Assembly: GCA_945895265.1 (NCBI GenBank)
Contig: CAMDEF010000005.1
Span: 87,112 to 151,111, forward strand
Direction: 5' to 3'
Length of the DNA stretch: 64,000 nucleotides
Source of the DNA: Bordetella parapertussis
Lineage (GTDB): Bacteria > Pseudomonadota > Gammaproteobacteria > Burkholderiales > Burkholderiaceae_B
Part shown: piece after piece, positions 1 through 64,000 of the stretch
Layout of the letters: each line of letters starts with the position of its first letter
Numbering within the stretch: the stretch's first letter is position 1
Notes under the pieces: model-generated
Seen by the model: the letters and a program-made list of their open reading frames with translations, nothing else
Told to the model about the DNA's origin: nothing
Databases searched by the model: none
Program-made: the position numbers and the translations under genes

Positions 1-479
1 TGTCGTCCTATCGCATTACTGATTCGCACCCCTCGGGCGATGGCCCGATTCAATCGATGCGTCGGGCGATTGCAGATGCAGGTGCACAGAACGCCGATAT
101 CGATTATTTGAACGCGCACGGAACGTCAACACCCATGAATGATCGCAGCGAGTGTGCTGCAGTCAAAGAGGTTTTTGCAGGTCGAGTCAACGCGGTGGGG
201 GTTAGCTCAACCAAAAGCGTGACGGGTCATTTGATTGCTGCTGCTGGCGCGGTCGAGGCGGGCTTGTGCGCGTTAGCGATTCGCGATAGTCTGATGCCAC
301 CTAATGCGAATTTGCAACAACTCGACCCCGATTGCGATGTCAATATTGTTCGTGAGCAACCGCGCGCGCAGCGCATCGGGATGGCACTTTCGAACTCGCT
401 AGGGTTCGGGGGCAGCAATAGTTGTCTGGCGTTTCGACACCCCGAAGATACCGCGGCGCTCGTGGCTTCAGGACGGTAA
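1..479 (+). CDS. Beta-ketoacyl-ACP synthase (KAS II/FabF type), 3' part only
   Basis: The frame is open from the left edge, so the start lies outside the window; about 158 C-terminal residues are visible. They contain the motif HGTSTP with the first active-site His, then the STKSVTGH block with the conserved Lys and second His, and the C-terminal GFGGSN glycine loop. These are the standard condensing-enzyme residues, so this half looks catalytically intact. The product should extend acyl-ACP chains by decarboxylative condensation in the cytoplasm. It ends 5 bp before a second KS gene that lacks the nucleophile, which suggests a paired KS arrangement. The nucleophilic Cys of this protein lies upstream and cannot be checked. 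Confidence 0.93.
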   Translation, partial: SSYRITDSHPSGDGPIQSMRRAIADAGAQNADIDYLNAHGTSTPMNDRSECAAVKEVFAGRVNAVGVSSTKSVTGHLIAAAGAVEAGLCALAIRDSLMPPNANLQQLDPDCDVNIVREQPRAQRIGMALSNSLGFGGSNSCLAFRHPEDTAALVASGR

Positions 480-484
480 ACGCG

Positions 485-1756
485 ATGAGCCGAATTGTCA
501 TTACCGGAACAGGCGCGATTTGCGGTGCGGGCACAGATCCGGCCAGCATTGTTGACACCTTGTTGGCGGGGCGCTCAGCGTTGGCGCCCATTGCCAGTTT
601 TAATGCCGAGCCCTTTCGAGGTGGTCTGGCGGCTGAAGTGCCCGACTACAACGGTGGCAAGTTGCTGGGTGACCGCAAACTACTCAAACTGGTGCGTCGC
701 TCAGATGTATTTGGTATTTATGCCGGTACTCAAGCCATTGAGCAGGCCGGTCTGCCTGCTTGGCGGGCGACGCTGACTGAAGTCGAGGCGGCACACTACG
801 CAGATCAAACCGGTTGTTATGTGGGCTCTGGCGGCGGTGCGTTCGAGGTCAGTTACGACTTTTTTCCGCTGATGGCCGAGACGAAAGCTGATTTGAATGG
901 CTTCGGTCGTGAGTTACCTAATATGGTCAACCCGATGTGGTTGCTCAAGTCGTTGCCTAATAATGTGTTGTGCCATATCAGTATTCGTCATCAACTAAAG
1001 GGCCCAAACGGGTGTATCACGAATCACACCTCAAGTGGGCTCTTGTCGGTGATCGAAAGCGCCTGGGCACTGCGTGAAGGTGATGCTGAGCGTGTTGTGG
1101 CCGTTGGTCATGATGCCCCGATTGAGCCGCAAACCTTGTTGTATCTGGATCGTGTCGGTTTGATTGGCAAAGATAGCTTGCGACCTTTTGATCAGCGGCA
1201 TGATGGTTGTTTGCTGGGCGAGGGCGCGGCGTCGTTCGTGCTTGAAACCGAAGCCTCCGCGCAAGCACGTGGCGCAACCATTTTAGGTGAGTACCTTGGC
1301 GGTGGCGATGCCTCTGAAGGTGAGGGTTTATTCTGTATTCGCGCCGATGGTGATGGCTTGAGTCGTGCGATTGAACTAGCCTTAGCAGACGCACAACTTA
1401 CGCCAGCTGATGTTGGTATGGTTGTGGCGCATGGTAACGGGACGCAAGAATCAGATGCCTCAGAGGCAGCGGCCCTGTTTCGCGTGTTTGGGACTGAGAT
1501 GCCCCCCGTGACGGGCTTTAAATGGTCAGTGGGCCACTTGTTTTCTTCAGCGGGTCTACTCGATGCGGCGGTGGGGCTCGAGGCTTGTCGACGTAACGTG
1601 GTGCCGGGTATCGCGACCCTTGAAACACTCGCTGACTCTTGCGCAGGTTTAAATGTGTCTAAGCAAACACGTGTGCCACGCAGCGATGTGGTGCTCGTGT
1701 TATGCCGCGGTTTTGCCGGTACGAACGCAGCGTTACTGTTGCGTGCGATCCCCTAA
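485..1756 (+). CDS. Ketosynthase-like protein with Cys-to-Thr change at the active site
   Basis: A 423-residue condensing-enzyme homologue. The first ATG fitting the family N-terminus (MSRIVITGTGAICGAG) is at 485; longer in-frame readings run into the upstream gene. The region around residues 173-185 (GPNGCITNHTSSG) aligns without gaps to the usual GPxxSIxTACxSG, which puts Thr182 at the nucleophile position. A Cys is present five residues earlier at 177. The downstream HGNGT His motif and the K...VGHLFSSAG Lys/His block are kept. Loss of only the Cys recalls chain-length-factor partners of type II KS pairs, where it is usually Gln. I infer a non-condensing partner of the upstream KS. It is followed almost directly by the AcpS fusion gene. 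Confidence 0.88.
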   Translation: MSRIVITGTGAICGAGTDPASIVDTLLAGRSALAPIASFNAEPFRGGLAAEVPDYNGGKLLGDRKLLKLVRRSDVFGIYAGTQAIEQAGLPAWRATLTEVEAAHYADQTGCYVGSGGGAFEVSYDFFPLMAETKADLNGFGRELPNMVNPMWLLKSLPNNVLCHISIRHQLKGPNGCITNHTSSGLLSVIESAWALREGDAERVVAVGHDAPIEPQTLLYLDRVGLIGKDSLRPFDQRHDGCLLGEGAASFVLETEASAQARGATILGEYLGGGDASEGEGLFCIRADGDGLSRAIELALADAQLTPADVGMVVAHGNGTQESDASEAAALFRVFGTEMPPVTGFKWSVGHLFSSAGLLDAAVGLEACRRNVVPGIATLETLADSCAGLNVSKQTRVPRSDVVLVLCRGFAGTNAALLLRAIP

Positions 1757-1757
1757 C

Positions 1758-2996
1758 GTGACGCAAGACGCGGTTCGTAGCGAAGCGCTTCCCGATGGCT
1801 GTGCAGTGGATACGGTCGACATCGCACGGGTTGCCCGGCTGGTCGAGGCCATGCCCGGCGAGTTGAATAAACTGTTTTCGGTGCAAGAGCTCACCGATGC
1901 AGGTCAGGGCGCTGGGCGCATTGCCAGCTTGGCTGCGCGCTTTGCGGCCAAAGAAGCATGCCTGAAATTATTTCCGCGCGAGACCGCACTCAATACGATC
2001 ACGGCCATGGATTTTTCAGTGGTGCGCGACGCGTATGGGGCCCCGTACGTCGTGGTGAGTGCCGCGGCTGAAATCGTCATGGGTAGGCACTTAGTCGCTG
2101 AGATCAAATTGTCGTTAACGCACACGCCGCTATCCGCCACTGCCGTGGCCTTGCGGGTGCCTAAAGTGATTGAGCCAAGTCGGGGTGGGCGCTTTTTATA
2201 CCGCTGGTTACCTTACCGGCGTGCGGTCATTCTTGAGAATTTAACGCGCGTCTACGCAGAGCAAGTCAGTCGACAGCAAATCATCTTGTTGGCGCAGGCA
2301 CATTACAGCCACTTACTGAGCTTATTGAAAGAATTATTTCAATTTCGATTTTTATCCACGCAGCAAAAAAAAGATGTCGTGAAAGTCGAAGACGTATCTA
2401 TCATGTGGGACGCCTATGCCCAAGGCAAGGGGGTCTTGATCTTGACGGGCCACTTCGGTAACTTTGAGGTGTCTACGGTTGCTGGGATCGAGCATTTTCC
2501 GCAGGTGAAGGGACATATTCATTTTTTGCGAAGGCCGATCAAACCCAAATGGCTGAGTGATTTACTCACGAATCGCTTTAAAAAAGCAGGTTTTGGCGTG
2601 GTGGGGCGCCGTGGCTCTCTTGAAGAGATTGTTGAGACGCTTGAGCGAGGCGATGTCATCGTTTTTCCGTTTGATCAATATGCCAGACGGCCAGAAGGCA
2701 TTGAGGTTGAGTTTTTTGGCCATGCTGCTGGTACCTATAAAAGCATGGCCCTCATCGCGTTGGCGACTGGTGCGCCAGTGGTGCCAGCGGCTTCATGGCG
2801 CGAACCCGACGGCACGCACGTGTTACGGTTTTTACCCCCACTCACACCGATCGTAGATAACGATGTCGGTGCTGAAATCACGCGCAACACGCGGGCGTTC
2901 AATCAGGCTCTTGAGTTGGTAATTGTGAGGCACCCTGAGCAATGGTGGTGGATGCACCGTCGCTGGAAAAATCAGCCTAACGCCAAGCATAAGTAA
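1758..2996 (+). CDS. Fusion of holo-ACP synthase-like domain and LpxL/LPLAT-type acyltransferase
   Basis: About 412 residues. Residues ~15-135 resemble AcpS-type 4'-phosphopantetheinyl transferases: VDTVDIARV near the start, RFAAKEA (the metal-binding and catalytic Glu/Lys motif) and a SLTHT strand. From ~145 to the end the sequence resembles the lauroyl/lysophospholipid acyltransferase family: LTGHFGNFEV carries the HX4E-type motif, followed by FPFDQYAR. The first domain would load phosphopantetheine on ACP; the second would move an acyl chain from ACP to a lipid. Start uncertain: GTG at 1758, two bases after the preceding stop, or GTG at 1743; neither has a clear ribosome-binding site. The single frame is open throughout, so the fusion is not an obvious assembly error. 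Confidence 0.85.
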   Translation: MTQDAVRSEALPDGCAVDTVDIARVARLVEAMPGELNKLFSVQELTDAGQGAGRIASLAARFAAKEACLKLFPRETALNTITAMDFSVVRDAYGAPYVVVSAAAEIVMGRHLVAEIKLSLTHTPLSATAVALRVPKVIEPSRGGRFLYRWLPYRRAVILENLTRVYAEQVSRQQIILLAQAHYSHLLSLLKELFQFRFLSTQQKKDVVKVEDVSIMWDAYAQGKGVLILTGHFGNFEVSTVAGIEHFPQVKGHIHFLRRPIKPKWLSDLLTNRFKKAGFGVVGRRGSLEEIVETLERGDVIVFPFDQYARRPEGIEVEFFGHAAGTYKSMALIALATGAPVVPAASWREPDGTHVLRFLPPLTPIVDNDVGAEITRNTRAFNQALELVIVRHPEQWWWMHRRWKNQPNAKHK

Positions 2997-3059
2997 GCGA
3001 CTGAGTGGGTACGGCCTCGTTTAAACATTTGCTGACTTGGCAGTGCTTTGACACAGCGG

Positions 3060-3088
3060 CGACTACGCTCTGCCTGCTTGCGTAGTCG
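3060..3088. terminator. Inverted repeat between convergent genes, possible terminator
   Basis: CGACTACGC at 3060-3068 pairs perfectly with GCGTAGTCG at 3080-3088, giving a 9-bp stem with an 11-nt loop, between two convergent genes. There is no clear T-tract on either side, so factor-independent termination is only a possibility. Confidence 0.35.
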
Positions 3089-3108
3089 ACCCCTCAGACC
3101 GTGAGTGC

Positions 3109-3345
3109 TTAGTTAGACTTTGCGTTTTCGTGTTTGTCGTAAACATAAGTGCCGATGGCACCAATGGCGGCGCCACCTAAGGCGCCCCAAATGGGGTTGC
3201 CATCGGCGATCAGCGCAATGCCTGCACCCGCAGCGGCGCCAATCGCACCCGCTGAGAGCGTACGTTGTTGAGTGTTGCTCATGTTAGAACAGCCACCAAG
3301 CGTGAGTGCTGCGCAAACCGGTAAAACCAATAAGATTTTTTTCAT
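3109..3345 (-). CDS. Small glycine-zipper lipoprotein
   Basis: A 78-residue predicted outer-membrane or periplasmic lipoprotein. The N-terminus MKKILLVLPVCAALTLGGC is a lipoprotein signal with lipobox LGGC. The mature part has an alanine/glycine-rich zipper (AGAIGAAAGAGIALIADG...GALGGAAIGAIG), followed by a short charged tail. ATG 3345 is chosen because AAGGA lies seven bases before it. Function unknown; such proteins are often compared with osmotically inducible or SlyB-like lipoproteins. A glycine-zipper lipoprotein of another type lies nearby at 3934. Confidence 0.75.
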   Translation of the reverse strand: MKKILLVLPVCAALTLGGCSNMSNTQQRTLSAGAIGAAAGAGIALIADGNPIWGALGGAAIGAIGTYVYDKHENAKSN

Positions 3346-3401
3346 TATCAATCCTTAAAACGTAACGAAGTCAGACGTTGTGTACAAAGCTATGCATCTC
3401 T

Positions 3402-3764
3402 TTAGCGTTTGCAGGGAAACGTCTCGCCCAAATAGCGCAAAATCGTGTCTGAGGCTGAGGCCTGCTTGAACTGTGGATGCGCGGCTGACCACTTGATAAA
3501 GTTATCAATGTGTTGTTGGCGTGTCAGGGTAGAGGTTTGCGCGCAGACAAAGGCAGGGGCTTTTTGCGGGTGACGCGTCACGAGGTAGGTTTCGTAGACG
3601 CCTTGGCTGTAGCCGTGGCAAAAGTTTTGAGCGGCTACGTCTGCTGTGCTCGCACACAGGCCGACAAATTTTTCAGTAGTCGTGGTGGCCGCCGGGGCTT
3701 GTTGCGCCGAGGTGGTTGCACTGGCGAGCGCCAGGCAAAGCAGTGCAAGGTGTTTGTTCATCAT
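3402..3764 (-). CDS. Secreted Rap1a/Tai-like protein
   Basis: A 120-residue protein with a cleavable signal peptide (MMNKHLALLCLALASATTSAQQ). The mature part shows LCAS....FCHGYSQGVYE, then a VCAQ segment and a final FPCKR. Four spaced cysteines and the CxGYxxGxx helix fit the Rap1a/Tai family of small periplasmic helical proteins, known both as type VI effector immunity proteins and as proteins of unknown role. No effector gene is visible beside it, so an immunity role is not supported here. Two ATG codons are adjacent; the first follows GGAAATC. Confidence 0.6.
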   Translation of the reverse strand: MMNKHLALLCLALASATTSAQQAPAATTTTEKFVGLCASTADVAAQNFCHGYSQGVYETYLVTRHPQKAPAFVCAQTSTLTRQQHIDNFIKWSAAHPQFKQASASDTILRYLGETFPCKR

Positions 3765-3933
3765 GATTTCCGAGAAGCTTCGCCGTTTTGGTCGAAGGGA
3801 TAAGGGCTCAATGGTATTGCAATCGCGGTCTTTCGAGTCGATTCAGACCTTGAGACTAGGTTGCTAAATTACTCAATTGAATCATAACTTGGAAGTACAA
3901 TCCGGTAACTTCCTTTTTTAATCGAGATCCTCA

Positions 3934-4371
3934 ATGTTTAAAAGAATTGTCGCTGGCACAGTCACTATTTTATTCACTTTAGGTTTAACCGCTTGTGCGC
4001 CAACAACGCCATCCGCTCCGCTCGAAATTCGCTCTGGCGTGATCCAACAAATTACGGCAACGCAAATCGCGAATAATCACGAAACTGGCGTGGGGGCTGT
4101 GATTGGTGCGCTGGGCGGTTTGGGGGTTGGGGCGCTGATTGGCTCGGGCACGGGTAAAGCTGTCGCGATGGTTCTCGGTGCGGTGGGCGGTGCTGTGGGT
4201 GGTAATGAAATTCAAAAACATTATGACAAGCCCGTTGCAGGTCAACAGATTTTTGTTCGTACCAGCAGCGGTGTGTTAGTGACTGTCACGCAGCCGACCG
4301 GTAACTTTCGCGTAGGCCAAAAAGTTTATATCGAAGGTGCAGGTACTGATGCCCGTGTTGTGGCTCAGTAA
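3934..4371 (+). CDS. SlyB/Pcp-like glycine-zipper outer-membrane lipoprotein
   Basis: A 145-residue protein. Lipobox LTAC follows a hydrophobic signal (residues 1-21), then a SlyB-type domain: RSGVIQQIT, a double glycine-rich hydrophobic hairpin (GAVIGALGGLGVGALIGSGTGK...GAVGGAVGGNEIQKHYD), and a C-terminal beta segment with the QIFVRTSSGVLVTVTQP signature. SlyB/PcpL-type lipoproteins sit in the outer membrane and help keep the envelope intact. It stands alone, ends in a strong terminator shared with the convergent HiPIP gene, and has no obvious operon partner. Confidence 0.85.
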   Translation: MFKRIVAGTVTILFTLGLTACAPTTPSAPLEIRSGVIQQITATQIANNHETGVGAVIGALGGLGVGALIGSGTGKAVAMVLGAVGGAVGGNEIQKHYDKPVAGQQIFVRTSSGVLVTVTQPTGNFRVGQKVYIEGAGTDARVVAQ

Positions 4372-4389
4372 GGGTTGAGGCAAAAAAAA

Positions 4390-4413
4390 CCGCTGCAGTG
4401 CAGCGGTTTTTTT
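4390..4413. terminator. Bidirectional intrinsic terminator
   Basis: The stem CCGCTG...CAGCGG (4390-4406) is preceded by eight A and followed by seven T. It can therefore act as an intrinsic terminator on both strands, for the lipoprotein gene ending at 4371 and the HiPIP gene ending at 4426. Confidence 0.88.
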
Positions 4414-4425
4414 ATTGGTGGTCGC

Positions 4426-4728
4426 TTAAGCTTTTTTGACCCAAGCGTTACACCATGCTGGCGCGGCGACAAGCTTGCCGGGGAAGATGGCACAGGTGCC
4501 GGCTTCGGGTGATTTACTGACGTACAGCTGGCAGTTACTGCAAACTTGGCCATCGACGTACTTCGGAAACTTGGCCTTATCGACTTGAGTGGCGACTGCT
4601 TTGTAGCCCAGCGCAACCGCTTGAGGCTCGGACTCACCGATCAGTGCTTGCGCGTTAGCTTGTTGTGCAAGAGGCAAGGTGGCCAGGCCGGCCGAGTACA
4701 TCATGAATTGGCGACGTGAGGTTGTCAT
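4426..4728 (-). CDS. hip: High-potential iron-sulfur protein (HiPIP)
   Basis: A 100-residue Tat-exported periplasmic electron carrier. The N-terminus (SRRQFMMYSAGLATLPLAQQANA) carries the twin-arginine motif at residues 5-6. The mature domain has the four [4Fe-4S] ligands at Cys63, Cys66, Cys79 and Cys93 with the usual spacing (CSNCQLY...GTCAIFPGK...AWCNAW). HiPIPs pass electrons from the bc1 complex or other donors to terminal oxidases or reaction centres. It is monocistronic, with a long upstream spacer (4729-4915) in which no other gene is seen. Confidence 0.93.
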   Translation of the reverse strand: MTTSRRQFMMYSAGLATLPLAQQANAQALIGESEPQAVALGYKAVATQVDKAKFPKYVDGQVCSNCQLYVSKSPEAGTCAIFPGKLVAAPAWCNAWVKKA

Positions 4729-4915
4729 ATCTGTATCCTGAGAATAAAAGTGCTTTGTGAGCGAAACAACGTACAGCTTAAATTAAACAACTGATGCGAA
4801 ATTTGAGGGTTCAGCGAAGTCCTATACAGGGATCAATCACTCAACCTTGAGTCATTTTATCGCTTTCAACGTTTGCGTGTTGCGAGAGCAGTGTGGTTAA
4901 TCTTGCGAAACTTGG

Positions 4916-5785
4916 TTAATCAGCATGACGCTTGTCGAATTCCCAAACATCTTCAAAGCCCATGAGTTTGGTCAGATCAGTAAAGTCGTACAACTCAACG
5001 GTGTTGCCTGTCGATGAACCAGTGCTTTTAAAGTGTTGGTAAACCTTCGTCATAGCCTGAACGCCTGCTAACAGCGCTGTCACCGGAAATATCGCCAACT
5101 TAAAACCTAGCCCCTCAAGGTCAGCCTTGCTTAAGACGGGTGTGCGACCTTTTTCAACCATATTCGCCAATAACGGCAAATCAAATGACGCACCGATCTT
5201 GCGCATTTCTTCTTCGGTTTCGGGTGATTCAACAAACAAAATGTCTGCTCCGGCTTTGGCGTAGGCCTCAGCGCGTCGTAGTGCCTCATCCAGCCCGAGC
5301 GTAGTGCGCGAGTCAGTGCGCGCAATAATCAAAAAGTCTTTTGATTGACGGGCCTCTGCGGCGACTTTGATTTTTTTGACCATATCCGCCATCGGGATCA
5401 CTCGCCGTCCTGGTGTGTGGCCGCATTTTTTAGGAAACTCTTGATCTTCGAGTTGAATCGCCGATGCGCCGGCAAGTTCGTAGCCCTGCACGGTGTGGCG
5501 TACGTTTAACAAGCCGCCGTAGCCCGTGTCGCCATCGGCGATTAAGGGTGTTCGCGCCATTTTTGCCATGGCACCGACTCGCCCAACCATATCGCTATAG
5601 GTGGCCAGGCCCGCATCAGGTAAGCCCAGATGCGAGGCCACGGCGCCAAAGCCGGTCATGTACAAGGCATCAAAGCCAAAGCTGTCTGCCAGTCGCAGTG
5701 ACACCATATCGTAGACGCCGGGGGCGGTTACTAGCCCAGGTTGTTTCAGACGTTCATGCAGCTTTGCAGGTTTAGAGTTTGCCAT
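4916..5785 (-). CDS. PEP mutase/isocitrate lyase superfamily enzyme (oxaloacetate decarboxylase or methylmalate-type lyase)
   Basis: 289 residues, a typical length for this TIM-barrel family. The metal-binding DGDTGYG (Asp84, Asp86), the QLEDQ strand (Glu113) and the signature KKCGH (119-123) are all present, so it is probably a C-C lyase rather than a phosphonopyruvate mutase. Likely substrates are oxaloacetate, 2-methylisocitrate or a dialkylmalate; the sequence does not decide. ATG 5785 is preferred over an upstream TTG because GAGG lies nine bases before it. It points away from the catabolic genes starting at 6074, with the intervening DNA a probable divergent promoter region. Confidence 0.85.
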   Translation of the reverse strand: MANSKPAKLHERLKQPGLVTAPGVYDMVSLRLADSFGFDALYMTGFGAVASHLGLPDAGLATYSDMVGRVGAMAKMARTPLIADGDTGYGGLLNVRHTVQGYELAGASAIQLEDQEFPKKCGHTPGRRVIPMADMVKKIKVAAEARQSKDFLIIARTDSRTTLGLDEALRRAEAYAKAGADILFVESPETEEEMRKIGASFDLPLLANMVEKGRTPVLSKADLEGLGFKLAIFPVTALLAGVQAMTKVYQHFKSTGSSTGNTVELYDFTDLTKLMGFEDVWEFDKRHAD

Positions 5786-6073
5786 GTCGAAATACCTCAA
5801 AAAATTGAGTGCTTATCGTAGCAGGTCATGACGCGGATGTTGTGTGCTGACGAGACGGATTTTGCTTCAGTTCTTGAGACCATGACCGGCATCCCAGGCT
5901 GGCAGCGTTGGAGTCTGATCAGTAAACACTTGACGCGGTGCAGCGGGCAAGCCAAACTCAATACTTCGCAGCCGGGTCTGTAAATGAGGTTCATGATGGA
6001 TGTTTCGAACCTGTCTTATTTACGTGTGTTGATGGATGTTGCGAGTGATTCTTATTTACCCAAGGGTGCTCCG

Positions 6074-6907
6074 ATGAACGACCTCAGTCTGCCAAAAGCG
6101 GTTAGCCAAGCGGCGCTGTCTGCGCAAACCCCTAACCCTGGCCACCAAGCCCGTTTGCGTAGCCGCAACGGCGAGGCTCGCGGTCATACCGCAGGTGTCG
6201 CACCGGGCAACGTGCAGGGCAATTTGATGGTCTTGCCCAAAGATCTGGCAAGTGATTTTTTGCTGTTTTGTCAGCGTAATCCTCGACCCTGTCCAATTTT
6301 GGCCGTATCCGAACCGGGTAATCCTATGCTACCCAGCCTTGGCGAAGACGTTGATATTCGTTACGACATCCCGCGTTATCGTGTCTACAAAGACGGCGTC
6401 TTGGTTGACGAGCCTTACGATATTGCCAGTCAATGGCGCGACGATTTAGTGAGCTTTGTTTTAGGCTGCTCTTTTTCGTTTGAGCAAGCCTTGGTCGAAG
6501 CGGGTATTCCTTTGCGGCATCTCGAAGAGCAGCGTACGGTGCCTATGTACCGAACCAATATTGCAACGACGCCGGCGGGCGTGTTTCACGGCCCGATGGT
6601 GGTGTCTATGCGACCAATGCGTGCGGCTGATATTGTGCGTGCCGTGCAGGTTACTTCGCGGTTTCCGAGTGTGCACGGTGCGCCGGTGCACATTGGCATG
6701 CCGCACTTGATTGGCATTCAAGACATCAATCAACCGGATTTTGGTGAATCGGTCACCATCCATGAGGATGAGATGCCTGTGTTTTGGGCTTGTGGTGTGA
6801 CGCCGCAATCCGTTGCGATGGCGATGAAGCCTGCTTTTTGTCTGACGCATGCGCCGGGGTCAATGCTTGTCACCGATCTGACGAATAATAGTCTGGCAAG
6901 TTTTTAA
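6074..6907 (+). CDS. DUF1445 family putative hydro-lyase (D-glutamate cyclase-like)
   Basis: 277 residues matching the DUF1445/YcsI family in length and order: an ARxxxRxGxxxGxTAGxAPGxxQxNL-like N-terminus ([25 protein letters not shown]), then [15 protein letters not shown], [20 protein letters not shown], and the C-terminal [10 protein letters not shown]...[10 protein letters not shown]. Members are annotated as hydro-lyases, and one eukaryotic relative is D-glutamate cyclase. ATG 6074 follows AAGGG at a good distance; the longer frame to 5984 lacks family similarity. It precedes a TRAP importer, so I infer a role in metabolising the imported acid. Confidence 0.83.
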
Positions 6908-7082
6908 TCGCCTTTGTTTGAAGAGCGGCTCGGCACTTTATCAGGGTCGCTCAACAAATTGTTAGTCGCCTCACGGGTTTTTAGCAAGGTGTGGCGTTTG
7001 CCGAAGCACAGCCGGCTTGCGGCTGCTGAGGTGATAGATTCTTTCTCTGTTGTCGATGTGTCATATTTTTAGGAGCTTATAA

Positions 7083-8168
7083 ATGAACGTTTTAAATCGA
7101 TCAATGATGGTCACAGCTTTGTTCACTGCAATGCAGCTATCGAACGTGTCAGCTCAAACAGCTGCAACGGGGCCCAAGATTGCGGTGCAAGCCATTACAC
7201 AGGTGTCGCCAACGATTCCGCAGTACACCCAGGTGGATCAACCCATGTTGCGCGATGGTCTCAAGGCGGCCACCAACGGTCGGGTTGAAATTACGCTCTC
7301 GTCTTGGCCCGAGCGCAACGTCAATGGTCCTGAAGTGCTGCGCTTAGTGCGTTCGGGTCAAGTTGACATTGCAGCGGGTCCGCTCACCACAGTTTCGGGC
7401 GATGTGCCGATGCTCGATGGTATCGACCTTGCCGGTTTAAATCCTGGCATTGCACAGGCGCGCAAAGTCGCAGACGCGATGATGCCGGTTGCGAATAAAG
7501 AGCTTGAAAAATTAGGTATCAAACTTGTGGCAACGTACCCGTTCTCGGGTCAAATGTTGTTCTGCCGTAAGCCAATTGCCTCGTTAGCGGATTTGAAAGG
7601 CCTGAAAGTGCGAATCAACGGTCCCTCGGCAGGTGACCTGGTCAAGGCGTTGGGTGGACAACCTGTTTCACTCGCCTTTGGTGAAGTCTACACAGCGCTT
7701 GAGCGTGGCACCGTTGATTGCGGCATCACGGGTTCGGGTTCGGGCAATGGCGTGAAATGGCCAGAGGTGACAACACATCTTCACACGCTATCTTTATCCT
7801 GGTCGACCGCTGGTTACTTTGTGAATTTGGCTTGGTGGAACAAGCTTGAGCCTTCGATTCGTGCTCAGTTTGAAAAGACGTTTGCCGCAATTGAAAATGC
7901 CCAGTGGAAACTTGGCGAAGAGGCGACTGCTGATGGTGTGGCGTGTAACGTTGGCCGTGCAGAGGGTTGTTCGGGTAAATTGGCGACGCTGGTTAAAAAG
8001 CCCATGGCAGAAGTTAAGGCTCAGCCAAATGAGGCAAGCTTGATTCAGGCAAGTCTGGCTGACACAATCTTGCCCGCCTGGGTTAAACGCTGTGGCGATC
8101 GTTGCGGTGTGGTGTACAACGAGGTGATCGCACCGATCTCCGGTGTGAAGTACACCGCCGGTAAGTAA
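7083..8168 (+). CDS. dctP: TRAP transporter solute-binding protein, DctP type
   Basis: 361 residues with a signal peptide (cleavage near VSAQ, residue ~25) and a DctP fold: GPEVLRLVRSGQVDIAAGPL, the KGLKVRINGPSAGDLVKALGGQPVSLAFGEVYTALERGTVDCGI core with its carboxylate-binding Arg, and a W-rich C-terminal lobe. It would capture an organic acid in the periplasm. Four extra Cys residues in the C-terminal part (ACNVGRAEGCSG, RCGDRCG) are unusual for DctP proteins and may form disulfides. AGGAG lies about eight bases before the ATG. It is followed by the small and large permease genes. Confidence 0.92.
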   Translation: MNVLNRSMMVTALFTAMQLSNVSAQTAATGPKIAVQAITQVSPTIPQYTQVDQPMLRDGLKAATNGRVEITLSSWPERNVNGPEVLRLVRSGQVDIAAGPLTTVSGDVPMLDGIDLAGLNPGIAQARKVADAMMPVANKELEKLGIKLVATYPFSGQMLFCRKPIASLADLKGLKVRINGPSAGDLVKALGGQPVSLAFGEVYTALERGTVDCGITGSGSGNGVKWPEVTTHLHTLSLSWSTAGYFVNLAWWNKLEPSIRAQFEKTFAAIENAQWKLGEEATADGVACNVGRAEGCSGKLATLVKKPMAEVKAQPNEASLIQASLADTILPAWVKRCGDRCGVVYNEVIAPISGVKYTAGK

Positions 8169-8170
8169 AG

Positions 8171-8845
8171 GTGTATCAAGGCCTTGAATGGCTCAGCCGC
8201 CGTGCGATGTGGATAGCGGGCTTTTGCTATCTACTGATCACGGCACTGATCTGTTTTGATATTTTTGCCAGAAAGTTTCTCGGATTTTCAACCGAATCCA
8301 CCACTGAACTCACGGGCTATCTCATGGCCATTGGCATGAGTTGGGGGCTGGCTGGCACACTGTTTGAGCGTGGTCATGTGCGCATCGACGTACTGGTGCA
8401 GCGCATGCCTTTGCGTGTGCGAGTATGGTTGCATTTGGCCTCACTGCTTGCGTTAGTCATCTCAACCGCGTTCTATGTTTACGGTGCGGTCTCGATCGCA
8501 CGCGACTCTTTTGCTTTTAATGCGACTGATCTCACCACCTTGCGCACGCCCCTAGTTCTACCGCAAGGGCTGTGGGCATCCGGCTTTGTGTTGCTATTGC
8601 TTGCAGCCCTTGCTCTGGCTCTGCGTTCAGTCGGGCAGTTAATGCGTGGCGACCTTGGCGCGATGGATCGTGCCTTAATGGCGCGTACTTACGAAGACGA
8701 AGCCGCTGAAACACTCGAAGCGGTTGCCGAGGCACAAGCACATATGCAGGCGCCTGGCTATTCGTCTACTAAGGTGGTTGCTGAGCAACAGGCACCTAGC
8801 CAGACCCCCAGCGTTTCGTCTACTCATAAACAGGGCAGTCAATGA
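8171..8845 (+). CDS. dctQ: TRAP transporter small permease, DctQ type
   Basis: 224 residues with four predicted membrane helices and the DctQ signature FARKFLGFSTESTTELTGYLMAIGMSWGLAGTLFERGHVRIDVL. It binds the DctM subunit to form the sodium-coupled TRAP carrier. The start is GTG at 8171, two bases after the dctP stop. The C-terminus has a long polar tail (residues ~175-224, rich in Ala/Glu/Gln/Ser) beyond the usual end of DctQ proteins. The stop overlaps the dctM start as ATGA. Confidence 0.9.
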   Translation: MYQGLEWLSRRAMWIAGFCYLLITALICFDIFARKFLGFSTESTTELTGYLMAIGMSWGLAGTLFERGHVRIDVLVQRMPLRVRVWLHLASLLALVISTAFYVYGAVSIARDSFAFNATDLTTLRTPLVLPQGLWASGFVLLLLAALALALRSVGQLMRGDLGAMDRALMARTYEDEAAETLEAVAEAQAHMQAPGYSSTKVVAEQQAPSQTPSVSSTHKQGSQ

Positions 8846-10242
8846 TTGCGATCGTCTTCATTGTGATCATGGCGATCGTGATTGGTGGTGCTAGCTTATT
8901 TGGCGGTGCTAATAGTGCCGCGGCCTTATCCGCGACGACGGTGCCTTGGTGGGCGTTATTGGCGGTACTAGGGGCTTTCGCCGGGTTTTTTGCGGGCGGT
9001 ATCTATGTAGGGGCTGCGTTGTCCTCGCTAGCACTGCTGGCCGGCTTTTCGCTTTCAGATCGTCCGTTTTGGAACTTTCTGGGCGAAATGATTTGGGCGC
9101 CGTCTACCAACTTTGTGTTAGTGTCTGTGCCCTTGTTTTTATTGATGGGCGAAATTATGTTGCGCGCGGGTTTATCTGAGCGCCTGTACCGTGGCTTGAA
9201 TGTCTGGATGGGCCGTTTGCCTGGTGGCTTACTTCACACCAATATTCTGGCCTGCGGAGTGTTTTCTGCGGTGGCGGGTTCAAGCGTGGCGACGGCAGCA
9301 ACGATGGGGTCGGTGGCCTTACCGTATTTTGAAAAAAGTCATTATCCGCCAAAGTTGGTGCTCGGGTCTCTGGCTGCTGGCGGGGCCTTAGGTAACTTGA
9401 TCCCTCCTGGTATCACGTTCATTATTTACGGTTTGATTACCGAGACCTCCGTCGGTGCGCTTTACATCGCTGCCATTGGCCCCAGTATTTTGGTCGTGCT
9501 CTTATTTGTTTTGGTGATCTTGTACTACAGCTACAAGCTTAAGCTGCGTGCGGATCCAAACGCCGTGGGCGTGACGTGGCGACACAAAATCGCAAGCTTG
9601 TCAGATTTATTGCCTACAGCGCTGTTAATTGGCTTGGTGCTCGGTACGATTTATGCAGGCTTGGCCACCCCGACTGAATCGGCGGCGCTCGGCGTGGCGG
9701 GCAGTCTGCTGCTCGCGCTGATTGACCGCAAACTTAACTGGAAAATGATCTCCGAGTCGTTGCATGCGACCGCACGCACCACGTCAATGATTGCGTTGAT
9801 TTTGTTCGGTGCCTATGTGTTGAACTACATTTTGTCGGCCCTAGGTGTGCCGCAAATGCTGGCAAAATTCTTAACTGGCTTACCCCTGCCTGGGTGGGCC
9901 ATCATGTTGGTCATCATTGGCTTCTATTTAGCGTTGGGCACCTTCATGGAAGGCCTGTCGATGGTGATCTGTACTGTTCCGCTGCTTTTTCCGGTGGTCA
10001 AAGCGTTGGGCTACGATCCAATTTGGTTCGGTGTCGTGATTACGATGCTGGTCGAGATCGCAATGATTAGTCCGCCTGATGGCACTGTGTTGTATGTCTT
10101 GCAAGGAATGCGACGACAACCTGGACCAATCACCGATGTTTTTTCTGGTGTGATGCCCTTCATGTTTGTCTACATGTTGGCCATTATCATTTTGATGGTG
10201 TTTCCGTCGATCGCGTTATGGCTACCTGCAGTCCTGTCTTGA
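8842..10242 (+). CDS. dctM: TRAP transporter large permease, DctM type
   Basis: 466 residues, many membrane helices, and typical DctM motifs: SVPLFLLMGEIMLRAGLSERLYRGLNVWMGRLPGGLLHTNILACGVFSAVAGSSVATAATMG, then GNLIPPGI and ATPTESAALGVAGS. It forms the translocation path for the acid captured by DctP. The ATGA overlap with dctQ points to coupled translation. The operon appears to end at the terminator at 10247. The N-terminal ~45 residues include one extra hydrophobic segment. Confidence 0.93.
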   Translation: MIAIVFIVIMAIVIGGASLFGGANSAAALSATTVPWWALLAVLGAFAGFFAGGIYVGAALSSLALLAGFSLSDRPFWNFLGEMIWAPSTNFVLVSVPLFLLMGEIMLRAGLSERLYRGLNVWMGRLPGGLLHTNILACGVFSAVAGSSVATAATMGSVALPYFEKSHYPPKLVLGSLAAGGALGNLIPPGITFIIYGLITETSVGALYIAAIGPSILVVLLFVLVILYYSYKLKLRADPNAVGVTWRHKIASLSDLLPTALLIGLVLGTIYAGLATPTESAALGVAGSLLLALIDRKLNWKMISESLHATARTTSMIALILFGAYVLNYILSALGVPQMLAKFLTGLPLPGWAIMLVIIGFYLALGTFMEGLSMVICTVPLLFPVVKALGYDPIWFGVVITMLVEIAMISPPDGTVLYVLQGMRRQPGPITDVFSGVMPFMFVYMLAIIILMVFPSIALWLPAVLS

Positions 10243-10246
10243 CTGA

Positions 10247-10274
10247 CTTCCCGCTCTTAAGGGGAAGGATTTTT
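10247..10274 (+). terminator. Intrinsic terminator after the TRAP operon
   Basis: CTTCCC (10247-10252) pairs with GGGAAG (10262-10267), and GATTTTT follows. The hairpin lies four bases after the dctM stop. Reduced read-through into the DUF2848 gene at 10314 is expected. Confidence 0.65.
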
Positions 10275-10313
10275 GCACATGTCGTTCAACTTTTTTAATT
10301 TCTTATTCTTCAA

Positions 10314-11042
10314 ATGATGATGATGAAATCTCACCTGTATTTTTCTTGCGAAGCAGTTGGTGCTGATGGCACGATTACGACAACGCTAGTCTCGGTTGCC
10401 CCAAGGCATTATGTGATTGCTGGCTGGACAGGTCGTGATGCGGCGGCGATCGAGCATCATATTCACGAACTCGGTTTGATCGGTGTGCCTGCGCCCTCTA
10501 CCGTGCCGCTTTACTACCGCGGCAGTTCTTTGTTACTGACACAGGCCGAAACGATTGAGGTCGTGGGGTCAGATAGTTCGGGCGAGGTTGAGCCAGTTTT
10601 GTTTTACTCCGGCGGTGAGTGGTGGCTGACAGTTGGCTCTGATCACACCGACCGTCGAGTTGAAACGTATTCGATTGCTGTGTCTAAGCAGTTGTGTCCT
10701 AAACCGACGGGCACTTCGGCTTGGCGGTGGTCTGACGTCTCGGCGTATCCAGATGAACTTGAGCTGATCTCACGCATTTTTGAAGATGGTAAATGGGTTG
10801 AGTATCAGAAGGGCGCTTTCGCCGCGATCCGGCCGCTTGAATCGTTGCGCAACGGCTGCTTCGCGGGCCCGCATATTGACGAAGGTAGCTTTGTTTCGTG
10901 CGGTACGCTTGGTGCCATCCCAAACGCCAAGGGTGAGGGCATTCGGGCAGCGACACAAATGGAACTTGAAATCCGTGACCCTCGGCGCAAACGTAGTATT
11001 AAGCATCGCTATTCGGTTGAAGTCTTGCCGCTCGTAGCGTGA
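10314..11042 (+). CDS. DUF2848 domain protein
   Basis: 242 residues recalled as the DUF2848 family: VIAGWTGRDAAAIEHHIHELGLIGVPAPSTVPLYYRGS, then FYSGGEWWLTVGSDHTDR and KPTGTSAWRWSDV, ending with a GSFVSCGTLGAIP segment resembling fumarylacetoacetate-hydrolase-type acid-binding loops. Biochemical function is not established; similar genes often lie beside amidase and transporter genes for small acids. Four ATG codons in a row (10314-10325) leave the exact start open. It sits between the TRAP operon and the amidase gene on the same strand. Confidence 0.75.
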   Translation: MMMMKSHLYFSCEAVGADGTITTTLVSVAPRHYVIAGWTGRDAAAIEHHIHELGLIGVPAPSTVPLYYRGSSLLLTQAETIEVVGSDSSGEVEPVLFYSGGEWWLTVGSDHTDRRVETYSIAVSKQLCPKPTGTSAWRWSDVSAYPDELELISRIFEDGKWVEYQKGAFAAIRPLESLRNGCFAGPHIDEGSFVSCGTLGAIPNAKGEGIRAATQMELEIRDPRRKRSIKHRYSVEVLPLVA

Positions 11043-11257
11043 CGCTAGTTTTTTAGGCAGTGCCTGTATGAAGTCATCAGTGTTTCTGATTACCACGCAG
11101 GCGGTGATTTGAGGGGATTTAGCGATTACCACGACTCAACTCGAGCCCGTTTTAGTTCTGAGCATCTCGACCCACTTGATATCCTCCCCTCCCTGAACGG
11201 CGAGGTTTTACGCGCCAAGCACATAAATTTTTTCTAACACTTCTTTCTTTATTCATC

Positions 11258-12607
11258 ATGACCCACATCACTCAAACTATCGATCAGCTCAACGCTCGCC
11301 TCGCACGTGGTGAAACGACCCGCGAAGCCCTTGTCTCGCAGGCCTTAGAAAATGCGACCAAGACGTCGGCTAACAGTGTCTTCACGTTGCTGTATCCAGA
11401 GGCTGCTCTTGCGGTCGCGCGTCGGGCCGATGCGCTGCAAGCTGCGGGGCTTGAGCAACCGGCCTTGGCCGGCTTGCCTGTGTCGATCAAAGACCTCTAT
11501 GGCGTAGGTGGCGAAACCACGATGTCAGGCTCAATCGTATGCAAGGGTGAGCCGGTGCAAACGCATGATGCTCCCGTCGTTGCGCGACTGCGTGCGGCTG
11601 GCTCGGCTATTATTGGCAAAACGAATATGACCGAATTCGCTTTTTCAGGGATTGGCATCAACCCCCATTACGGTACCCCGGTCAATCCGACAGATGCTAA
11701 GGTTGCGCGCGTGCCAGGTGGCTCGTCATCGGGGGCGGCCGTTTCGGTGGCGTTAGGGTTGGCGGTGGCAGGTTTGGGTTCGGATACTGGCGGTTCGATT
11801 CGTGTGCCAGCCGCGCTGTGTGGAATCGTCGGTTTTAAAAGCTCTCAATTTCGTGTGCCTCTCACTGGGGCGATGGAGCTTGCCCGTTCGCTCGACACCG
11901 CCTGTGCGATGACGCGCAGCGTCCAAGATTGTTTGACTGTTGACGGTGTGTTGTCAGGCGCAATGCTGAAAGTCAAGCGCCGTCCCTTGTCTGGTATGCG
12001 CTTTGCCTTGCCCCAAACGACTCTTTTAGAGGGGTTAGATCCGACGGTGTCTAAGGCCTTTGCGCGCAGTGTGTCGATGTTGGCGGCCGCGGGGGCCCAG
12101 ATTGTTGACATCCCGTTAGCTGAGTTATCCGAGATCCCTAAGCTCAATGCGCCTGGTGGCCTATCGCCGATCGAGGCCTATGCCGTGCATCATGCGCGTT
12201 TGGCTAAATCCAAAGAGGGCTTTGATCACCGTGTCGCCGCACGTGTTGCGTTAGGGGCGCCGGTGACGGCACAGCAGTATCTTGCAATGCTCGACAACCG
12301 GTTAGATTGGATTGCCAGAGTTGAGCATGCGATCGAGGGGTTTGATGCGGTGCTTTGCCCGACCACGCCGATTATTGCGCCAGAGATTGCCAAGCTTGAG
12401 GCCTCTGATGAAGCATTTTTTAAGGCAAATGGCCAGATGTTGCGCAACACGTTTGCTTTTAACTTTTTGGACGGCTGCTCGTTTAGCTTGCCTTGTCACA
12501 TTGCCGGCGAGCAGGCGGTGGGGTTGATGCTGTCGTCGGTGAGGGGCGACGATGCTGCCTTGGCGGCTGTCGCGCTTGCAGTCGAAGCTGCCTTGGCGTC
12601 GCGCTAG
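11258..12607 (+). CDS. Amidase signature family enzyme
   Basis: 449 residues with the amidase-signature triad visible: Lys78 in PVSIKDL, a cis-Ser within GGSSSG (near 156) and nucleophile Ser180 in SDTGGSIRVPA. It should hydrolyse a C-N amide bond in the cytoplasm; the specificity is unknown. Its length and lack of GatA features argue against the Glu-tRNA amidotransferase subunit. It follows DUF1445, TRAP and DUF2848 genes on the same strand, so I infer a joint pathway for an amide or lactam of a dicarboxylic acid. Confidence 0.88.
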   Translation: MTHITQTIDQLNARLARGETTREALVSQALENATKTSANSVFTLLYPEAALAVARRADALQAAGLEQPALAGLPVSIKDLYGVGGETTMSGSIVCKGEPVQTHDAPVVARLRAAGSAIIGKTNMTEFAFSGIGINPHYGTPVNPTDAKVARVPGGSSSGAAVSVALGLAVAGLGSDTGGSIRVPAALCGIVGFKSSQFRVPLTGAMELARSLDTACAMTRSVQDCLTVDGVLSGAMLKVKRRPLSGMRFALPQTTLLEGLDPTVSKAFARSVSMLAAAGAQIVDIPLAELSEIPKLNAPGGLSPIEAYAVHHARLAKSKEGFDHRVAARVALGAPVTAQQYLAMLDNRLDWIARVEHAIEGFDAVLCPTTPIIAPEIAKLEASDEAFFKANGQMLRNTFAFNFLDGCSFSLPCHIAGEQAVGLMLSSVRGDDAALAAVALAVEAALASR

Positions 12608-12818
12608 GTCTGCATCTAGATGGCATGCGGTAAGGCAACCGTTCTAAAAATGGTAATCGGGTGAACTGGATGAGTGATCGTAGGTGTAAGACGGCCCGGG
12701 CAACGCGTTGAAAGCTCCTGAAATCGATCGAAACACCTGACCTTTCCCTCGCCCCTTACATCAAGCATCTAACGACTCTAAGCTACTCCTCAGTGTCACT
12801 CAACAGAGGAGTCGGTCA

Positions 12819-13049
12819 ATGAGAGCCTTGCGTGGTATGGTGGTTGGGGTGTTGTTGTCGCTAACGGGTTGTGTGGCCTATGGCCCTGAGTCGGTGGCGC
12901 ATGGTTACGGGTATGGTTCAGGGTATGCGTATAGACCTGCTCATCCTGTGTACGTTGGCCCCTACCCACCCATAGTTGTACCGGTCGTCAGATATCCGCG
13001 CTACCACCGTCACCACCGCTACCACGACCACCGCCGTTGGCGCCGTTAG
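12819..13049 (+). CDS. Small lipoprotein with Tyr/His/Arg-rich tail
   Basis: 76 residues. Lipobox LTGC at residue ~18 follows a hydrophobic signal. The mature part is low-complexity: GYGYGSGYAYRP, VYVGPYPPIVVPVVRYPRY, and a basic end HRHHRYHDHRRWRR. Similar short tails occur in many proteobacterial envelope lipoproteins of unknown role; the His-rich end could bind metal. GAGG precedes the ATG. The upstream spacer 12608-12818 shows no other gene. Confidence 0.65.
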   Translation: MRALRGMVVGVLLSLTGCVAYGPESVAHGYGYGSGYAYRPAHPVYVGPYPPIVVPVVRYPRYHRHHRYHDHRRWRR

Positions 13050-13172
13050 GTGCTGTGCCTGACAAAGGCGCACGCTTTGGCTCACAAACCTGTAAAGTGT
13101 CGGCACTTGCCCAGTTTAGAGCTCACTTAACGAGCTCGGCCCACTGAGAGGCAAGCTTACACGGAGCAGCCA

Positions 13173-14021
13173 TTGAAAGTCCCGCAACGTCTCGCGCCGC
13201 TGATCGAAGAGGGCTTAGTCGACGAAGTGCTCAGTCAACTCATGAGCGGAAAAGAAGCCACGGTGTACGTGGTGCGTTGTGGCGACTCTGTGCGTTGTGC
13301 CAAGGTGTACAAAGACGCCAAACAACGCAGCTTCAAAAACGCGGTGTCCTACACCGAAGGGCGCAAAGTTAAAAATAGTCGTCAGGCGCGCGCCATGGAA
13401 AAAGGCACACGCTACGGCAGGCAAATGCAAGAAGAAGCTTGGCAAAATGCTGAGGTCGATGCGCTATTTCGTTTGGCAAACGCGGGGGTGCGGGTGCCCC
13501 AGCCCTACATTTGCACGGATGGTGTCTTGCTGATGGAGCTCGTCACAGATGCTGACGGTCAAGTGGCGCCTCGCCTCAATGATGTCGAGCTCACCCCAGA
13601 GTTGGCGCTTGAGCATCATGCGTATTTAATTAACCAGGTCGTCCGGATGCTTTGTGCGGGGGTGATCCATGGCGACCTGTCTGAATACAATATTTTGATG
13701 GCGGCTAACGGGCCCGTGATTATTGATTTGCCGCAGGCAGTTGACGCTGCAGGTAATAACGAAGCTGCTGCGATGCTGTCGCGTGATGTACAAAATCTGG
13801 CCGTTTATTTTGGTCAGTTTGCGCCTCGGTTGCTGACAACGACCTATGCCAAAGAGATTTGGCAACACTATGTTGCTGGCACCTTAACGCCTGAAACCCC
13901 CTTGACGGGCTTTGTGGCGGCCGACACCACACCCGTTGATATGGCTGGCTTGCTGCAAGAAATCGAAGATACCCGTCGCGAAGAGCAAGAGCGTAGGTTG
14001 CGCCTGCAAGAGCGCGATTAA
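13173..14021 (+). CDS. RIO-type atypical serine/threonine kinase
   Basis: 282 residues with the RIO kinase elements in order: SGKEATVYVV (ATP loop), CAKVYKD (Lys), HGDLSEYNIL (catalytic Asp and Asn) and IIDLPQAVD (metal-binding Asp). Bacterial RIO proteins are of uncertain function, with proposed roles in ribosome maturation or phosphorylation of small targets. The start is TTG at 13173 with GGAG six bases upstream; no ATG fits the family N-terminus. It lies just upstream of ilvE, with a TATAAT hexamer between them at 14043-14048. Confidence 0.85.
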   Translation: MKVPQRLAPLIEEGLVDEVLSQLMSGKEATVYVVRCGDSVRCAKVYKDAKQRSFKNAVSYTEGRKVKNSRQARAMEKGTRYGRQMQEEAWQNAEVDALFRLANAGVRVPQPYICTDGVLLMELVTDADGQVAPRLNDVELTPELALEHHAYLINQVVRMLCAGVIHGDLSEYNILMAANGPVIIDLPQAVDAAGNNEAAAMLSRDVQNLAVYFGQFAPRLLTTTYAKEIWQHYVAGTLTPETPLTGFVAADTTPVDMAGLLQEIEDTRREEQERRLRLQERD

Positions 14022-14083
14022 GTCAATCGTCAGTCACATGGCTATAATCAAGTGAACCTATATCTAATCATTTGAACCTTGCC

Positions 14084-15181
14084 ATGACTGCACAACCTAA
14101 TCTCGCTTTTCGCTCGCTCAAGTCTTCTGATCTTATGCCTCAGGCCGAACGCGAAGCGATCGTCGCAAACCCCGGTTTTGGTAAGTACTTTACCGATCAC
14201 ATGGTGTCGATTGACTGGACGCTCGAGCAAGGTTGGCACGACGCCGTGCTTAAGCCTTACGGCCCCTTGATGCTTGATCCGGCTTCGTCGGTTTTGCACT
14301 ATGCCCAAGAAATATTTGAAGGCCTGAAAGCCTACCGTCACCCCGATGGTTCAATCTGGACGTTTCGTCCTGAACAAAACGCTGCGCGGATGCAACGCTC
14401 GGCAACGCGGCTCGCCTTGCCACCGTTACCAACAGATTTGTTTCTTGAGTCGATTAAGCAACTTGTTGCCGCCGATGCAGCCTGGGTACCAGGTTCAGGC
14501 GAGATGAGTTTGTATATTCGTCCTTTCATGATCGCCAACGAAAGCTTTTTGGGTGTGCGCTCGGCGCACCGTGCGGCCTACTATGTCATCGCAAGTCCAG
14601 CGGGCCCTTACTTTGCCAAGGGTGTCGCGCCTGTGATGATCTGGCTGGCCGAAGATCATGCTCGTGCGGCCTATGGTGGCACAGGTGCTGCCAAGTGTGG
14701 TGGTAACTATGCGGCTTCTCTGTTGCCGCAGCAAGAGGCCTACGAAAACGGTTGCCCACAAGTGTTATTTTTAGATTCGCAAGAAGGTAAGTACGTTGAA
14801 GAGCTCGGTGGAATGAACGTCTTTTTGGTGCTTAAGGATGGCACGCTCGTCACGCCAGAGTTAACGGGTAGCATTCTTGAAGGCGTCACGCGCATGAGCA
14901 TTATCCAACTTGCACGCGATCGTGGTCACCAAGTGCAAGAGCGCAAAATTACCATTGACGAGTGGCGTGATGGTATCGCTTCAGGTGAAGTCGTTGAAGC
15001 GTTTGCCTGTGGTACGGCAGCCGTGGTGACGCCGATTGCGGCACTCAAAGGGCGTGGCTTTATTGCGGGTGACGAACATGCATCTGCCGGCAAACTTACC
15101 ATGTCACTACGACAAGAGCTCACCGATATTCAATCAGGGCGCTTACCCGATCGTCACGGTTGGCTGCAGCGTTTGGTGTAA
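14084..15181 (+). CDS. ilvE: Branched-chain amino-acid aminotransferase
   Basis: 365 residues of the class IV PLP aminotransferase family, long (BCAT) subtype. Visible elements are FGKYFTDHMV, YAQEIFEGLKAYRHPDGSIWTFRPEQNAARM, the AKCGGNYAASL block with the PLP Lys, and the GxITRxSI-like GVTRMSIIQLAR. It makes Leu, Ile and Val from their keto acids using glutamate. ATG 14084 is chosen over TTG 14072. A TATAAT hexamer at 14043 is a plausible -10 box giving ilvE its own promoter; no convincing -35 was seen. Confidence 0.93.
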   Translation: MTAQPNLAFRSLKSSDLMPQAEREAIVANPGFGKYFTDHMVSIDWTLEQGWHDAVLKPYGPLMLDPASSVLHYAQEIFEGLKAYRHPDGSIWTFRPEQNAARMQRSATRLALPPLPTDLFLESIKQLVAADAAWVPGSGEMSLYIRPFMIANESFLGVRSAHRAAYYVIASPAGPYFAKGVAPVMIWLAEDHARAAYGGTGAAKCGGNYAASLLPQQEAYENGCPQVLFLDSQEGKYVEELGGMNVFLVLKDGTLVTPELTGSILEGVTRMSIIQLARDRGHQVQERKITIDEWRDGIASGEVVEAFACGTAAVVTPIAALKGRGFIAGDEHASAGKLTMSLRQELTDIQSGRLPDRHGWLQRLV

Positions 15182-15208
15182 CGGCTTCGCTTCAGGGCTT
15201 GCAGCAAC

Positions 15209-15733
15209 TCAGCTTGACTTGAGTGCCAGCGAAAGCATTAGTTGATATTGTGCGGCCTCAAGGTAGGGTTGCTTGTTCATTAAATCCATTAACAGTTGAT
15301 CGGCCAAGATAACTTGATCAGCAGGTAACTCTTTCATGACGGCTGAATACACCGCAAAGCGACCACCGTTTGCCCAGGCTTGAATCGCCTGTTCGTGTAC
15401 CTGTGTATGTTGGAGTTTTTGTTGAGTGCGTTTCAGGCGTTGTCGGTCGGCTTCGACCGTGCCGTAGGAGGTTCGTGTCTCGGTTTGCCCCGAGCCCCGC
15501 AGAACCCTGAGTCGCGCCGCAGTGCGGATCGTGAGGTAATCAGCTTGGGTGGTGAGCTTTGCGCGTTCAAGCTGTTGGATTTGCTCGAGCAGTAATTCAG
15601 GCTGAGCATCAACCTGAGTCGTGAGTTTTTTTAAACTGGCGGGCACGCGGTGCCCGCGTTGCTCAAGCAAGGTTCTATAGCGTTGCGCAGTGAACTGCGT
15701 TTGGCTTGAAGGGATTGAACGTGGGAGTGGCAT
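15209..15733 (-). CDS. Hypothetical protein, helical
   Basis: 174 residues, not recognised. It is rich in Gln, Leu and charged residues and looks largely alpha-helical, with possible coiled-coil stretches (RQRLKRTQQKLQHTQVHEQAIQ at ~95-117). There is no signal peptide or membrane segment. The C-terminal half (ELPADQVILADQLLMDLMNKQPYLEAAQYQLMLSLA) looks like a packed helical hairpin. Convergent with ilvE. An open frame of this length with ordinary composition supports a real gene. Confidence 0.6.
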   Translation of the reverse strand: MPLPRSIPSSQTQFTAQRYRTLLEQRGHRVPASLKKLTTQVDAQPELLLEQIQQLERAKLTTQADYLTIRTAARLRVLRGSGQTETRTSYGTVEADRQRLKRTQQKLQHTQVHEQAIQAWANGGRFAVYSAVMKELPADQVILADQLLMDLMNKQPYLEAAQYQLMLSLALKSS

Positions 15734-15849
15734 CGGCAGGTCACCTTAATGTAGCATAGTATATCTTAGCAAAATAAATTAGTACATTTTTATTGATTTA
15801 TACAGTACATCTTGACCGAATAGTGCTATTCAAAGTATTGAAAATATTG

Positions 15850-17274
15850 ATGAATTCAAAAATTATCCAGCTTAGTTGTATCGTGATCGGCGGTTTGTCG
15901 TTGCTCTGGCCTGCAATCTATAACGGCTATCCATTGCTCTACAGCGACTCGCATGTCTTTATCTCGCAGCCTGTGCCCGGCTTTATGAATTGGGATAAGC
16001 CTTACATCTATGGGCCTTTGATACTTTTATTTCACGCGTGGCAAACGCTTTGGTTAGTGGTAATTGCACAGGCGTTGCTAGTGTCGCATTTGCTCTGGTT
16101 GGTGATTGTGACCTTGACGCCTGAGTCAAAGGCCGTTCATGCGGCGTCACCCCGCCAACGTCTAGTTTCGGCAACCTGGCCTGTCGCCAAGCGTCATCTG
16201 CTTGTCTGTGGGGTGCTTGCATTAGCGAGTACAGCCCCCTGGTTCGTTAGTTTTCTAATGCCTGATATTTTTGCGGCAATAGCGGTGTTGTGTATTTTTT
16301 TGTTAGGTTTTTCGACGCGTTTGAGTCGTGTTGAGGTGGTGTGGTTGGTCGTGCTTGGTGCTTTGGCGATCTCGGTTCACCTTTCGCATCTTGTGATTGC
16401 TGCGGCCTGTTTGTTTGGCGTGCTCTGTCTTGGTTTGCGACGCCTCGCGCTCGCGGTATTGCCCTTGGGTTGCGCCATCGCACTGTTGCTTGGCACTAAT
16501 TTGTATGCGTTTCAAAAGGCTACGATCTCACCACATGGTTCAGTCTTTATGCTTGCTCGTTTGTCGGGCGATGGCAACACCAAAGAGATACTAGAAAAAC
16601 ACTGTGCACAAAAAAACTGGTATCTCTGCGCCTGGGTCGACCGTTTACCTACCGACAGCGATGAGTTTTTATGGGATGAAAAGGGTCCTGTCTGGAGCCA
16701 TCCAGGTGGACCAATCGGCTTGTCACCAGAGGCCTCAGAGATTGTGTCCTACGTCGTACGGACAAGGCCTTGGCCTGTCTTGCTCTCTGGCCTAAACAAT
16801 ATGGCCCGGCAGTTGTGGATGATTCAATTGGGCGACACCTTGCATTCTGATCATCTGGACGTGACGGTGGCTAAAAGCGTGCGCGAGCATTTTGCAGCGG
16901 CAGAGCTAGAGAGCATGAACGGTTCTCGGCAAATGAACAACACGCTGGTCGCAGATGCTGTCTGGTTCAGTCGTCTGAATGTCGGGGTGTTTTATTGTGC
17001 GGCAGTATTTGGCCTGTATGTGCTATTCGTTGCGTGGCGTAAGCGCAGCGCGCGGCTCACACAAACTCTTACCGCTCTTGAGCGCGAACACACTAAGTTA
17101 GTTGTGAGTTTTATTTTGATGCTTTGGCTAGGTGTTGTGGCCAATGCCTTCGCAACCGGGGCGCTCTCTAAACCACACCATCGGTATCAAGCCCGTATCG
17201 CTTGGTTGCTGGTGTTGCCCCCGCTGCTGTTATGGCGCAATGCAGTGCCGAGCACTGCCTCGAAGCCGATATAG
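15850..17274 (+). CDS. Multi-pass membrane protein of unknown function
   Basis: About 474 residues with roughly nine to ten predicted membrane helices. A periplasmic-type soluble region (~residues 225-340) contains LARLSGDGNTKEILEKHCAQKNWYLCAW. The layout of helices near both ends with a loop after LYSDSH recalls membrane glycosyltransferase-like proteins of the GT-C type, but the acidic first-loop motif is not clear enough to claim it. ATG 15850 follows a hydrophobic start; an upstream frame to 15793 is possible. No operon partner is visible. Confidence 0.6.
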   Translation: MNSKIIQLSCIVIGGLSLLWPAIYNGYPLLYSDSHVFISQPVPGFMNWDKPYIYGPLILLFHAWQTLWLVVIAQALLVSHLLWLVIVTLTPESKAVHAASPRQRLVSATWPVAKRHLLVCGVLALASTAPWFVSFLMPDIFAAIAVLCIFLLGFSTRLSRVEVVWLVVLGALAISVHLSHLVIAAACLFGVLCLGLRRLALAVLPLGCAIALLLGTNLYAFQKATISPHGSVFMLARLSGDGNTKEILEKHCAQKNWYLCAWVDRLPTDSDEFLWDEKGPVWSHPGGPIGLSPEASEIVSYVVRTRPWPVLLSGLNNMARQLWMIQLGDTLHSDHLDVTVAKSVREHFAAAELESMNGSRQMNNTLVADAVWFSRLNVGVFYCAAVFGLYVLFVAWRKRSARLTQTLTALEREHTKLVVSFILMLWLGVVANAFATGALSKPHHRYQARIAWLLVLPPLLLWRNAVPSTASKPI

Positions 17275-17302
17275 CTTCGGGGCTGCGCTCGGGTTGGTTC
17301 AA

Positions 17303-18286
17303 TCATTCGCGTTGAATGTTGCTGACCTTGATGACGGTCGCCCATTTAGCGATTTCACCATCCACAAAGGCAGCCAGCGCTTGGGGTGTACTACCCTCAA
17401 GCTCAATTGCCTGCTGCACCAACTTTGCCTTGAGTTCAGGGTCAATCAGTACCGCATTGATATCGCGATTTAAGCGCTCGATGATTGCAGGCGATGTGCC
17501 AGTCGGCGCAAAAAAGCCGTAACTTGCAATCGATTCAAACCCTGGATAGCCCGACTCGGCAACCGTAGGTAAGTCAGGCCTGAGGGCCGAGCGCTTGGCA
17601 GTGGTGATTGCCAGCGCGCGCACTTTGCCGTCTTTGAGCATTGGCAAATAGGGTGGCAAGGTATCAAGTGCCATCGTGACTCGCCCAGAAATGAGATCAG
17701 GCATTAAAAGCGAAGTGCCCTTATAGGGGATATGCAAGACGTCAATGCCTGCAGCAACTTTGAACATCTCACAGGTTAAGTGAATCAAGCCCCCGGTACC
17801 TGACGAACCACAGGTGAGTTTGCCTGGCTCTTTTTTGGCTAAAGCAACAAGTTCGGCCAAATTTTTGACTGGCAACTCGTTACTGATGACCACGATATTA
17901 CTCAGGGTGCCCGCCATCGAAATCGCAGTGAGATCCCTCTTGAAGTTGTAACCTGGGTCTTTGTAATAACTGACCGCGATCGAGTGCGAGCCAATCGAAC
18001 CCATCAGGATGGTGTACCCGTCTGGCGCTGCCTTCGCAACGTAGGCTGCACCGATATTGGCACCTGCGCCTGGCCTGTTTTCGATCACCACAGACTGCCC
18101 AAGTTTCACAGCCAGTTTTTCTGTGATCGCGCGAGTCAGGATATCAGTCGCGCCACCGGCCGGAAACGGCACAACAACTTTAAGAGGTTTGGATGGATAC
18201 GAGTCTTGTGCCAGCGTGGGGGCAGACATACCCGCGCCAAGAGCCAAGATCGCCAACATTGATTTTAAGTAACGATTCAAACGCAT
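17303..18286 (-). CDS. Bug/TctC-type periplasmic receptor (1)
   Basis: 327 residues. The signal peptide ends near APTLAQDS, followed by the family pattern YPSKPLKVVVPFPAGGATDILTR, VIENRPGAGANIGAAYVAKAAPDGYT, the HIPYKG loop, and a C-terminal helix with FVDGEIAKWATVIK. Members bind carboxylic acids or related small molecules and feed tripartite tricarboxylate transporters. No TctA or TctB gene is near. A short spacer of ~130 bp separates it from the acyltransferase gene upstream in transcription. Confidence 0.92.
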   Translation of the reverse strand: MRLNRYLKSMLAILALGAGMSAPTLAQDSYPSKPLKVVVPFPAGGATDILTRAITEKLAVKLGQSVVIENRPGAGANIGAAYVAKAAPDGYTILMGSIGSHSIAVSYYKDPGYNFKRDLTAISMAGTLSNIVVISNELPVKNLAELVALAKKEPGKLTCGSSGTGGLIHLTCEMFKVAAGIDVLHIPYKGTSLLMPDLISGRVTMALDTLPPYLPMLKDGKVRALAITTAKRSALRPDLPTVAESGYPGFESIASYGFFAPTGTSPAIIERLNRDINAVLIDPELKAKLVQQAIELEGSTPQALAAFVDGEIAKWATVIKVSNIQRE

Positions 18287-18421
18287 GAGGTTTTATCCCA
18301 AAAAGTGAAAGTACATCATAAACCTCAAGCAAGAAGTGTGCCGACACTCTGGTCTAAAGAGGACATTTCGCCGCCACAAACTTAGCATTTGTGCACCTCG
18401 GTTGCTGCCATAGTTCCTGGG

Positions 18422-19558
18422 TTAGTGCGCAGAAAGCCGGCGCCCCAACCTGATCATGGGCTTTTCAACTGCGTAATAAATGAGGGCCGAGAGGGCGATC
18501 GAGCCGAGTACAGACAACAGCAAATACACCCCGAGGTGGGCGTTGGCGAGCCCGGGCAAACGATTGTCACGTAGCAGCACAAAGAGCGTGTAAAACACAA
18601 TTGGATGAAACAGGTACATTGAATAACTGATGTCGCCTAACCAAGTGGTGAAACGACTGTTGATCTGTAGTTTGGTCGACAATAAGATGAACAAGCCAAG
18701 CCCGACAGACACCGGTGGCATAAATACCGATAATTTTGATGTAAGGGCGCTCGGCAAGTACGCGTAAAAGATCCAGTTGAGTACGGGCAGGGTGCATACA
18801 GCTAGCGGAAACAAAATCAAGACAGCTAGAATCGCTCGAGAAAAGGGTGGGGTGCCTTCAGCTTGATCGCGATCATGCCAGCAGCGAAAAAGAGCGCCCC
18901 AAAACATCACCGAAACAAACAGCGCGTATTCAGTGAGGTAGTTCAGAAATGGGCCCGCGCTAGTCGGATCAAGCCAAGTGGGGTTCAACAAGTGCACGCA
19001 TCGCGGAAGCACAATAAAAATGATTGGGCCTGCAAACATGCTCACCACTAACCCACGCGGTTGCTGCAGTGCTCCTAGTGTAAATAGACACGCGCAGGCA
19101 ATATAAAAAATCAACTCAAGGCGTAAGGTCCAGTAAAGTCCTAACACGTCTGGTGCGCCCAAGACGCTCTGAATCATTGTTAGATTTAACAATACCGTCT
19201 GGAGTGAGAAGGGCGTCATGAATAAGAGCCCAAGAAGGGCTGCGCCCACGACCGACAGCCAATAGGCCGGATACAGCCTGAAAACTCTGCGAATCAAAAA
19301 GACTCGTAGCGCGTCTGCTTTGGTTTGATTGCCAATAGCGCGCAAACTCGAGGGAATCACAAAGCCACTGATGGCAAAAAATAGTATGACTCCAACGCGT
19401 CCGGTATCGAGCGCCGCTGAAAACGCATAGAGTAGGTCACCCACTGGTGGAGTAGGCAATTGCTTAAACGCGTCGGTGGCGTGCAGCCAGATCACTAAGA
19501 TGGCTGCAAGCCCGCGTTGTGCATCGATATAGCCAAAGCGTTTAGGCAGTGCTGTCAC
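18422..19558 (-). CDS. Acyltransferase 3 family membrane protein (OafA/NodX-like)
   Basis: 378 residues with about ten membrane helices. The N-terminus RFGYIDAQRGLAAILVIWLHATDAF holds the conserved Arg-Gly and His of the acyltransferase-3 family; an FFAISGFVIP segment and the FFRLYPxYW-like motif (RVFRLYPAYW) follow. These enzymes O-acylate sugars on the cell surface. The start is GTG at 19558, five bases after the stop of a Bug receptor gene, so it may be the last gene of a leftward operon. A link between surface acylation and acid uptake is not obvious. Confidence 0.85.
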   Translation of the reverse strand: MTALPKRFGYIDAQRGLAAILVIWLHATDAFKQLPTPPVGDLLYAFSAALDTGRVGVILFFAISGFVIPSSLRAIGNQTKADALRVFLIRRVFRLYPAYWLSVVGAALLGLLFMTPFSLQTVLLNLTMIQSVLGAPDVLGLYWTLRLELIFYIACACLFTLGALQQPRGLVVSMFAGPIIFIVLPRCVHLLNPTWLDPTSAGPFLNYLTEYALFVSVMFWGALFRCWHDRDQAEGTPPFSRAILAVLILFPLAVCTLPVLNWIFYAYLPSALTSKLSVFMPPVSVGLGLFILLSTKLQINSRFTTWLGDISYSMYLFHPIVFYTLFVLLRDNRLPGLANAHLGVYLLLSVLGSIALSALIYYAVEKPMIRLGRRLSAH

Positions 19559-19563
19559 TACCT

Positions 19564-20652
19564 TTAATCCGCTTGAATCTTGTTATCTTTAATGAGCTTG
19601 CCATACAGGGCGTATTGTTTTTGTGTGGCTTGGGCAAACTCTGCAGCACTTGTGCCGCGTATGGTCACGCCTAAGCCCACCAGGCGCTCACGTGTTTGCG
19701 GATCAGTCAGTGCCTTTTGCATTTCAGCGTTTAATTTCTCAATGATAGGTTTGGGAGTCGCAGCGGGGGCAATCATCGCAAACCACGAGTTAAAGAAAAA
19801 ATCGCTGACACCGGCCTGCACAACGGTTGGCACCTCTGGATATTGTGCAAGGCGCTCGGGTGTCGAGACCGCTAGCAAGCGCAACTTACCACCCTGAATC
19901 AGTGAGGTGACCGTACCTAGGCCTTGATAAGACACCTCAACTTGCCCTGCGGCGGCAGCAACGGCTGCGGGTGTGGCGCCCTTGTAAGGGACGTGCACTA
20001 GGTCGATACCCGTGCGTTGAGCAAAGAGCGCCATGGCAATGTGCTGTGGGCTGCCGCTGCCGCCTGAGCCATAGTTAATTTTGCCAGGGTTTGCCTTGGC
20101 CGCCGCAATAAAATCATTGAGAGTTTTATAAGGCGATTGGTCTGCCACCACGATGCCCCACTCAATCGTGGCGACCAGTGAAATCGGCTCAAAGTCTTTG
20201 AGCGCATTCCAGGGGATGTTCGAATAAATGTGTGGCAACATCGTCAAGATGCTGTCATTGACGCCACCGATTGTGTAGCCATCCGGCGCCGCTTTGGCGA
20301 GACGATCAGCCCCAATGAGCCCCGATGACCCAGTGATATTTTCAATTACGATGGGTTGCCCCATGTTCTGTGCCATCTTGGCGGTTAACAGGCGCGCCGC
20401 ACCATCCACAGCACTGCCAGCCGCTAGGGGCACAATCATGCGAATGGGTTTAGTGGGGTAGCTGTCTTGCGCTTGTGCTTGCGTGAGACCAAACGATGCG
20501 AGCGTGAGCAGCGCCAGCATCAAGCCCTTTAACCAGTTTGCTGAGACGGCGTGGTCTTTGAAACGACTTTCTGAGAGCCGATGGCCTTTTAACCATTGTG
20601 CAGAGAAGCTTTCGACTTGTAACCAACTTGCTGAGGTGGGGATCCGAGGCAT
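19564..20652 (-). CDS. Bug/TctC-type periplasmic receptor (2) with repeated N-terminal extension
   Basis: 362 residues if ATG 20652 is used. The canonical receptor begins at residue 45 (MLALLTLASFGLTQAQAQDSYPTKPIRMIVPLAAGSAVDG), followed by ENITGSSGLIGADRLAKAAPDGYT and the HVPYKGA loop. The first 44 residues are four copies of a ten-residue unit (SAxWLKGxxx). This places a polar stretch before the signal peptide, which is abnormal for secretion. The alternative ATG at 20520 has AAAGGG four bases upstream and would give a normal receptor; the repeats would then be leader DNA. It sits in the leftward operon after the Ldh2-type gene. Confidence 0.9.
   Translation of the reverse strand: MPRIPTSASWLQVESFSAQWLKGHRLSESRFKDHAVSANWLKGLMLALLTLASFGLTQAQAQDSYPTKPIRMIVPLAAGSAVDGAARLLTAKMAQNMGQPIVIENITGSSGLIGADRLAKAAPDGYTIGGVNDSILTMLPHIYSNIPWNALKDFEPISLVATIEWGIVVADQSPYKTLNDFIAAAKANPGKINYGSGGSGSPQHIAMALFAQRTGIDLVHVPYKGATPAAVAAAAGQVEVSYQGLGTVTSLIQGGKLRLLAVSTPERLAQYPEVPTVVQAGVSDFFFNSWFAMIAPAATPKPIIEKLNAEMQKALTDPQTRERLVGLGVTIRGTSAAEFAQATQKQYALYGKLIKDNKIQAD
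20515..20634 (-). repeat. 30-bp tandem repeat, four copies, at the 5' end of a Bug gene
   Basis: Copies read on the minus strand are 20634-20605, 20604-20575, 20574-20545 and 20544-20515. Each contains a core like CTCAGCAAnnTGGTTanAAG. Period is exactly 30 bp, hence ten codons. The third copy is the most diverged. The core contains an AAAAGG/AAAGGG stretch resembling a ribosome-binding site. Confidence 0.85.
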
Positions 20653-20666
20653 GAGATTTCCAAAAG

Positions 20667-21734
20667 TTAAACAGTGAGTGCTGCGATACCAAGTTCAGTT
20701 GCCAAGGCATTTAAATCTGCAACGAGAACCGGAGCAAGAGGGATCCCTTGCTCTTTGTAAGCCAAACGTTTTGCATGGCTTTGCTCGCCAGGCAGCCACA
20801 CTCTGTCAACCCCAGGCAGGCGTTCGCTTGCACGTAGATCTTTGACAAGCTGATCGACCGCGCCTTTAAAGAAACCGGGTTCGCCAAAGGCCTTTAAATC
20901 AATCACTAGGATCGCTTGTCCGGTATTGGTGGGCGTGACGTGATCTTTATTGAAGTCAACGACGTCTTTGCCCATTGAAGCGCCCTGTAGTGTGCCTGCC
21001 AGCAGGCCAACGATCAAGGCGAGGCCATACCCCTTATGCCCGCCAATTGGCAATAAAAAGCCTTCATCGGCACGGTTAGGATCGGTGAGAGGGCGGCCCT
21101 GGCGATCGATCATCCAGCCTTCGGGCATAGTTTCACCACGCTTGGCTTTAGCTTTAACTTTGCCGTAAGCCGCTACAGTGGTTGCCATGTCTAGCACGAC
21201 GGCAGGTTCGCTTCCTGCGGGGATCCCCGCGGCGATTGGATTGGTCGAGAGCAGCATATCCATTCCGCCCCAAGGCGGTAAATGGTTGGCATTGCCCACT
21301 GCAAAATACAAACCAATCATGTCGTGCTCGATTGGCATGCGCGCATAGAGCGAGGCGGGGCCTGCGTGATTACTATTGCGCGTGCCAACCCAAGCGACGC
21401 CCGCATTGGCGGCTTTTTTGATCGCGAGCTCAACCGCGTGCGACACCACCAGATGCCCCATCCCGTTGTCGCCATCAACCACGGCCATGGCGGCCTTGTC
21501 TTGTACGACTTTGATTTGCGGGTTGATGTTGATGCCACCTGCTCGAATGCGCTTGACGTATTGCGGTAAGCGAATCACGCCGTGACCGTCAGAGCCCTGC
21601 AGATCGGCTTGCGCCATCAGTGAGGCAACTTTGTTTGCGTGCTCAGCGGGCAGCCCGTTGGCTTGCAACGCACGCGCGATGAAGTCTTTGAGCGCATCGA
21701 ACTGAACGATGATTGAAGTGTGAGCTGCGGGCAT
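20667..21734 (-). CDS. Ldh2/malate-type NAD(P)-dependent 2-hydroxyacid dehydrogenase
   Basis: 355 residues of the Ldh2 (malate/L-lactate/ureidoglycolate dehydrogenase) family. Signs are QADLQGSDGHGVIRLPQYVKRIRAG, the VSHAVELAIKKAANAGVAWVGTRNSNHAGPASLYA segment with the catalytic His, STNPIAAGIP, and GGHKGYGLALIVGLLAGTL. It oxidises a 2-hydroxy acid to a 2-oxo acid with NAD(P)+. Its place between a VOC protein and a Bug receptor, all leftward, suggests catabolism of an imported hydroxy acid. There are about 14 bases between its stop and the start of receptor 2. Confidence 0.9.
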   Translation of the reverse strand: MPAAHTSIIVQFDALKDFIARALQANGLPAEHANKVASLMAQADLQGSDGHGVIRLPQYVKRIRAGGININPQIKVVQDKAAMAVVDGDNGMGHLVVSHAVELAIKKAANAGVAWVGTRNSNHAGPASLYARMPIEHDMIGLYFAVGNANHLPPWGGMDMLLSTNPIAAGIPAGSEPAVVLDMATTVAAYGKVKAKAKRGETMPEGWMIDRQGRPLTDPNRADEGFLLPIGGHKGYGLALIVGLLAGTLQGASMGKDVVDFNKDHVTPTNTGQAILVIDLKAFGEPGFFKGAVDQLVKDLRASERLPGVDRVWLPGEQSHAKRLAYKEQGIPLAPVLVADLNALATELGIAALTV

Positions 21735-21837
21735 GTTGACTTGTAAAGAGGTGTGTGGAGGACGCGTGCAATAAAAAAGTCGATGAGCAATGGTAGGCCA
21801 AACACAGAATGGCTACCAATTTTTTAAGTGGATGTCG

Positions 21838-22326
21838 CTAGTTAGTTTTGCCAGCGTCAGTCCAGGCCGGCACGCGCCCGAGCTGCTCGGCTTCGTGCCA
21901 GGCAAAATTCAGTTCTACCTTAATCCCGTTGATCGGTTCGCGCATGAACAACTGATATAAATTTGAGTTATGCGCTTTGCGCTCACTAAATTCGATTCCG
22001 TTCTTAGACAGGCGCTCGATAAACTCAGCCAATCCATCGCAGTTCAAGCATAGGTGGTCGATTCGCCCTGAACCCAAGGCACCTGCTGCCGAATAGTCAA
22101 TGTTTGTTTGATCGGTCGGGGTTTGCAGATACGTATCTTGATGCGCTGAATGCCTGGCTTTGCCGATATGCAAGACGTCTTGCTCACCGATATATAGCCA
22201 ATACACCGGAAACCCAAACTCAGGATGAAACCCATTGGTGAAGCCGAGATTGTTGCAAAACCAGTCGCGCGTGCCCTCAGGGTCGTGCGTCAGGATCAGT
22301 ACGTGTTCTAAAAATCGTAAACCCAT
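21838..22326 (-). CDS. VOC (glyoxalase/bleomycin resistance/dioxygenase) family protein
   Basis: 162 residues. N-terminal GLRFLEHVLILTHDPEGTRDWFCNNLGF and C-terminal RIDHLCLNCDGLAEFIERLSKNGIEF...IKVELNF give the paired betaalphabetabetabeta modules of the VOC fold. A metal set of His and Glu is plausible (HV near 8, HLCL near 87, KVELNF near 140). Members include lactoylglutathione lyases, epimerases and ring-cleavage enzymes; the specific activity is unknown. It lies in the leftward group with the Ldh2-type enzyme. Confidence 0.8.
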   Translation of the reverse strand: MGLRFLEHVLILTHDPEGTRDWFCNNLGFTNGFHPEFGFPVYWLYIGEQDVLHIGKARHSAHQDTYLQTPTDQTNIDYSAAGALGSGRIDHLCLNCDGLAEFIERLSKNGIEFSERKAHNSNLYQLFMREPINGIKVELNFAWHEAEQLGRVPAWTDAGKTN

Positions 22327-22372
22327 TTTATGCCTTAGCTAAAATCGTTTCTATTGAGATCAATAACAGCGC

Positions 22373-23308
22373 CTAGCATTTAAGCGCGTCGAGATAGTGT
22401 TGCACAACTGACTTGGATAGCTTTTGGCGCTCGCGCTCAACAATATATACCGTGGCGCGCCGCAGCTGTTCCAGCTCTAACTGCGAGCCCGAAATAATCT
22501 GTACGCCTTGTTGCAAAAAGCTTGACTGCAATACGCTATCTTGTTGCGCCGCAAGGGCGCGTTGTTGTTGGGTGGCTTGCGATGCAGCCTCTTGAAGCGC
22601 CTGCTGTTGTGGCTCGGATAAAGAGCGAAACCAAGGCTCGTTGCAGACCAGCAAAAGTACTCCGAAAAAGTGGCTCGTTAAGCTTAGGTGTGGGTGGTGC
22701 TCATAAATTTTAAAGTTGCTGTAATTTGTGAGTGGATTTTCTTGTGCCTGGACTTGACCCGAGCGAATCACACACATCAAGTCGCTGACATCGGTTGTTA
22801 CAGCCTGAAAACCTAAGGCATCTAAAGACTCTCGATAAATCGCACTGTCCAAGGTGCGAATTTTTAAGCCTAGACAGTCTGCAGGTTGACGCACCGGACG
22901 CACGGCATTTGAAATATGTCTAAAGCCATTATCCCAAAAGCCTAGTACCCGATAGCCTGAGTGTTGTGCGAGCGCGCGAGTCAACGATTGACCTGCGATT
23001 TGGTCTAGTGCTGCCAAGGCTTGCGTGCGCTCGGTCACCGTGAAGGGCAGATCTAGTACAGCTAAATCTGGGGCGAGCGCGGTTAAATAGCCAGACGCCA
23101 CGTAACAAAGTTGTCGCTTGCCTGTGTTGACGCTCTGAAACAAGCGCCCGGCCGTTTCGCCCTGCGCGGTGACATCGAGAGTTGTCGCGACCGGCCCGAA
23201 TAACTGACTCGCGTTGAGTGACTGAGCAAGTGACAACAGAGAGGTGCTTAAAATGGATCCAGCACCTTGATAACCGGCCAGTTCAATGGTCGTTTGTGGA
23301 GACAACAC
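22373..23308 (-). CDS. DctP-like solute-binding protein without signal peptide
   Basis: 311 residues. The DctP core is clear: GFRHISNAVRPVRQPADCLGLKIRTLDSAIYRESLDALGFQAVTTDVSDLMCVIRSGQVQAQENPLTNY. The N-terminus (LSPQTTIELAGYQGAGSI) starts directly in the first beta strand with no export signal. GTG 23308 begins one base after the TGA of the preceding Bug gene, so translation is probably coupled. No DctQ or DctM gene is adjacent. It may be a cytoplasmic ligand-binding protein, or the true start may have been lost. Two long Gln/Ala-rich helices near the C-terminus are typical of the family. Confidence 0.78.
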   Translation of the reverse strand: MLSPQTTIELAGYQGAGSILSTSLLSLAQSLNASQLFGPVATTLDVTAQGETAGRLFQSVNTGKRQLCYVASGYLTALAPDLAVLDLPFTVTERTQALAALDQIAGQSLTRALAQHSGYRVLGFWDNGFRHISNAVRPVRQPADCLGLKIRTLDSAIYRESLDALGFQAVTTDVSDLMCVIRSGQVQAQENPLTNYSNFKIYEHHPHLSLTSHFFGVLLLVCNEPWFRSLSEPQQQALQEAASQATQQQRALAAQQDSVLQSSFLQQGVQIISGSQLELEQLRRATVYIVERERQKLSKSVVQHYLDALKC

Positions 23309-23309
23309 T

Positions 23310-24293
23310 TCAGGTGCCTTGAATATTAGAATCCTTGATAATTTTTTGCCACTTCGTGTAGTCAGTCTTCATAATGTTTATCAATTGCGCTGGCGTGCGC
23401 GGCCAAGGGTCTAAGCCCGCTCTGAGCATTTTCTCTTGAACGGCTGGGTCGTTGACGACGGTGGCGGTTGCGGCACGTAAGTCGCTCAGAGCGCCAGCCG
23501 GAACCCCTTTTTGCGCAAACAAAGCGATCCACGATGAGTAATCGTAATTTTTGATACCTTGCTCGATCAGGGTTGGTATCTTTGGATATTGTGGGTGTCG
23601 CTCGGTTCCGCAATAGCCAATCAGGCGAATACGTTTTTCGGCCAAAAAAGGTTTTGCTAAAGACAGTGCCATGGGCATGACTTGAACCTCGTTTGAGGCA
23701 ACAGCCAACGTTGCCTGGCTTGCGCCACGGTAAGGCACATGAATCAACTTCACGCCAGCATACGCATTAAACATCTCACCGGCTAAATGTTGAGGGCTGC
23801 CAATTCCTCCTGAGGCGTAATGGATACGATCTGGCTCTTTGCGAGTTTGTTGTACAAGCTCTTCGATATTATTGATGGAAGACTGAGCAGGGACTGCAAA
23901 AAAAGTTGGTATGTTCGCGATGCCGGCAATCGGTTCAAATTCGGTGAGTGTGTCGACTTTGACGTTTTGTGGTTGCAGGTGAGGCAAGATTGTCAAAATG
24001 CTATTGTTTAGCGCTGCTAGAGTTTGGCCATCAGGCTTGGCGCGTGCCATGCGATCAAGGCCAACAAGGCCGCCCGCACCCGTGATGTTTTCAACGACAA
24101 AGTTGATACCCATCTGCGTAGAAAGTGCGCTGGTGACGTAACGCACTGCGATGTCTGAAGCGCTGCCGGCCTGCAAGGGGAGCCCCACGGTCACCGGATT
24201 GCCGAAGCTGTGTTTTTGAGCCATTGATAAACTGGGCCAAAAGGCGACGCCACAGGCTGCTGCGCCTGCTTTGAGAAAGGTTCTTTTAATCAT
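23310..24293 (-). CDS. Bug/TctC-type periplasmic receptor (3)
   Basis: 327 residues from ATG 24293. The signal peptide is MIKRTFLKAGAAACGVAFWPSLSMAQ. The family pattern follows: NPVTVGLPLQAGSASDIAVRYV, ENITGAGGLVGLDRMARAKPDGQT, HVPYRGASQ, and a C-terminal IMKTDYTKWQKIIKDSNIQ. ATG 24293 is preferred over a longer frame to 24380 because the signal peptide begins there and GAGAG precedes it. It is first in the leftward group, directly ahead of the leaderless DctP-like gene, and divergent from the DUF2237 gene at 24381. Confidence 0.9.
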   Translation of the reverse strand: MIKRTFLKAGAAACGVAFWPSLSMAQKHSFGNPVTVGLPLQAGSASDIAVRYVTSALSTQMGINFVVENITGAGGLVGLDRMARAKPDGQTLAALNNSILTILPHLQPQNVKVDTLTEFEPIAGIANIPTFFAVPAQSSINNIEELVQQTRKEPDRIHYASGGIGSPQHLAGEMFNAYAGVKLIHVPYRGASQATLAVASNEVQVMPMALSLAKPFLAEKRIRLIGYCGTERHPQYPKIPTLIEQGIKNYDYSSWIALFAQKGVPAGALSDLRAATATVVNDPAVQEKMLRAGLDPWPRTPAQLINIMKTDYTKWQKIIKDSNIQGT

Positions 24294-24380
24294 GAGGTCT
24301 CTCGCTGCCCACGTTAGGGTCAAAAGGTTTAACCTTGGTATTTGAAATTTACTCTGTTTTTTTGGTTTAAAGGGTCGCAA

Positions 24381-24758
24381 ATGACTGCAAACGCCTTGAA
24401 TGTGTTGGGCACTAAACTAATGCCCTGTTCTTACGACCCGTTGACCGGCTTCTACCGCGACGGTTGCTGCAACACCGACATGCAGGATTTGGGTAGCCAC
24501 GTCGTTTGCACCAAGGTCACCCAAGAGTTTTTAGAGTTTTCGGCAAGTCGTGGCAATGATTTGTCGACACCGCGTCCTGAGTATCGCTTTGCCGGTTTGC
24601 AAGAGGGTGATCGGTGGTGCTTGTGTGCGTTGCGCTGGAAAGAAGCGTTGCACGCGGGCGTTGCCCCCTTGGTGATCCTTGAAAGCACTCATGCGAAAGC
24701 GCTAGAGTTTGTGACGATCGAGCAGTTACAAGAGTACGCGCTGCAAACTGAAAAGTGA
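24381..24758 (+). CDS. DUF2237 family protein
   Basis: 125 residues. The pattern NVLGTKLMPCSYDPLTGFYRDGCCNTDMQDLGSHVVCTKVTQEFLEFSASRGNDLSTPRPEYRFAGLQEGDRWCLCALRWKEA fits DUF2237, small proteins recognised by several conserved Cys residues and the GDxWCLCAxRW motif; molecular function is unknown. ATG 24381 has AAGGG about seven bases upstream, so the longer frame from 24342 is unlikely. Divergent from Bug receptor 3 and convergent with the MerR-type gene. Confidence 0.83.
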   Translation: MTANALNVLGTKLMPCSYDPLTGFYRDGCCNTDMQDLGSHVVCTKVTQEFLEFSASRGNDLSTPRPEYRFAGLQEGDRWCLCALRWKEALHAGVAPLVILESTHAKALEFVTIEQLQEYALQTEK

Positions 24759-24841
24759 TGTCCAAGACCTTAACGGTTGGCCTGCCAGAGGATTGACTCG
24801 CTAGGTGTTCGCTTGCTTAGAGATAGCTTGTTGGCCGGTTG

Positions 24842-25813
24842 CTAGAGTGTAATCCCCTCGTGCGCTGCGATCAGTTCAAGCGCGTGCTCGAACAGCGCCC
24901 GCGCCTGGCCAGAGACTTCAGCTAAATGTTCATGCAATTGTTGGTCAGTTGAATTTTTGTTTAAACATTCTTGACTGTACTGCTCAAAGCTCGATAACTG
25001 CGTAAGCAGCTCAGCGACATGGCGTGGGCATTCGCACAAGACTGCAGTTGAAATATTAGCCACTCGCGAGAGCGTTTCATCCGAATATTTTTTTGGTGCG
25101 GCTTTGCGGCTTGCGTGTGGCGGAACGACAGCTCGCAGAGCCTGTTCAAGGCTGACGTTTCGAACCCATTCACTGAGCTCTGCGTCTGAGATTGAGTCTT
25201 TGTGCACCGTAATGCCGGCGTTGCTAAGTGTTTGTAGATTGTTGCTTGCGCCGTACACATACAACAACAACGTATGGGTTGCCCGACTTTTGCGGACAAA
25301 ATCAAGGAGCTCTGAAACAGTGCTCTCTTGAACCGTATTCAGACGAATCAAGAGCAGGTCGACTGAGGTGCGTTCGGTGGCCGCGCGTGCGGTGGCTAGG
25401 TCTGAGAAAACCTTGGCATGCTCGCTGTGATCTGCAAAGAGCCCAAGTTTGTGGCGGGTTGAAGCCAGCCGTTGCGCTAACCCTGTGCCGATCACGCACG
25501 CGCGCAAGGGCGTGGCTTGCGTTGTGGCCTGCTGCAGAGCTGAAGCCGATAATCCTTGCGTATGTAAAAGTCGCAGCTGCGTGCTATCAAGTGTGGCAAT
25601 ACCACTGACCGCGTGACCTTGTTCGCTGAGTTGTTTGAGCAGAGTGGCACGCATGACATCGTCTGGCCCATAGAGTCGGTGCTGTCCAAGCGTTTTAGTG
25701 GGGGCAAAAGCTCGGTAACGGGTCTCCCAAATTCGCAGAGTCGTGACGGGCACATTTGCAAGCTTAGAAACCGCACCAATGCGGTAGGACAGAGAGGGCG
25801 CAAGAGAAGACAT
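24842..25813 (-). CDS. MerR-family regulator of the LitR/CarH type, cobalamin motif not visible
   Basis: 323 residues. The N-terminal MerR helix-turn-helix is RIGAVSKLANVPVTTLRIWETRYRAFAPTKTLGQHRLYGPDDVMRATLLKQL (residues ~10-62). The rest has the size and helix-plus-Rossmann look of LitR/CarH light sensors (LLLIRL, THTLLLYVYGASNN), but the expected DxHxxG-type cobalamin motif was not found; GLFADHSEHAK is the nearest. Relatives repress light-inducible genes. Transcribed divergently from an Rrf2-like gene and separated by an AT-rich, repeat-containing spacer that should hold its operators. No Shine-Dalgarno sequence is seen before ATG 25813. Confidence 0.75.
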   Translation of the reverse strand: MSSLAPSLSYRIGAVSKLANVPVTTLRIWETRYRAFAPTKTLGQHRLYGPDDVMRATLLKQLSEQGHAVSGIATLDSTQLRLLHTQGLSASALQQATTQATPLRACVIGTGLAQRLASTRHKLGLFADHSEHAKVFSDLATARAATERTSVDLLLIRLNTVQESTVSELLDFVRKSRATHTLLLYVYGASNNLQTLSNAGITVHKDSISDAELSEWVRNVSLEQALRAVVPPHASRKAAPKKYSDETLSRVANISTAVLCECPRHVAELLTQLSSFEQYSQECLNKNSTDQQLHEHLAEVSGQARALFEHALELIAAHEGITL

Positions 25814-25832
25814 AAATATAAGTAAAATTTAA

Positions 25833-25958
25833 TTTGAATAGAATTTGAGTAGATTATATCAAATATATTTGGATATATTGCTTATTAATCTACTCATTAT
25901 TTGATTTTTATCGAAAAAATTGATATAAAAGTGTTAATTTCTACTCATTGAAATAGAT
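25833..25958. promoter_or_regulatory. AT-rich divergent control region with repeated GAGTAGA motifs
   Basis: TTTGAATAGA (25833-25842) and TTTGAGTAGA (25844-25853) form an 11-bp-spaced direct repeat. GAGTAGATTA (25847-25856) recurs as its exact inverse TAATCTACTC at 25886-25895. A further CTACTCATT at 25941 faces an ATAGA at 25953. The region separates divergent regulator genes and is far more AT-rich than its surroundings. I infer operators for the MerR-type and/or Rrf2-like protein; GGAG at 25961 serves the rightward start. Confidence 0.65.
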
Positions 25959-25970
25959 TTGGAGTTCGCC

Positions 25971-26414
25971 ATGCTGTCGAATAGAGCTTTGAGTGCTTTA
26001 AACGCAACTGTTTTTATTGCGGCAAAAGGGCACCAGCACCCGCCAACCACCCGTGAACTATCTGCAGCCTTAGGCTTGTCGGTATCGTCGTTGCACGGCA
26101 TGCTTAAGTTGCTTGACGATCACGGCATTGTTCGTTCGTTCAGGGGCGCCGAAAAGCGATACGAGATCAAAGCCGATCCAGCCACAATGACGGCCTGGGA
26201 CGTCGTGCAGATTTTTGACGATCCGCACCCACCGGTTGCTCAAAATGCGAAAGAAAAAGACACTGTTTCTTACGAATACGAAAATACCTATTGTGAAATG
26301 TTGAAAGATTTTTTGGCTTCACAAAAAATCATTGATCAAATTGCTGGGGTGAGTTCGAGTCCTAGTACGAATATGAGTATGAATGCGAGTTCTGGCGCCC
26401 TTGCATGGGCCTGA
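25971..26414 (+). CDS. Rrf2-like winged-helix transcriptional regulator
   Basis: 147 residues. A winged helix is seen in LSALNATVFIAAKGHQHPPTTRELSAALGLSVSSLHGMLKLLDDHGIVRSFRGAEKRYEIKADPATMTAWDVVQIFDDP, which follows the Rrf2 arrangement (recognition helix, then RSxRGA wing and a DVVxxFD segment). The usual three Cys of Fe-S-binding Rrf2 proteins are absent; only one Cys is present, near the C-terminus. ATG 25971 is supported by GGAG six bases upstream. The gene overlaps the TIGR03643 gene by ten bases. Confidence 0.72.
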   Translation: MLSNRALSALNATVFIAAKGHQHPPTTRELSAALGLSVSSLHGMLKLLDDHGIVRSFRGAEKRYEIKADPATMTAWDVVQIFDDPHPPVAQNAKEKDTVSYEYENTYCEMLKDFLASQKIIDQIAGVSSSPSTNMSMNASSGALAWA

Positions 26415-26686
26415 TCGAGCCACTCACCGAGGCTGAGCGGTCTCGACTCATCGAGATGGCATGGGAAGATCGAACGCCTTTCGAAATGATTCGTTTGCAG
26501 TACGGCCTGACTGAGGCCTCGGTGATTGACTTTATGCGTAGCAACATGAAAAAGAGTTCGTTTAGGATGTGGCGCAAGAGAATGAATGGGCGCCTGACTA
26601 AACATCAAGCCTTACGAAGTTCTAGCAAGGCGGCATACAGCCTGACCAACGATACAGCATTGAACAAAAAAGGCTCAACAGCATGA
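26405..26686 (+). CDS. TIGR03643 family protein
   Basis: 93 residues. The block LTEAERSRLIEMAWEDRTPFEMIRLQYGLTEASVIDFMRSNMKKSSFRMWRKRMNGRLTKHQALR is the characteristic family core, and the C-terminal ~28 residues are polar and variable. TIGR03643 proteins are unknown in function and are commonly found near cryptochrome/photolyase genes, which agrees with the LitR-like regulator next door. Translation is probably coupled to the Rrf2-like gene by the overlap at 26405-26414. Confidence 0.85.
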   Translation: MGLIEPLTEAERSRLIEMAWEDRTPFEMIRLQYGLTEASVIDFMRSNMKKSSFRMWRKRMNGRLTKHQALRSSSKAAYSLTNDTALNKKGSTA

Positions 26687-26699
26687 CTTGGGTGATGAC

Positions 26700-26912
26700 A
26701 TGAGCGAAGATCTTAGATGTTGCGGTTCAGGGACTTGCATCATTAACCTTGAAGGGCTCTGTTGGTGTGGCCAACAATGGGATGGCCAACAGATGCGTCA
26801 CCAACCGATCGATTCACCCTTGAAATCTACAAAGTGCGCAGACGATTTAGGCGCCAACGCATCGAGCGCCTCAAGCAAACCGTCGACTGATTCACCCACT
26901 GGGGTGCAGTGA
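26700..26912 (+). CDS. Small Cys-rich protein, unknown
   Basis: 70 residues from ATG 26700, starting 13 bases after the TIGR03643 stop. The N-terminal half carries a compact cysteine motif, LRCCGSGTCIINLEGLCWCGQQWDG: five Cys in CC-x3-GxC-type and CxC arrangements, plausible for zinc or Fe-S binding. The C-terminal half is low-complexity Ser/Thr/Ala and overlaps the 3' end of the convergent SDR gene by about 115 bases, so this tail may be an overprint. Family not recognised. Confidence 0.55.
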   Translation: MSEDLRCCGSGTCIINLEGLCWCGQQWDGQQMRHQPIDSPLKSTKCADDLGANASSASSKPSTDSPTGVQ

Positions 26913-27493
26913 TCGGGAGTCGCAAAGGGTTGAGATAAAGGCGACGCGACAGTACCTGGTTGCAACGCTGCCAAAATCGCTTGTGGATTTTTACGCGCAA
27001 ACTCAATTGCGGCCGTTTGTAAAAACATATTGATTGCGGCCTTTGAGGCACGGTAGCCGTACCAGCCACCCTTTGAATTGTCGCTGATGCTTCCGACGCG
27101 GGCAGACAGCTTAGCGTAAATGACCCGTTCTTTTGCGAACAGCGGTAAAAAATATTTGAGTAATAAGGCAGGGCCGATCGCATTGACTTGAAAGCTGCGC
27201 ATCAGGCGTGCTGCGTCCAATGCGCCTAAGTGCTTTTCAGGGCCTTTGCCGTCAATCGTCAGGGCGCCAGTTGCATCAACGATTAAATGAAAGGGTCCTT
27301 GTGTGGCGCACGAGGTCGCGGCTGCAACGAGACTAGCCTCATCCTCAAGCGCAAACCCGGGCATGTCATGCCTTGAGACTTCAATCACGAGCGCGCAATT
27401 TGGATCTTGCCTGAGCGCGGCAACAAAACCCGCACCAATCGTGCCCGATGAGCCAATGACGATCGCACGATAACTCGAACCCAAAGAGTGCAT
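26798..27493 (-). CDS. Short-chain dehydrogenase/reductase (CsgA-like)
   Basis: 231 residues from ATG 27493. Nucleotide-binding IVIGSSGTIGAGF is at the N-terminus, VDATGAL in the middle, and the active-site YGYRASK motif follows SVR-like SARVGSISDNSKGGW. This is the classical SDR fold, of the short CsgA/C-factor-like type. The upstream extension to 27595 has no SDR similarity. Substrate unknown. Similar SDR genes occur in light-responsive LitR-type regulons of other proteobacteria, so I infer membership in the same stress or light group. Confidence 0.82.
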   Translation of the reverse strand: MHSLGSSYRAIVIGSSGTIGAGFVAALRQDPNCALVIEVSRHDMPGFALEDEASLVAAATSCATQGPFHLIVDATGALTIDGKGPEKHLGALDAARLMRSFQVNAIGPALLLKYFLPLFAKERVIYAKLSARVGSISDNSKGGWYGYRASKAAINMFLQTAAIEFARKNPQAILAALQPGTVASPLSQPFATPDHCTPVGESVDGLLEALDALAPKSSAHFVDFKGESIGW

Positions 27494-27648
27494 GACGTAA
27501 ACCGCCGTTATGAATAAGATGCCGCGCAGATTACAAGAGCCGAACGGCCTTCGCGCGAAAGCCCTTATGGTGGTTACACACGCCATATCATTCAAAAAAG
27601 ATGTCGTCTGTCAGATTAATCTTTTTTTGTAGACAGATGCTGACAGCG

Positions 27649-28641
27649 TTATTCCGCTTTGATTTCGGCTCGCTTAATTAAGGTGCTGTACATCGAAAGC
27701 TCGCGTTTAATTAGCTCTGCAAACTCAGCTGAAGAGCTACCCACCAGATCGTTGCCTCCCTTAGTCTGCAAAGCTTCAATGACCTCGGGGTCTTTTACCG
27801 CCTGAACGCTAGCAGCATTGAGCCGTTCGATGATGGCTGGATCGGTACCGGCCGGAGCAAGTAAACCTATAAATTGCGTAATATCAAAATCCTTAAAGCC
27901 CGCCTCTTGCATGGTGGGGATATTGGGTAGCGAACGCGCGCGTGTTGGCCCTGACACCGCGAAGGCCTTTAACCGCTTCTCTTGTATTAAAGGCGAGGCG
28001 GTTAACACGGTATCGAACGTAAAGGCGAGTTGCCCGCCCAGCAGATCCACGAGAGCTGGCGCGCTGCCTTTATAAGGGACATGATTAAATTGTGCACCAC
28101 TTAAGATCGAAAACATTTCGCCGGCCAAGTGGCCCCCGCCGCCGATGCCGGTTGAGCCGAAACTAAGCTTGCCTGGCTGCGCTTTGCCCTGCAGCACCGC
28201 ATCGTTCAACGTGTTGATCGATGAGGCTGCAGAGACGACCAATACGTACTGAAACGACAAGATCTGACTAATTGGTTGCAAGTCTTTGATTGGATCGTAG
28301 GGTACCTTGGCATACAGGACTGGGTTGATCACAATAGGACCGCTCGCGGCCATCAGCAGCGTGTAGCCGTCTGCTGGCGCTTTGACAACCGCATCGGTAC
28401 CGATCATGCCGTTGGCGCCGCTGCGATTTTCAACAATCACCGTCGTGTTGAGCAGGGCCCCCAGCTTTTTGGCAATGACTCGCCCAGTAATGTCGGCATT
28501 GCCTGCGGCTGGGTAGGGCACAACCACTTTGATAGGACGGTTAGGGTAGGGCTGGTTCTGGGCATGGGCTGACCCAAGTCCGAGCGCCCCGAGAGCACAA
28601 GCCAAAAACCAAAACCGAGCGCGAAAGTAGGGGGTGTACAT
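27649..28641 (-). CDS. Bug/TctC-type periplasmic receptor (4)
   Basis: 330 residues. Signal peptide MYTPYFRARFWFLACALGALGLGSAHAQ, then YPNRPIKVVVPYPAAGNADITGRV, VENRSGANGMIGTDAVVKAPADGYT, NHVPYKGSAPALVDLLGG, and a C-terminal FAELIKRELSMYSTLIKRAEIK. Monocistronic, with divergent spacing to the lipoprotein gene at 28737. As with the other three Bug genes here, no TctAB permease gene is present. Confidence 0.92.
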   Translation of the reverse strand: MYTPYFRARFWFLACALGALGLGSAHAQNQPYPNRPIKVVVPYPAAGNADITGRVIAKKLGALLNTTVIVENRSGANGMIGTDAVVKAPADGYTLLMAASGPIVINPVLYAKVPYDPIKDLQPISQILSFQYVLVVSAASSINTLNDAVLQGKAQPGKLSFGSTGIGGGGHLAGEMFSILSGAQFNHVPYKGSAPALVDLLGGQLAFTFDTVLTASPLIQEKRLKAFAVSGPTRARSLPNIPTMQEAGFKDFDITQFIGLLAPAGTDPAIIERLNAASVQAVKDPEVIEALQTKGGNDLVGSSSAEFAELIKRELSMYSTLIKRAEIKAE

Positions 28642-28736
28642 AGTGTTTGTGCCGAAAATGTGTGACTTGGATTAAACTTCATCGCCAATTTAGCTCAATA
28701 TCTTAGTTGCAGCTCTAATCTACTTAAAGAAAAATT

Positions 28737-30107
28737 ATGCGTGAATTTCAAAGATTCATCCGTCTGGTAACAGCTGCAGGTGCCTTGCTTTTGGGTATCG
28801 GCTGTGCTCAGACGGTTGAGCCGCCGAGTGGCCCCGCGGTTGGGGTGCAGACGACCGAGCAGCTGAGTCGCTCCTCAGTGGGGTCTCAGACGACAGAGTC
28901 GCCGCCCAGCCCTGTTGTAGAGGTACAGACGACCGAGCCGTTGCGTAGCGCCGCTGTTGGGGTACAGGCGGCCGAGCTGTCGCGTAGTCCTGCCACGGCG
29001 CCACAGCCGTCCGAGCCGACACGCAATGCTGCCATGGTTGCGCAGCCAACCGGGATACCGAGCAGTGCTGGTGCGGTCGCTGTCGCGGCAGACATGAAAG
29101 ATACGGCGGCCTCAGTGCGCAATGCCGCAATCCTGTTGGCGGGCCAAGAACCAGTCACCGGTTTGCCGCCGGCACTGGCGCAAAGCCCTCGTTGGGCCGC
29201 TTTTGCCAAAGAGGTGACTGCAAATTGGGCGCGCTACAGTCAAAAGATTGCAGACCCGATGTCGCAGTGGGCCTTGGCTGAGTTGCCCGTAGCACCCGAC
29301 ACGGTGTTTTATCCTTTTTCTGGCCCTGACTTTGTGACTGTGCATCAGTTGTTTCCGACGGCACAGCGCTACGTCATGGTAGCCATGCAAAACGCTGAAC
29401 GACCGTTGGATTTAGCCAATCTTGCCCCCGATCTCATCGACCCGAGTCTTGCTGTGCTGACCTCAGCCTGGCAACACTTTGGCGAGAATGGTTTTTATGT
29501 GACTTCGTACCTCGAAAAGTATTTGTACTCAACCCGTGCCAACATCGGTGCCAGCACGTTTATTGTGAGTTTTTTGACCTTGCAGGGCTTTGAAATTGAA
29601 CGTGTTGTACCCATACAAGTTGCTGCAGACGGCTCGTTGCAAGAGCTCTCGCCAGACATGCCGCGTTGGCGGTCGGTGCGAATACAGGCCAGCAAGCAGG
29701 GTAAGTCGATTGTTGTCGATTATCTGAAAATTGATCTGTCAAACCCAGGGCTTCAAGGCGCGCCACAAAATCTTGCCCTGATCGGCACTCTCACAAAATA
29801 CCCCGTGTTGTTTAAGGCGGCCTCGCATCTGCCACAGAATGTTGGCTTTAACATGATCGCCAATCAAGTGCTCGCGGATTCTCCTTTGATCGTGCAAGAT
29901 GAGACGGGTCTGAGTTATTCGACGCTGATTCGCGCGCACCAAGTTGCGTTGTTTGGCAAGTTTGTCGTCGCCCATCACTCGTTTCCAAGTTATCACGTTG
30001 ACCTTGCCAAAGCTTTCTCCCAACGAGATGACACCAAACCCTTGAATTTTAGATTCGGCTATTTTAAAGACGGTAACTACGCGTTGATGGTTGCTTCAAG
30101 AAAATAA
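28737..30107 (+). CDS. Repeat-bearing lipoprotein, unknown function
   Basis: 456 residues. The signal sequence ends in lipobox LGIGC (Cys23). Residues 35-112 are six copies of a 13-residue unit (VGVQTTExLSRSS and variants), a likely flexible, disordered linker away from the membrane. The globular part (residues ~135-456) starts NWARYSQKIADPMSQWALAELP and contains VFYPFSGPDFVTVHQLFP, WQHFGENGFYVTSYLEKYLYS, and a mixed alpha/beta C-terminus ending YFKDGNYALMVASRK. Not recognised as a named domain. It is divergent from Bug receptor 4 and followed by a DUF3237 gene. Confidence 0.78.
   Translation: MREFQRFIRLVTAAGALLLGIGCAQTVEPPSGPAVGVQTTEQLSRSSVGSQTTESPPSPVVEVQTTEPLRSAAVGVQAAELSRSPATAPQPSEPTRNAAMVAQPTGIPSSAGAVAVAADMKDTAASVRNAAILLAGQEPVTGLPPALAQSPRWAAFAKEVTANWARYSQKIADPMSQWALAELPVAPDTVFYPFSGPDFVTVHQLFPTAQRYVMVAMQNAERPLDLANLAPDLIDPSLAVLTSAWQHFGENGFYVTSYLEKYLYSTRANIGASTFIVSFLTLQGFEIERVVPIQVAADGSLQELSPDMPRWRSVRIQASKQGKSIVVDYLKIDLSNPGLQGAPQNLALIGTLTKYPVLFKAASHLPQNVGFNMIANQVLADSPLIVQDETGLSYSTLIRAHQVALFGKFVVAHHSFPSYHVDLAKAFSQRDDTKPLNFRFGYFKDGNYALMVASRK
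28839..29072 (+). repeat. 39-bp in-frame tandem repeat, six degenerate copies
   Basis: Six consecutive 13-codon units. Most share GTGCAGACGACCGAG (VQTTE) followed by a Ser/Arg/Pro-rich stretch. Copies 1-4 are closest; copies 5 and 6 have drifted. All keep the reading frame of the lipoprotein gene. Confidence 0.8.
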
Positions 30108-30150
30108 CCGTTCGCTACATCAATGCACATATCCCTAAAAAGAGACCAAT

Positions 30151-30606
30151 ATGATTCAGACACGCCATATCTTTCAAATCGTTCTAACAGTACCTAATAT
30201 TGTTGACCTAGGTCAGACCCCTGTCGGCGGGCGAAAGATTGCCAATGTCACGGGTGGCACGTTCGAGGGAGACCGCATTCGCGGCACAGTCAAAGCCGCC
30301 CCTGGTGGCGACTGGTTGCTGATGCGCCCCGACGATGTGTTGACCTTAGATGTGCGCCTAATCCTCGAAACGGATGACAATCAGCTGATTTATATGAGTT
30401 ATCGTGGTTTGCGGCACGGCCCCAAAGACGTGATGGCCCGCTTGAATAAGGGCGAAAAGGTTGATCCGGCTGAGTATTACTTTCGCACCACTCCGGTGCT
30501 TGAAACAGGCTCAGAAAAGTATAGTTGGCTCAATAAAATCATCTGTGTGGCAACTGGCCGCCGCGAAGCCGCTGGTCCGATTTATGACGTCTACGAAGTG
30601 CTGTAG
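30151..30606 (+). CDS. DUF3237 family protein
   Basis: 151 residues. The pattern VDLGQTPVGGRKIANVTGGTFEGDRIRGTVKAAPGGDWLLMRPDDVLTLDVRLILETDDNQLIYMSYRGLRHGP is the typical DUF3237 beta-barrel core, and EYYFRTTPVLETGSEKYSWLNKIICVATGRR completes it. Function unknown; it is often found in aromatic or acyl-CoA degradation neighbourhoods, matching the acyl-CoA dehydrogenases downstream. There is no signal peptide, so it is cytoplasmic. Confidence 0.88.
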   Translation: MIQTRHIFQIVLTVPNIVDLGQTPVGGRKIANVTGGTFEGDRIRGTVKAAPGGDWLLMRPDDVLTLDVRLILETDDNQLIYMSYRGLRHGPKDVMARLNKGEKVDPAEYYFRTTPVLETGSEKYSWLNKIICVATGRREAAGPIYDVYEVL

Positions 30607-30644
30607 CCGTTGCTAAATTGGTCGAGGCGGCTGCGTTGCGTCCA

Positions 30645-30674
30645 GAGCCCTTAAAGAGTAATCTTCAAGGGCTC
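30645..30674. terminator. Inverted repeat, possible terminator
   Basis: GAGCCCTT (30645-30652) pairs with AAGGGCTC (30667-30674) about 40 bases after the DUF3237 stop. There is no strong T-tract downstream, so this is only a candidate. The rest of 30607-30833 shows no gene. Confidence 0.35.
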
Positions 30675-30833
30675 GGGTGAGTCTTGTGTTCTGTCAAACG
30701 CAGCAGCTGCGATAAAAATAATAGCGAAACATGGCATGAACCAAGCGTTCAAGGCCTACCACAAACGGGTTGAGTGAACCGAGCTGACGTGGGTTAAGTC
30801 AATGGATTGATCTGATTAACTAAAGAGACAACA

Positions 30834-32045
30834 ATGAATTTTTTGTTCAATGCTGAAGAAGAAAAGCTACGTTCAACCGTGCGCGAGTTTTTGGCCGAGC
30901 ATTTCACTGACGAAGTGCGTGCCGAAAATACCGCGGGTAAGCGCGGCGAAGGATGGGGGCCGGCAATTCGCGCTTTTTTTGACACGGTCAATGAAAAGCG
31001 CTGGTTCGCCTGGAGCTGGCCGACTGAGTTCGGTGGCGGCGGTGGCGACCGCACTGCCCAGTTTGTGATCGAAGAAGAATTTTACCGGTCAACCGGCATC
31101 ACCTTAGGTGGTGGCACGGGTGCCCCGGCGATTTTGTCGTTTGGTACAGCCGTACAAAAACAAGAGTTTGTTCCTGGCGCCATCAAGCGTGAAATTATTT
31201 TCTGTCAAGGTTACAGCGAGCCCGGTTGTGGCACTGACCTAGCGGGCATTCGTTGCCGTGCAAAACGTGTGGGTGACAAGTACATTATTACGGGTCAAAA
31301 AATCTATACGACTAACGCCCAGAATTCGACGCACATCTTTTTGATGTGTCGCACTGACCCTGACTCAGTGCGTCATCGTGGCTTATCGATTTTGCTCGTT
31401 CCGATGGATGTACCTGGGTTAACTGTGCGTCCGCTTTGGACAGTACAAAATGACCCCCCAGCGCCTTTTGGCACCACCTATGGCGAAGAGCGCACCAATG
31501 AGGTGTTCTTTGACGACGTTGAAGTGCCGGTGTCTTGCTTGCTGGGTGAAGAGGGCGGCGGCTGGGAAGTGGCGCGGCGTGGCTTGAACTTGGATCGCGT
31601 AGGAGCCTGGCGTTATTTGATTTCTGTCATGCGCGATGAAGATATTGTGAACTGGTTGCACGGTGAGGGCGAGTTACAAGACTCACTGCGCGAAGATACG
31701 CAAGTTCGCGACAAAGTTGCAGAGATGTGGACGGAAGCTGAAGTCTGTCGGTTAATGACGATGCGCAGTATTAGCATTGAGCAAAGTGGCGGCAAATTTA
31801 CCTATGAAGGTTCGGCCGAAAAAGTCTTTGCCCCCGAGCACAGCGTGCGCACGACCGAAGCCATCAGTCAGATCTTGGGTCCGTTTGCCCAGCTGATGCA
31901 GGGCTCGCCTGCTGCAATTGAAAAAGGCGTCTTTGCGCACAATATTTTGGGCGCCTATCAGTCAACGATCAACCACGGTAGCGTTCAGGTGATGCGCGAC
32001 CAAGTGGCCCGTATTGGCCTAGGTATGCCGCGCGCGGCAAAATAA
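30834..32045 (+). CDS. Acyl-CoA dehydrogenase (subunit or paralogue 1)
   Basis: 403 residues, full family length. N-terminal helical domain (FNAEEEKLRSTVREFLAEHF), the FAD-binding middle with FCQGYSEPGCGTDLAGIRCRAKRVGDKYIITGQKIYTTNA, and the C-terminal four-helix domain. It should oxidise an acyl-CoA to the 2,3-enoyl form using FAD. The length and motifs resemble the paired ACADs used for steroid or branched/aromatic acyl chains. It is 20 bp upstream of a second ACAD gene, so the two may form a heteromer. Confidence 0.9.
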   Translation: MNFLFNAEEEKLRSTVREFLAEHFTDEVRAENTAGKRGEGWGPAIRAFFDTVNEKRWFAWSWPTEFGGGGGDRTAQFVIEEEFYRSTGITLGGGTGAPAILSFGTAVQKQEFVPGAIKREIIFCQGYSEPGCGTDLAGIRCRAKRVGDKYIITGQKIYTTNAQNSTHIFLMCRTDPDSVRHRGLSILLVPMDVPGLTVRPLWTVQNDPPAPFGTTYGEERTNEVFFDDVEVPVSCLLGEEGGGWEVARRGLNLDRVGAWRYLISVMRDEDIVNWLHGEGELQDSLREDTQVRDKVAEMWTEAEVCRLMTMRSISIEQSGGKFTYEGSAEKVFAPEHSVRTTEAISQILGPFAQLMQGSPAAIEKGVFAHNILGAYQSTINHGSVQVMRDQVARIGLGMPRAAK

Positions 32046-32065
32046 GAACAAAGGTAATGTGAATC

Positions 32066-33223
32066 ATGGATATTTTGCTTGACGATCAAGAAGTACAAAT
32101 CCGAGAAGCGGCCTCAGAGTTTTTGGCTGGCGAATGTACGTCGGCGTTGGTGCGTAAGATTGAAACAGACCCGTTGCAGTATTCGCCAGCGTTATGGGAA
32201 AAGTTTGCCGAGAATGGCTGGCTTCAACTGTGTTTGTCGGATAAAAACGGCGGTCAAGAGTTGCCTTTAACGTATCTTGCCTTGTTATTTGAATTAGCGG
32301 GCTATCACATTGCACCCATCCCTTTGCATTCGACCATGGTGCCAGCCATGATCATTGATCGGTATGGCAATGCAGAGCAGCAGCAACTCTTGCAGTCAGT
32401 GCTGAGCGGTGAGCTGATCTTGAGCCATGCGGTGACCGAGGCCAATGGTCGTTGGGCACCCGAGTCAATCAAGCTTGAAGGCTGTATCGAAGGCGATCAG
32501 CTTGTACTGAACGGCACAAAAACTTTTGTGGGTAGTTATCGCGCCTCCAAGCAATGCTTGGTTGTTTATCGCGAAGCGGCAGTACCTCACCAGTTGGGCG
32601 TTGTGCTGGTGCCGACCGATGCAGCAGGCTTAAGCAGCGATGCTTTGGTATCGATGGCAAAAGATGGCGAAGCTAACGTGCAGTTCAATAACGTCAGGGT
32701 GCCGATGAACGCGCGCGTGGGTTCGTCAACGCAAGGTAACGCGATCGCACTTGAGGTGATGGATTTTTCTGCAGTGTTGTACGCTTCAATGATGGCGGGT
32801 GCAGGTCGCAGAACGCTTGACATGGCCGTGGCACATGCCAAACAACGTGAAGCTTTCGGTCAGCCAATCGGTGCGTTTCAGGCCATTCAGCATTTGTGTG
32901 CCAACATGGTCAATGCGATTGACGGTACCACCATGCTTGCTCGCGAAGCGTTATGGCGCATCGATCAAAAATTACCCCATCGCGTCAACGTTGCTCAGGC
33001 AAAATCGTTTGGTAACGAACAATGCATGATGGTGGTGCGCTCGGCGCAGCAAATTCATGGCGGCATGGGCTTTATTCGCGACTTTGACCTAAACCTTTGG
33101 TATCGCCGAGTGGGCTCCTGGAGCCTGCGTGGTGGTACCGCTGCAGAGCACCGTCGCACCATTGCCGCGGCACTGCTCGATCAGCCGGGCAAGGTTCGGA
33201 TTGGTAATATCCCACAGGCTTGA
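32066..33223 (+). CDS. Acyl-CoA dehydrogenase (subunit or paralogue 2)
   Basis: 385 residues. N-terminal DILLDDQEVQIREAASEFLAGE, then HAVTEANGRWAPESIKLEG at the usual CxxTEPxxGSD position, which is degenerate here, and the C-terminal REAFGQPIGAFQAIQHLCANM and QQIHGGMGFIRDFDLNLWYRR motifs. The weak first FAD/substrate motif suggests it acts as the partner of the upstream ACAD in an alpha2beta2-type enzyme, by analogy with known paired ACADs. No electron-transfer flavoprotein or CoA ligase is next to it. Confidence 0.9.
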   Translation: MDILLDDQEVQIREAASEFLAGECTSALVRKIETDPLQYSPALWEKFAENGWLQLCLSDKNGGQELPLTYLALLFELAGYHIAPIPLHSTMVPAMIIDRYGNAEQQQLLQSVLSGELILSHAVTEANGRWAPESIKLEGCIEGDQLVLNGTKTFVGSYRASKQCLVVYREAAVPHQLGVVLVPTDAAGLSSDALVSMAKDGEANVQFNNVRVPMNARVGSSTQGNAIALEVMDFSAVLYASMMAGAGRRTLDMAVAHAKQREAFGQPIGAFQAIQHLCANMVNAIDGTTMLAREALWRIDQKLPHRVNVAQAKSFGNEQCMMVVRSAQQIHGGMGFIRDFDLNLWYRRVGSWSLRGGTAAEHRRTIAAALLDQPGKVRIGNIPQA

Positions 33224-33289
33224 AGCCAGTCGCGCTATGCCGTCAATCGTTCTTGTGTTTCAGTGGCTAACCGATTGACTCACAAGAGC

Positions 33290-33305
33290 CACAGACTCGT
33301 CTGTG
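33290..33305. terminator. Perfect hairpin between convergent genes
   Basis: CACAGAC-TC-GTCTGTG forms a 7-bp stem, followed on the plus strand by TTTAT. It lies between the ACAD gene and the convergent histidine-kinase gene. A second inverted repeat (GGCGGCTT at 33335, AAGCCGCC at 33348) spans the kinase stop codon. Confidence 0.4.
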
Positions 33306-33340
33306 TTTATGCGGCGATTTTTTGAGCTATGGCAGGCGGC

Positions 33341-34735
33341 TTAGCTCAAGCCGCCTGGCAGTGTCAATGTGATGCGCAGCCCGTTAGGCGCAATAGCTTG
33401 AAATAAGATTTCGCCGTCATATAGCTCAATGAGGTCATGCGCGATGCTCAGCCCAAGTCCGCTGCCCGGCACCGACTCGTCGGCCCGCTGACCGCGGCGT
33501 GGCGGATGTGCTGACTGAGTCAAGTTCTCGCAACCTGGCCCATCATCTTCGATGTTTAAACGTAACTTGCCAGAGCTGTAATCCCCGTCTATTGAGATAC
33601 TCTTATTGGTCCACTTGTACGCGTTATCTAACAAGTTACCGACAATTTCTTGAAGATCTTGCACTTCACCCGCAAAGTATAGTTCCCTAGGTATGTCAGA
33701 GACCGTGACCTGAATTGATTTTTCTGCATGCACTTTTTTCATCACACGCGTCAATTGTTCGACGGTGGTTTTGACTGGCGTGCGCGCATGAGGCACTCCG
33801 GCACTCGCTGCAATGCGTGCGCGTTTGAGCCGCCACTGCACCTGTTGCTGCAGTTGTTGCAACTGCTCTTGAAGTGAAGCCACCAGTGCTGGATCGTGGT
33901 GGTTGCGAGACTGTTCGAGCCGCAAGGCGTTACTCATCACAGAGATGGGTGTCTTAATCGAGTGCGCAAGGTCACCTGCTTGATTGCGAGCACGCTCAAT
34001 GATTTTTTCATTGGTATCAATGACCGCATTGAAGTCTTCGATGAGTGGCTTGAGTTCAGTCGGAAACGCACCGACGATGCGTGTGCCATTCCCTTGGCGC
34101 AACGCTTTGAGTGAGCGTTGTAGTTGCCGAAGCGGTTGTAGCCCAAACGCGACTTGTGCGCTAGCCGCAACAAGCAGACTCACAAAGAGGATGCCAACAA
34201 ATAGCCAGAGCGAGCGCTGCCACGTTTGAATCGCGCGCGTGAGTGCTTGGGTGTCAGAACCGACTATCACCCGAAACCGCTTGCCCTCGAGTGCAGAGAA
34301 CGCAACGTGTTGTTCGGCAACGATCAGTGATTGCGATGCGGGCCCAGTCAGCGCATGAAAATGGATTTCGCCGCCTTTAAGCACATCATTTGCAACGTTG
34401 AGCTTGGTGTCCCACAGTGAACGCGATTTCGACAGCACTGTACCGCTTTGGTCATTAATTTGCCAATAGAGGCCAGACTCGGGTCGGTTAAAGCGAGGGT
34501 CGGCGCCTGTGGTCTGCATGAGCGGGTCGCCTTGCGCATCAACGTCGAACGCGGCAACAATCTGATAAAGATAGGATTGCAACTGTTGCTCAAACTGACG
34601 GGTGGCCTGGTCTTTAAAGAGCCCGTCCAAAGCGAGGGCTGTCAAGCCAAGCGCGAGTGCAATCCAGAGAGCAGTGCCGCCAAACAGACGCAGCATTAGC
34701 GATCCGCGCCAGTTTTGAAAGAGATGACGAAACAT
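33341..34735 (-). CDS. Sensor histidine kinase, PhoQ/QseC-like
   Basis: About 464 residues. First membrane helix LFGGTALWIALALGLTALALDGLF, a periplasmic sensor region (residues ~35-165), second helix SLWLFVGILFVSLLVAASAQ, and a HAMP-like linker. The H-box is AGDLAHSIKTPISVMSNALR, and the ATPase has N-box VGNLLDNAYKW and G-boxes ENDGPG-like and GSGLGLSIAHDL. The periplasmic part is PhoQ-like in position, but the signal is unknown. GTG 34738 overlaps the regulator stop; ATG 34735 is an equally good start. Confidence 0.93.
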   Translation of the reverse strand: MFRHLFQNWRGSLMLRLFGGTALWIALALGLTALALDGLFKDQATRQFEQQLQSYLYQIVAAFDVDAQGDPLMQTTGADPRFNRPESGLYWQINDQSGTVLSKSRSLWDTKLNVANDVLKGGEIHFHALTGPASQSLIVAEQHVAFSALEGKRFRVIVGSDTQALTRAIQTWQRSLWLFVGILFVSLLVAASAQVAFGLQPLRQLQRSLKALRQGNGTRIVGAFPTELKPLIEDFNAVIDTNEKIIERARNQAGDLAHSIKTPISVMSNALRLEQSRNHHDPALVASLQEQLQQLQQQVQWRLKRARIAASAGVPHARTPVKTTVEQLTRVMKKVHAEKSIQVTVSDIPRELYFAGEVQDLQEIVGNLLDNAYKWTNKSISIDGDYSSGKLRLNIEDDGPGCENLTQSAHPPRRGQRADESVPGSGLGLSIAHDLIELYDGEILFQAIAPNGLRITLTLPGGLS

Positions 34736-34737
34736 CA

Positions 34738-35403
34738 CTAGCAGCCAACCTTGGCGAGTCGGTAACCCATGCCTCGCACGGTTTGTATCATGCCGTCTGG
34801 TATTTTTTTTCGCAAGCGCCCAATCATGACTTCAATCGTATTTGAATCTCGGTCAAAGTCTTGTGCGTAAATGTGTTCAGTTAAAGCTGTGCGTGAGACT
34901 ACTTCGTCAAGATGATGCATGAAATACGACAAAATTTTAAATTCATGACTCGTGAGCGCGATGAGCTCGTTTTCGCACGAGGCGCGACTCGTGCGGGTAT
35001 CGAGTTCAAGCTTGCCGCAACGCAGGATGGAGTCGGCGCCGCCGCTGGCGCGTCGGATGAGGGCGCGTACGCGGGCTAGTATTTCTTGCATATGAAAAGG
35101 CTTGGTGACGTAGTCGTCGGCGCCGGCGTCAATGCCAGCAACCTTGTCATGCCAGTCATCGCGTGCTGTGAGAATCAGCACCGGCATGGTGCGTTGCTCG
35201 GCACGCCATTTTCGTAAGACCGAGATTCCATCCATGAGCGGTAAGCCCACGTCCAAAATCACGGCGTCGTAGGGCTGCTCTTGACCTAGGTATAGCGCCT
35301 CGCGACCATCTGAGGCTACATCCACGGCGTAGCCACTGGCCGTCAACGCTTCTGAAAGTTGGCGTTGTAGGGTGGCATCATCCTCGACGACCAATAGCCG
35401 CAT
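34738..35403 (-). CDS. OmpR/PhoB-family response regulator
   Basis: 221 residues. The receiver has acidic pair Glu7/Asp8-Asp9, phosphoacceptor Asp51 in DAVILDVGLPLMDG, and Lys in DDYVTKPFH. The effector is a winged helix (LTSHEFKILSYFMHHLDEVVSRTALTEHIYAQDFDRDSNTIEVMIGRLRKKI). It pairs with the kinase by overlap and should control nearby haem-protein genes. The start ATG lies inside the terminal unit of a 27-bp tandem repeat that makes up the spacer to the pepSY gene. Confidence 0.95.
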   Translation of the reverse strand: MRLLVVEDDATLQRQLSEALTASGYAVDVASDGREALYLGQEQPYDAVILDVGLPLMDGISVLRKWRAEQRTMPVLILTARDDWHDKVAGIDAGADDYVTKPFHMQEILARVRALIRRASGGADSILRCGKLELDTRTSRASCENELIALTSHEFKILSYFMHHLDEVVSRTALTEHIYAQDFDRDSNTIEVMIGRLRKKIPDGMIQTVRGMGYRLAKVGC

Positions 35404-35540
35404 TGTTTAGCGCTCCGTAAATAGTCGCATTGATTAACGTTCCGTAAAGCGGCGCGGCGTTTAACGCTCAGTGAGTCGTCGTGTCGTTTGCCGCTCAGTG
35501 CATCACCACATTGTTTAGCGCTCTTTATTTGAGATGATTT
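35401..35540 (-). repeat. 27-bp tandem repeat across the pepSY/response-regulator junction
   Basis: Units begin at 35406, 35433, 35460, 35487 and 35514 (plus-strand coordinates), with exact 27-bp period. The 15-mer cattgtttagcgctc occurs at 35401-35415 (over the regulator start codon) and again at 35509-35523 (over the pepSY stop codon), 108 bp (4 x 27) apart. Units 2-4 have diverged. The whole spacer between the two genes consists of this array. Confidence 0.9.
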
Positions 35541-35844
35541 CGCCCGTCTTTGCATCGACCTTTAGTTTTTGCAAACGGCCACCTGCTTTGAGGATTTTAA
35601 GCTCATAGATCCAAACCCCCTTTTTTTGCTCAAATTCAACGTCTAGCACCTGACCGGGCTGAGTTTGCTCAAGGCGTTCGAGAATGATCCTCAAACTTAG
35701 AATTTCACCGGCTTGCACCGCTTGGGTGGCTCGCTCTTGATCGGTTGGGGTAGCCAAGGCACTTGTCGCCGGAAGCGAACAGATCAGTAAGACCATCAAC
35801 ATAGCGGTGAAGGTAGGGAGAGTTTTCTGCGAGTTGAATTTCAT
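35515..35844 (-). CDS. PepSY-domain periplasmic protein
   Basis: 109 residues. Signal peptide to SALATPTDQ, then a single PepSY domain (QAVQAGEILSLRIILERLEQTQPGQVLDVEFEQKKGVWIYELKILKAGGRLQKLKVDAKTGEIIS). Single-PepSY proteins often accompany PhoPQ-like systems and haem proteins as small periplasmic binding modules. It probably forms one leftward transcript with the regulator and kinase, and is divergent from the SHP-type cytochrome. The last codons and stop are part of the 27-bp repeat array. Confidence 0.88.
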   Translation of the reverse strand: MKFNSQKTLPTFTAMLMVLLICSLPATSALATPTDQERATQAVQAGEILSLRIILERLEQTQPGQVLDVEFEQKKGVWIYELKILKAGGRLQKLKVDAKTGEIISNKER

Positions 35845-35979
35845 CTTTATCTTCCGGTGTCAGCCACACTTGTATTGTGCACCCCAACACATGAACCGAA
35901 GCTGAACGACTGATTCAGATAACGTACAAGGTCACTGCTGCATCATGACTACATTCGCTACGTCATGAGAGGTCAATAT

Positions 35980-36384
35980 ATGTTTAAGCAGAACTTACAG
36001 CAACTTTTCCTAGCCTTGGTGCTTGGTGCCACAGCCACTGTACACGCAGGCGACACCACCCCAGCGGCACAATTGCAACGGTTCGAAGCCGCCGCTGGTC
36101 GGCCAGCGAGCGCAGATAATGGCCGCATCTTCTTTACCTCGACGCACGGGTCTAAGTGGACTTGTGCCTCCTGTCACGGTGAGTCGCCCACAAAGGTGTC
36201 TAAACATGCGAGCACGGGCAAAGCGATTGATCCGTTGGCACCCGCTGCGAACCCAGACGCGTTCACTGATGCCGCTCGCGTTGATAAGTGGTTTCGACGC
36301 AACTGTAAAGATGTGTTGTCGCGCGAATGCACAGCAGCTGAAAAGTCTGATGTCATAGCATTTTTGTTGGCGCTCAAGCCATGA
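35980..36384 (+). CDS. shp: SHP-type oxygen-binding cytochrome c (DUF1924)
   Basis: 134 residues from ATG 35980 (GAGAGG upstream). Signal peptide ends near TVHAGD. The single haem c site CASCH is at 62-66. The C-terminal WFRRNCKDVLSRECTAAEK contains an Asn (108), probably the labile sixth ligand seen in sphaeroides haem protein (SHP), and two Cys (109, 117) that could form the SHP disulfide. SHP is a high-spin cytochrome that binds O2 or nitroxyl and is reduced by the diheme cytochrome. The downstream gene order (diheme cytochrome, b561) matches the known SHP cluster. Confidence 0.83.
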   Translation: MFKQNLQQLFLALVLGATATVHAGDTTPAAQLQRFEAAAGRPASADNGRIFFTSTHGSKWTCASCHGESPTKVSKHASTGKAIDPLAPAANPDAFTDAARVDKWFRRNCKDVLSRECTAAEKSDVIAFLLALKP

Positions 36385-36887
36385 GGGGCAGATCAAGCAC
36401 GCACAGAACACACCGCAGGTTTAGCGGGTTTAGTCTGGTTTTGCTCGTGGCCTTGGGTCTTGGCGCAAGCACAGCCGTGGCGGGTGGGTCGAAAGACTTT
36501 CAACCACTCGTCATGTCTGAAAAATATCGCAGCGAATGTGCCTCGTGTCATTTGGCGTACCCGCCAGCCTTGTTGCCTTTAGCCACTTGGCGACGTTTGC
36601 TTGGAAGTTTAGACAAGCATTACGGCGTAGACGCTTCGCTTGAGCCTGCTGAGGTCTTAGAGATTTCTAAATGGCTAGAACCGTTGGCTAGCACCTATAA
36701 AAAAGTGCGCGAAGAGCCGCAAGAGGATCGCATTACCAAATCAGCGTGGTTTGTGCGCGAACACCGCAAGATTGAGGCTGAGGTTTGGTTGCGCGAAAGT
36801 ATTAAGAGTGCGGCAAATTGTGCGGCGTGCCATACCACGGCAGAGCAGGGCAACTACAACGACGATTTTGTGAGGATACCGAAATGA
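36381..36887 (+). CDS. dhc: Diheme cytochrome c (DHC)
   Basis: 168 residues. A signal anchor (residues ~13-35) ends near AVAGGSK. Haem sites are CASCH (53-57) and CAACH (147-151), far apart as in DHC proteins. FQPLVMSEKYRSECASCHLAYPPALLP and the C-terminal CAACHTTAEQGNYNDDFVRIPK match the family. DHC gives electrons to SHP and receives them from the b561 membrane cytochrome. ATGA overlap on both sides (36381-36384 and 36884-36887) shows tight coupling. Confidence 0.88.
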   Translation: MRGRSSTHRTHRRFSGFSLVLLVALGLGASTAVAGGSKDFQPLVMSEKYRSECASCHLAYPPALLPLATWRRLLGSLDKHYGVDASLEPAEVLEISKWLEPLASTYKKVREEPQEDRITKSAWFVREHRKIEAEVWLRESIKSAANCAACHTTAEQGNYNDDFVRIPK

Positions 36888-37546
36888 ACCTGACGCTTAA
36901 TCCGACAGAACATAAGATGACCTCGCCCGTCGCGACACGGCGTGTGAATGACGCGGCAACACGCACGTTTCACTGGTTGTTTGCCTTCTCCTTTATAGGT
37001 GCCTATCTGACAGCAGACTTCGAACGTTTGCGTGGTGTGCACGTGACGCTTGGCTACACGATGCTTGGCCTGCTAGGGTTTCGCATTGTTTGGGGCTTGG
37101 TTGGGCCAAAACATGTACGCTTCAAGTTGCTGTTTGGCAAACTCTCAGGCTTACACTCTTGGGTAGCCTCGACGCGCAAGGCGTCCAGTCTTCAAGCGAT
37201 TGGTTGGAAACAAGGGCAGAATCTGCTGATCGCTCTTACCGTACTGAGCCTGTTGGTATTGGTCTTGCCTTTGGTGGGGTCGGGTTATTTGGTGAATAAC
37301 GATCTTGGCGGAAAATTCATCGAAGGCGCGCACGAATTTTTTGGTGAACTATATCTCTGGAGCGTCGTGCTTCACCTTGCACTGATCGCGTTGATCAGTA
37401 TGTTGCGGCGGCGCAATATGGCCTCTCCTATGCTCACAGGCCAAATTCCGGGGCCTGGGCCAGACCTTGTACGTTCTGAGCAGCGTGTATGGGCAGGCTT
37501 GCTGATGCTTGGGTGCGCGAGTTGGTGGATCTGGTCGCTTGTGTGA
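36884..37546 (+). CDS. Cytochrome b561-type membrane protein
   Basis: 220 residues with four membrane helices. RTFHWLFAFSFIGAYLTAD and LRGVHVTLGYTMLGLLGFRIVWGLVGP hold the first His ligands; EGAHEFFGELYLWSVVLHLALIALISMLRR holds the second pair. Likely accepts quinol electrons and passes them to the periplasmic diheme cytochrome. ATG 36884 overlaps the preceding stop; the longer frame to 36818 is a read-through artefact. It closes a three-gene haem operon divergent from pepSY and the two-component genes. Confidence 0.9.
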   Translation: MNLTLNPTEHKMTSPVATRRVNDAATRTFHWLFAFSFIGAYLTADFERLRGVHVTLGYTMLGLLGFRIVWGLVGPKHVRFKLLFGKLSGLHSWVASTRKASSLQAIGWKQGQNLLIALTVLSLLVLVLPLVGSGYLVNNDLGGKFIEGAHEFFGELYLWSVVLHLALIALISMLRRRNMASPMLTGQIPGPGPDLVRSEQRVWAGLLMLGCASWWIWSLV

Positions 37547-37602
37547 TGCGTTGATGGGCTATGATTGACAGTCTTTTCGTGCTGACTACCCAAAGGATCA
37601 AC

Positions 37603-38124
37603 ATGAATTTTTGTGCGAATTGTGGTACTAAAAAAAATATTGACGCCAAGTTTTGTCCAAATTGTGGCCAGTCAGTGACGGCAACCGCACCGGCACAAAC
37701 AGCGCTTAACATTAGTGCTGCCGTCAAAAAAGAGCTGATTCAACTTAGTAATGCCTACTTCAGCATGTACGCGGTGAGCCTACTTCTGATGAAGCTTCAA
37801 GTTGAAGGTGGCTTTCAAAATACTCTGAGTGATCTGGGCGATGATGTCGGACTGGTACTTGCGTTTATGTTTGTTGTGATTGGTGCAGCGGTTGCCTTGC
37901 TTTATTTTACGGTGCGGGTACAGGGTATCAATCGCGGTAAGCCAGGCTGGGTGCTCGGCACACTAGTCGTGATCGGCGCAGCGACGCTATGGTCTTGGAC
38001 CATCGCAAACTTTTCAAATTTTAATTGGGCAGACTGGCTGTCCGAAGCCATTGGGGTTGGACAGCTATATGTATTATTTGCAATCTATCAATTGCTCAAC
38101 GCCACTAAATCTGCACAAAAGTGA
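37603..38124 (+). CDS. Zinc-ribbon membrane protein
   Basis: 173 residues from ATG 37603 (AAGGA upstream). N-terminal zinc ribbon MNFCANCGTKKNIDAKFCPNCGQ has two CxxC pairs. Three hydrophobic segments follow (residues ~60-80, ~90-115, ~125-145 and a partial fourth). This domain arrangement is common in small bacterial membrane proteins of unknown role. Alone between the haem operon and the ABC exporter genes. Confidence 0.75.
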   Translation: MNFCANCGTKKNIDAKFCPNCGQSVTATAPAQTALNISAAVKKELIQLSNAYFSMYAVSLLLMKLQVEGGFQNTLSDLGDDVGLVLAFMFVVIGAAVALLYFTVRVQGINRGKPGWVLGTLVVIGAATLWSWTIANFSNFNWADWLSEAIGVGQLYVLFAIYQLLNATKSAQK

Positions 38125-38168
38125 ATAGCAGCCGAAAGTACAAATTTCCGCGTTGGTAAGATGAAAAT

Positions 38169-38831
38169 ATGCCTCTTAACCTACCCGTTTTACTTCAAGC
38201 CGAAGGTCTCTCAAAACGGGTTTCGCCTGAGCGCTGGCTGTTTCGAAACCTGAATATTTCTGTTGCGCCAGGCGAACAACTTGCGCTTCGAGGCGCTTCA
38301 GGTGTTGGCAAATCTACGTTGCTGAACCTGATGGCTGGGCTTGATCTTCCCGACGAGGGGCGTGTGCTGTTAAAAGGTCAGAATCTGGCTGATATGACCA
38401 AGAGTGAACAGCTAGCGTTGCGTCGGGCGACTTTTGGTTTCGTGTTTCAGGCGTTTCACTTAATGCCGCATCTCAATGCCTTACAAAATGTAATGGTGCC
38501 CTGTTTGTTGGCGGGCTTAGCCTACGCGCAGGCAAAAGAACGTGCTGAGCGTTTACTCGAAGCACTTGAACTCACGGGTGTCGCGCAATCTTTTCCCTCA
38601 GTGTTATCAGGTGGTGAGCAGCAACGCGTGGCGTTGGCGCGAGCGCTCGTCCATCGCCCTGAAATTGTCTTGGCCGATGAACCCACCGGTAATCTTGACC
38701 CTGAAACGGCGCACAAAGCGCTGAGCCTTCTTTGTAGTACCTGTCGCGAGCAAGGTGCGGCGTTACTGATGGTGACGCATTCAGCTGAGTCTGCAGCCAG
38801 GCTTGATCGAACTTTTGTTTTAACCGGCTAA
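38169..38831 (+). CDS. ABC transporter ATPase, LolD/MacB type
   Basis: 220 residues. Walker A GASGVGKST, Q-loop FVFQAFHLMPHLNALQNVMVP, signature [15 protein letters not shown], Walker B IVLADEPTGNLD and switch His in MVTHS. This subgroup powers type VII ABC transporters (lipoprotein release, efflux), not imports. The stop overlaps the permease start (TAATG). Confidence 0.93.
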   Translation: MPLNLPVLLQAEGLSKRVSPERWLFRNLNISVAPGEQLALRGASGVGKSTLLNLMAGLDLPDEGRVLLKGQNLADMTKSEQLALRRATFGFVFQAFHLMPHLNALQNVMVPCLLAGLAYAQAKERAERLLEALELTGVAQSFPSVLSGGEQQRVALARALVHRPEIVLADEPTGNLDPETAHKALSLLCSTCREQGAALLMVTHSAESAARLDRTFVLTG

Positions 38832-41371
38832 TGCTGTTCTTTTGGCTCTTGACTTCTGCCTTTCGGGCGCAACCGGGTCGTTGGCTGATCGCTGGGCTCA
38901 CCGTCGGGCTGGGTATTGGCTTAGCCGTCGCCATTCATACCGTCAATCGGTCTGCCTTAAGTGAATTTGGTCGTGCACTGGATACGGTGAATGGTCAGGC
39001 CTCGGCACAACTCGTCGCAACCTCAGGCGACTTCTCAGACGAGTTGTTAGACGCAGTGGTGTCTCGTCAAAAAGAATTAGGCATACGCGCAGTGAGTCCT
39101 GTACTTGAGCGCGCAACGCAACCCGTGCGGGTACTTGGCCTCGATATTTTTCAAGCAAGCCGCGTGACCTCTGCGTTGCTTCCGTCGGTTTCTGAAGAGC
39201 AGCGTCTGCGAGTCTTTGATCAGGATGCGATCTTTTTGACAGCAACCGCTTTAAAAGAGTTGGCTGTCGCTGTGGGCGACGACCTGAACCTTTCGTTTGG
39301 CGGTCAAACGCAAACGTTTAAGGTCGCGGGTCTTGTACCGGGCGTCGCTGGGCGGAGTCTGGCGGTGATGGATTTGGGTGTCGCGCAGTGGCGTTTGGGC
39401 GGGCTTGGCCAGCTCAGTCGGTTGGATATTCAATTGATGGATGGTGGAAGCGAAAAAGACTTGGTTGTGGCACTTAACAATTTAAACTTGGGGCTCACTT
39501 TGGTGACGGCCAATGACCGTGACCGCAGAATGTCTAACTTATCGCGCGCCTATCGTGTGAACTTGAGCGTACTTGCCTTGGTTGCTTTATTTACTGGCGC
39601 GTTTCTGGTGTTTACGACGATTAGTTTTTCTGTGCTGCGCCAACAGTCTGAACTCGCGCTCTTGAGTGTACTGGGTGCCGCCCGCGCTTGGGTGTTTAGT
39701 TTGGTCTTGACGCAGGCCTTGTTGGTGGCTGCGATCGGTGGCTTGCTTGGCGTCGGATTGGGCTTGGGCTTTGCCTCGGTCTTGCTGCGTGTGATGGGCG
39801 GTGATTTGGGTGCTGGGTATTTTTCAACAATCGCACCGCCACTAGATCTTGATATTTCGGTATTGCTAGTATTTTGGTTGCTATCCTTGCTCGTTGGCGG
39901 TGTAGCTGGGTATTTTCCTGCGCGGGCGGCCACCTCGGGCTCGCCCGTGTCTCAACTGCGTGCGGGCGTAACAGAGCGCATGCTAAAGCCTGTCTTGAAC
40001 GTTCAGATCGCTGTTGCACTCGCGTTAGCCAGTTTGGTGTTGGCTCTGGTGCCACCCATAGATGGTTTGCCCCTTGCGGCTTATTTGTCGATTGCCTTTT
40101 TATTGTTTGCGGGGATCGCGCTGATGCCCTCACTGGTCAATCGATTCTTTTCCTGGCTGGCTGGGCTCACACCGAGCGCAGGTGCACGAGCGATTTCACC
40201 GTCACTGACCCTTGCGGTATGGCGTCTTGCGCAAGCGCCTGCGAGCGCGGCAGGGCTGATCTCTGGCGTGGTGGCTGCGCTAGCCCTAACCGTTGCGATG
40301 GTGGTGATGGTGGCTAGTTTTCGTGACTCTGTCACACAATGGCTCGATAAAGTCTTGCCTGCAGATCTGTATGCGAGTTTGACGCGCTCTGATTTAAACG
40401 AGTCCTTCTGGCGCGATCCTGCCTGGGCTCAGGTCATTGAGGCTACCCCGGGGATCGCTCGCTTAGAATTCACTTTGCAACAGAAGATTCTGTTTCGCCC
40501 TGAGCAACCCGAGGTCATGTTGATCGCTCGGCCCGTCCCTTCAGGTCGTGCAGCCCAAGTGCTGCCTGTAACGGGTGAGCTGTCTCTTCAACCGAAAGGG
40601 GTGAAGGATCCGTCACCAGAGGTCTTTGTATCCGAGGCGATGTTGGATTTGTACGGCTGGAGGCCCGGCGAGATTCATACCTTGCCTTTGAAGGCAAGCA
40701 CCGGAGACTACCTTTCGGTGTGGGTGGCGGGCGTGTTTCGCGATTACGGCCGCCAGCATGGCTCGATTGTCATGGATCTCTCGGTGTATCAGGCGTTGAC
40801 GCAGGATAGGCGCCGCACAGATATTGCTCTGTGGCTGACGCCTGATTCAAATCCAGCTGTGGTGCTAGAGCGTTTACGCTCGCAGTCTCCTCAATTAAAG
40901 GCACTTGAGTTTCGAAGCTCTGCTGACTTGCGCGCATTATCGCTGACGATTTTTGATCGGAGTTTCGCGATGACCTATGCGCTTGAGGTCGCAGCCTTGC
41001 TTGTTGCACTGTTCACAGTTGCCGCAGGGTTTGCCGGACAAGCGCTCTTGCGGCAAAAAGAATTTGCGTTAGTGCAGCAACTGGGGCAATCCCCCTCACA
41101 GCTCACACAATGGATTAGTGTTGAGTCAGGCCTATTGCTTGCGCTTGCCGCGTGTTGGGGAACTCTGCTCGGCTTGCTGATGAGTCAGGTACTGATCCAT
41201 CGCGTCAACCCCCAATCTTTTCACTGGACCATGGAAACAAGCCTGCCCGCGGTCGCAATCGTTGTACTCATTCTTGTGACTGTATTATTGGGGATACTGG
41301 CAGCAGTCTGGGCAGCGAAAAAAAACTTGAATGCAAAGCAACTAACTATGTCTTTGCGCGAGGATTGGTGA
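38831..41371 (+). CDS. FtsX-like ABC permease, ten-helix type
   Basis: 846 residues. Two FtsX modules: one helix at residues ~10-30 and a C-terminal block, plus a central multi-helix region, giving the long eight-to-ten-helix form (AttFG/YbbP-like). A large periplasmic domain (residues ~45-235) follows the first helix. It should move a hydrophobic substrate or remodel an envelope protein with the LolD-type ATPase. Its stop overlaps the start of the CrtC/AttH-type gene (TGATG), so the three form one operon. Confidence 0.9.
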   Translation: MLFFWLLTSAFRAQPGRWLIAGLTVGLGIGLAVAIHTVNRSALSEFGRALDTVNGQASAQLVATSGDFSDELLDAVVSRQKELGIRAVSPVLERATQPVRVLGLDIFQASRVTSALLPSVSEEQRLRVFDQDAIFLTATALKELAVAVGDDLNLSFGGQTQTFKVAGLVPGVAGRSLAVMDLGVAQWRLGGLGQLSRLDIQLMDGGSEKDLVVALNNLNLGLTLVTANDRDRRMSNLSRAYRVNLSVLALVALFTGAFLVFTTISFSVLRQQSELALLSVLGAARAWVFSLVLTQALLVAAIGGLLGVGLGLGFASVLLRVMGGDLGAGYFSTIAPPLDLDISVLLVFWLLSLLVGGVAGYFPARAATSGSPVSQLRAGVTERMLKPVLNVQIAVALALASLVLALVPPIDGLPLAAYLSIAFLLFAGIALMPSLVNRFFSWLAGLTPSAGARAISPSLTLAVWRLAQAPASAAGLISGVVAALALTVAMVVMVASFRDSVTQWLDKVLPADLYASLTRSDLNESFWRDPAWAQVIEATPGIARLEFTLQQKILFRPEQPEVMLIARPVPSGRAAQVLPVTGELSLQPKGVKDPSPEVFVSEAMLDLYGWRPGEIHTLPLKASTGDYLSVWVAGVFRDYGRQHGSIVMDLSVYQALTQDRRRTDIALWLTPDSNPAVVLERLRSQSPQLKALEFRSSADLRALSLTIFDRSFAMTYALEVAALLVALFTVAAGFAGQALLRQKEFALVQQLGQSPSQLTQWISVESGLLLALAACWGTLLGLLMSQVLIHRVNPQSFHWTMETSLPAVAIVVLILVTVLLGILAAVWAAKKNLNAKQLTMSLREDW

Positions 41372-42516
41372 TGCAACGCCGAGCACAATTACCCTCGCAC
41401 AGTACCTTGCGCAGAAGATGGCTGAAGCGTTGTCTGTTGTTAGCCTCAGCGCCGTCTTTACCCTTTGGGTTGACTTTGGCGTTTTCCGCCTCAGCTTACC
41501 CAGAGGTGATTCCAAGACAATTAGTTTTTCCTCGGGATTTTGGTGCGCATCCAGACTATCGCACTGAGTGGTGGTATCTGACGGGATGGTTAGGTGAGGG
41601 CGTAGATAAGCTGGGTTTTCAAGTGACATTTTTTAGAAGCCGTACGTTGCATCCCGCGAGCAATCCAAGTCGGTTTGCACCGCTTCAATTGATGTTTGCG
41701 CATGCTGCCCTAGCGTTGCCGGGCGAGGGTCAGTTGCTTCACGCTGAGGTGGCTGGCCGAGCAGGTCCGGCTGGCGCCTTATTTAGTACAACAGACGCCG
41801 CGCTTGCACTTTCTGGTTGGAGCTTACAACGCACAGCGGATGATCATTACAAGGTTTTGATTCCCGCAGAGCAGTTTACGCTTGAGCTTGAGGCGTCGAC
41901 ATCGCTTGCTCCGATCTTGCGAGGTGATGACGGGTTTTCTTTGAAAGGGCCCACTTCACAATTTGCAAGTTACTACTACAGTCGCCCGCAGTTGAACGTG
42001 TCAGCGAGCGCGACGTTAAAAAAATCTTCAGGTAACCGTCGCAAATCAGATCAGCCTTTGAGTCTCTTGGGGTCAGCCTGGTTTGATCATGAGTGGTCAA
42101 GTAGCTTGCTGATGGCGGGTGCTGTCGGTTGGGATTGGATCGGCATCAATCTTTTAGATGGCGGCAGTTTGATGGCGTTTCGGATGCGTAACGCCGCAAA
42201 AGAAACCCTGTTTAGCGAATGGGACTGGCGCGATTCGCGCGGGCAAGTGATAGAGAAGCAACAGGATGTGGGCTGGCAAGCGGTAGGGCAGTGGCGTTCA
42301 CCACGGTCGCTCCTCACTTATCCTGCGGGTTTTCAGTTGCGAGTAGCGGGGCGTACTTTGACTCTGATGCCTTTGATGTCAGATCAAGAAGTCAATGCGC
42401 AGGCCAGTACAGGGGGCTTTTATTATGAAGGCGCGGTCGAGCTTACAGAAGACGGTAAGTTATTGGGAAGGGGGTACCTAGAGCTCACCGGCTACGGCGC
42501 ACCTGTGGCGTTGTAG
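41371..42516 (+). CDS. Secreted CrtC/AttH-like lipocalin-fold protein
   Basis: 381 residues. A basic N-region then a hydrophobic signal (KRCLLLASAPSLPFGLTLAFSASAYP). The mature part shows the AttH/carotenoid 1,2-hydratase-like pattern: DFGAHPDYRTEWWYLTGWL, VTFFRSRT, a FASYYYSRPQL segment, SAWFDHEWSSSLL and VGWDWIGINLLDGGSLMAFRMR. Such genes commonly follow an FtsX-type permease (AttEFGH arrangement). The substrate and catalytic nature are unknown. ATG 41371 fits the overlap and signal; the frame to 41152 is read-through. Confidence 0.87.
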   Translation: MQRRAQLPSHSTLRRRWLKRCLLLASAPSLPFGLTLAFSASAYPEVIPRQLVFPRDFGAHPDYRTEWWYLTGWLGEGVDKLGFQVTFFRSRTLHPASNPSRFAPLQLMFAHAALALPGEGQLLHAEVAGRAGPAGALFSTTDAALALSGWSLQRTADDHYKVLIPAEQFTLELEASTSLAPILRGDDGFSLKGPTSQFASYYYSRPQLNVSASATLKKSSGNRRKSDQPLSLLGSAWFDHEWSSSLLMAGAVGWDWIGINLLDGGSLMAFRMRNAAKETLFSEWDWRDSRGQVIEKQQDVGWQAVGQWRSPRSLLTYPAGFQLRVAGRTLTLMPLMSDQEVNAQASTGGFYYEGAVELTEDGKLLGRGYLELTGYGAPVAL

Positions 42517-42587
42517 TGTTGCGCCATGCCGCGGTCCGCGCGGTGATAGTTGTACAAGTACACTGATTTCTTTCAGACTGATTCAAT

Positions 42588-43504
42588 ATGCCAACAAAAC
42601 TTAGCAGTCTCATCGGCTGGTTGCAAGAATATCAAGTTCTCTCGCGCTACCGAAAGCAATGGTTTCTTGCCGCGCTATTTTTGGTCTTGGCAGCGGCGGC
42701 AACACTTGCCGTGCCGCTTGCTTTTCGGGGGCTGGTAGACGCAGGTATTACCAGTGAGGGCAGTGACCTTAAATTTACCTACTTATTGGTATTGGCGATC
42801 ATCTTAGCTGTCGTGACAGCTTGTCGGTTTTACATGATGTCCTGGCTCGGTGAGCGTGTTGTGGCCGACATACGCCAGCGTGTGTTTAAAAACGTTCTTC
42901 GCCAGAGTCCCGTTTATTTTCGCTGTTGTTACGCTTTTATGAACTGGGCTCAGGGCAGATCGAAATTTTTGGTCGAGATACCACTACCTGGCCCCTGGAC
43001 GACTTGCGCAACAGCATCGGTATTGTTTCGCAAGAGCCTGTAATTTTTGCAACTAGTGCGCTAGAAAATATCCGTTACGGCCGACTCGATGCCAGCGACG
43101 ACGAGGTGATTGCTGCCGCGCAAACTGCACACGCGCACGGGTTTATCTCAGCGTTACCCTTGGGCTACGGTAGTTTTTTAGGAGAGCGAGGTGTACGTTT
43201 ATCTGGTGGCCAAAAACAACGAATTTCAATTGCACGTGCCATTTTGAAAAACCCACCAATTTTGCTGCTTGATGAAGCCACCAGTGCGCTAGACGCAGAG
43301 TCCGAGCGTGAAGTTCAATTGGCGCTCGATGCTGTTTTGCCGGGTAGAACTTCGCTGACGATCGCCCATCGCCTTGCTACTGTCATGCAGGCCGATCGTA
43401 TCATCGTACTTGAAGACGGTGCAGTGATTGAACAAGGTACGCATGCGAAATTTCTTACGCAAGGCGGGCTGTATGCAAGGCTGGCTAAACTTCAATTTAC
43501 CTAA
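42588..43504 (+). pseudogene. MsbA-like ABC exporter with internal deletion
   Basis: The first part (42588-~42921) encodes the start of an exporter membrane domain: helix 1, helix 2 and SWLGERVVADIRQRVFKNVLRQSPVYF. At ~42922 the sequence jumps, out of frame, into LLLRFYELGSGQIEIFG, which lies just after Walker A in intact proteins; the rest (to 43504) continues with SGGQKQR signature, Walker B ILLLDEAT and the switch His. About 1 kb expected between them, with helices 3-6 and Walker A, is missing. The remnant is probably non-functional. Sequence on either side is well conserved, so the event looks recent. Confidence 0.88.
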
Positions 43505-43552
43505 CCCTTGTATTCACTGATGGCGTAATTTTTTAAGCTCAGTTGACTAGCA

Positions 43553-44422
43553 TTAAAGAGCTTGTTTGCCGATGATTGCAAAACGGATTTTTGAACAAAA
43601 GAAGTCAATCAATGCCACTGTTACCAAAATCATCAGGATGACGCACGACAGTTGCTGAAGTTCCATCGTCCGAATTTGTTCCGACAGGATGAGTCCTACT
43701 CCTCCTGCTCCGACAATACCAATAATTGAGGCGCTTCGAGTGTTCGACTCAAAGGCGTACAGCACTTGGCTTAACAGAATGGGCATGATTTGCGGCAAAA
43801 CGCCGAAGCGCACAGAAGTGGCGTGTGTGCCCCCTGTCGACAACACCCCTTCGACCGGCTTTTTGTCTGCCGCCTCAATGGCTTCTGAAAATAACTTCCC
43901 AAAAATCCCTAGGTCAGACATAAACAGAGCTAATACCCCTGCAAAGGGACCCAGTCCGACGACATTTATCCAAATTAACGCCCAAATCAGGATGTCGATC
44001 CCTCGAAGCGTGTCAAAACTCCGGCGCGCAAAAAAGTGCACAAATCGATTGATCGTAGTGTTGCGCGCTGCTAAAAAACCGAGCGGAAACGCGACCAATG
44101 CAGCGGAAAGTGTGCCAAACAAAGCGATCGCCAAGGTTTCAGCGATCGCATAAAGATAAGTATTGAACTGGTGCGCATCAGGCGGAAACATACGCAAGAC
44201 CATTGAGGCTAGTTCGCCGAGTCCAAAGAATATTTTCGAAGGGGACACGCCTAAAGTGAGAATCCCGTATAAAAACAGCAGCGCTGCTAGGGCAGCCACG
44301 CTCAGTGCTTTCCAATGTCTCTCATAAAACGGAGCAAACAGTGTGGGGTACCGACCAAGCAATACCATCTGGCGCTCGCGGCTAACGAAGCTCTCTTCTT
44401 GCGCTGAATGCAGTACGTTCAT
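43553..44422 (-). CDS. phnE: Phosphonate-type ABC permease PhnE (2)
   Basis: 289 residues with six membrane helices. FPLGFLAARNTTINR, and the coupling motif EAIEAADKKPVEGVLSTGGT(HA) typical of PhnE, then IIGIVGAGGVGLILSEQIR. It works with the second PhnE and PhnC to import phosphonate, phosphite or a similar oxyanion. The start overlaps the stop of the upstream PhnE gene by four bases (ATGA). Confidence 0.93.
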   Translation of the reverse strand: MNVLHSAQEESFVSRERQMVLLGRYPTLFAPFYERHWKALSVAALAALLFLYGILTLGVSPSKIFFGLGELASMVLRMFPPDAHQFNTYLYAIAETLAIALFGTLSAALVAFPLGFLAARNTTINRFVHFFARRSFDTLRGIDILIWALIWINVVGLGPFAGVLALFMSDLGIFGKLFSEAIEAADKKPVEGVLSTGGTHATSVRFGVLPQIMPILLSQVLYAFESNTRSASIIGIVGAGGVGLILSEQIRTMELQQLSCVILMILVTVALIDFFCSKIRFAIIGKQAL

Positions 44423-45276
44423 TGCTTAGCTTCCTTGCCTATCAAGCGATAACGCACACGCTCGGTGACCGCATCGATCAACATGACTGTGACCACAATC
44501 ATTACGAGTAAGGCGCTAATGTCTGAGTAGTAAAACTTGCGAATCACTTCAAGCAAGGTCTGACCAATCCCCCCGGCGCCAACGAAACCCAGCACTGCTG
44601 CGCCGCGCACATTGATCTCAAAGCGCAACAAGGCATAACTCGCAAAATTAGACGCCACTTGGGGTATGACTCCAAAGCGCACTTTTTGCAGCCATGTGCC
44701 ACCTGACGCCACAATGCCATCGACGGGCTTGAGGTCGATGTTTTCAACCACTTCAGCAAATAACTTGCCTAATGCCCCGCCGGTATGAATTGCAAGCGCT
44801 AACACACCGGGAAGCGGGCCAAGACTAAAAGCGACCACAAAAATTAACGCGAAGACCATCTCGGGAACAGTTCTTGAAAATTCTAGAACCCGACGCGACG
44901 CAACGACCAACACGCTATTGTTTGTGATATTTTTGCTAGCAAAAAAACACAAGACTAGGGCGGCGATGGCGCCCAAAAGCGTGCCGACGTACGCCATCAA
45001 CAAGGTCTCGCCCATCAGAACGAGCCATTTTTTCCAACCCCAAAACCACTCGCCAAAATCAGTAAATACTAATTGGCCGTTCTCAAGATGGAAAATTCGA
45101 ACAAAGTAACTCGTGAAACTGCCGATATTTTGATACAACTTCGAAAACGAAATTTCAGCAATCTGACCTGAAATCAAGATGCAAACGCTTAGTGCGAGCA
45201 GCCCTAGCCAAAGGCGGCGGCGTTTAGACGCCACCGCTTGGGCATAGGCGGCCTGATGATGGTCGAGTGACGACAT
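44419..45276 (-). CDS. phnE: Phosphonate-type ABC permease PhnE (1)
   Basis: 285 residues with six helices. GAIAALVLCFFASKNITNN, the EVVENIDLKPVDGIVASGGTWLQK coupling loop, and VLGFVGAGGIGQTLLEVIRKF. Tandem PhnE copies of this kind (PhnE1/PhnE2) form the heterodimeric channel. Six bases separate it from the phnD stop. Confidence 0.93.
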   Translation of the reverse strand: MSSLDHHQAAYAQAVASKRRRLWLGLLALSVCILISGQIAEISFSKLYQNIGSFTSYFVRIFHLENGQLVFTDFGEWFWGWKKWLVLMGETLLMAYVGTLLGAIAALVLCFFASKNITNNSVLVVASRRVLEFSRTVPEMVFALIFVVAFSLGPLPGVLALAIHTGGALGKLFAEVVENIDLKPVDGIVASGGTWLQKVRFGVIPQVASNFASYALLRFEINVRGAAVLGFVGAGGIGQTLLEVIRKFYYSDISALLVMIVVTVMLIDAVTERVRYRLIGKEAKQ

Positions 45277-45282
45277 CTTTAA

Positions 45283-46182
45283 TTATTTTTTACGCAGGCT
45301 GTCAACAAACTTGTTGAGCTCAAGCACTGGCAGATAGGCCTCATGCGTCACCGGCTCAAACGGTTCCATCTTACCGTCTGATAATTTGTCGAAGGCTGCC
45401 TTATCTTTTTGAGGCGCATCAAAAAATGCTTGCGCAATTTTCTTCTTCAAATCTGCTGGCAAACTATCTAGGTAGGCTAAGGGCGAGTTCACAATTTGCT
45501 CCGACTTGAAGATCATGCGGAAGTCTTCTTTCTTGACCATTCCTTTGTCTACCAAGCGTTGTAATTCCGAATCGTTTTCGTTGTTCCACCAGTTTGCAGC
45601 AACGTCAACAGTGCCTTGGTTCAAGGCCATCACAGCGTTGACATGACTGCCTGTGTAAACGACTTTGCCAAAGAAATCTTCAGGCTTGATTTTCATAGAA
45701 TTCAAGGCAAAACGCGGTACGCCATTTCCAGAGGTCGAGTTAGGATCAACCAAGCCCAGGTTTTTACCTTTTAAATCAGCAATGGTCTGGTAAGGGGAGT
45801 TTGCCTTCACGTAAAAAACTGAGTAATAGCCTTTGACGCCACCTTTACTGACTTCGATTGCAAACGGGGTTGTCTTCACGCCAATCATTCGTGCGCGGGC
45901 ATACGAAGCTGGGCCGTAATACGCAAAATGAATTTGCTCGGCGCGCTGACCCTCAATGACTGCAGCGTAATCACCAGCAATTCGTAATTTGACTGGGATT
46001 CCAATTTCTTTGGATAAGTAGGCGACGAAATCACCGTAACGCTCAGTAACTTGCCCTGCATTCTCGGCAGGAATCGAAGCAAAGACGAGTTCGGGATACT
46101 TTGACTTCCAATCTTGAGCCGTTGCATTAGACATGAAAGCGCCAAATGCAATCACTGATGTAAAAATAAAGCGACCAAACAT
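45283..46182 (-). CDS. phnD: Phosphonate-type periplasmic binding protein PhnD
   Basis: 299 residues. Signal peptide ends near NATAQDW. The mature family motif is PELVFASIPAENAGQVTERYGDFVAYLSKEIGIPVKLRIAGDYAAVIEGQRAEQIHFAYYGPASYARA, and the SGNGVPRFAL loop and GSHVNAVMALNQGTVDVAANWWNN follow. The YYGPASY and NWW segments form the ligand pocket in relatives. Ligand may be 2-aminoethylphosphonate, phosphite or another phosphonate; not decided by sequence. Confidence 0.92.
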   Translation of the reverse strand: MFGRFIFTSVIAFGAFMSNATAQDWKSKYPELVFASIPAENAGQVTERYGDFVAYLSKEIGIPVKLRIAGDYAAVIEGQRAEQIHFAYYGPASYARARMIGVKTTPFAIEVSKGGVKGYYSVFYVKANSPYQTIADLKGKNLGLVDPNSTSGNGVPRFALNSMKIKPEDFFGKVVYTGSHVNAVMALNQGTVDVAANWWNNENDSELQRLVDKGMVKKEDFRMIFKSEQIVNSPLAYLDSLPADLKKKIAQAFFDAPQKDKAAFDKLSDGKMEPFEPVTHEAYLPVLELNKFVDSLRKK

Positions 46183-46245
46183 AACGATTCCTTTTATAGG
46201 TAACAGAGTTAACTTAGGAGGATGATTTCAACAATCAAAAAAAGA

Positions 46246-47076
46246 TTAACTGACACCAACCATGCGCCTTTGTAGTGAAAAGTCTAGGGTGGATGGTTGA
46301 AGCGAGACCGGCTTTTGCAACGCCTCTTCGGCGTCAATCCCGTACAGGGTGTTGACCATACTTTCTGTGAGCTGCTCAGGCGTTCCGTCAAAAACGACTT
46401 TGCCTGCTGACATGCCAATCAGTCGGTCACAATAATTTCGGGCAATGTCCAACGAGTGCAAATTGCACAGTACGGTGATGCCGAGCTCTTGATTGATACG
46501 CTGTAATGTGTCCATCACCATTTTTGTATTGCGCGGATCAAGTGAGGCAATGGGCTCGTCTGCCAGAATAATTTCTGGTTGCTGCACTAACGCTCGACAG
46601 ATTGCGACGCGCTGTTGCTGCCCACCAGACAGCTGATCACAACGCTGCGCTGCAAAGTCTGCCATACCAAAGCGATCGAGTACGTCTAAGGCCTCGAGCT
46701 TATCCGCGTCGCGCCAAATCGTGAGCAGCGAACGCCAGGTCGGGATGCTAGTGAGGCGACCCATCAAAACGTTTGTCAAAACGTCGAGGCGCCCGACCAG
46801 ATTGAACTGCTGAAAAATCATGGCGCAACGGCGTCGCCATTGGTTCAGTTGCGCACCCTTCAAGCCTGTGATTACTTCGCCACCAAAAATAATTTCTCCT
46901 TGTGTGGGTTCGTTCAGACGATTGATCATACGAAGCAGCGTTGACTTTCCGGCCCCAGATCGACCAATGATCCCGACGAAGCAGCCAGGTTCAATATCAA
47001 CGCTGACTTGATCAACGGCCAGTGTGTCACCAAATCGCTTACTGAGACTGCGGACGGATAAAGCGCGATTGTTCAT
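46246..47076 (-). CDS. phnC: Phosphonate-type ABC ATPase PhnC
   Basis: 276 residues from ATG 47076. Walker [11 protein letters not shown]-loop [21 protein letters not shown], signature [15 protein letters not shown], Walker [13 protein letters not shown]. The LTNVLxGRL and FNLVxRLxVLxNV patterns are PhnC-specific. The longer frame to 47133 runs into a repeated control region. It is the first gene of a leftward phnC-phnD-phnE-phnE operon; no C-P lyase or phosphonatase genes accompany it. Confidence 0.93.
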
Positions 47077-47116
47077 GTGTTCTAGACTTATGTTGAGCGT
47101 TTGCACACCGGTGGGA

Positions 47117-47184
47117 GTCAAGATTACTTTCAAGCTCTTAAGAAAGTGAAAGTCAAGATTGCTTTCAAGCTCTGAAGCAGGTCA
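47117..47184. repeat. 34-bp direct repeat upstream of phnC
   Basis: Two adjacent imperfect copies (47117-47150 and 47151-47184), each beginning agtcaagatt and containing ctttcaagctct; a third partial start (agtaacgattg) follows at 47186. They lie 40-110 bp upstream of the phnC start, where promoter or operator elements are expected. The rest of 47185-47410 shows no gene. Confidence 0.7.
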
Positions 47185-47410
47185 AAGTAACGATTGCGTG
47201 AGAGGTTATAAGATGAATGTTTCATTCAGATGAAAAGCGCAAACTTTTCTTACTCGCCCAATTGGCACTCGCGATTCGTTGAGTGCAGCCATTGATAAGC
47301 GAATACAGATGGTTGCCAAGCGTCGTCTCAGCGGGATACGTTGATATGAGACGAACAGGGTTTGAGATGACTTTGACAGGCCGCTAGCTAGGGTCGCAGT
47401 CAAGAGCTAG

Positions 47411-47574
47411 AAGCGCAAAGCCCCACACTGTGCGGGGCTCGTGGCTAATCGAATCGCTGCGTGGCAGGTTCGAAACTCGAATTTTGAATTTTTGCGGGGC
47501 AGCACTGACTGCATCACAAACCGCCTGAGGTGCTGAAATCTCAGGTTTTTTGCTTTTGGTCTGCGGGAGGGATA
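47411..47574. repeat. Dispersed repeat, copy A
   Basis: Contains, in order, AGCCCCACACTGTGCGGGGC (a hairpin), a CGAATCGCTGC segment, GGTTCGAAACT, GCGGGGCAGCACTGA, CATCACAAACCGCCTGAGG and TTTTGCTTTTGGTCTGCGGG. Copies B (48395) and C (55836) share this order and most bases. It is the longest copy and ends in GGGAGGGATA. Confidence 0.85.
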
Positions 47575-47620
47575 TGAAGGGGGTGCGGTGCAAATCAACA
47601 GCTGATCCACCTTGAAACCC

Positions 47621-48241
47621 CTACCGGCCTTTAGGAAGCAAAAATCGCTTGGGAAAAACATAAGCCGTATTTCTGTCAGCCAGCCAAATAATCATCTTGT
47701 AGACGCCAAAATAATTCAGCGCAATACCCAGCACAATACCAACAATCCAATCCAATGGACTTGCGAGCTGTTCCGAAATGACGAGCCGAAAGAAAAAATA
47801 TACGACAGGCACAAACAGCAACCACGAGGTCAGCAAGCCTGGGTTATATAAGGTCTTTCCTTTGATGTTGAAGATAATGGTGTGGGCAAAGACATTACCG
47901 ACCGAGACTAAGATTGCTGCAATTGCCAGCCACATCGCTTGTTTCCAAAACAATGCTGCCAATAAATATCCACCCCACCCTAAGACCACGTTAATCAGCA
48001 TCCCGCTATTTGCATTTAATGGATAACGATCTGGTATGTCGCTCTTGAACATCACTGCATTAGCCATGCCAGGGAAATATCCTGGGAGACGCCATTCCTC
48101 CACTTGATGCAAAAAAAGAGACCCCAGACTAAGCCATAAAAGCAAGGTCATCCCAGTAGGTTGAGTAATGAAGAGAGCCGCCCCAAGAACAATTGATAGG
48201 GCTAAAGCCAAATCAAACCAGTGGTAACGAAAGAAATCCAT
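47621..48241 (-). CDS. HXXEE-domain membrane protein
   Basis: 206 residues from ATG 48241, with about six membrane helices. The motif LHQVEEWRLPGYFP is the HxxEE signature of this family, followed by NANSGMLINVVLGWGGYLLAALFW and NVFAHTIIFNIKGKTLYNPGLLTSW with a second His. The family is thought to hold metal ligands within a membrane fold, but its role is unknown. It stands between dispersed-repeat copies A and B. Confidence 0.85.
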   Translation of the reverse strand: MDFFRYHWFDLALALSIVLGAALFITQPTGMTLLLWLSLGSLFLHQVEEWRLPGYFPGMANAVMFKSDIPDRYPLNANSGMLINVVLGWGGYLLAALFWKQAMWLAIAAILVSVGNVFAHTIIFNIKGKTLYNPGLLTSWLLFVPVVYFFFRLVISEQLASPLDWIVGIVLGIALNYFGVYKMIIWLADRNTAYVFPKRFLLPKGR

Positions 48242-48394
48242 GTTTTTTAAATGCCGCGGTTTCAAGTACGAAGTGCCAGAAATGACTCGTAGAACACTTG
48301 GTACGGGGTTTAGAACCCTAATCGTTTGCGTGGTCGGTGATTAATAATACTTTAAGTTATCATAATCTCAACTTCGGTCACGCCACCGGTAGCA

Positions 48395-48500
48395 ACGCAA
48401 AGCCCCACACTGTTCGGGGCTCGTGGCATACCGAATCTCTGCATAGCAGTTTGGAAACTTAAGTTTTGGCGGGGCAGCAATAACAACATCACAAACCGCC
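48395..48500. repeat. Dispersed repeat, copy B
   Basis: A copy of the element at 47411: AGCCCCACACTGTTCGGGGC, CTCGTGGCATACCGAATCTCT, GCATAGCAG, AAACTTAAGTTTTGGCGGGG and CATCACAAACCGCC. It is truncated before the GGTCTGCGGGAGGG end found in copies A and C. It lies immediately 3' of the broken HEPN gene. Confidence 0.85.
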
Positions 48501-48520
48501 ATCACTCTTGCGCAACTTCC

Positions 48521-48961
48521 TTAGCCTATGTTCGTATCTTTACCAGCATCGATCAGTCGATCTACATCGGCAAACAATTTTTCTGCAAGTAGCCTTAGCT
48601 CAGCAATCGCTGACTCTTCGATTTCAAGAAAGCCCTCATATTCAGCCAAATTGCGTTTCTGATGTGCAGCGTCGAGCACTCGCCACTGGCTGGCGGGCCA
48701 CGCTAGCGTGTGGCCAAGAGACTGAAAAACAATGTAGCGATTTTCACTGCGATAGCCGTGCCATCGAAGTGCTGCAAGTGCGGCTCCATGTATTGCGTTA
48801 TAGACACTAGTGAAGCGCCCTTCTTAAGACACTTGCGGATAGCTCGAGTCTGCAAGACGCTTGCGCGCCATCACTAACATGCGGTTAATTTCCGCACGGT
48901 TCATTGGTTCAGCTTTTATCTTACCTATTTTGGCAAGATTACTGAGCGCTTCTAAAGTCAT
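48521..48961 (-). pseudogene. HEPN-domain protein with an in-frame nonsense codon
   Basis: Reading from ATG 48961, 45 codons (MTLEALSNLAKIGKIKAEPMNRAEINRM...) end in TAA at 48826-48824. The same frame then continues uninterrupted for ~100 codons: EGRFTSVYNAIHGAALAALRWHGYRSENRYIVFQSLGHTLAW... to TAA at 48521. The YNAIHxAALAALRxxGYR helix pair is typical of HEPN proteins. In relatives the position of the stop is usually Leu (SLEGRF), so a single TTA-to-TAA change explains it. It overlaps the nucleotidyltransferase by 23 bases, as in two-gene HEPN/NTase modules. The ~250-base spacer 48266-48520 holds repeat copy B. Confidence 0.75.
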
Positions 48962-49535
48962 CCATATTTCCAAACAGTTGAATAATGGGTTGGCTCAGCA
49001 CTTTGTTCACAAAGGAGTCTGTATCACTTAATCTTTTTTTGAATTCGCCAACCGTATAACAGGTTGGGTTAACTTTACGGCATAGCATTTCTTCTACCGG
49101 TAATAATTGCTCTAAGACTTCGCCGAGCGTTAAATCGCTGCCGATCATCATGATATCAATGTCGCTTTCAGCATGATCTGATTGCTTTGCGACAGAGCCA
49201 TAAAGAAAGGCGACTTCGATTTTTCGTTTGATTGGTAGCAAGGCTTCGGTGAGCAGCGCGGCCGCACCCATGATTTTGCGCGTCAAGTCGCTTAACTCTT
49301 TAAACAAGGGGCTTTGACGATTAGCAGATATTTGTCGTTGATTGCCTTTCAACGTTGAGTTTGCAAGACCGGCGACCACCAGCCTGTTGATCTCTCGCTG
49401 AAGAGACGCGCTACCCAAACCCGTTAGACGGCGCAATTCGCTCAAATGATAAGAGCGTTCGGGTTGACCAAAAATCCAAAGATAAACTTTGGCTTGGCTA
49501 TCCGTAAAAACTGCATCTTTTAATGACATAGCCAA
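48939..49535 (-). CDS. Winged-helix/nucleotidyltransferase protein (HEPN partner)
   Basis: 198 residues. N-terminal winged helix (AKVYLWIFGQPERSYHLSELRRLTGLGSASLQREINRLVVAGLANS, residues ~15-62), then a minimal nucleotidyltransferase with the catalytic signature FLYGSVAKQSDHAESDIDIMMIG (GSx9-10DxD). Relatives of the MNT class modify HEPN RNases by AMP addition or act as their antitoxins. Here the partner is broken. The winged helix may give autoregulation. A dispersed repeat fragment lies upstream. Confidence 0.85.
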   Translation of the reverse strand: MAMSLKDAVFTDSQAKVYLWIFGQPERSYHLSELRRLTGLGSASLQREINRLVVAGLANSTLKGNQRQISANRQSPLFKELSDLTRKIMGAAALLTEALLPIKRKIEVAFLYGSVAKQSDHAESDIDIMMIGSDLTLGEVLEQLLPVEEMLCRKVNPTCYTVGEFKKRLSDTDSFVNKVLSQPIIQLFGNMDDFRSAQ

Positions 49536-49640
49536 ATTTTAGCACGATCAAGCCAAAATTTAGAACGATTGTGTCAATAAGTTTATGAACATTAGTTTTG
49601 GCGCTTAATTTTTGGCGTTTAAAACAGCACCCTAGCGAAG

Positions 49641-49668
49641 CAGCACTGACAACATCACACACCGCCTG
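49641..49668. repeat. Dispersed repeat, short fragment D
   Basis: Only CAGCACTGACAACATCACAC followed by ACCGCCTG is retained from the core of the element. It lies in the spacer between the nucleotidyltransferase gene and the DUF3141 gene (49536-49825). Confidence 0.6.
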
Positions 49669-49825
49669 GGATGTTGACGAGCTGCGCGCAACGCTTCTGT
49701 CACGAAATAGTAAAAAAATCTAATCTTTTCATAGAGTTGTAATACATGCGCTTCATCTGCCAGCAACAATCAGCTGTTACCGTTTGCATGTTACCCCCCC
49801 CTTGCACTCGTTAACGGAGTCACTT

Positions 49826-52135
49826 ATGCTGAAAAATATTAACGACCTGAACCCCCTAGAGTCTTTGTATTCGAGTGTGGAAAAGGTCATTCAGACTTCA
49901 CAAGAAATGAGCAGAAGCCATAGTGAAGCTGTGCGTACAGTATCTGAATTGTCGACGATGCACCTTCAGAAACTGACACGAACAGTGCAGTCGGACACCA
50001 AGAAAATAGAAGGGCTGCTGTCCGATTTCACGCGGGAGGCGACCAAGGTCTCGCAGGCAGCGACGCCTAATGACTGGTTGAAGATGTATGGCGATTTTAT
50101 GAAAGACGCCGTGCAGCGCCAGGCGCTGATGTTCAACGTCCTGCGTCAGCGCGGCAACGTCTACACCGCACATCTTGACGTTGGCATGCCGCCAGTACTT
50201 GACTACCAATACGAAGTGGTCGTTGACGGTAAAGATTTGGTTCGACCAGTGAATTATCTGCTGCTCAAACTGACGCCGCCGCAGGGGGTTGTAATTAATC
50301 CTGAACGTGCGCCGGTACTGATCATTGATCCGCGAGCCGGACACGGCGCGGGCATTGGCGGCTTTAAACAGGATAGTCAGGTCGGTGACGCGTTTGCAGA
50401 TGGCCATCCGGTCTACTTCGTCGCTTTTCGCCAAATGCCTGAACCAGCTCAGACAATCGCTGATGTGCGTGATGCTGAGATTCACTTTTTGCGCCTGATC
50501 GCGCAAGCGCATCCACAAGCCCCCAAGCCCATCTTGATGGGTAATTGCCAGGGTGGCTGGGCCGCCATGCTGGTTGCAGCAAAAGCGCCTGAACTGGTTG
50601 GCCCGATTGTTCTAAACGGCTCACCCATGTCGTACTGGGCGGGCAACGTCGGCGAGAATCCAATGCGCTACACCGGCGGTCTGGTCGGTGGTGCAACACC
50701 AGCCCTGCTGATGTCTGATCTTGGACATGGCTTGTTCGATGGCGTGGCACTGGTCGAGAATTTCGAATCACTGAACCCCGCCAACACTTACTTCAAGAAA
50801 TACTACAACCTATATTCGAACATTGATGCTGAGGCACAACGCTTTATCGATTTTGAACGCTGGTGGGGCGGTTACTGCTTCATGACTGAAGCTGAAATAC
50901 GCTGGATTGTTGAGAACCTTTTTGTTGGTAACAAACTGGCAGCCGGTGAGGCTGTTCTGAACGGTGAGCGCGTTGATCTGCGTCAGATTCAGTCCCCGAT
51001 CATTGTGTTCGCCTCGCATGGCGACAACATCACGCCGCCGCCGCAAGCGTTAAACTGGATCGCTGACCTGTATTCAACAGCCGACGAAATTAAAGCGCGC
51101 GGTCAGCGCATTGTTTACATGTTGCACGATACGATCGGCCATCTTGGCATTTTTGTTTCAGCCAAAATCGCCGGGCGCGAACACGAAGCCATCACAGATA
51201 CCATTCGCGCGATCGAAGCGATGGCGCCTGGCCTCTACGAGATGAAGCTCGAAGACGCTGCGGACAGGCTGCACATCCGGTTCGAACCCAGAACCATCGA
51301 CGATATTTTGCATTTTGATGTCACGCGTGACGAAGAAGTTTTGTTTTCTGAAGTCAGACGCATGTCAGAGGTTCATACCGAGGCCTACGAGCGTGCCGTG
51401 CGGCCCGTGCTCAAGCACGTGGTCACCAAACAGTCGGCCGAACTGCTGCGTAACTTGCACCCGCTGCGTACCCAGCGCCTCGTATTCTCGGACAAGAATC
51501 CAATCATGTCGCACTTAGATCCCGTGGCGAATAAGCTGGCTCAGGAGCGGGTCAACGTTGCCGATAACAACCCGTTTTTGATGGCTCAGCAAATTTGTGC
51601 AGGAATCATTGAGATGCAACTCAATCTGTACAGAGACTTGCGCGATGCCGCCGCTGAGAACAGCTTTTTCGCGATCTACACTTCGCCGCTCACCAAAGCC
51701 ATGTTCCCACCAGTTGCCAACGAGCATCCTTCAAACGTTATGGGCGATGTGACAAAAATGCCTGAAATCGCTAAGGCGCTGGCCGACATTGAGCTGGGTG
51801 GTCTGGCCGAAGCCACGGTGCGGATGTTGCACCTGCTGACTAAAGCCCGCGGATACGTGCGCAGAACACGACTCGAACGCGAACTGCTTGCCTTGAAAAA
51901 AACTGATTTGTTCCCTGAACTGAATGAAGATAGCATCACCAAACTTCTACATATTCAGTCATTGATTGTGGATTTTGCACCCAAACAGGCGATCTCCACA
52001 CTCACAGTTCTTCTCAGTACTCCTGAACTGAAAAAAGCCGCCCTTCAGCTGGTCATGGATATTGCGGGACCAAGAGAAACTATGCACCCGGCCGCGCTCA
52101 AACAATTTGAAGAGTTCGAGGGACTCCTGTCATGA
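49826..52135 (+). CDS. DUF3141 protein: phasin-like N-terminus plus PhaC-like alpha/beta-hydrolase
   Basis: 769 residues from ATG 49826 (GGAG upstream). Residues ~10-110 are helical and phasin-like (SLYSSVEKVIQTSQEMSRSHSEAV...LTRTVQSDTKKIEGLLSDFTREATKV). Residues ~140-445 form an alpha/beta-hydrolase with Cys241 in MGNCQGGWAAM, the G-x-C-x-G-G box of polyhydroxyalkanoate synthases, Asp400 in ASHGDNITPP and His439 in IGHLG. Residues ~450-769 are helical, of unknown fold. The family function is not established. It overlaps the MaoC-Pta gene by four bases. I infer an acyl-transfer or hydrolysis role on hydroxyacyl thioesters. Confidence 0.9.
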   Translation: MLKNINDLNPLESLYSSVEKVIQTSQEMSRSHSEAVRTVSELSTMHLQKLTRTVQSDTKKIEGLLSDFTREATKVSQAATPNDWLKMYGDFMKDAVQRQALMFNVLRQRGNVYTAHLDVGMPPVLDYQYEVVVDGKDLVRPVNYLLLKLTPPQGVVINPERAPVLIIDPRAGHGAGIGGFKQDSQVGDAFADGHPVYFVAFRQMPEPAQTIADVRDAEIHFLRLIAQAHPQAPKPILMGNCQGGWAAMLVAAKAPELVGPIVLNGSPMSYWAGNVGENPMRYTGGLVGGATPALLMSDLGHGLFDGVALVENFESLNPANTYFKKYYNLYSNIDAEAQRFIDFERWWGGYCFMTEAEIRWIVENLFVGNKLAAGEAVLNGERVDLRQIQSPIIVFASHGDNITPPPQALNWIADLYSTADEIKARGQRIVYMLHDTIGHLGIFVSAKIAGREHEAITDTIRAIEAMAPGLYEMKLEDAADRLHIRFEPRTIDDILHFDVTRDEEVLFSEVRRMSEVHTEAYERAVRPVLKHVVTKQSAELLRNLHPLRTQRLVFSDKNPIMSHLDPVANKLAQERVNVADNNPFLMAQQICAGIIEMQLNLYRDLRDAAAENSFFAIYTSPLTKAMFPPVANEHPSNVMGDVTKMPEIAKALADIELGGLAEATVRMLHLLTKARGYVRRTRLERELLALKKTDLFPELNEDSITKLLHIQSLIVDFAPKQAISTLTVLLSTPELKKAALQLVMDIAGPRETMHPAALKQFEEFEGLLS

Positions 52136-53553
52136 ATGGCCTAAACGACTTGAATAACCGGGTTTGGGCTGAATTAACGGTCGGTGACGAGGCGTCGATC
52201 GAACGCACCGTCACCTCTCGGGAGCTGTACCTGTTTGCCCATGCCTCGGGCAACCTCAATCCGATGCATATGCCGCATTTGCATGTGGCTGACCCCGACA
52301 ACTCGATGGTGGTCGCACCTTCGATGTGGCTGGGCGCGCTGATCTCTAGCGCACTGGGCAACATCCTGCCCGGGCCGGGTACGTCGTACCGCAAGCAAAC
52401 CCTCGACTTTGTTGATCGCGCTAAGCTCGGCGATGTATTGACGATCAAGATCAAACTGGTTGAAAAGCAAGTCAGCCCAGTCGTTGTATTTTCAACCGAG
52501 GTGCGTGATGCGAGCGGTCGTTTGATCGCCGCTGGTTTCGCCGAGGTTAACGCACCACTTGAGAAGAAATCTCTCGCTCAGGACGCGTTGCCAGCCCTAC
52601 TTCTTTCTGAGCATAACCATTTCGATCAGCTGATCGTCGCCGCGCAAAAGTGCGCCCCGATGCCCACCGCAGTGGTATGCCCCGATGATTCAAAGTCTCT
52701 GGGTGGTGCCTTGATGGCGATGCGCGCCCAGTTAATCGTACCCTTATTGATTGGTTCAAGATCAGCGATTCAACGGGCCGCGGATGAAGCCAATGAAGAC
52801 ATCGCGGATATCGAACTAATCGATATTGCCGATCACCGTCAGGCGGCCGCCAAAGCCGTCGAGTTGGCCAATCAGCACAAAGTGCGTGCGATCATGAAAG
52901 GTAACGTGCATTCAGACGAAATTCTGGCTCAGGTTGTGAAGAAAGAAGGTGGCTTGCGTGGTTCACGACGCATTTCGCATGTTTTCGTCTTGAACGTACC
53001 TACTCTCAGCTACCCCCTGTTTATTAGTGATGCGGCGATCAACATCGCCCCTGATCTGGCCACAAAGGTTGACATCACACAAAACGCCATCGACCTCGCG
53101 CGCGCCTGCGGGATTGAGGTGCCTCACGTTGCGATCCTGTCAGCCGTCGAGACCGTCAATGCAAGTATCCCTTCTTCGATGGATGCTGCAATTCTGGCCA
53201 AAATGGCGGATCGTGGGCAAATTCACGGCGGCCTCGTCGATGGTCCGCTGGCAATGGACAATGCGATTGATATGGGTGCGGCCCAGACAAAGCATCTGAC
53301 TTCGCCCGTGGCCGGTCGTGCTCAGGTGCTGATCGTTCCAAATCTTGAGGCTGGCAATATGCTTGCCAAGCAACTGACGTTTATTTCGCATGCTCAGCCT
53401 GCGGGTCTGGTGTTAGGCGCCAAGATACCGGTCATGCTGACCAGTCGTGCTGACAGCGCTGAGGCCAGAATGGCTTCTTGCGCGCTGGCGCAGCTGTACG
53501 ACGCCTATTGCCAAAATGGCCAATCGGTCTTGACTCACGAAAGCATAAGGTAG
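52132..53553 (+). CDS. Bifunctional MaoC-like hydratase/phosphate acyltransferase
   Basis: 473 residues. Residues ~1-145 are a hotdog MaoC module (FAHASGNLNPMHMP), but the catalytic Asp of SGDxNPxH is Asn41 while His46 is kept. Residues ~160-473 are a phosphate acetyl/butyryltransferase (Pta/Ptb) domain with PTAVVCPDDSKSLGGALMA, KGNVHSDEILAQVVKKEGGLR, SDAAINIAPDL and GGLVDGPLAMDNA(I). It would convert acyl-CoA and phosphate to acyl phosphate and CoA. The start overlaps the upstream gene (ATGA), and acetate kinase follows six bases on. Confidence 0.9.
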   Translation: MNGLNDLNNRVWAELTVGDEASIERTVTSRELYLFAHASGNLNPMHMPHLHVADPDNSMVVAPSMWLGALISSALGNILPGPGTSYRKQTLDFVDRAKLGDVLTIKIKLVEKQVSPVVVFSTEVRDASGRLIAAGFAEVNAPLEKKSLAQDALPALLLSEHNHFDQLIVAAQKCAPMPTAVVCPDDSKSLGGALMAMRAQLIVPLLIGSRSAIQRAADEANEDIADIELIDIADHRQAAAKAVELANQHKVRAIMKGNVHSDEILAQVVKKEGGLRGSRRISHVFVLNVPTLSYPLFISDAAINIAPDLATKVDITQNAIDLARACGIEVPHVAILSAVETVNASIPSSMDAAILAKMADRGQIHGGLVDGPLAMDNAIDMGAAQTKHLTSPVAGRAQVLIVPNLEAGNMLAKQLTFISHAQPAGLVLGAKIPVMLTSRADSAEARMASCALAQLYDAYCQNGQSVLTHESIR

Positions 53554-53559
53554 ACCTTC

Positions 53560-54777
53560 ATGGTAACTAGCATGACCAACCCGCAGCCCGCACTCCTAGT
53601 TATTAATGCAGGATCTTCGTCGATCAAGTTTGCGCTCTTTGACGATGAAACTCTTGCAGAGTTAGTAAGGGGACAAATAGACGGCATCAGCTCAGCGGCG
53701 GCTTTTCGCGCCAAGAGCCCCGATCGTACAATTGACGAGCAGTTGCAATGGCCGCTTGAGGTCGCGCCTAAAGATCACAGTGCTGCGCTGCAATTCTTGA
53801 TTGAGTGGCTCGGGCAAACGCTAGTTGGCGTGCAAGTCGCTGCAGTAGGCCACCGTGTAGTGCACGGCGGGTCGCATTACACCGAGCCCGTTGTCATTAA
53901 CGAGGCCGTGTTGCATGAACTTGAATCGATCTTTGCCTTGGCCCCCTTACACGAACCCCATAACATTGCCGGCATCAAGGGCGCGCGCGCCGCCTTCGGT
54001 AACATTACACAGGTTGCCTGCTTCGACACAGCGTTTCATCGCACCCAGTCCTTTATCAACGACACGTATGCCCTGCCACGCAGTCTTTATCTTGAAGGGG
54101 TCAGGCGCTACGGTTTTCATGGACTGTCGTATGAGTTCATAGCGGGATATCTGAAAGAGAATTTTCCAGAAAGCTTCAACGGAAAGTGCATCATTGCCCA
54201 TCTGGGTAATGGCGCCTCGATTTGTGCGATCGAGAACGGTCAAGCAGCCTCGTCGACCATGGGTTTCAGCCCTCTTGAAGGTTTACCTATGGGTACGCGT
54301 TCAGGCAGAATCGATCCAGGCGTCTTGTTGTACCTGATGCAGCACAAGCGATGGGACGTGCACCAGATCTCGGACTTGCTTTACAAACAGTCGGGTCTCA
54401 AGGGACTCTCGGGCGGACTCTCGAACGATATGCGTACGCTAGAAGCCTCAGACAGCACTGAGGCAACAGAGGCCATCGAGTACTTCGTTCAACACGTGCA
54501 ACAAGAGATCGCAAGCCTTGCTGCCATCATGCGCGGCGTCAACACCTTGGTTTTTACCGGTGGGATTGGTGAGAATTCAGTCTTGATCCGCAAACGCGTC
54601 ATGCAAGGACTCGAGTGGTTGGGTCTGCACGTTGACGAGACGCAAAACGCCTCTGGCGCCACGGTGCTGTCTCAGGCGCAATCCAACATTCTTTGTTTGC
54701 GTATTCCAACCAACGAAGAGGGCATGATCGCCCAGCACACTAAAAAACTGGCTACAACAGAACGCGGTCGCCACTGA
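53560..54777 (+). CDS. ackA: Acetate kinase (carboxylate kinase)
   Basis: 405 residues. LLVINAGSSSIKFALFD, GHRVVHGGSHYTEPV (active Arg and His), DTAFHRT, RRYGFHGLSYEFIA, HLGNGAS(I)CAI, MGFSPLEGLPMGTRSGRIDPGV and FTGGIGENS are all present. The enzyme makes ATP from acyl phosphate and ADP. Together with the Pta domain it gives substrate-level phosphorylation from acyl-CoA. ATG 53560 has AAGG upstream; 53572 is an alternative start. Confidence 0.96.
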   Translation: MVTSMTNPQPALLVINAGSSSIKFALFDDETLAELVRGQIDGISSAAAFRAKSPDRTIDEQLQWPLEVAPKDHSAALQFLIEWLGQTLVGVQVAAVGHRVVHGGSHYTEPVVINEAVLHELESIFALAPLHEPHNIAGIKGARAAFGNITQVACFDTAFHRTQSFINDTYALPRSLYLEGVRRYGFHGLSYEFIAGYLKENFPESFNGKCIIAHLGNGASICAIENGQAASSTMGFSPLEGLPMGTRSGRIDPGVLLYLMQHKRWDVHQISDLLYKQSGLKGLSGGLSNDMRTLEASDSTEATEAIEYFVQHVQQEIASLAAIMRGVNTLVFTGGIGENSVLIRKRVMQGLEWLGLHVDETQNASGATVLSQAQSNILCLRIPTNEEGMIAQHTKKLATTERGRH

Positions 54778-54813
54778 TACCTTTTTTAGAACTACCTTTC
54801 AAAGGCTGCTCAA

Positions 54814-55665
54814 ATGAAAATTCAATCAATTGGCATCATTGGTGCCGGTATTATGGGTAACGGGATTGCGCAGATCTGCGCAAGTCATGGTCTGCAGGTC
54901 ACGATGATCGATATTGATCAGACGGCGATCACCCGCGGCACCAACAACATCACCACAAATCTTGAGCGTTTGGTTAAAAAAGAAACCATCACGCGTGAAG
55001 CGCTTGAGCAAACCTTGAAAAGAGTGCATGGCAGCACTGATTACCAAAGTTTGATAGGCCTTGACTTCATAATCGAAGCCGCGACTGAAAATCAGGGATT
55101 GAAAGAGAAGATTCTTAGGCAAATCGACACCATCGTACCTGGCGAAACTATGATTGCCACCAATACTTCATCCCTTTCGATCACCAAACTCGCGGCTTTG
55201 AACTCACGACCCGAACGCTTTATCGGCATGCACTTTTTTAATCCTGTGCCCGTAATGAGCTTGGTCGAAGTGATTCGGGGTCTGCAGACCAACGATGAAA
55301 CCCATCAGGCCGTACATGCCTTTGCGGTCGAAATTGGTAAATACCCGATCACGGTAAAGAACGCTCCGGGCTTCGTGGTCAACCGTATTTTGTTACCAAT
55401 GATCAATGAGGCGTTTTTTGTTTTGAGTGAAGGTCTGGCGACCGCCCAAGATATTGACATTGGCATGAAACTTGGTTGCAATCAGCCAATTGGTCCGCTC
55501 GCACTGGCAGATCTGATCGGGCTCGATACTTGCCTCGCGATCATGGACGTTTATTTTAATAACTTCTGTGATTCAAAATATCGTCCAGCTCCATTGCTAC
55601 GCGAGATGGTCGCCGCAGGTTTTCTGGGTCGCAAAACGGGTCGCGGTGTTTTCAACTACGCTTAA
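54814..55665 (+). CDS. hbd: 3-Hydroxybutyryl-CoA dehydrogenase
   Basis: 283 residues, standard single-domain length. NAD-binding IGIIGAGIMGNGIAQICASHGLQVTMIDID, then DFIIEAATENQGLKEKI, TNTSSLSITKLA, HFFNPVPVMSLVEVI (catalytic His) and NAPGFVVNRILLPMINEAFF. It interconverts 3-hydroxybutyryl-CoA and acetoacetyl-CoA. Being last in the four-gene cluster, it links the module to the butyrate/PHB acyl-CoA pool. The downstream spacer 55666-55995 contains dispersed repeat copy C and shows no gene. Confidence 0.94.
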   Translation: MKIQSIGIIGAGIMGNGIAQICASHGLQVTMIDIDQTAITRGTNNITTNLERLVKKETITREALEQTLKRVHGSTDYQSLIGLDFIIEAATENQGLKEKILRQIDTIVPGETMIATNTSSLSITKLAALNSRPERFIGMHFFNPVPVMSLVEVIRGLQTNDETHQAVHAFAVEIGKYPITVKNAPGFVVNRILLPMINEAFFVLSEGLATAQDIDIGMKLGCNQPIGPLALADLIGLDTCLAIMDVYFNNFCDSKYRPAPLLREMVAAGFLGRKTGRGVFNYA

Positions 55666-55835
55666 GTGGCTATTGACTCTTAAATGAGTCATGGCTTCAG
55701 TTTCTTGTCGGATATGCGCGTAAAACCTCGCCGCTCAAGGCAGGGATGTGGCGCAGCCTTCCTTTTCTTGGCCTTTAATTTAGTGTGCGCTTGAATACAG
55801 TTATCCCCCGTTAATGGGGTAGAGCCTGGGGTAGA

Positions 55836-55974
55836 GCCCGGGGCTTGTGGCATATCAATTCGCTGCATAGCAGGTTCGAAACTTAAGTTTTGGCGGGGCA
55901 GCAATAACAACATCACAAACCGCCTGAGGTGCTGCAATCTCAGATTTTTTGCTTTTGGTCTGCGGGAGGGATAC
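55836..55974. repeat. Dispersed repeat, copy C
   Basis: The same element as copy A: GCCCGGGGCTTGTGGC, GCATAGCAGGTTCGAAACTT, TTTTGGCGGGGCAGCA, CATCACAAACCGCCTGAGG and TTTTGCTTTTGGTCTGCGGG. A 13-bp unit (ggggtagagcctg) is duplicated just before it at 55817-55842. It lies between hbd and the autotransporter remnant. Confidence 0.85.
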
Positions 55975-55995
55975 TAACTCTGGCCACCCGTTCTA

Positions 55996-56349
55996 CTAAA
56001 ACGCCACTCGTAACCCCACACTACCACCATACAGAGTCTGGCCAGTTCTAGCCTCGGCAGAGACACCAGCGTAGGCGTAAGCGCTATTCGCCACTGTAAG
56101 CGTGCCGTATAAGCCTGCCTGTAAAAACGTAGAACCTGCCGTGGGGGTCGTGACGCTGCTTAAATAACCACCAAGCGTGGTGTTCAGCGTTGGGCTGAGC
56201 AAGCCTTGCGAGTCAGCACCGAGGGCGAGATTTGCGCGGTAGGTGTACTCATCTTTGAGCGGGTCTTTAGTCAGCGACCCTGCCCCAACCCCAACGACTG
56301 CACGCACGCCGCTGGCGTTCAGTCGCGCAGAGCGGTCAATTACATCCCA
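55996..56349 (-). pseudogene. C-terminal autotransporter/outer-membrane beta-barrel remnant
   Basis: The frame WDVIDRSARLNASGVRAVVGVGAGSLTKDPLKDEYTYRANLALGADSQGLLSPTLNTTLGGYLSSV...YAGVSAEARTGQTLYGGSVGLRVAF shows alternating amphipathic strands and a terminal Phe, as in autotransporter barrels. Only ~117 residues remain, with no upstream barrel, passenger or signal peptide. The 5' edge (56349) overlaps the stop region of the Spy-like gene in another frame. Confidence 0.7.
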
Positions 56350-56923
56350 TGTGGCGTTTGTACATCTCTGGGTTATGCCCGGCCGGGATGTTCTTGCACG
56401 GATCATCGGCATAACCGCGAAGGATGTTGTAGCGCTTGATTTGCTCTGGTGTGAGAAACAGCACAGTCTTGTAGTGCTGTGAAAGATGAATGAAGCGCAG
56501 TTCTGACCTTGCGCTTTCTGCGTCGGCTAACAAGCGGCGCAGGGACGACTCGTCTACTTTTCCAGACGCAAAAGCGGATTCCAAGGCTTTTTCTGCCGCA
56601 ATCAAACGCTCACCTGTGGGTATGGCTACTTTACGCATTTCGTCCAGCAGCATCTGGGTTTTGTCGACTTGGTCAGCGGCCAAGGGGATCTTGTCTTTGA
56701 GCTCTAGCAGATGAGAGGGGCCGGGCATACCGTTGAGTTCGGCGGCAAGGGCCAGTCCCCATCCACCCCCACGCCGAAGTTCGTTGATGTCGCTATCGGA
56801 CAGCGACTTGATGGCTCGGTTTTGCATTCCTGCATAAGGTGTCTGCCCTGCGTGATTGTGTTGAGCCAAAGTCAATAGAGGCATGCACATCCATAGTGCC
56901 AAGAGCAAAGCGTTTGCCTTCAA
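56336..56923 (-). CDS. Spy/CpxP-like periplasmic protein (LTxxQ type)
   Basis: 195 residues from TTG 56923, which follows GGAG at five bases and begins a proper signal peptide (KANALLLALWMCMPLLTLAQ). The mature part has helices around KIPLAADQVDKTQMLLDEMRKVAIPTGERLIAAEKALESAF and the LTPEQ motif of the Spy/CpxP family. Members bind unfolded proteins or metal stress signals. The last codons (HMGCN) come from sequence shared with the barrel remnant, so the true C-terminus may have been replaced. The frame upstream to 57226 has no support. Confidence 0.7.
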   Translation of the reverse strand: MKANALLLALWMCMPLLTLAQHNHAGQTPYAGMQNRAIKSLSDSDINELRRGGGWGLALAAELNGMPGPSHLLELKDKIPLAADQVDKTQMLLDEMRKVAIPTGERLIAAEKALESAFASGKVDESSLRRLLADAESARSELRFIHLSQHYKTVLFLTPEQIKRYNILRGYADDPCKNIPAGHNPEMYKRHMGCN

Positions 56924-57578
56924 AGCATTCTCCAGATTGAAATACAAGCTAAGCGCGACGTTTAAGCGAGGATAATTTTTGCCCTTGACAGACACCAACA
57001 TGCCCTGCTGTGAAAAACGCTCAGCCAACCGATATGAACCTACATTAAACCACTGCATATAGGCATCAAGGATCAAGTCCATGGCTAAACTGATGGTTCC
57101 AGAGGTCCTGGCCGAACATGCCCGCCAGCTCCTGACAGAAACAATGCTCGCCGATCGTTGGTTGTGTTTAGTCACACGCCTTAAGCGCTGGCGCACCGTC
57201 GGCGAGGGCACGAAGTACTTGAACATCGTGGGGAAGGTCTTTTACCGGCTGAAAGACATTAAAGCCCATAAAGTAGCCTGGGGTAGAGCCACCTCAATAC
57301 CTAATTTTTTTTGCAACTAGTCGTGCGAGATCGAATCCTTTTTTAACTCGAATTTCGGATCTGGATTTAACTGCTGCGCAGTCTGCAAACCAGAAACTCA
57401 TCAATTGGCACCCAAAACGTGCAGGGAAAACCCGAGATTTTTTCAAATGATTTATTTTTCTCGTACCAACGAGGGTTTATCCTGTTAACAGACTGCATAT
57501 GAAGCATCTACTCTAGCAACCTCACCCACAAGTTGCATTTGCTGAAATACCCATTTGGCAAAAATTTTGGAGGCTGAT
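56924..57578. other. Long spacer with no recognised gene
   Basis: A 79-codon plus-strand frame (57081-57320, MAKLMVPEVLAEHARQLL...) with AGGA upstream exists but matches no family I know. An overlapping minus-strand frame is equally unconvincing. The element tggggtagagcc at 57279-57290 repeats the duplicated unit near 55817. The stretch 57300-57560 is AT-rich with no gene and leads into the strong GGAGG site of the universal stress protein gene. Confidence 0.5.
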
Positions 57579-58031
57579 ATGTATAAAAATATTTTGCTTG
57601 CCTACGACGGTTCTGACCTTGATCAACAAGCCTTAATTGGATGTAAAGATCTTACGAACTGGCCATCTGCACAAATCACCTTACTTACCGTCCTTCCAAA
57701 TTTCTATACATCCATGGGAATGGAAGGTGCCTTTGTGGGTGATGACCGTGCGCATGATCATCAGGTGCAAAATAAAATCCTCAATAGTGGCGTGCAGTCG
57801 CTTAAAGAAGCTGGGTATAACGCTCAAGGCGTTGCGCTGACAGGCGACCCAGCGATAGAAATTGCAAACTACGCCATGCAACAACACTGTGACCTGATTA
57901 TCGTTGCTCATAAACACACGGCAAATTGGGCTGCGCGCTGGTGGGGCAGATTCAAATCTAAAGCCCTGATCGAAATCGCACACTGCAGCGTACTGATTGT
58001 CATTTTAAATGAGTCAGTCACCGACTCTTAG
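57579..58031 (+). CDS. Universal stress protein (UspA family)
   Basis: 150 residues from ATG 57579, supported by GGAGG five bases upstream; the longer frame from 57555 is not. YKNILLAYDGSDLDQQAL and the C-terminal region IIVAHKHTANWAARWWGRFKSKALIEIAHCSVLIV give the single-domain Usp fold. The usual ATP-binding GxxGx9GSxS stretch is altered here (HKHTANWAARWWGRFKSKAL), so nucleotide binding is doubtful. Stands alone; a truncated gene lies downstream on the other strand. Confidence 0.87.
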   Translation: MYKNILLAYDGSDLDQQALIGCKDLTNWPSAQITLLTVLPNFYTSMGMEGAFVGDDRAHDHQVQNKILNSGVQSLKEAGYNAQGVALTGDPAIEIANYAMQQHCDLIIVAHKHTANWAARWWGRFKSKALIEIAHCSVLIVILNESVTDS

Positions 58032-58109
58032 CCTTCAGTTTTTTAAGAGTCTAACTGGATTTAGGGACTCCCTGATCTAGCGAATACTTAATTAACTTGA
58101 CTGTCACTG

Positions 58110-58313
58110 TTAGACTCGACCTAACGTCTGAATGACCTCATGTGGTTTCTGGCATTTATCACGGTCTGGATCATCGAATACTTGTGCCCATTGCTCTGCT
58201 CCCGTGAAACCGTACTGATGTGCATGGAGTGTCTGCGCAAATGCAATTACCGAGAACCAGCACAGGCCAATCATCACAGCAATGCTTTTCATATTTTGAA
58301 ATGTGATTTTCAT
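58110..58313 (-). pseudogene. N-terminal fragment of a secreted methyltransferase-like protein
   Basis: 67 codons. Signal peptide MKSIAVMIGLCWFSVIAFAQ, then HAHQYGFTGAEQWAQVFDDPDRDKCQKPHEVIQTL. This segment matches the conserved beginning (HxFxxAExWAxxFDDPxRDxWQKPxEV) of periplasmic class I methyltransferases, but the frame stops before the SAM-binding GxGxG. No continuation is found in the other frames to 58032. I read it as a truncated gene. Confidence 0.65.
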
Positions 58314-58363
58314 TTTCTGAAACCGAATAAGAATAAAATGGTTCTTGTCACTAGGAGGCGCTC

Positions 58364-58978
58364 ATGAACAACAAAGAGCATTGGGAAAAAGTATACGGCA
58401 CCAAAGCACAAGATGCGGTTAGCTGGTATGCCCCTCATCTTGAAACGTCACTGAATCTTATTCATCAGGCAGCCGCAGATAAAGACGCCGCGATTATTGA
58501 CATCGGCGGAGGTGAAGCCACATTAGTTGATGACCTGCTCTCCGAAGGATATCTAGATATCAGTATTCTCGATATATCTCAACATGCAATTGATGTGGCT
58601 CGAGATCGCATTGGTGAAAAAGCCAACAAGGTTCACTGGTACTGCGCGGATATTACGCAAGCCACTCTGCCCCAAAACTATTTTGACATTTGGCATGACA
58701 GAGCCGTATTCCACTTCCTGACGGAGGATGCTCAGCGAGTGAGGTATGTAGAGCAAGTTATGCGCTCCGTTAAGCACGGAGGTCATGTAATCATGGCCAC
58801 CTTTGGTCCTGAAGGTCCTGAGCAATGTAGTGGTTTGGATGTAGTCCGCTATGACGCAGAGCATCTACATGGTCAATTTGGTAAGGCGTTCAAATTGATC
58901 AATAGCTCAACTGAGACACATCAAACCCCTATGGGTACAACTCAACAGTTTCTCTATTGTTTTTGCAGGATGGAGTGA
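58364..58978 (+). CDS. Class I SAM-dependent methyltransferase
   Basis: 204 residues. N-terminal HWEKVYGTKAQDAVSWYAPH, then IIDIGGGEATLVDDLLSEG (SAM motif I), DISILDISQHAIDVARDR, and FDIWHDRAVFHFLTEDAQRVRYVEQVMRSVKHGGHVIMATFGPEGPEQCSGLDVVRYDAEHL. This resembles the small TPMT/thiopurine-like or tellurite-type methyltransferases; the substrate is unknown. AGGAGG lies five bases upstream of the ATG. It ends in the terminator at 59036 and is not part of the exporter operon. Confidence 0.87.
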   Translation: MNNKEHWEKVYGTKAQDAVSWYAPHLETSLNLIHQAAADKDAAIIDIGGGEATLVDDLLSEGYLDISILDISQHAIDVARDRIGEKANKVHWYCADITQATLPQNYFDIWHDRAVFHFLTEDAQRVRYVEQVMRSVKHGGHVIMATFGPEGPEQCSGLDVVRYDAEHLHGQFGKAFKLINSSTETHQTPMGTTQQFLYCFCRME

Positions 58979-59035
58979 GGATCTAACCGACTCACACCAA
59001 CACTGAGTCCGACTCCAACCTTAATCTATTTCCTT

Positions 59036-59065
59036 AAACCCTAGAGTTCATTCTCTGGGGTTTTT
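59036..59065 (+). terminator. Intrinsic terminator
   Basis: AAACCCTAGAG (59036-59046) pairs with CTCTGGGGTTT (59053-59063) over a 6-base loop, allowing one mismatch, and the run of T continues. It lies about 60 bp after the methyltransferase stop. The rest of 58979-59218 shows no gene. Confidence 0.8.
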
Positions 59066-59218
59066 CACTTAGAGCAGATCAATCCCAAAAATCTTTCATC
59101 AACAAAGCAAACAGATCAAAGCAAATAGCTGCCACCATGACGCCGAACCTTAATGTGTCCCAAAAACCAATATTAGGTAGCCAGTGGGGAAATATCAAGA
59201 ATATCGGCAAGCATCAAA

Positions 59219-60670
59219 CTACTCAATCGATCCATTATTTAATCGACCGCCTCCCATCGATTGAAACAGTGCAACAGTGTCAGTGAGTCGCTGCGCCTGC
59301 GCAGCGATCAGTTCAAACTTTGTTCGTTGCGCCTGTAGCTGTGCAATAAGTAGCTGAAGATAGCTTGCGGTACCAAAGGAATATTGACGCTCGACTGACT
59401 TAGCCAACGCCGTCGCAGCCGCATTCGCTTTTGATTGAGACTCCAAAGTTCGCGCATCATTTTCGAGGGCGCGCAAAACGTCCGCAACGCTGCGTAGTGC
59501 ATCAAGTACGACCGTTTGATAGTTTGACGCCGAGGCGTCGAAGGCAGCTAACGCAGCACGACTCTCAGCAGGAAGGCCCGCATTGAATATAGGCTGTGTT
59601 AATTGCCCCAACACTTGCCAAAATAATGAGCCTGTACCAAACAGTGTTTCCGGTCCTAAAGCCAGCGAGCCAATGCTTGAGCTCAAATTAAGCTGTGGGT
59701 ACATTCTAGCGACCGCAGCCCCGTAGTCTGCGTTTGCCGCCCGCATCAAAGCCTCTGCAGCTTGAATATCCGGACGATTTCTGACTAGCAACGAAGGAAC
59801 AACCAGAGGCAAGTTTGTGGGTATCGAGAAATCTCCCATTTCAAAGGATGGCGTCAATACTGCGCTAGGTGCCTCACCCGATAAAGTTGCTAGCAAATGC
59901 GTCATTTGCTTATGACGCGTTTCCAGAACCGGGATACCTGCGCGGGTTTGTTCGGCTTCTGCCGTCAAAGCCAGAACATCATCCTCAGATGCCTGCCCTA
60001 ACCGGAGGCGATGGCGCGCCACTACAAGCTGCCCTTCTTGTGCGGTCAGACTCTCCTCGTTGGCACGAATCTGGCTGGCAAGTTTCGCTTGCGTGACGGC
60101 CGTCGTGACAATATTTGCCGCTAGCGTCAGTTGTGCTCCCTCAAGCTGGAAATTTTGAAAAATGGTGCGTGATGCTAATGACTCAAGAACGCGTCGATTA
60201 CCGCCAAATACATCAAAGTTATACGACACACCGACTGTGGTGTTGTATAGATTAAAAATATCAGGGCTGATTGCAAGTCCTTGCGTTGCTCCATTGAGTT
60301 GTACACGCTGCCCGGTAAGCGTCGCATTTAACTGTGGGTAGAGTGTCGAACCTGCACGTGCACTATAGATTTCGTGCGACTGCTTTAAGGTCGATTGCGC
60401 TGACTGAAGAGACGGATTCGAAAGAAACGACCGCTCAATCAGACTATCTAGCTTAGGCGAACCGAGCGCACGCCACCAATCCTTAGGCACCGGGACAAAG
60501 CTGTCAAAAACTTGCTGCTCACCAAAAGCATATCCCGTGGATACTGTTTTACCGGGGAAGTCCTGTGCGGTGTAGCTCTTTACTGTCGGCGCCGCTAGTT
60601 GTTGAAAATCCGGACCAACGGCACAACCACTTAGCAGAACTATATTTAGCAGGAAAATATATTTTTTCAT
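59219..60670 (-). CDS. Outer-membrane efflux lipoprotein (NodT/OprM family)
   Basis: 483 residues. Lipobox LLSGC (Cys16) near the N-terminus, then DWWRALGSPKLDSLIERSFLSNPSLQSAQSTLKQSHEIYSARAGSTLYPQLN, and two TolC-like repeats with coiled coils (residues ~180-275 and ~380-470). RNRPDIQAAEALMRAANADYGAAVARMYPQL is the family motif. It forms the outer-membrane duct for the adaptor/permease/ATPase genes at 60670-63732. The start overlaps the ATPase stop by one base (TAATG). Confidence 0.93.
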   Translation of the reverse strand: MKKYIFLLNIVLLSGCAVGPDFQQLAAPTVKSYTAQDFPGKTVSTGYAFGEQQVFDSFVPVPKDWWRALGSPKLDSLIERSFLSNPSLQSAQSTLKQSHEIYSARAGSTLYPQLNATLTGQRVQLNGATQGLAISPDIFNLYNTTVGVSYNFDVFGGNRRVLESLASRTIFQNFQLEGAQLTLAANIVTTAVTQAKLASQIRANEESLTAQEGQLVVARHRLRLGQASEDDVLALTAEAEQTRAGIPVLETRHKQMTHLLATLSGEAPSAVLTPSFEMGDFSIPTNLPLVVPSLLVRNRPDIQAAEALMRAANADYGAAVARMYPQLNLSSSIGSLALGPETLFGTGSLFWQVLGQLTQPIFNAGLPAESRAALAAFDASASNYQTVVLDALRSVADVLRALENDARTLESQSKANAAATALAKSVERQYSFGTASYLQLLIAQLQAQRTKFELIAAQAQRLTDTVALFQSMGGGRLNNGSIE

Positions 60671-61377
60671 TAGAACGGACGTCCCTCACCAACTTCTTCC
60701 TGTGTCACTCCATCACGAATGTGGTAGATCCTTTTGAAAGTAGGAATAATTTTTTCATCATGCGTCACGACAATAATGGCCGTCTGATATTGCTGTGCCA
60801 ACTGGTTCAGAATTCGGATGACCGCCAGCGCACGGACGCCGTCTAGTGGTGCCGTCGGCTCATCAGCCAAAATGACAGGAGGACGATTAACGAGTGCGCG
60901 CGCGATCGACACACGCTGCTGCTCTCCGCCGGAAAGCTGTGCAGGCATCGCTTGTGCCCGATGCGCCACATCAAGAGCCTCTAATAATTCGAGCGACATT
61001 TTGCGAGCGATACCGTTGGGCTGACCTGCCAACATTGGCAACAAGGCGACGTTATCCGTCACGTCAAGAAATGGAATCAAATATGGAGCTTGAAAAATAA
61101 AGCCAATTTTGTCACGGCGCAACGCACGAAGATCTTTGATTTTCCATCCGTTGTCGTAAATGATGGTTTCGCCCACTGTCATGCGACCGGCCGTTGGCTC
61201 TACGACTGCACCCAGACATTTCAGCAGTGTACTTTTGCCAGAGCCCGAAGGCCCGACTAGGCCCACTACTTCACCAGGTGAAACCACCATATTGATATCT
61301 TTTAGAGCATCGACGGCTGTGTCGCCCGAGCCATACCGCTTGCGCACGCCTTCAATACGAATCCCCGTTGTATTCAT
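60670..61377 (-). CDS. ABC exporter ATPase, LolD/DevA/MacB type
   Basis: 235 residues from ATG 61377, with GGAGG upstream; the longer frame to 61476 is not supported. Walker [11 protein letters not shown]-loop [20 protein letters not shown], signature [15 protein letters not shown], Walker [14 protein letters not shown], switch His VVTHDE. It powers the FtsX-like permease encoded directly upstream. Confidence 0.93.
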
Positions 61378-61378
61378 A

Positions 61379-62581
61379 TCATCCTCCAATCGCATCAGCC
61401 GGATCGACTTTGAGAGCAGCCCAGATCGCGACGACGCTAGCAAGAATACAAATGACAACGATGGCGATAAAGCCACTTATCGCATCACCAGTCTCTAGTA
61501 AAACGTGCTTGGGGAAGAACGGTGCCCAAAACGTGGCGGATATTTTTCCGACGACAAACCCAATTAAACCCAGCCCCAAAGACTGCTGCACGATCATGGA
61601 TGCAATCGTACGGTTACGTGTACCAATTAATTTGAGCACAGCGATCTCTCGTATCTTGCCCATGGTGAGTGTGTAAATAATGAATGCAACAATTGCTGCA
61701 CTAACGATTGCAAGAATGACAAGGAACATGCCAATTTGCTTGGCCGATGTCGCAATGAGCTTACTTACCAGGATGTCCTCCATTTGCGCCCGATCATAGA
61801 CTTGCAAACGCTGCCATTGACGAATAGTCTGCGCGACATCCTGGGTTGAGAAGCCAGGCTTGATTCTGACCAGAACGGCATTCACAAACTGGTTGACGCT
61901 TTGTGAAGTAATAACGGCATCAAGTAACTCAGGAGATCCTGGTCTGTTGAGCGTTGGATTTTGTTCTGTCCGGCGACGTTGCTCAAGTATCGCGTCGTTA
62001 TCTTTTAAAAATTGCGCTTGCTGTGCGTCTTTGATGGGAATGAAAATCATCGGATCACCGCTCGAAGATATCATCCGTCTGGTCAAGCCCACTACGGTAT
62101 AAACATTACGTCTGATCTTAATTTGTTCGCCAATCCTGATGCCCGTCGCCAGGTCTACGACAGCTTCGTAATGACCTCTTGTAATCTGCCTGCCGCCCAC
62201 CAGATATGGAGGCCCACCTGGGGAACCGGGCTCACCCATTACCATACCAGTCACCATAGCTCGAACGTCACGATTACCGTGACGAACTTGCATCGTTAGA
62301 TACGTGACGTTAGTTGCGTCTGCAACGCCCTGAACGCCTCGAATAGCACGCCAGTGGTCATCATAAATACTCGAGGGTTCTGCATATGGGCCCAGGGTAT
62401 CTTTCTGCACGACCCACAGATCAGCAGCACTATTGTCCAACAAGGCCTTGGCATCATCGACCATGCCACGATAGACCCCGGCCATCGTCAGTGTCACACC
62501 GATTAATAATCCCAGACCAATGCCCGTGAAGACAAACTTTCCCCATCCATGCAGGATGTCCCGACCAGCGAGGCTAATCAC
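61379..62581 (-). CDS. FtsX-like ABC permease (DevC/MacB-like)
   Basis: 400 residues with four membrane helices: one at the N-terminus (GKFVFTGIGLGLLIGVTLTMAG) and three at the C-terminus (FLVILAIVSAAIVAFIIYTLTMGKIREIAVLKLIGTRN...). A large periplasmic domain sits between, with VRAMVTGMVMGEPGSPGG. This is the DevC/MacB arrangement. Its stop (TGA) lies just before the ATPase start, and its ATG overlaps the adaptor stop. Confidence 0.92.
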   Translation of the reverse strand: MISLAGRDILHGWGKFVFTGIGLGLLIGVTLTMAGVYRGMVDDAKALLDNSAADLWVVQKDTLGPYAEPSSIYDDHWRAIRGVQGVADATNVTYLTMQVRHGNRDVRAMVTGMVMGEPGSPGGPPYLVGGRQITRGHYEAVVDLATGIRIGEQIKIRRNVYTVVGLTRRMISSSGDPMIFIPIKDAQQAQFLKDNDAILEQRRRTEQNPTLNRPGSPELLDAVITSQSVNQFVNAVLVRIKPGFSTQDVAQTIRQWQRLQVYDRAQMEDILVSKLIATSAKQIGMFLVILAIVSAAIVAFIIYTLTMGKIREIAVLKLIGTRNRTIASMIVQQSLGLGLIGFVVGKISATFWAPFFPKHVLLETGDAISGFIAIVVICILASVVAIWAALKVDPADAIGG

Positions 62582-63732
62582 TTATCTGTACCAGGAATAT
62601 TTTTAACAACCCTTATCCTGCTCGACGCACTCAACGCTTTTTCGCTGTACACGACGACCTTAGCGTCCGGACTCAATCCGTCCAGGACTTGAACCGAGCC
62701 ATCTAAATCAGAGGCTCCAAGTTTAACTGGCGCAAATCGCAATTTGCCGTCCACAACCTGCCAAACACCCGTTACTCCATTCAGCCGTTTAATACTCGCA
62801 TTGGGCAGGATCTGAACGGAGTCAAGCGACGGCAGCATGACAGTAATTTCAGCCAACTCGCCAATAGGCGGCATACTCGCAAGCGGGCGATCAAAAGTGA
62901 TCTTTGCACTCATCTCTTCGGTAACCGGATCGGCCATCAACTCGACACGATCAACCTTTCCAGCATGAATTTGTCCACGCGCAGAGCGCAACCCTATCGT
63001 GGCAGACAATGCCGATATCAACCCTTTGGCGCTTACCTGGTCAAAGCGCGCATTGACCCATAATGTAGATGGATCAATAATTTCTACTGCCGCCTGCCCC
63101 GCCACTAAGGTGGTTCCTGGCTCTGCCTTTCTTAACGAGACAATTCCGTTAACCGGCGTAAGAAGTTTTAGATTTTTGCGTTGCGTTGCGAGGGCCTCAT
63201 AGTCCGATCGGGCGCGTGCATACTGTTGCTCGGATGCACTCAGACTTGCTTCCGATAATTGGTACTCATGTTTCTTTGTCGCATAAGTTTCTTCGCTTGT
63301 AGACTTTACGGCCAATAGTTGCTCATATCTTTTCGCTTGTGTCTTGGCATAAAGCTGTCTGGTTCTAGCGTCCAAACGTTGAGCCTCGGCCTGTTTGAGC
63401 ACTGCAGACTGCGCTTGCATCCTGTCGTCAAGATCCACAGGATCCATTTCACCAATCACTCGACCCGCTTTCACGCGCTCACCGACATCAACCTCAAGTG
63501 TCATCAGGCGACCGGCCGCAATCGGACCGATCTTGTACGTGCGGCGAGCCTCAATCGTGCCGATTCCAAATATTGCAGGTGTGATCGTCTTTTTTTCTGG
63601 ACTTACAACGGTAACTGCTATGGAGGCTAGAGGACCAGAGCGAAACACAACAAATACAAATAGGGCAACTAGGGGGATCGCCCCTAACAGAATCCCTAAC
63701 GTACGTCCTCGAACAGGAAATTTCTTAAACAT
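62578..63732 (-). CDS. Membrane-fusion (HlyD/RND-type) adaptor protein
   Basis: 384 residues. One N-terminal membrane helix (TLGILLGAIPLVALFVFVVF). Barrel-sandwich halves are RRTYKIGPIAAGRLMTLEVDVGERVKAGRVIGEMD and NLKLLTPVNGIVSLRKAEPGTTLVAGQAAVEIID, separated by a coiled-coil hairpin (residues ~100-170), followed by a beta-barrel and a membrane-proximal domain. It bridges the permease to the outer-membrane duct. First gene in a leftward adaptor-permease-ATPase-TolC operon. The upstream spacer 63733-63862 has no gene. Confidence 0.93.
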   Translation of the reverse strand: MFKKFPVRGRTLGILLGAIPLVALFVFVVFRSGPLASIAVTVVSPEKKTITPAIFGIGTIEARRTYKIGPIAAGRLMTLEVDVGERVKAGRVIGEMDPVDLDDRMQAQSAVLKQAEAQRLDARTRQLYAKTQAKRYEQLLAVKSTSEETYATKKHEYQLSEASLSASEQQYARARSDYEALATQRKNLKLLTPVNGIVSLRKAEPGTTLVAGQAAVEIIDPSTLWVNARFDQVSAKGLISALSATIGLRSARGQIHAGKVDRVELMADPVTEEMSAKITFDRPLASMPPIGELAEITVMLPSLDSVQILPNASIKRLNGVTGVWQVVDGKLRFAPVKLGASDLDGSVQVLDGLSPDAKVVVYSEKALSASSRIRVVKNIPGTDK

Positions 63733-63862
63733 TGTTCTTGCGATCTCGTTGTAGAGGCGTCTTGACGGCGGAAGTCAGGGCTATGACTTCAGGCAAGTGT
63801 ATTTGTATTTCCTTTATCAACAGTTGACATAAGTCAAGCAAAGGCATGTAAAGTACCCAATC

Positions 63863-64000
63863 CTATTTATTGGCATCGCTGATCACGGCGTGTTTGCTCG
63901 CACACTCAGAATACTGAACCACCAGCTTAAGATAGCTCTTCATCAACTCATCCCAGGACGGTGACGTAAAACTATCGACCGCCGGACAAGGGCTGGCCAG
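63863..64000 (-). CDS. Short C-terminal gene fragment at the window edge, unknown
   Basis: The frame is open from the right edge and ends with TAG at 63865-63863: LASPCPAVDSFTSPSWDELMKSYLKLVVQYSECASKHAVISDANK. The pattern of an early Cys-Pro, a WDELMKSYLKLVVQY helix and a CASKH end resembles small Rz1/lysis-associated lipoproteins of phages and their relatives, but only 45 residues are seen. The start and any signal peptide lie outside the window. Confidence 0.4.
   Translation of the reverse strand: MASPCPAVDSFTSPSWDELMKSYLKLVVQYSECASKHAVISDANK

Follow-up and report, generated by a model that had tools for sequence, protein, structure and literature searches.

Operon Layout and Gene Calls

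The window (the whole 64-kb stretch of DNA analysed here) contains four co-directional open reading frames at 49826–55665 on the plus strand, each open over its full extent. The first encodes a DUF3141 (PF11339) protein of 769 aa (49826..52135), a candidate PhaC-like cysteine acyltransferase on the basis of its Pfam match, conservation and predicted fold. The second encodes a fusion of a MaoC-like and a phosphate acyltransferase domain (MaoC-Pta; 52132..53553, 473 aa). The third encodes an acetate/propionate family kinase (AckA; 53560..54777, 405 aa) and the fourth a 3-hydroxybutyryl-CoA dehydrogenase (Hbd; 54814..55665, 283 aa). The DUF3141 gene begins with an ATG at 49826 that is preceded by GGAG, and a longer TTG start at 49784 is less likely. 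Its stop codon overlaps the start of the fusion gene by four bases (ATGA). The gaps between the remaining genes are short (53554–53559 between the fusion and AckA, 54778–54813 between AckA and Hbd), so a single transcript across the four genes is likely. This layout confirms the four-gene operon, the four-base overlap and the close spacing of ackA and hbd that were claimed in an earlier note on this DNA.

AckA is above both its Pfam cut-off (Acetate_kinase, 383 versus 22 bits) and its NCBIfam cut-off (TIGR00016, 378.4 versus 293.4 bits). The same is true of Hbd (Pfam 3HCDH_N, 213 versus 22 bits, and 3HCDH, 110 versus 22.1 bits; PRK05808, 457.3 versus 408 bits). Immediately before the operon, the minus strand encodes a Polbeta nucleotidyltransferase-like protein (48939–49535). 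Downstream, beyond two minus-strand open reading frames, a universal stress protein gene lies on the operon's strand (57579–58031).

Domains and Putative Catalytic Triad of the DUF3141 Protein

The DUF3141 score in Pfam is 762.2 bits against a cut-off of 29.7, and the protein is a full PF11339 member. Its N-terminal segment (residues 10–118, 49853..50179, plus strand) is predicted to form two long helices, at residues 10–78 and 81–118. Despite these helices, the phasin-like start claimed in the earlier note is weak: Phasin_2 (PF09361) reaches only 19.3 bits in this part of the protein, below its cut-off of 24.9 (E = 0.0014).

The core (residues about 125–470, 50198..51235, plus strand) has the predicted fold of a PhaC-type alpha/beta hydrolase, and the best matches of the model are PHA synthases. 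The closest profile to DUF3141 is that of the class III PHA synthase. Cys241, in a GNCQGGW box (codon 50546..50548), Asp400 (51023..51025) and His439 (51140..51142), all on the plus strand, lie at the residue numbers given in the earlier note, and their columns align with the PHA-synthase triad in the profile comparison. The three residues are invariant in 23/23 sequences of a first alignment, whose 22 loci come from an HMM search and are free of selection bias for Asp400. They are also invariant in 91/91 sequences of a larger alignment, where the conservation of Asp400 is partly built in because one of the two patterns by which the loci were picked includes it. Poor conservation of Cys241, named in the earlier note as a finding that would count against its proposal, is not what these alignments contain. 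The full conservation of the triad speaks for catalysis.

The C-terminal helical region spans residues 492–769 (51299..52132, plus strand), and the final 113 residues, encoded from 51794 on, are similar to 2h5n. Two of the 120 Bradyrhizobium-type relatives among the matches listed are named TerB family by NCBI. The helices and this TerB-like end would fit a protein whose main role at the granule or nucleoid is structural or regulatory, with Pta and AckA setting acyl-phosphate levels. Several DUF3141 members also carry basic Lys/Ala/Pro tails, and the tail of one (L044) has an HhH match below cut-off. The window protein has neither a basic nor an HhH tail, and together with the invariant triad this makes a mainly structural role very improbable.

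The MaoC-Pta Fusion

The fusion matches NCBIfam PRK08190, bifunctional enoyl-CoA hydratase/phosphate acetyltransferase, at 612.7 bits (cut-off 282). Its phosphate acyltransferase (Ptb/Pta) domain (residues 159–461, 52606..53514, plus strand) is above the Pfam cut-off (PTA_PTB, PF01515, 134.8 versus 24 bits) and its MaoC-like domain (residues 14–142, 52171..52557, plus strand) is below it (25.3 versus 27 bits). In the alignment with 1IQ6, whose Asp31 and His36 are the catalytic residues of (R)-specific enoyl-CoA hydratase, Asn41 (52252–52254) of the window fusion takes the place of the catalytic Asp, His46 coincides with the catalytic His, and APS stands in the position of HGM. Of the PhaJ/MaoC catalytic residues, it therefore keeps the His and lacks the Asp. 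Among the 120 nearest homologues, Asn41 and Pro63 are each present in 120 and His46 in only 79. Position 41 in a wider set of 47 aligned rows (the window and 46 loci) is Asn in 26, Asp in 9, another residue in 4 and a gap in 8.

The 19 full fusions among the genome-sample loci were divided by the presence of DUF3141. Of the 14 fusions whose genomes lack a strong DUF3141 match, 12 have Asp, one has Asn (L136) and one has another residue (L130). In genomes with a strong match, three of five have Asn, one has Asp (L121, not adjacent to DUF3141) and one has another residue (L125). The MaoC domain is absent from Pta in three Bradyrhizobium loci and several others. Since DUF3141-linked MaoC domains mostly lack the catalytic Asp, hydratase activity is doubtful. 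A working PhaJ step was rejected as unlikely for the DUF3141-linked subfamily, and a functional hydratase in the MaoC domain is not supported, given the Asp-to-Asn change in all 120 nearest homologues. Judging from these residues, hydration is probably not the job of the window fusion. The conservation of the altered motif suggests that a binding role may have been retained.

Recurrence of the Module

In a scan of named genomes, the best 80 of 549 confirmed DUF3141 matches were taken as loci, and neighbours were searched within 3.5 kb (gene calls backed by tblastn). Among these 80, Pta is present in 48, AckA in 45, a FabI-type reductase in 45 and an Hbd-like gene in 7. Pta or AckA lies near DUF3141 in 50 of the 80, and 59 have one or more of Pta, AckA and a FabI-type gene, loci cut by contig ends included. 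The remaining 21 of the best 80 have none of the three within 3.5 kb; in 16 of these an Hbd-like gene is absent too, and in 5 a distant one is present (28–32% identity, opposite strand). Chance does not explain the DUF3141/Pta/AckA gene order, since genomes far apart from each other repeatedly have Pta and AckA next to DUF3141.

Hbd at 50% identity or more occurs in 5/80 of these best loci, including one near-identical to the window (L039). It does not belong to the core of the module; at other loci the fourth gene usually encodes a FabI-type enoyl reductase. The reductase neighbours match NCBIfam PRK07533 at E = 1e-30 in 39 of the 40 scanned, and all four scanned singly are above its cut-off. 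These 40 belong to a cluster (c2) of 48, of which the eight omitted are second SDR genes or distant, truncated or overlong calls. CoA-transferase subunits are present in 14 and 12 of the best 80 loci (clusters c4 and c5). One locus (L073) has FabI, DUF3141, the fusion, AckA, both CoA-transferase subunits and Hbd consecutively. Sinorhizobium medicae pSymA and Eleftheria terrae have an annotated DUF3141-Pta-AckA-FabI order, and tblastn recovers that order in Cupriavidus necator N-1 pBB1. Rhizobium etli p42d contains DUF3141 without Pta, AckA or FabI neighbours.

Only one of the best 80 of 549 loci has PhaC in the sequence retrieved around DUF3141; in this locus (L077, 5837–7789) a complete PhaC gene is immediately upstream of DUF3141. 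In two Labrenzia loci (L048, 4738–6906; L050, 4651–6882), a catalase-peroxidase KatG gene directly precedes FabI and DUF3141; its identity comes from a scan of L048, and the L050 gene is in the same cluster. In Methylocapsa aurea (L068, 5249–12866), two opposite-strand DUF3141 genes flank AckA and MaoC-Pta.

Co-occurrence with PhaC and PhaZ

The sample comprises 299 proteobacterial genomes, drawn evenly. The Pfam DUF3141 cut-off is passed in 42 of them, mostly through short matches of the kind seen with PhaC. Under a threshold of 480 bits or more, chosen here, 19 genomes have a strong DUF3141 match, two of them with internal stops (G188, G254). PhaC_N (E < 1e-40) is present in 121/299 genomes and in 19/19 with strong DUF3141 (p = 1.4e-8, for genomes that are not phylogenetically independent). 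PhaZ is present in 17 of the 19. This Pta type occurs in 16/19 strong-DUF3141 genomes, compared with 47/299 overall, and adjoins DUF3141 by its coordinates in 13/19. DUF3141 as a replacement for PhaC or PhaZ was rejected on the same counts.

In the nearest genus to the window, 6/31 genomes contain DUF3141, one of them partial with an internal stop (G310). A seventh (G328) is above the DUF3141 cut-off, but its frame is of PhaC size. Three genomes with the window type of DUF3141 (G305, G308 and G317) contain a phasin and a frame of 544 aa that matches DUF3141 weakly, as PhaC does elsewhere. These three, which are 82–93% complete, have no FabI above the PRK07533 cut-off, and this matches the absence of FabI from the window operon. 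Symbiotic plasmids and megaplasmids carry DUF3141 genes (L166, L169 and 136 plasmid records). This location and the patchy distribution in the nearest genus suggest horizontal transfer.

Regulation and Published Relatives

Low-oxygen control was examined with a consensus FNR box. In 76 upstream regions, including that of the window, the mean best match is 6.87/10 versus 6.64 for shuffled sequences, with four loci at 9. The window contains two TTGAN6TCAA sites versus 1.6 expected, neither of them at the operon. FNR control of the operon was rejected on this negative upstream test.

In passages of PMC10888616, Bradyrhizobium diazoefficiens blr3456 heads a predicted operon, blr3456–blr3459, in which pta is blr3457 and ackA is blr3458. 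In a phaR mutant at 0.5% oxygen, blr3456 is reported there as up 7.2-fold in RNA and by log2 7.2 in protein, and the phasin gene phaP1 likewise rises. PhaR motifs are predicted at blr3456, but binding is a prediction only, as the EMSA figure legend does not list this promoter (PMC10888616). Nor does the text of that paper name Blr3456 as a granule protein. The blr3456 operon is probably orthologous to the window module, and blr3456 would be its DUF3141 gene, because three Bradyrhizobium loci have the order DUF3141-Pta-AckA-FabI. One of the three genomes (G036) encodes a protein 100% identical to a B. daqingense protein, and the other two bear the genus code of G036. The link to PHB proposed in the earlier note is supported by the genome co-occurrence and, if blr3456 is DUF3141, by the phaR regulon. 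Among the papers searched, no title or abstract opening describes a DUF3141-Pta-AckA module, although PMC10888616 presents the operon as a table row.

Relationship to PHA Synthases and Depolymerases

DUF3141 is not a PhaC by formal tests, despite its box, triad and fold. It has the Cys in a GxCxGG box followed by Asp and His in order (91/91). No PhaC_N domain is found in the window protein by Pfam at E = 1e-3, and it falls far short of the NCBIfam cut-offs for PhaC (TIGR01836, 41.4 versus 365.3 bits; TIGR01838, 29.1 versus 622.65 bits). The residue directly after the catalytic Asp is His in all eight aligned PhaC sequences and Asn in 90/91 DUF3141 sequences.

A further class of PHA synthase, polymerising or capping chains, with AckA and Pta running in reverse to activate organic acids to acyl-CoA with ATP, would agree with the class III profile as the closest. 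Pta and AckA are reversible. Published passages also call DUF3141 a PHB polymerase or state that the domain occurs in the class III synthase (PMC11878206, PMC8601165). PhaC is already present in every DUF3141 genome of the sample, however, and the missing PhaC_N and low PhaC scores add to the case against such a class. The presumed Bradyrhizobium operon also rises in the phaR mutant as phaP1 does, although this does not fix the direction (PMC10888616). A further synthase class is judged unlikely.

The fold and the Cys triad also fit PhaZ-type enzymes, and one DUF3141 protein is tabulated as a PHB depolymerase, by annotation (PMC8050969). DUF3141 might accordingly be a granule-bound hydrolase or thioesterase with water as acceptor, releasing free 3-hydroxybutyrate or oligomers, with Pta-AckA as a separate acetyl-CoA overflow. 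PhaZ (PF06850) gives no Pfam match in the window protein at 1e-3, and its hhalign probability is 1.7, a poor match to the intracellular profile. Hydrolysis would supply Pta with no substrate, whereas in most of the best 80 of 549 loci a Pta or AckA gene is close to DUF3141. A water-using enzyme is for these reasons rather improbable. The names given to PF11339 proteins vary in the passages cited (depolymerase, polymerase, class III-like), and those that name the family assign it no tested reaction (PMC8050969, PMC8601165, PMC11878206).

Discussion

The best explanation, judged about equally likely to be right or wrong, is that DUF3141 is a PHB-linked acyltransferase of PHA-synthase fold that feeds Pta and AckA, with energy-conserving mobilisation of stored PHB as the net result. 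Observed here are the four-gene operon, a PhaC-type predicted fold, the match of the triad columns, the repeated occurrence of the module and its restriction, within the sample, to genomes that have PhaC. Cys241, activated by His439 and Asp400, would probably carry a 3-hydroxybutyryl group. DUF3141 would move such groups between polyester and CoA, most likely from the Cys-bound intermediate to CoA. The phosphate acyltransferase would then convert acyl-CoA to acyl phosphate, and the acyl kinase would yield the free acid and ATP. Hbd in the window, or a FabI-type reductase with CoA-transferase elsewhere, may shuffle C4-CoA intermediates and reducing power. The chemistry, the acyl group, the direction and granule binding in this organism are what is proposed here. 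ATP-driven loading, in the reverse direction, is the main rival to thiolysis.

Several points stand against energy-conserving mobilisation. An ordinary PhaZ in 17/19 genomes implies that DUF3141 is dispensable for making PHB degradable, and by profile its nearest relatives are synthases rather than depolymerases. The Asn beside the catalytic Asp (90/91), the negative FNR-box test, and the counts for neighbouring PhaC (1/80) and for loci without Pta, AckA or FabI (21/80) among the best 80 of 549 also count against it. So does the position of blr3456 outside the EMSA legend and the named granule proteins (PMC10888616).

A fuller version makes DUF3141 a thiolytic PHB depolymerase (PHB:CoA 3-hydroxybutyryltransferase) in a PHB fermentation pathway. 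Stored PHB would pass through C4-acyl-CoA to butyrate, 3-hydroxybutyrate or acetoacetate with a gain of ATP, and the enoyl reductase would dispose of NADH. The MaoC domain would have been converted from a hydratase to a non-catalytic binding or docking domain. This version is judged fairly unlikely. The overall interpretation in the earlier note is partly supported: the conserved triad and the PHB link remain. A working MaoC hydratase, a phasin domain above cut-off and Hbd as a core gene are not supported.

PHB ranks among the main carbon stores of bacteria, and passages of a review (PMC7147478) describe it as unclear whether cells release it through hydrolysis or through thiolysis, which would save energy. 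Linking a protein of synthase fold with enzymes that form ATP, the module recurs in bacteria that carry PhaC, nodule symbionts among them, and makes this question directly testable. The shared operon suggests, without proving it, that bacteria draw energy from stored PHB with the DUF3141-Pta-AckA set. It also provides a concrete hypothesis for DUF3141, a large family without an assigned reaction.

Comparison with Known Systems

DUF3141 shares with the class III PhaC the core fold, the GxCxGG box, the Cys-Asp-His order and a GHxGIFVS segment. Unlike that enzyme, it has long helical N- and C-terminal parts and no PhaC_N, an Asn in place of the His beside the catalytic Asp, and scores far below the PhaC cut-offs. 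The window fusion has the domain order and Pta domain of other PRK08190 fusions, whereas DUF3141-linked fusions mostly have Asn for Asp and AP for HG. As in the blr3456–blr3459 operon predicted in PMC10888616, pta and ackA are the second and third genes of the window operon. Unlike the window, the Bradyrhizobium loci have a FabI-type fourth gene instead of Hbd, and their Pta is without a MaoC domain.

In Cupriavidus necator H16, A0671 and B1632 are reportedly granule-located alpha/beta hydrolases with a PHB synthase/depolymerase signature, in work attributed to Sznajder (2015). Their deletion is said there to cause a mild mobilisation defect. Both appear to be DUF3141 proteins, and the alpha/beta-hydrolase protein of the window resembles them in lying beside pta and ackA genes. 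If they are DUF3141, their location on granules has been published before, leaving just the reaction and the logic of the module to be worked out. Passages of PMC9636797 give C. necator ackA2 as A0670, pta1 as B1631 and a further ackA as B1630. A0671 and B1632 adjoin these locus tags, which fits their assignment as DUF3141 proteins.
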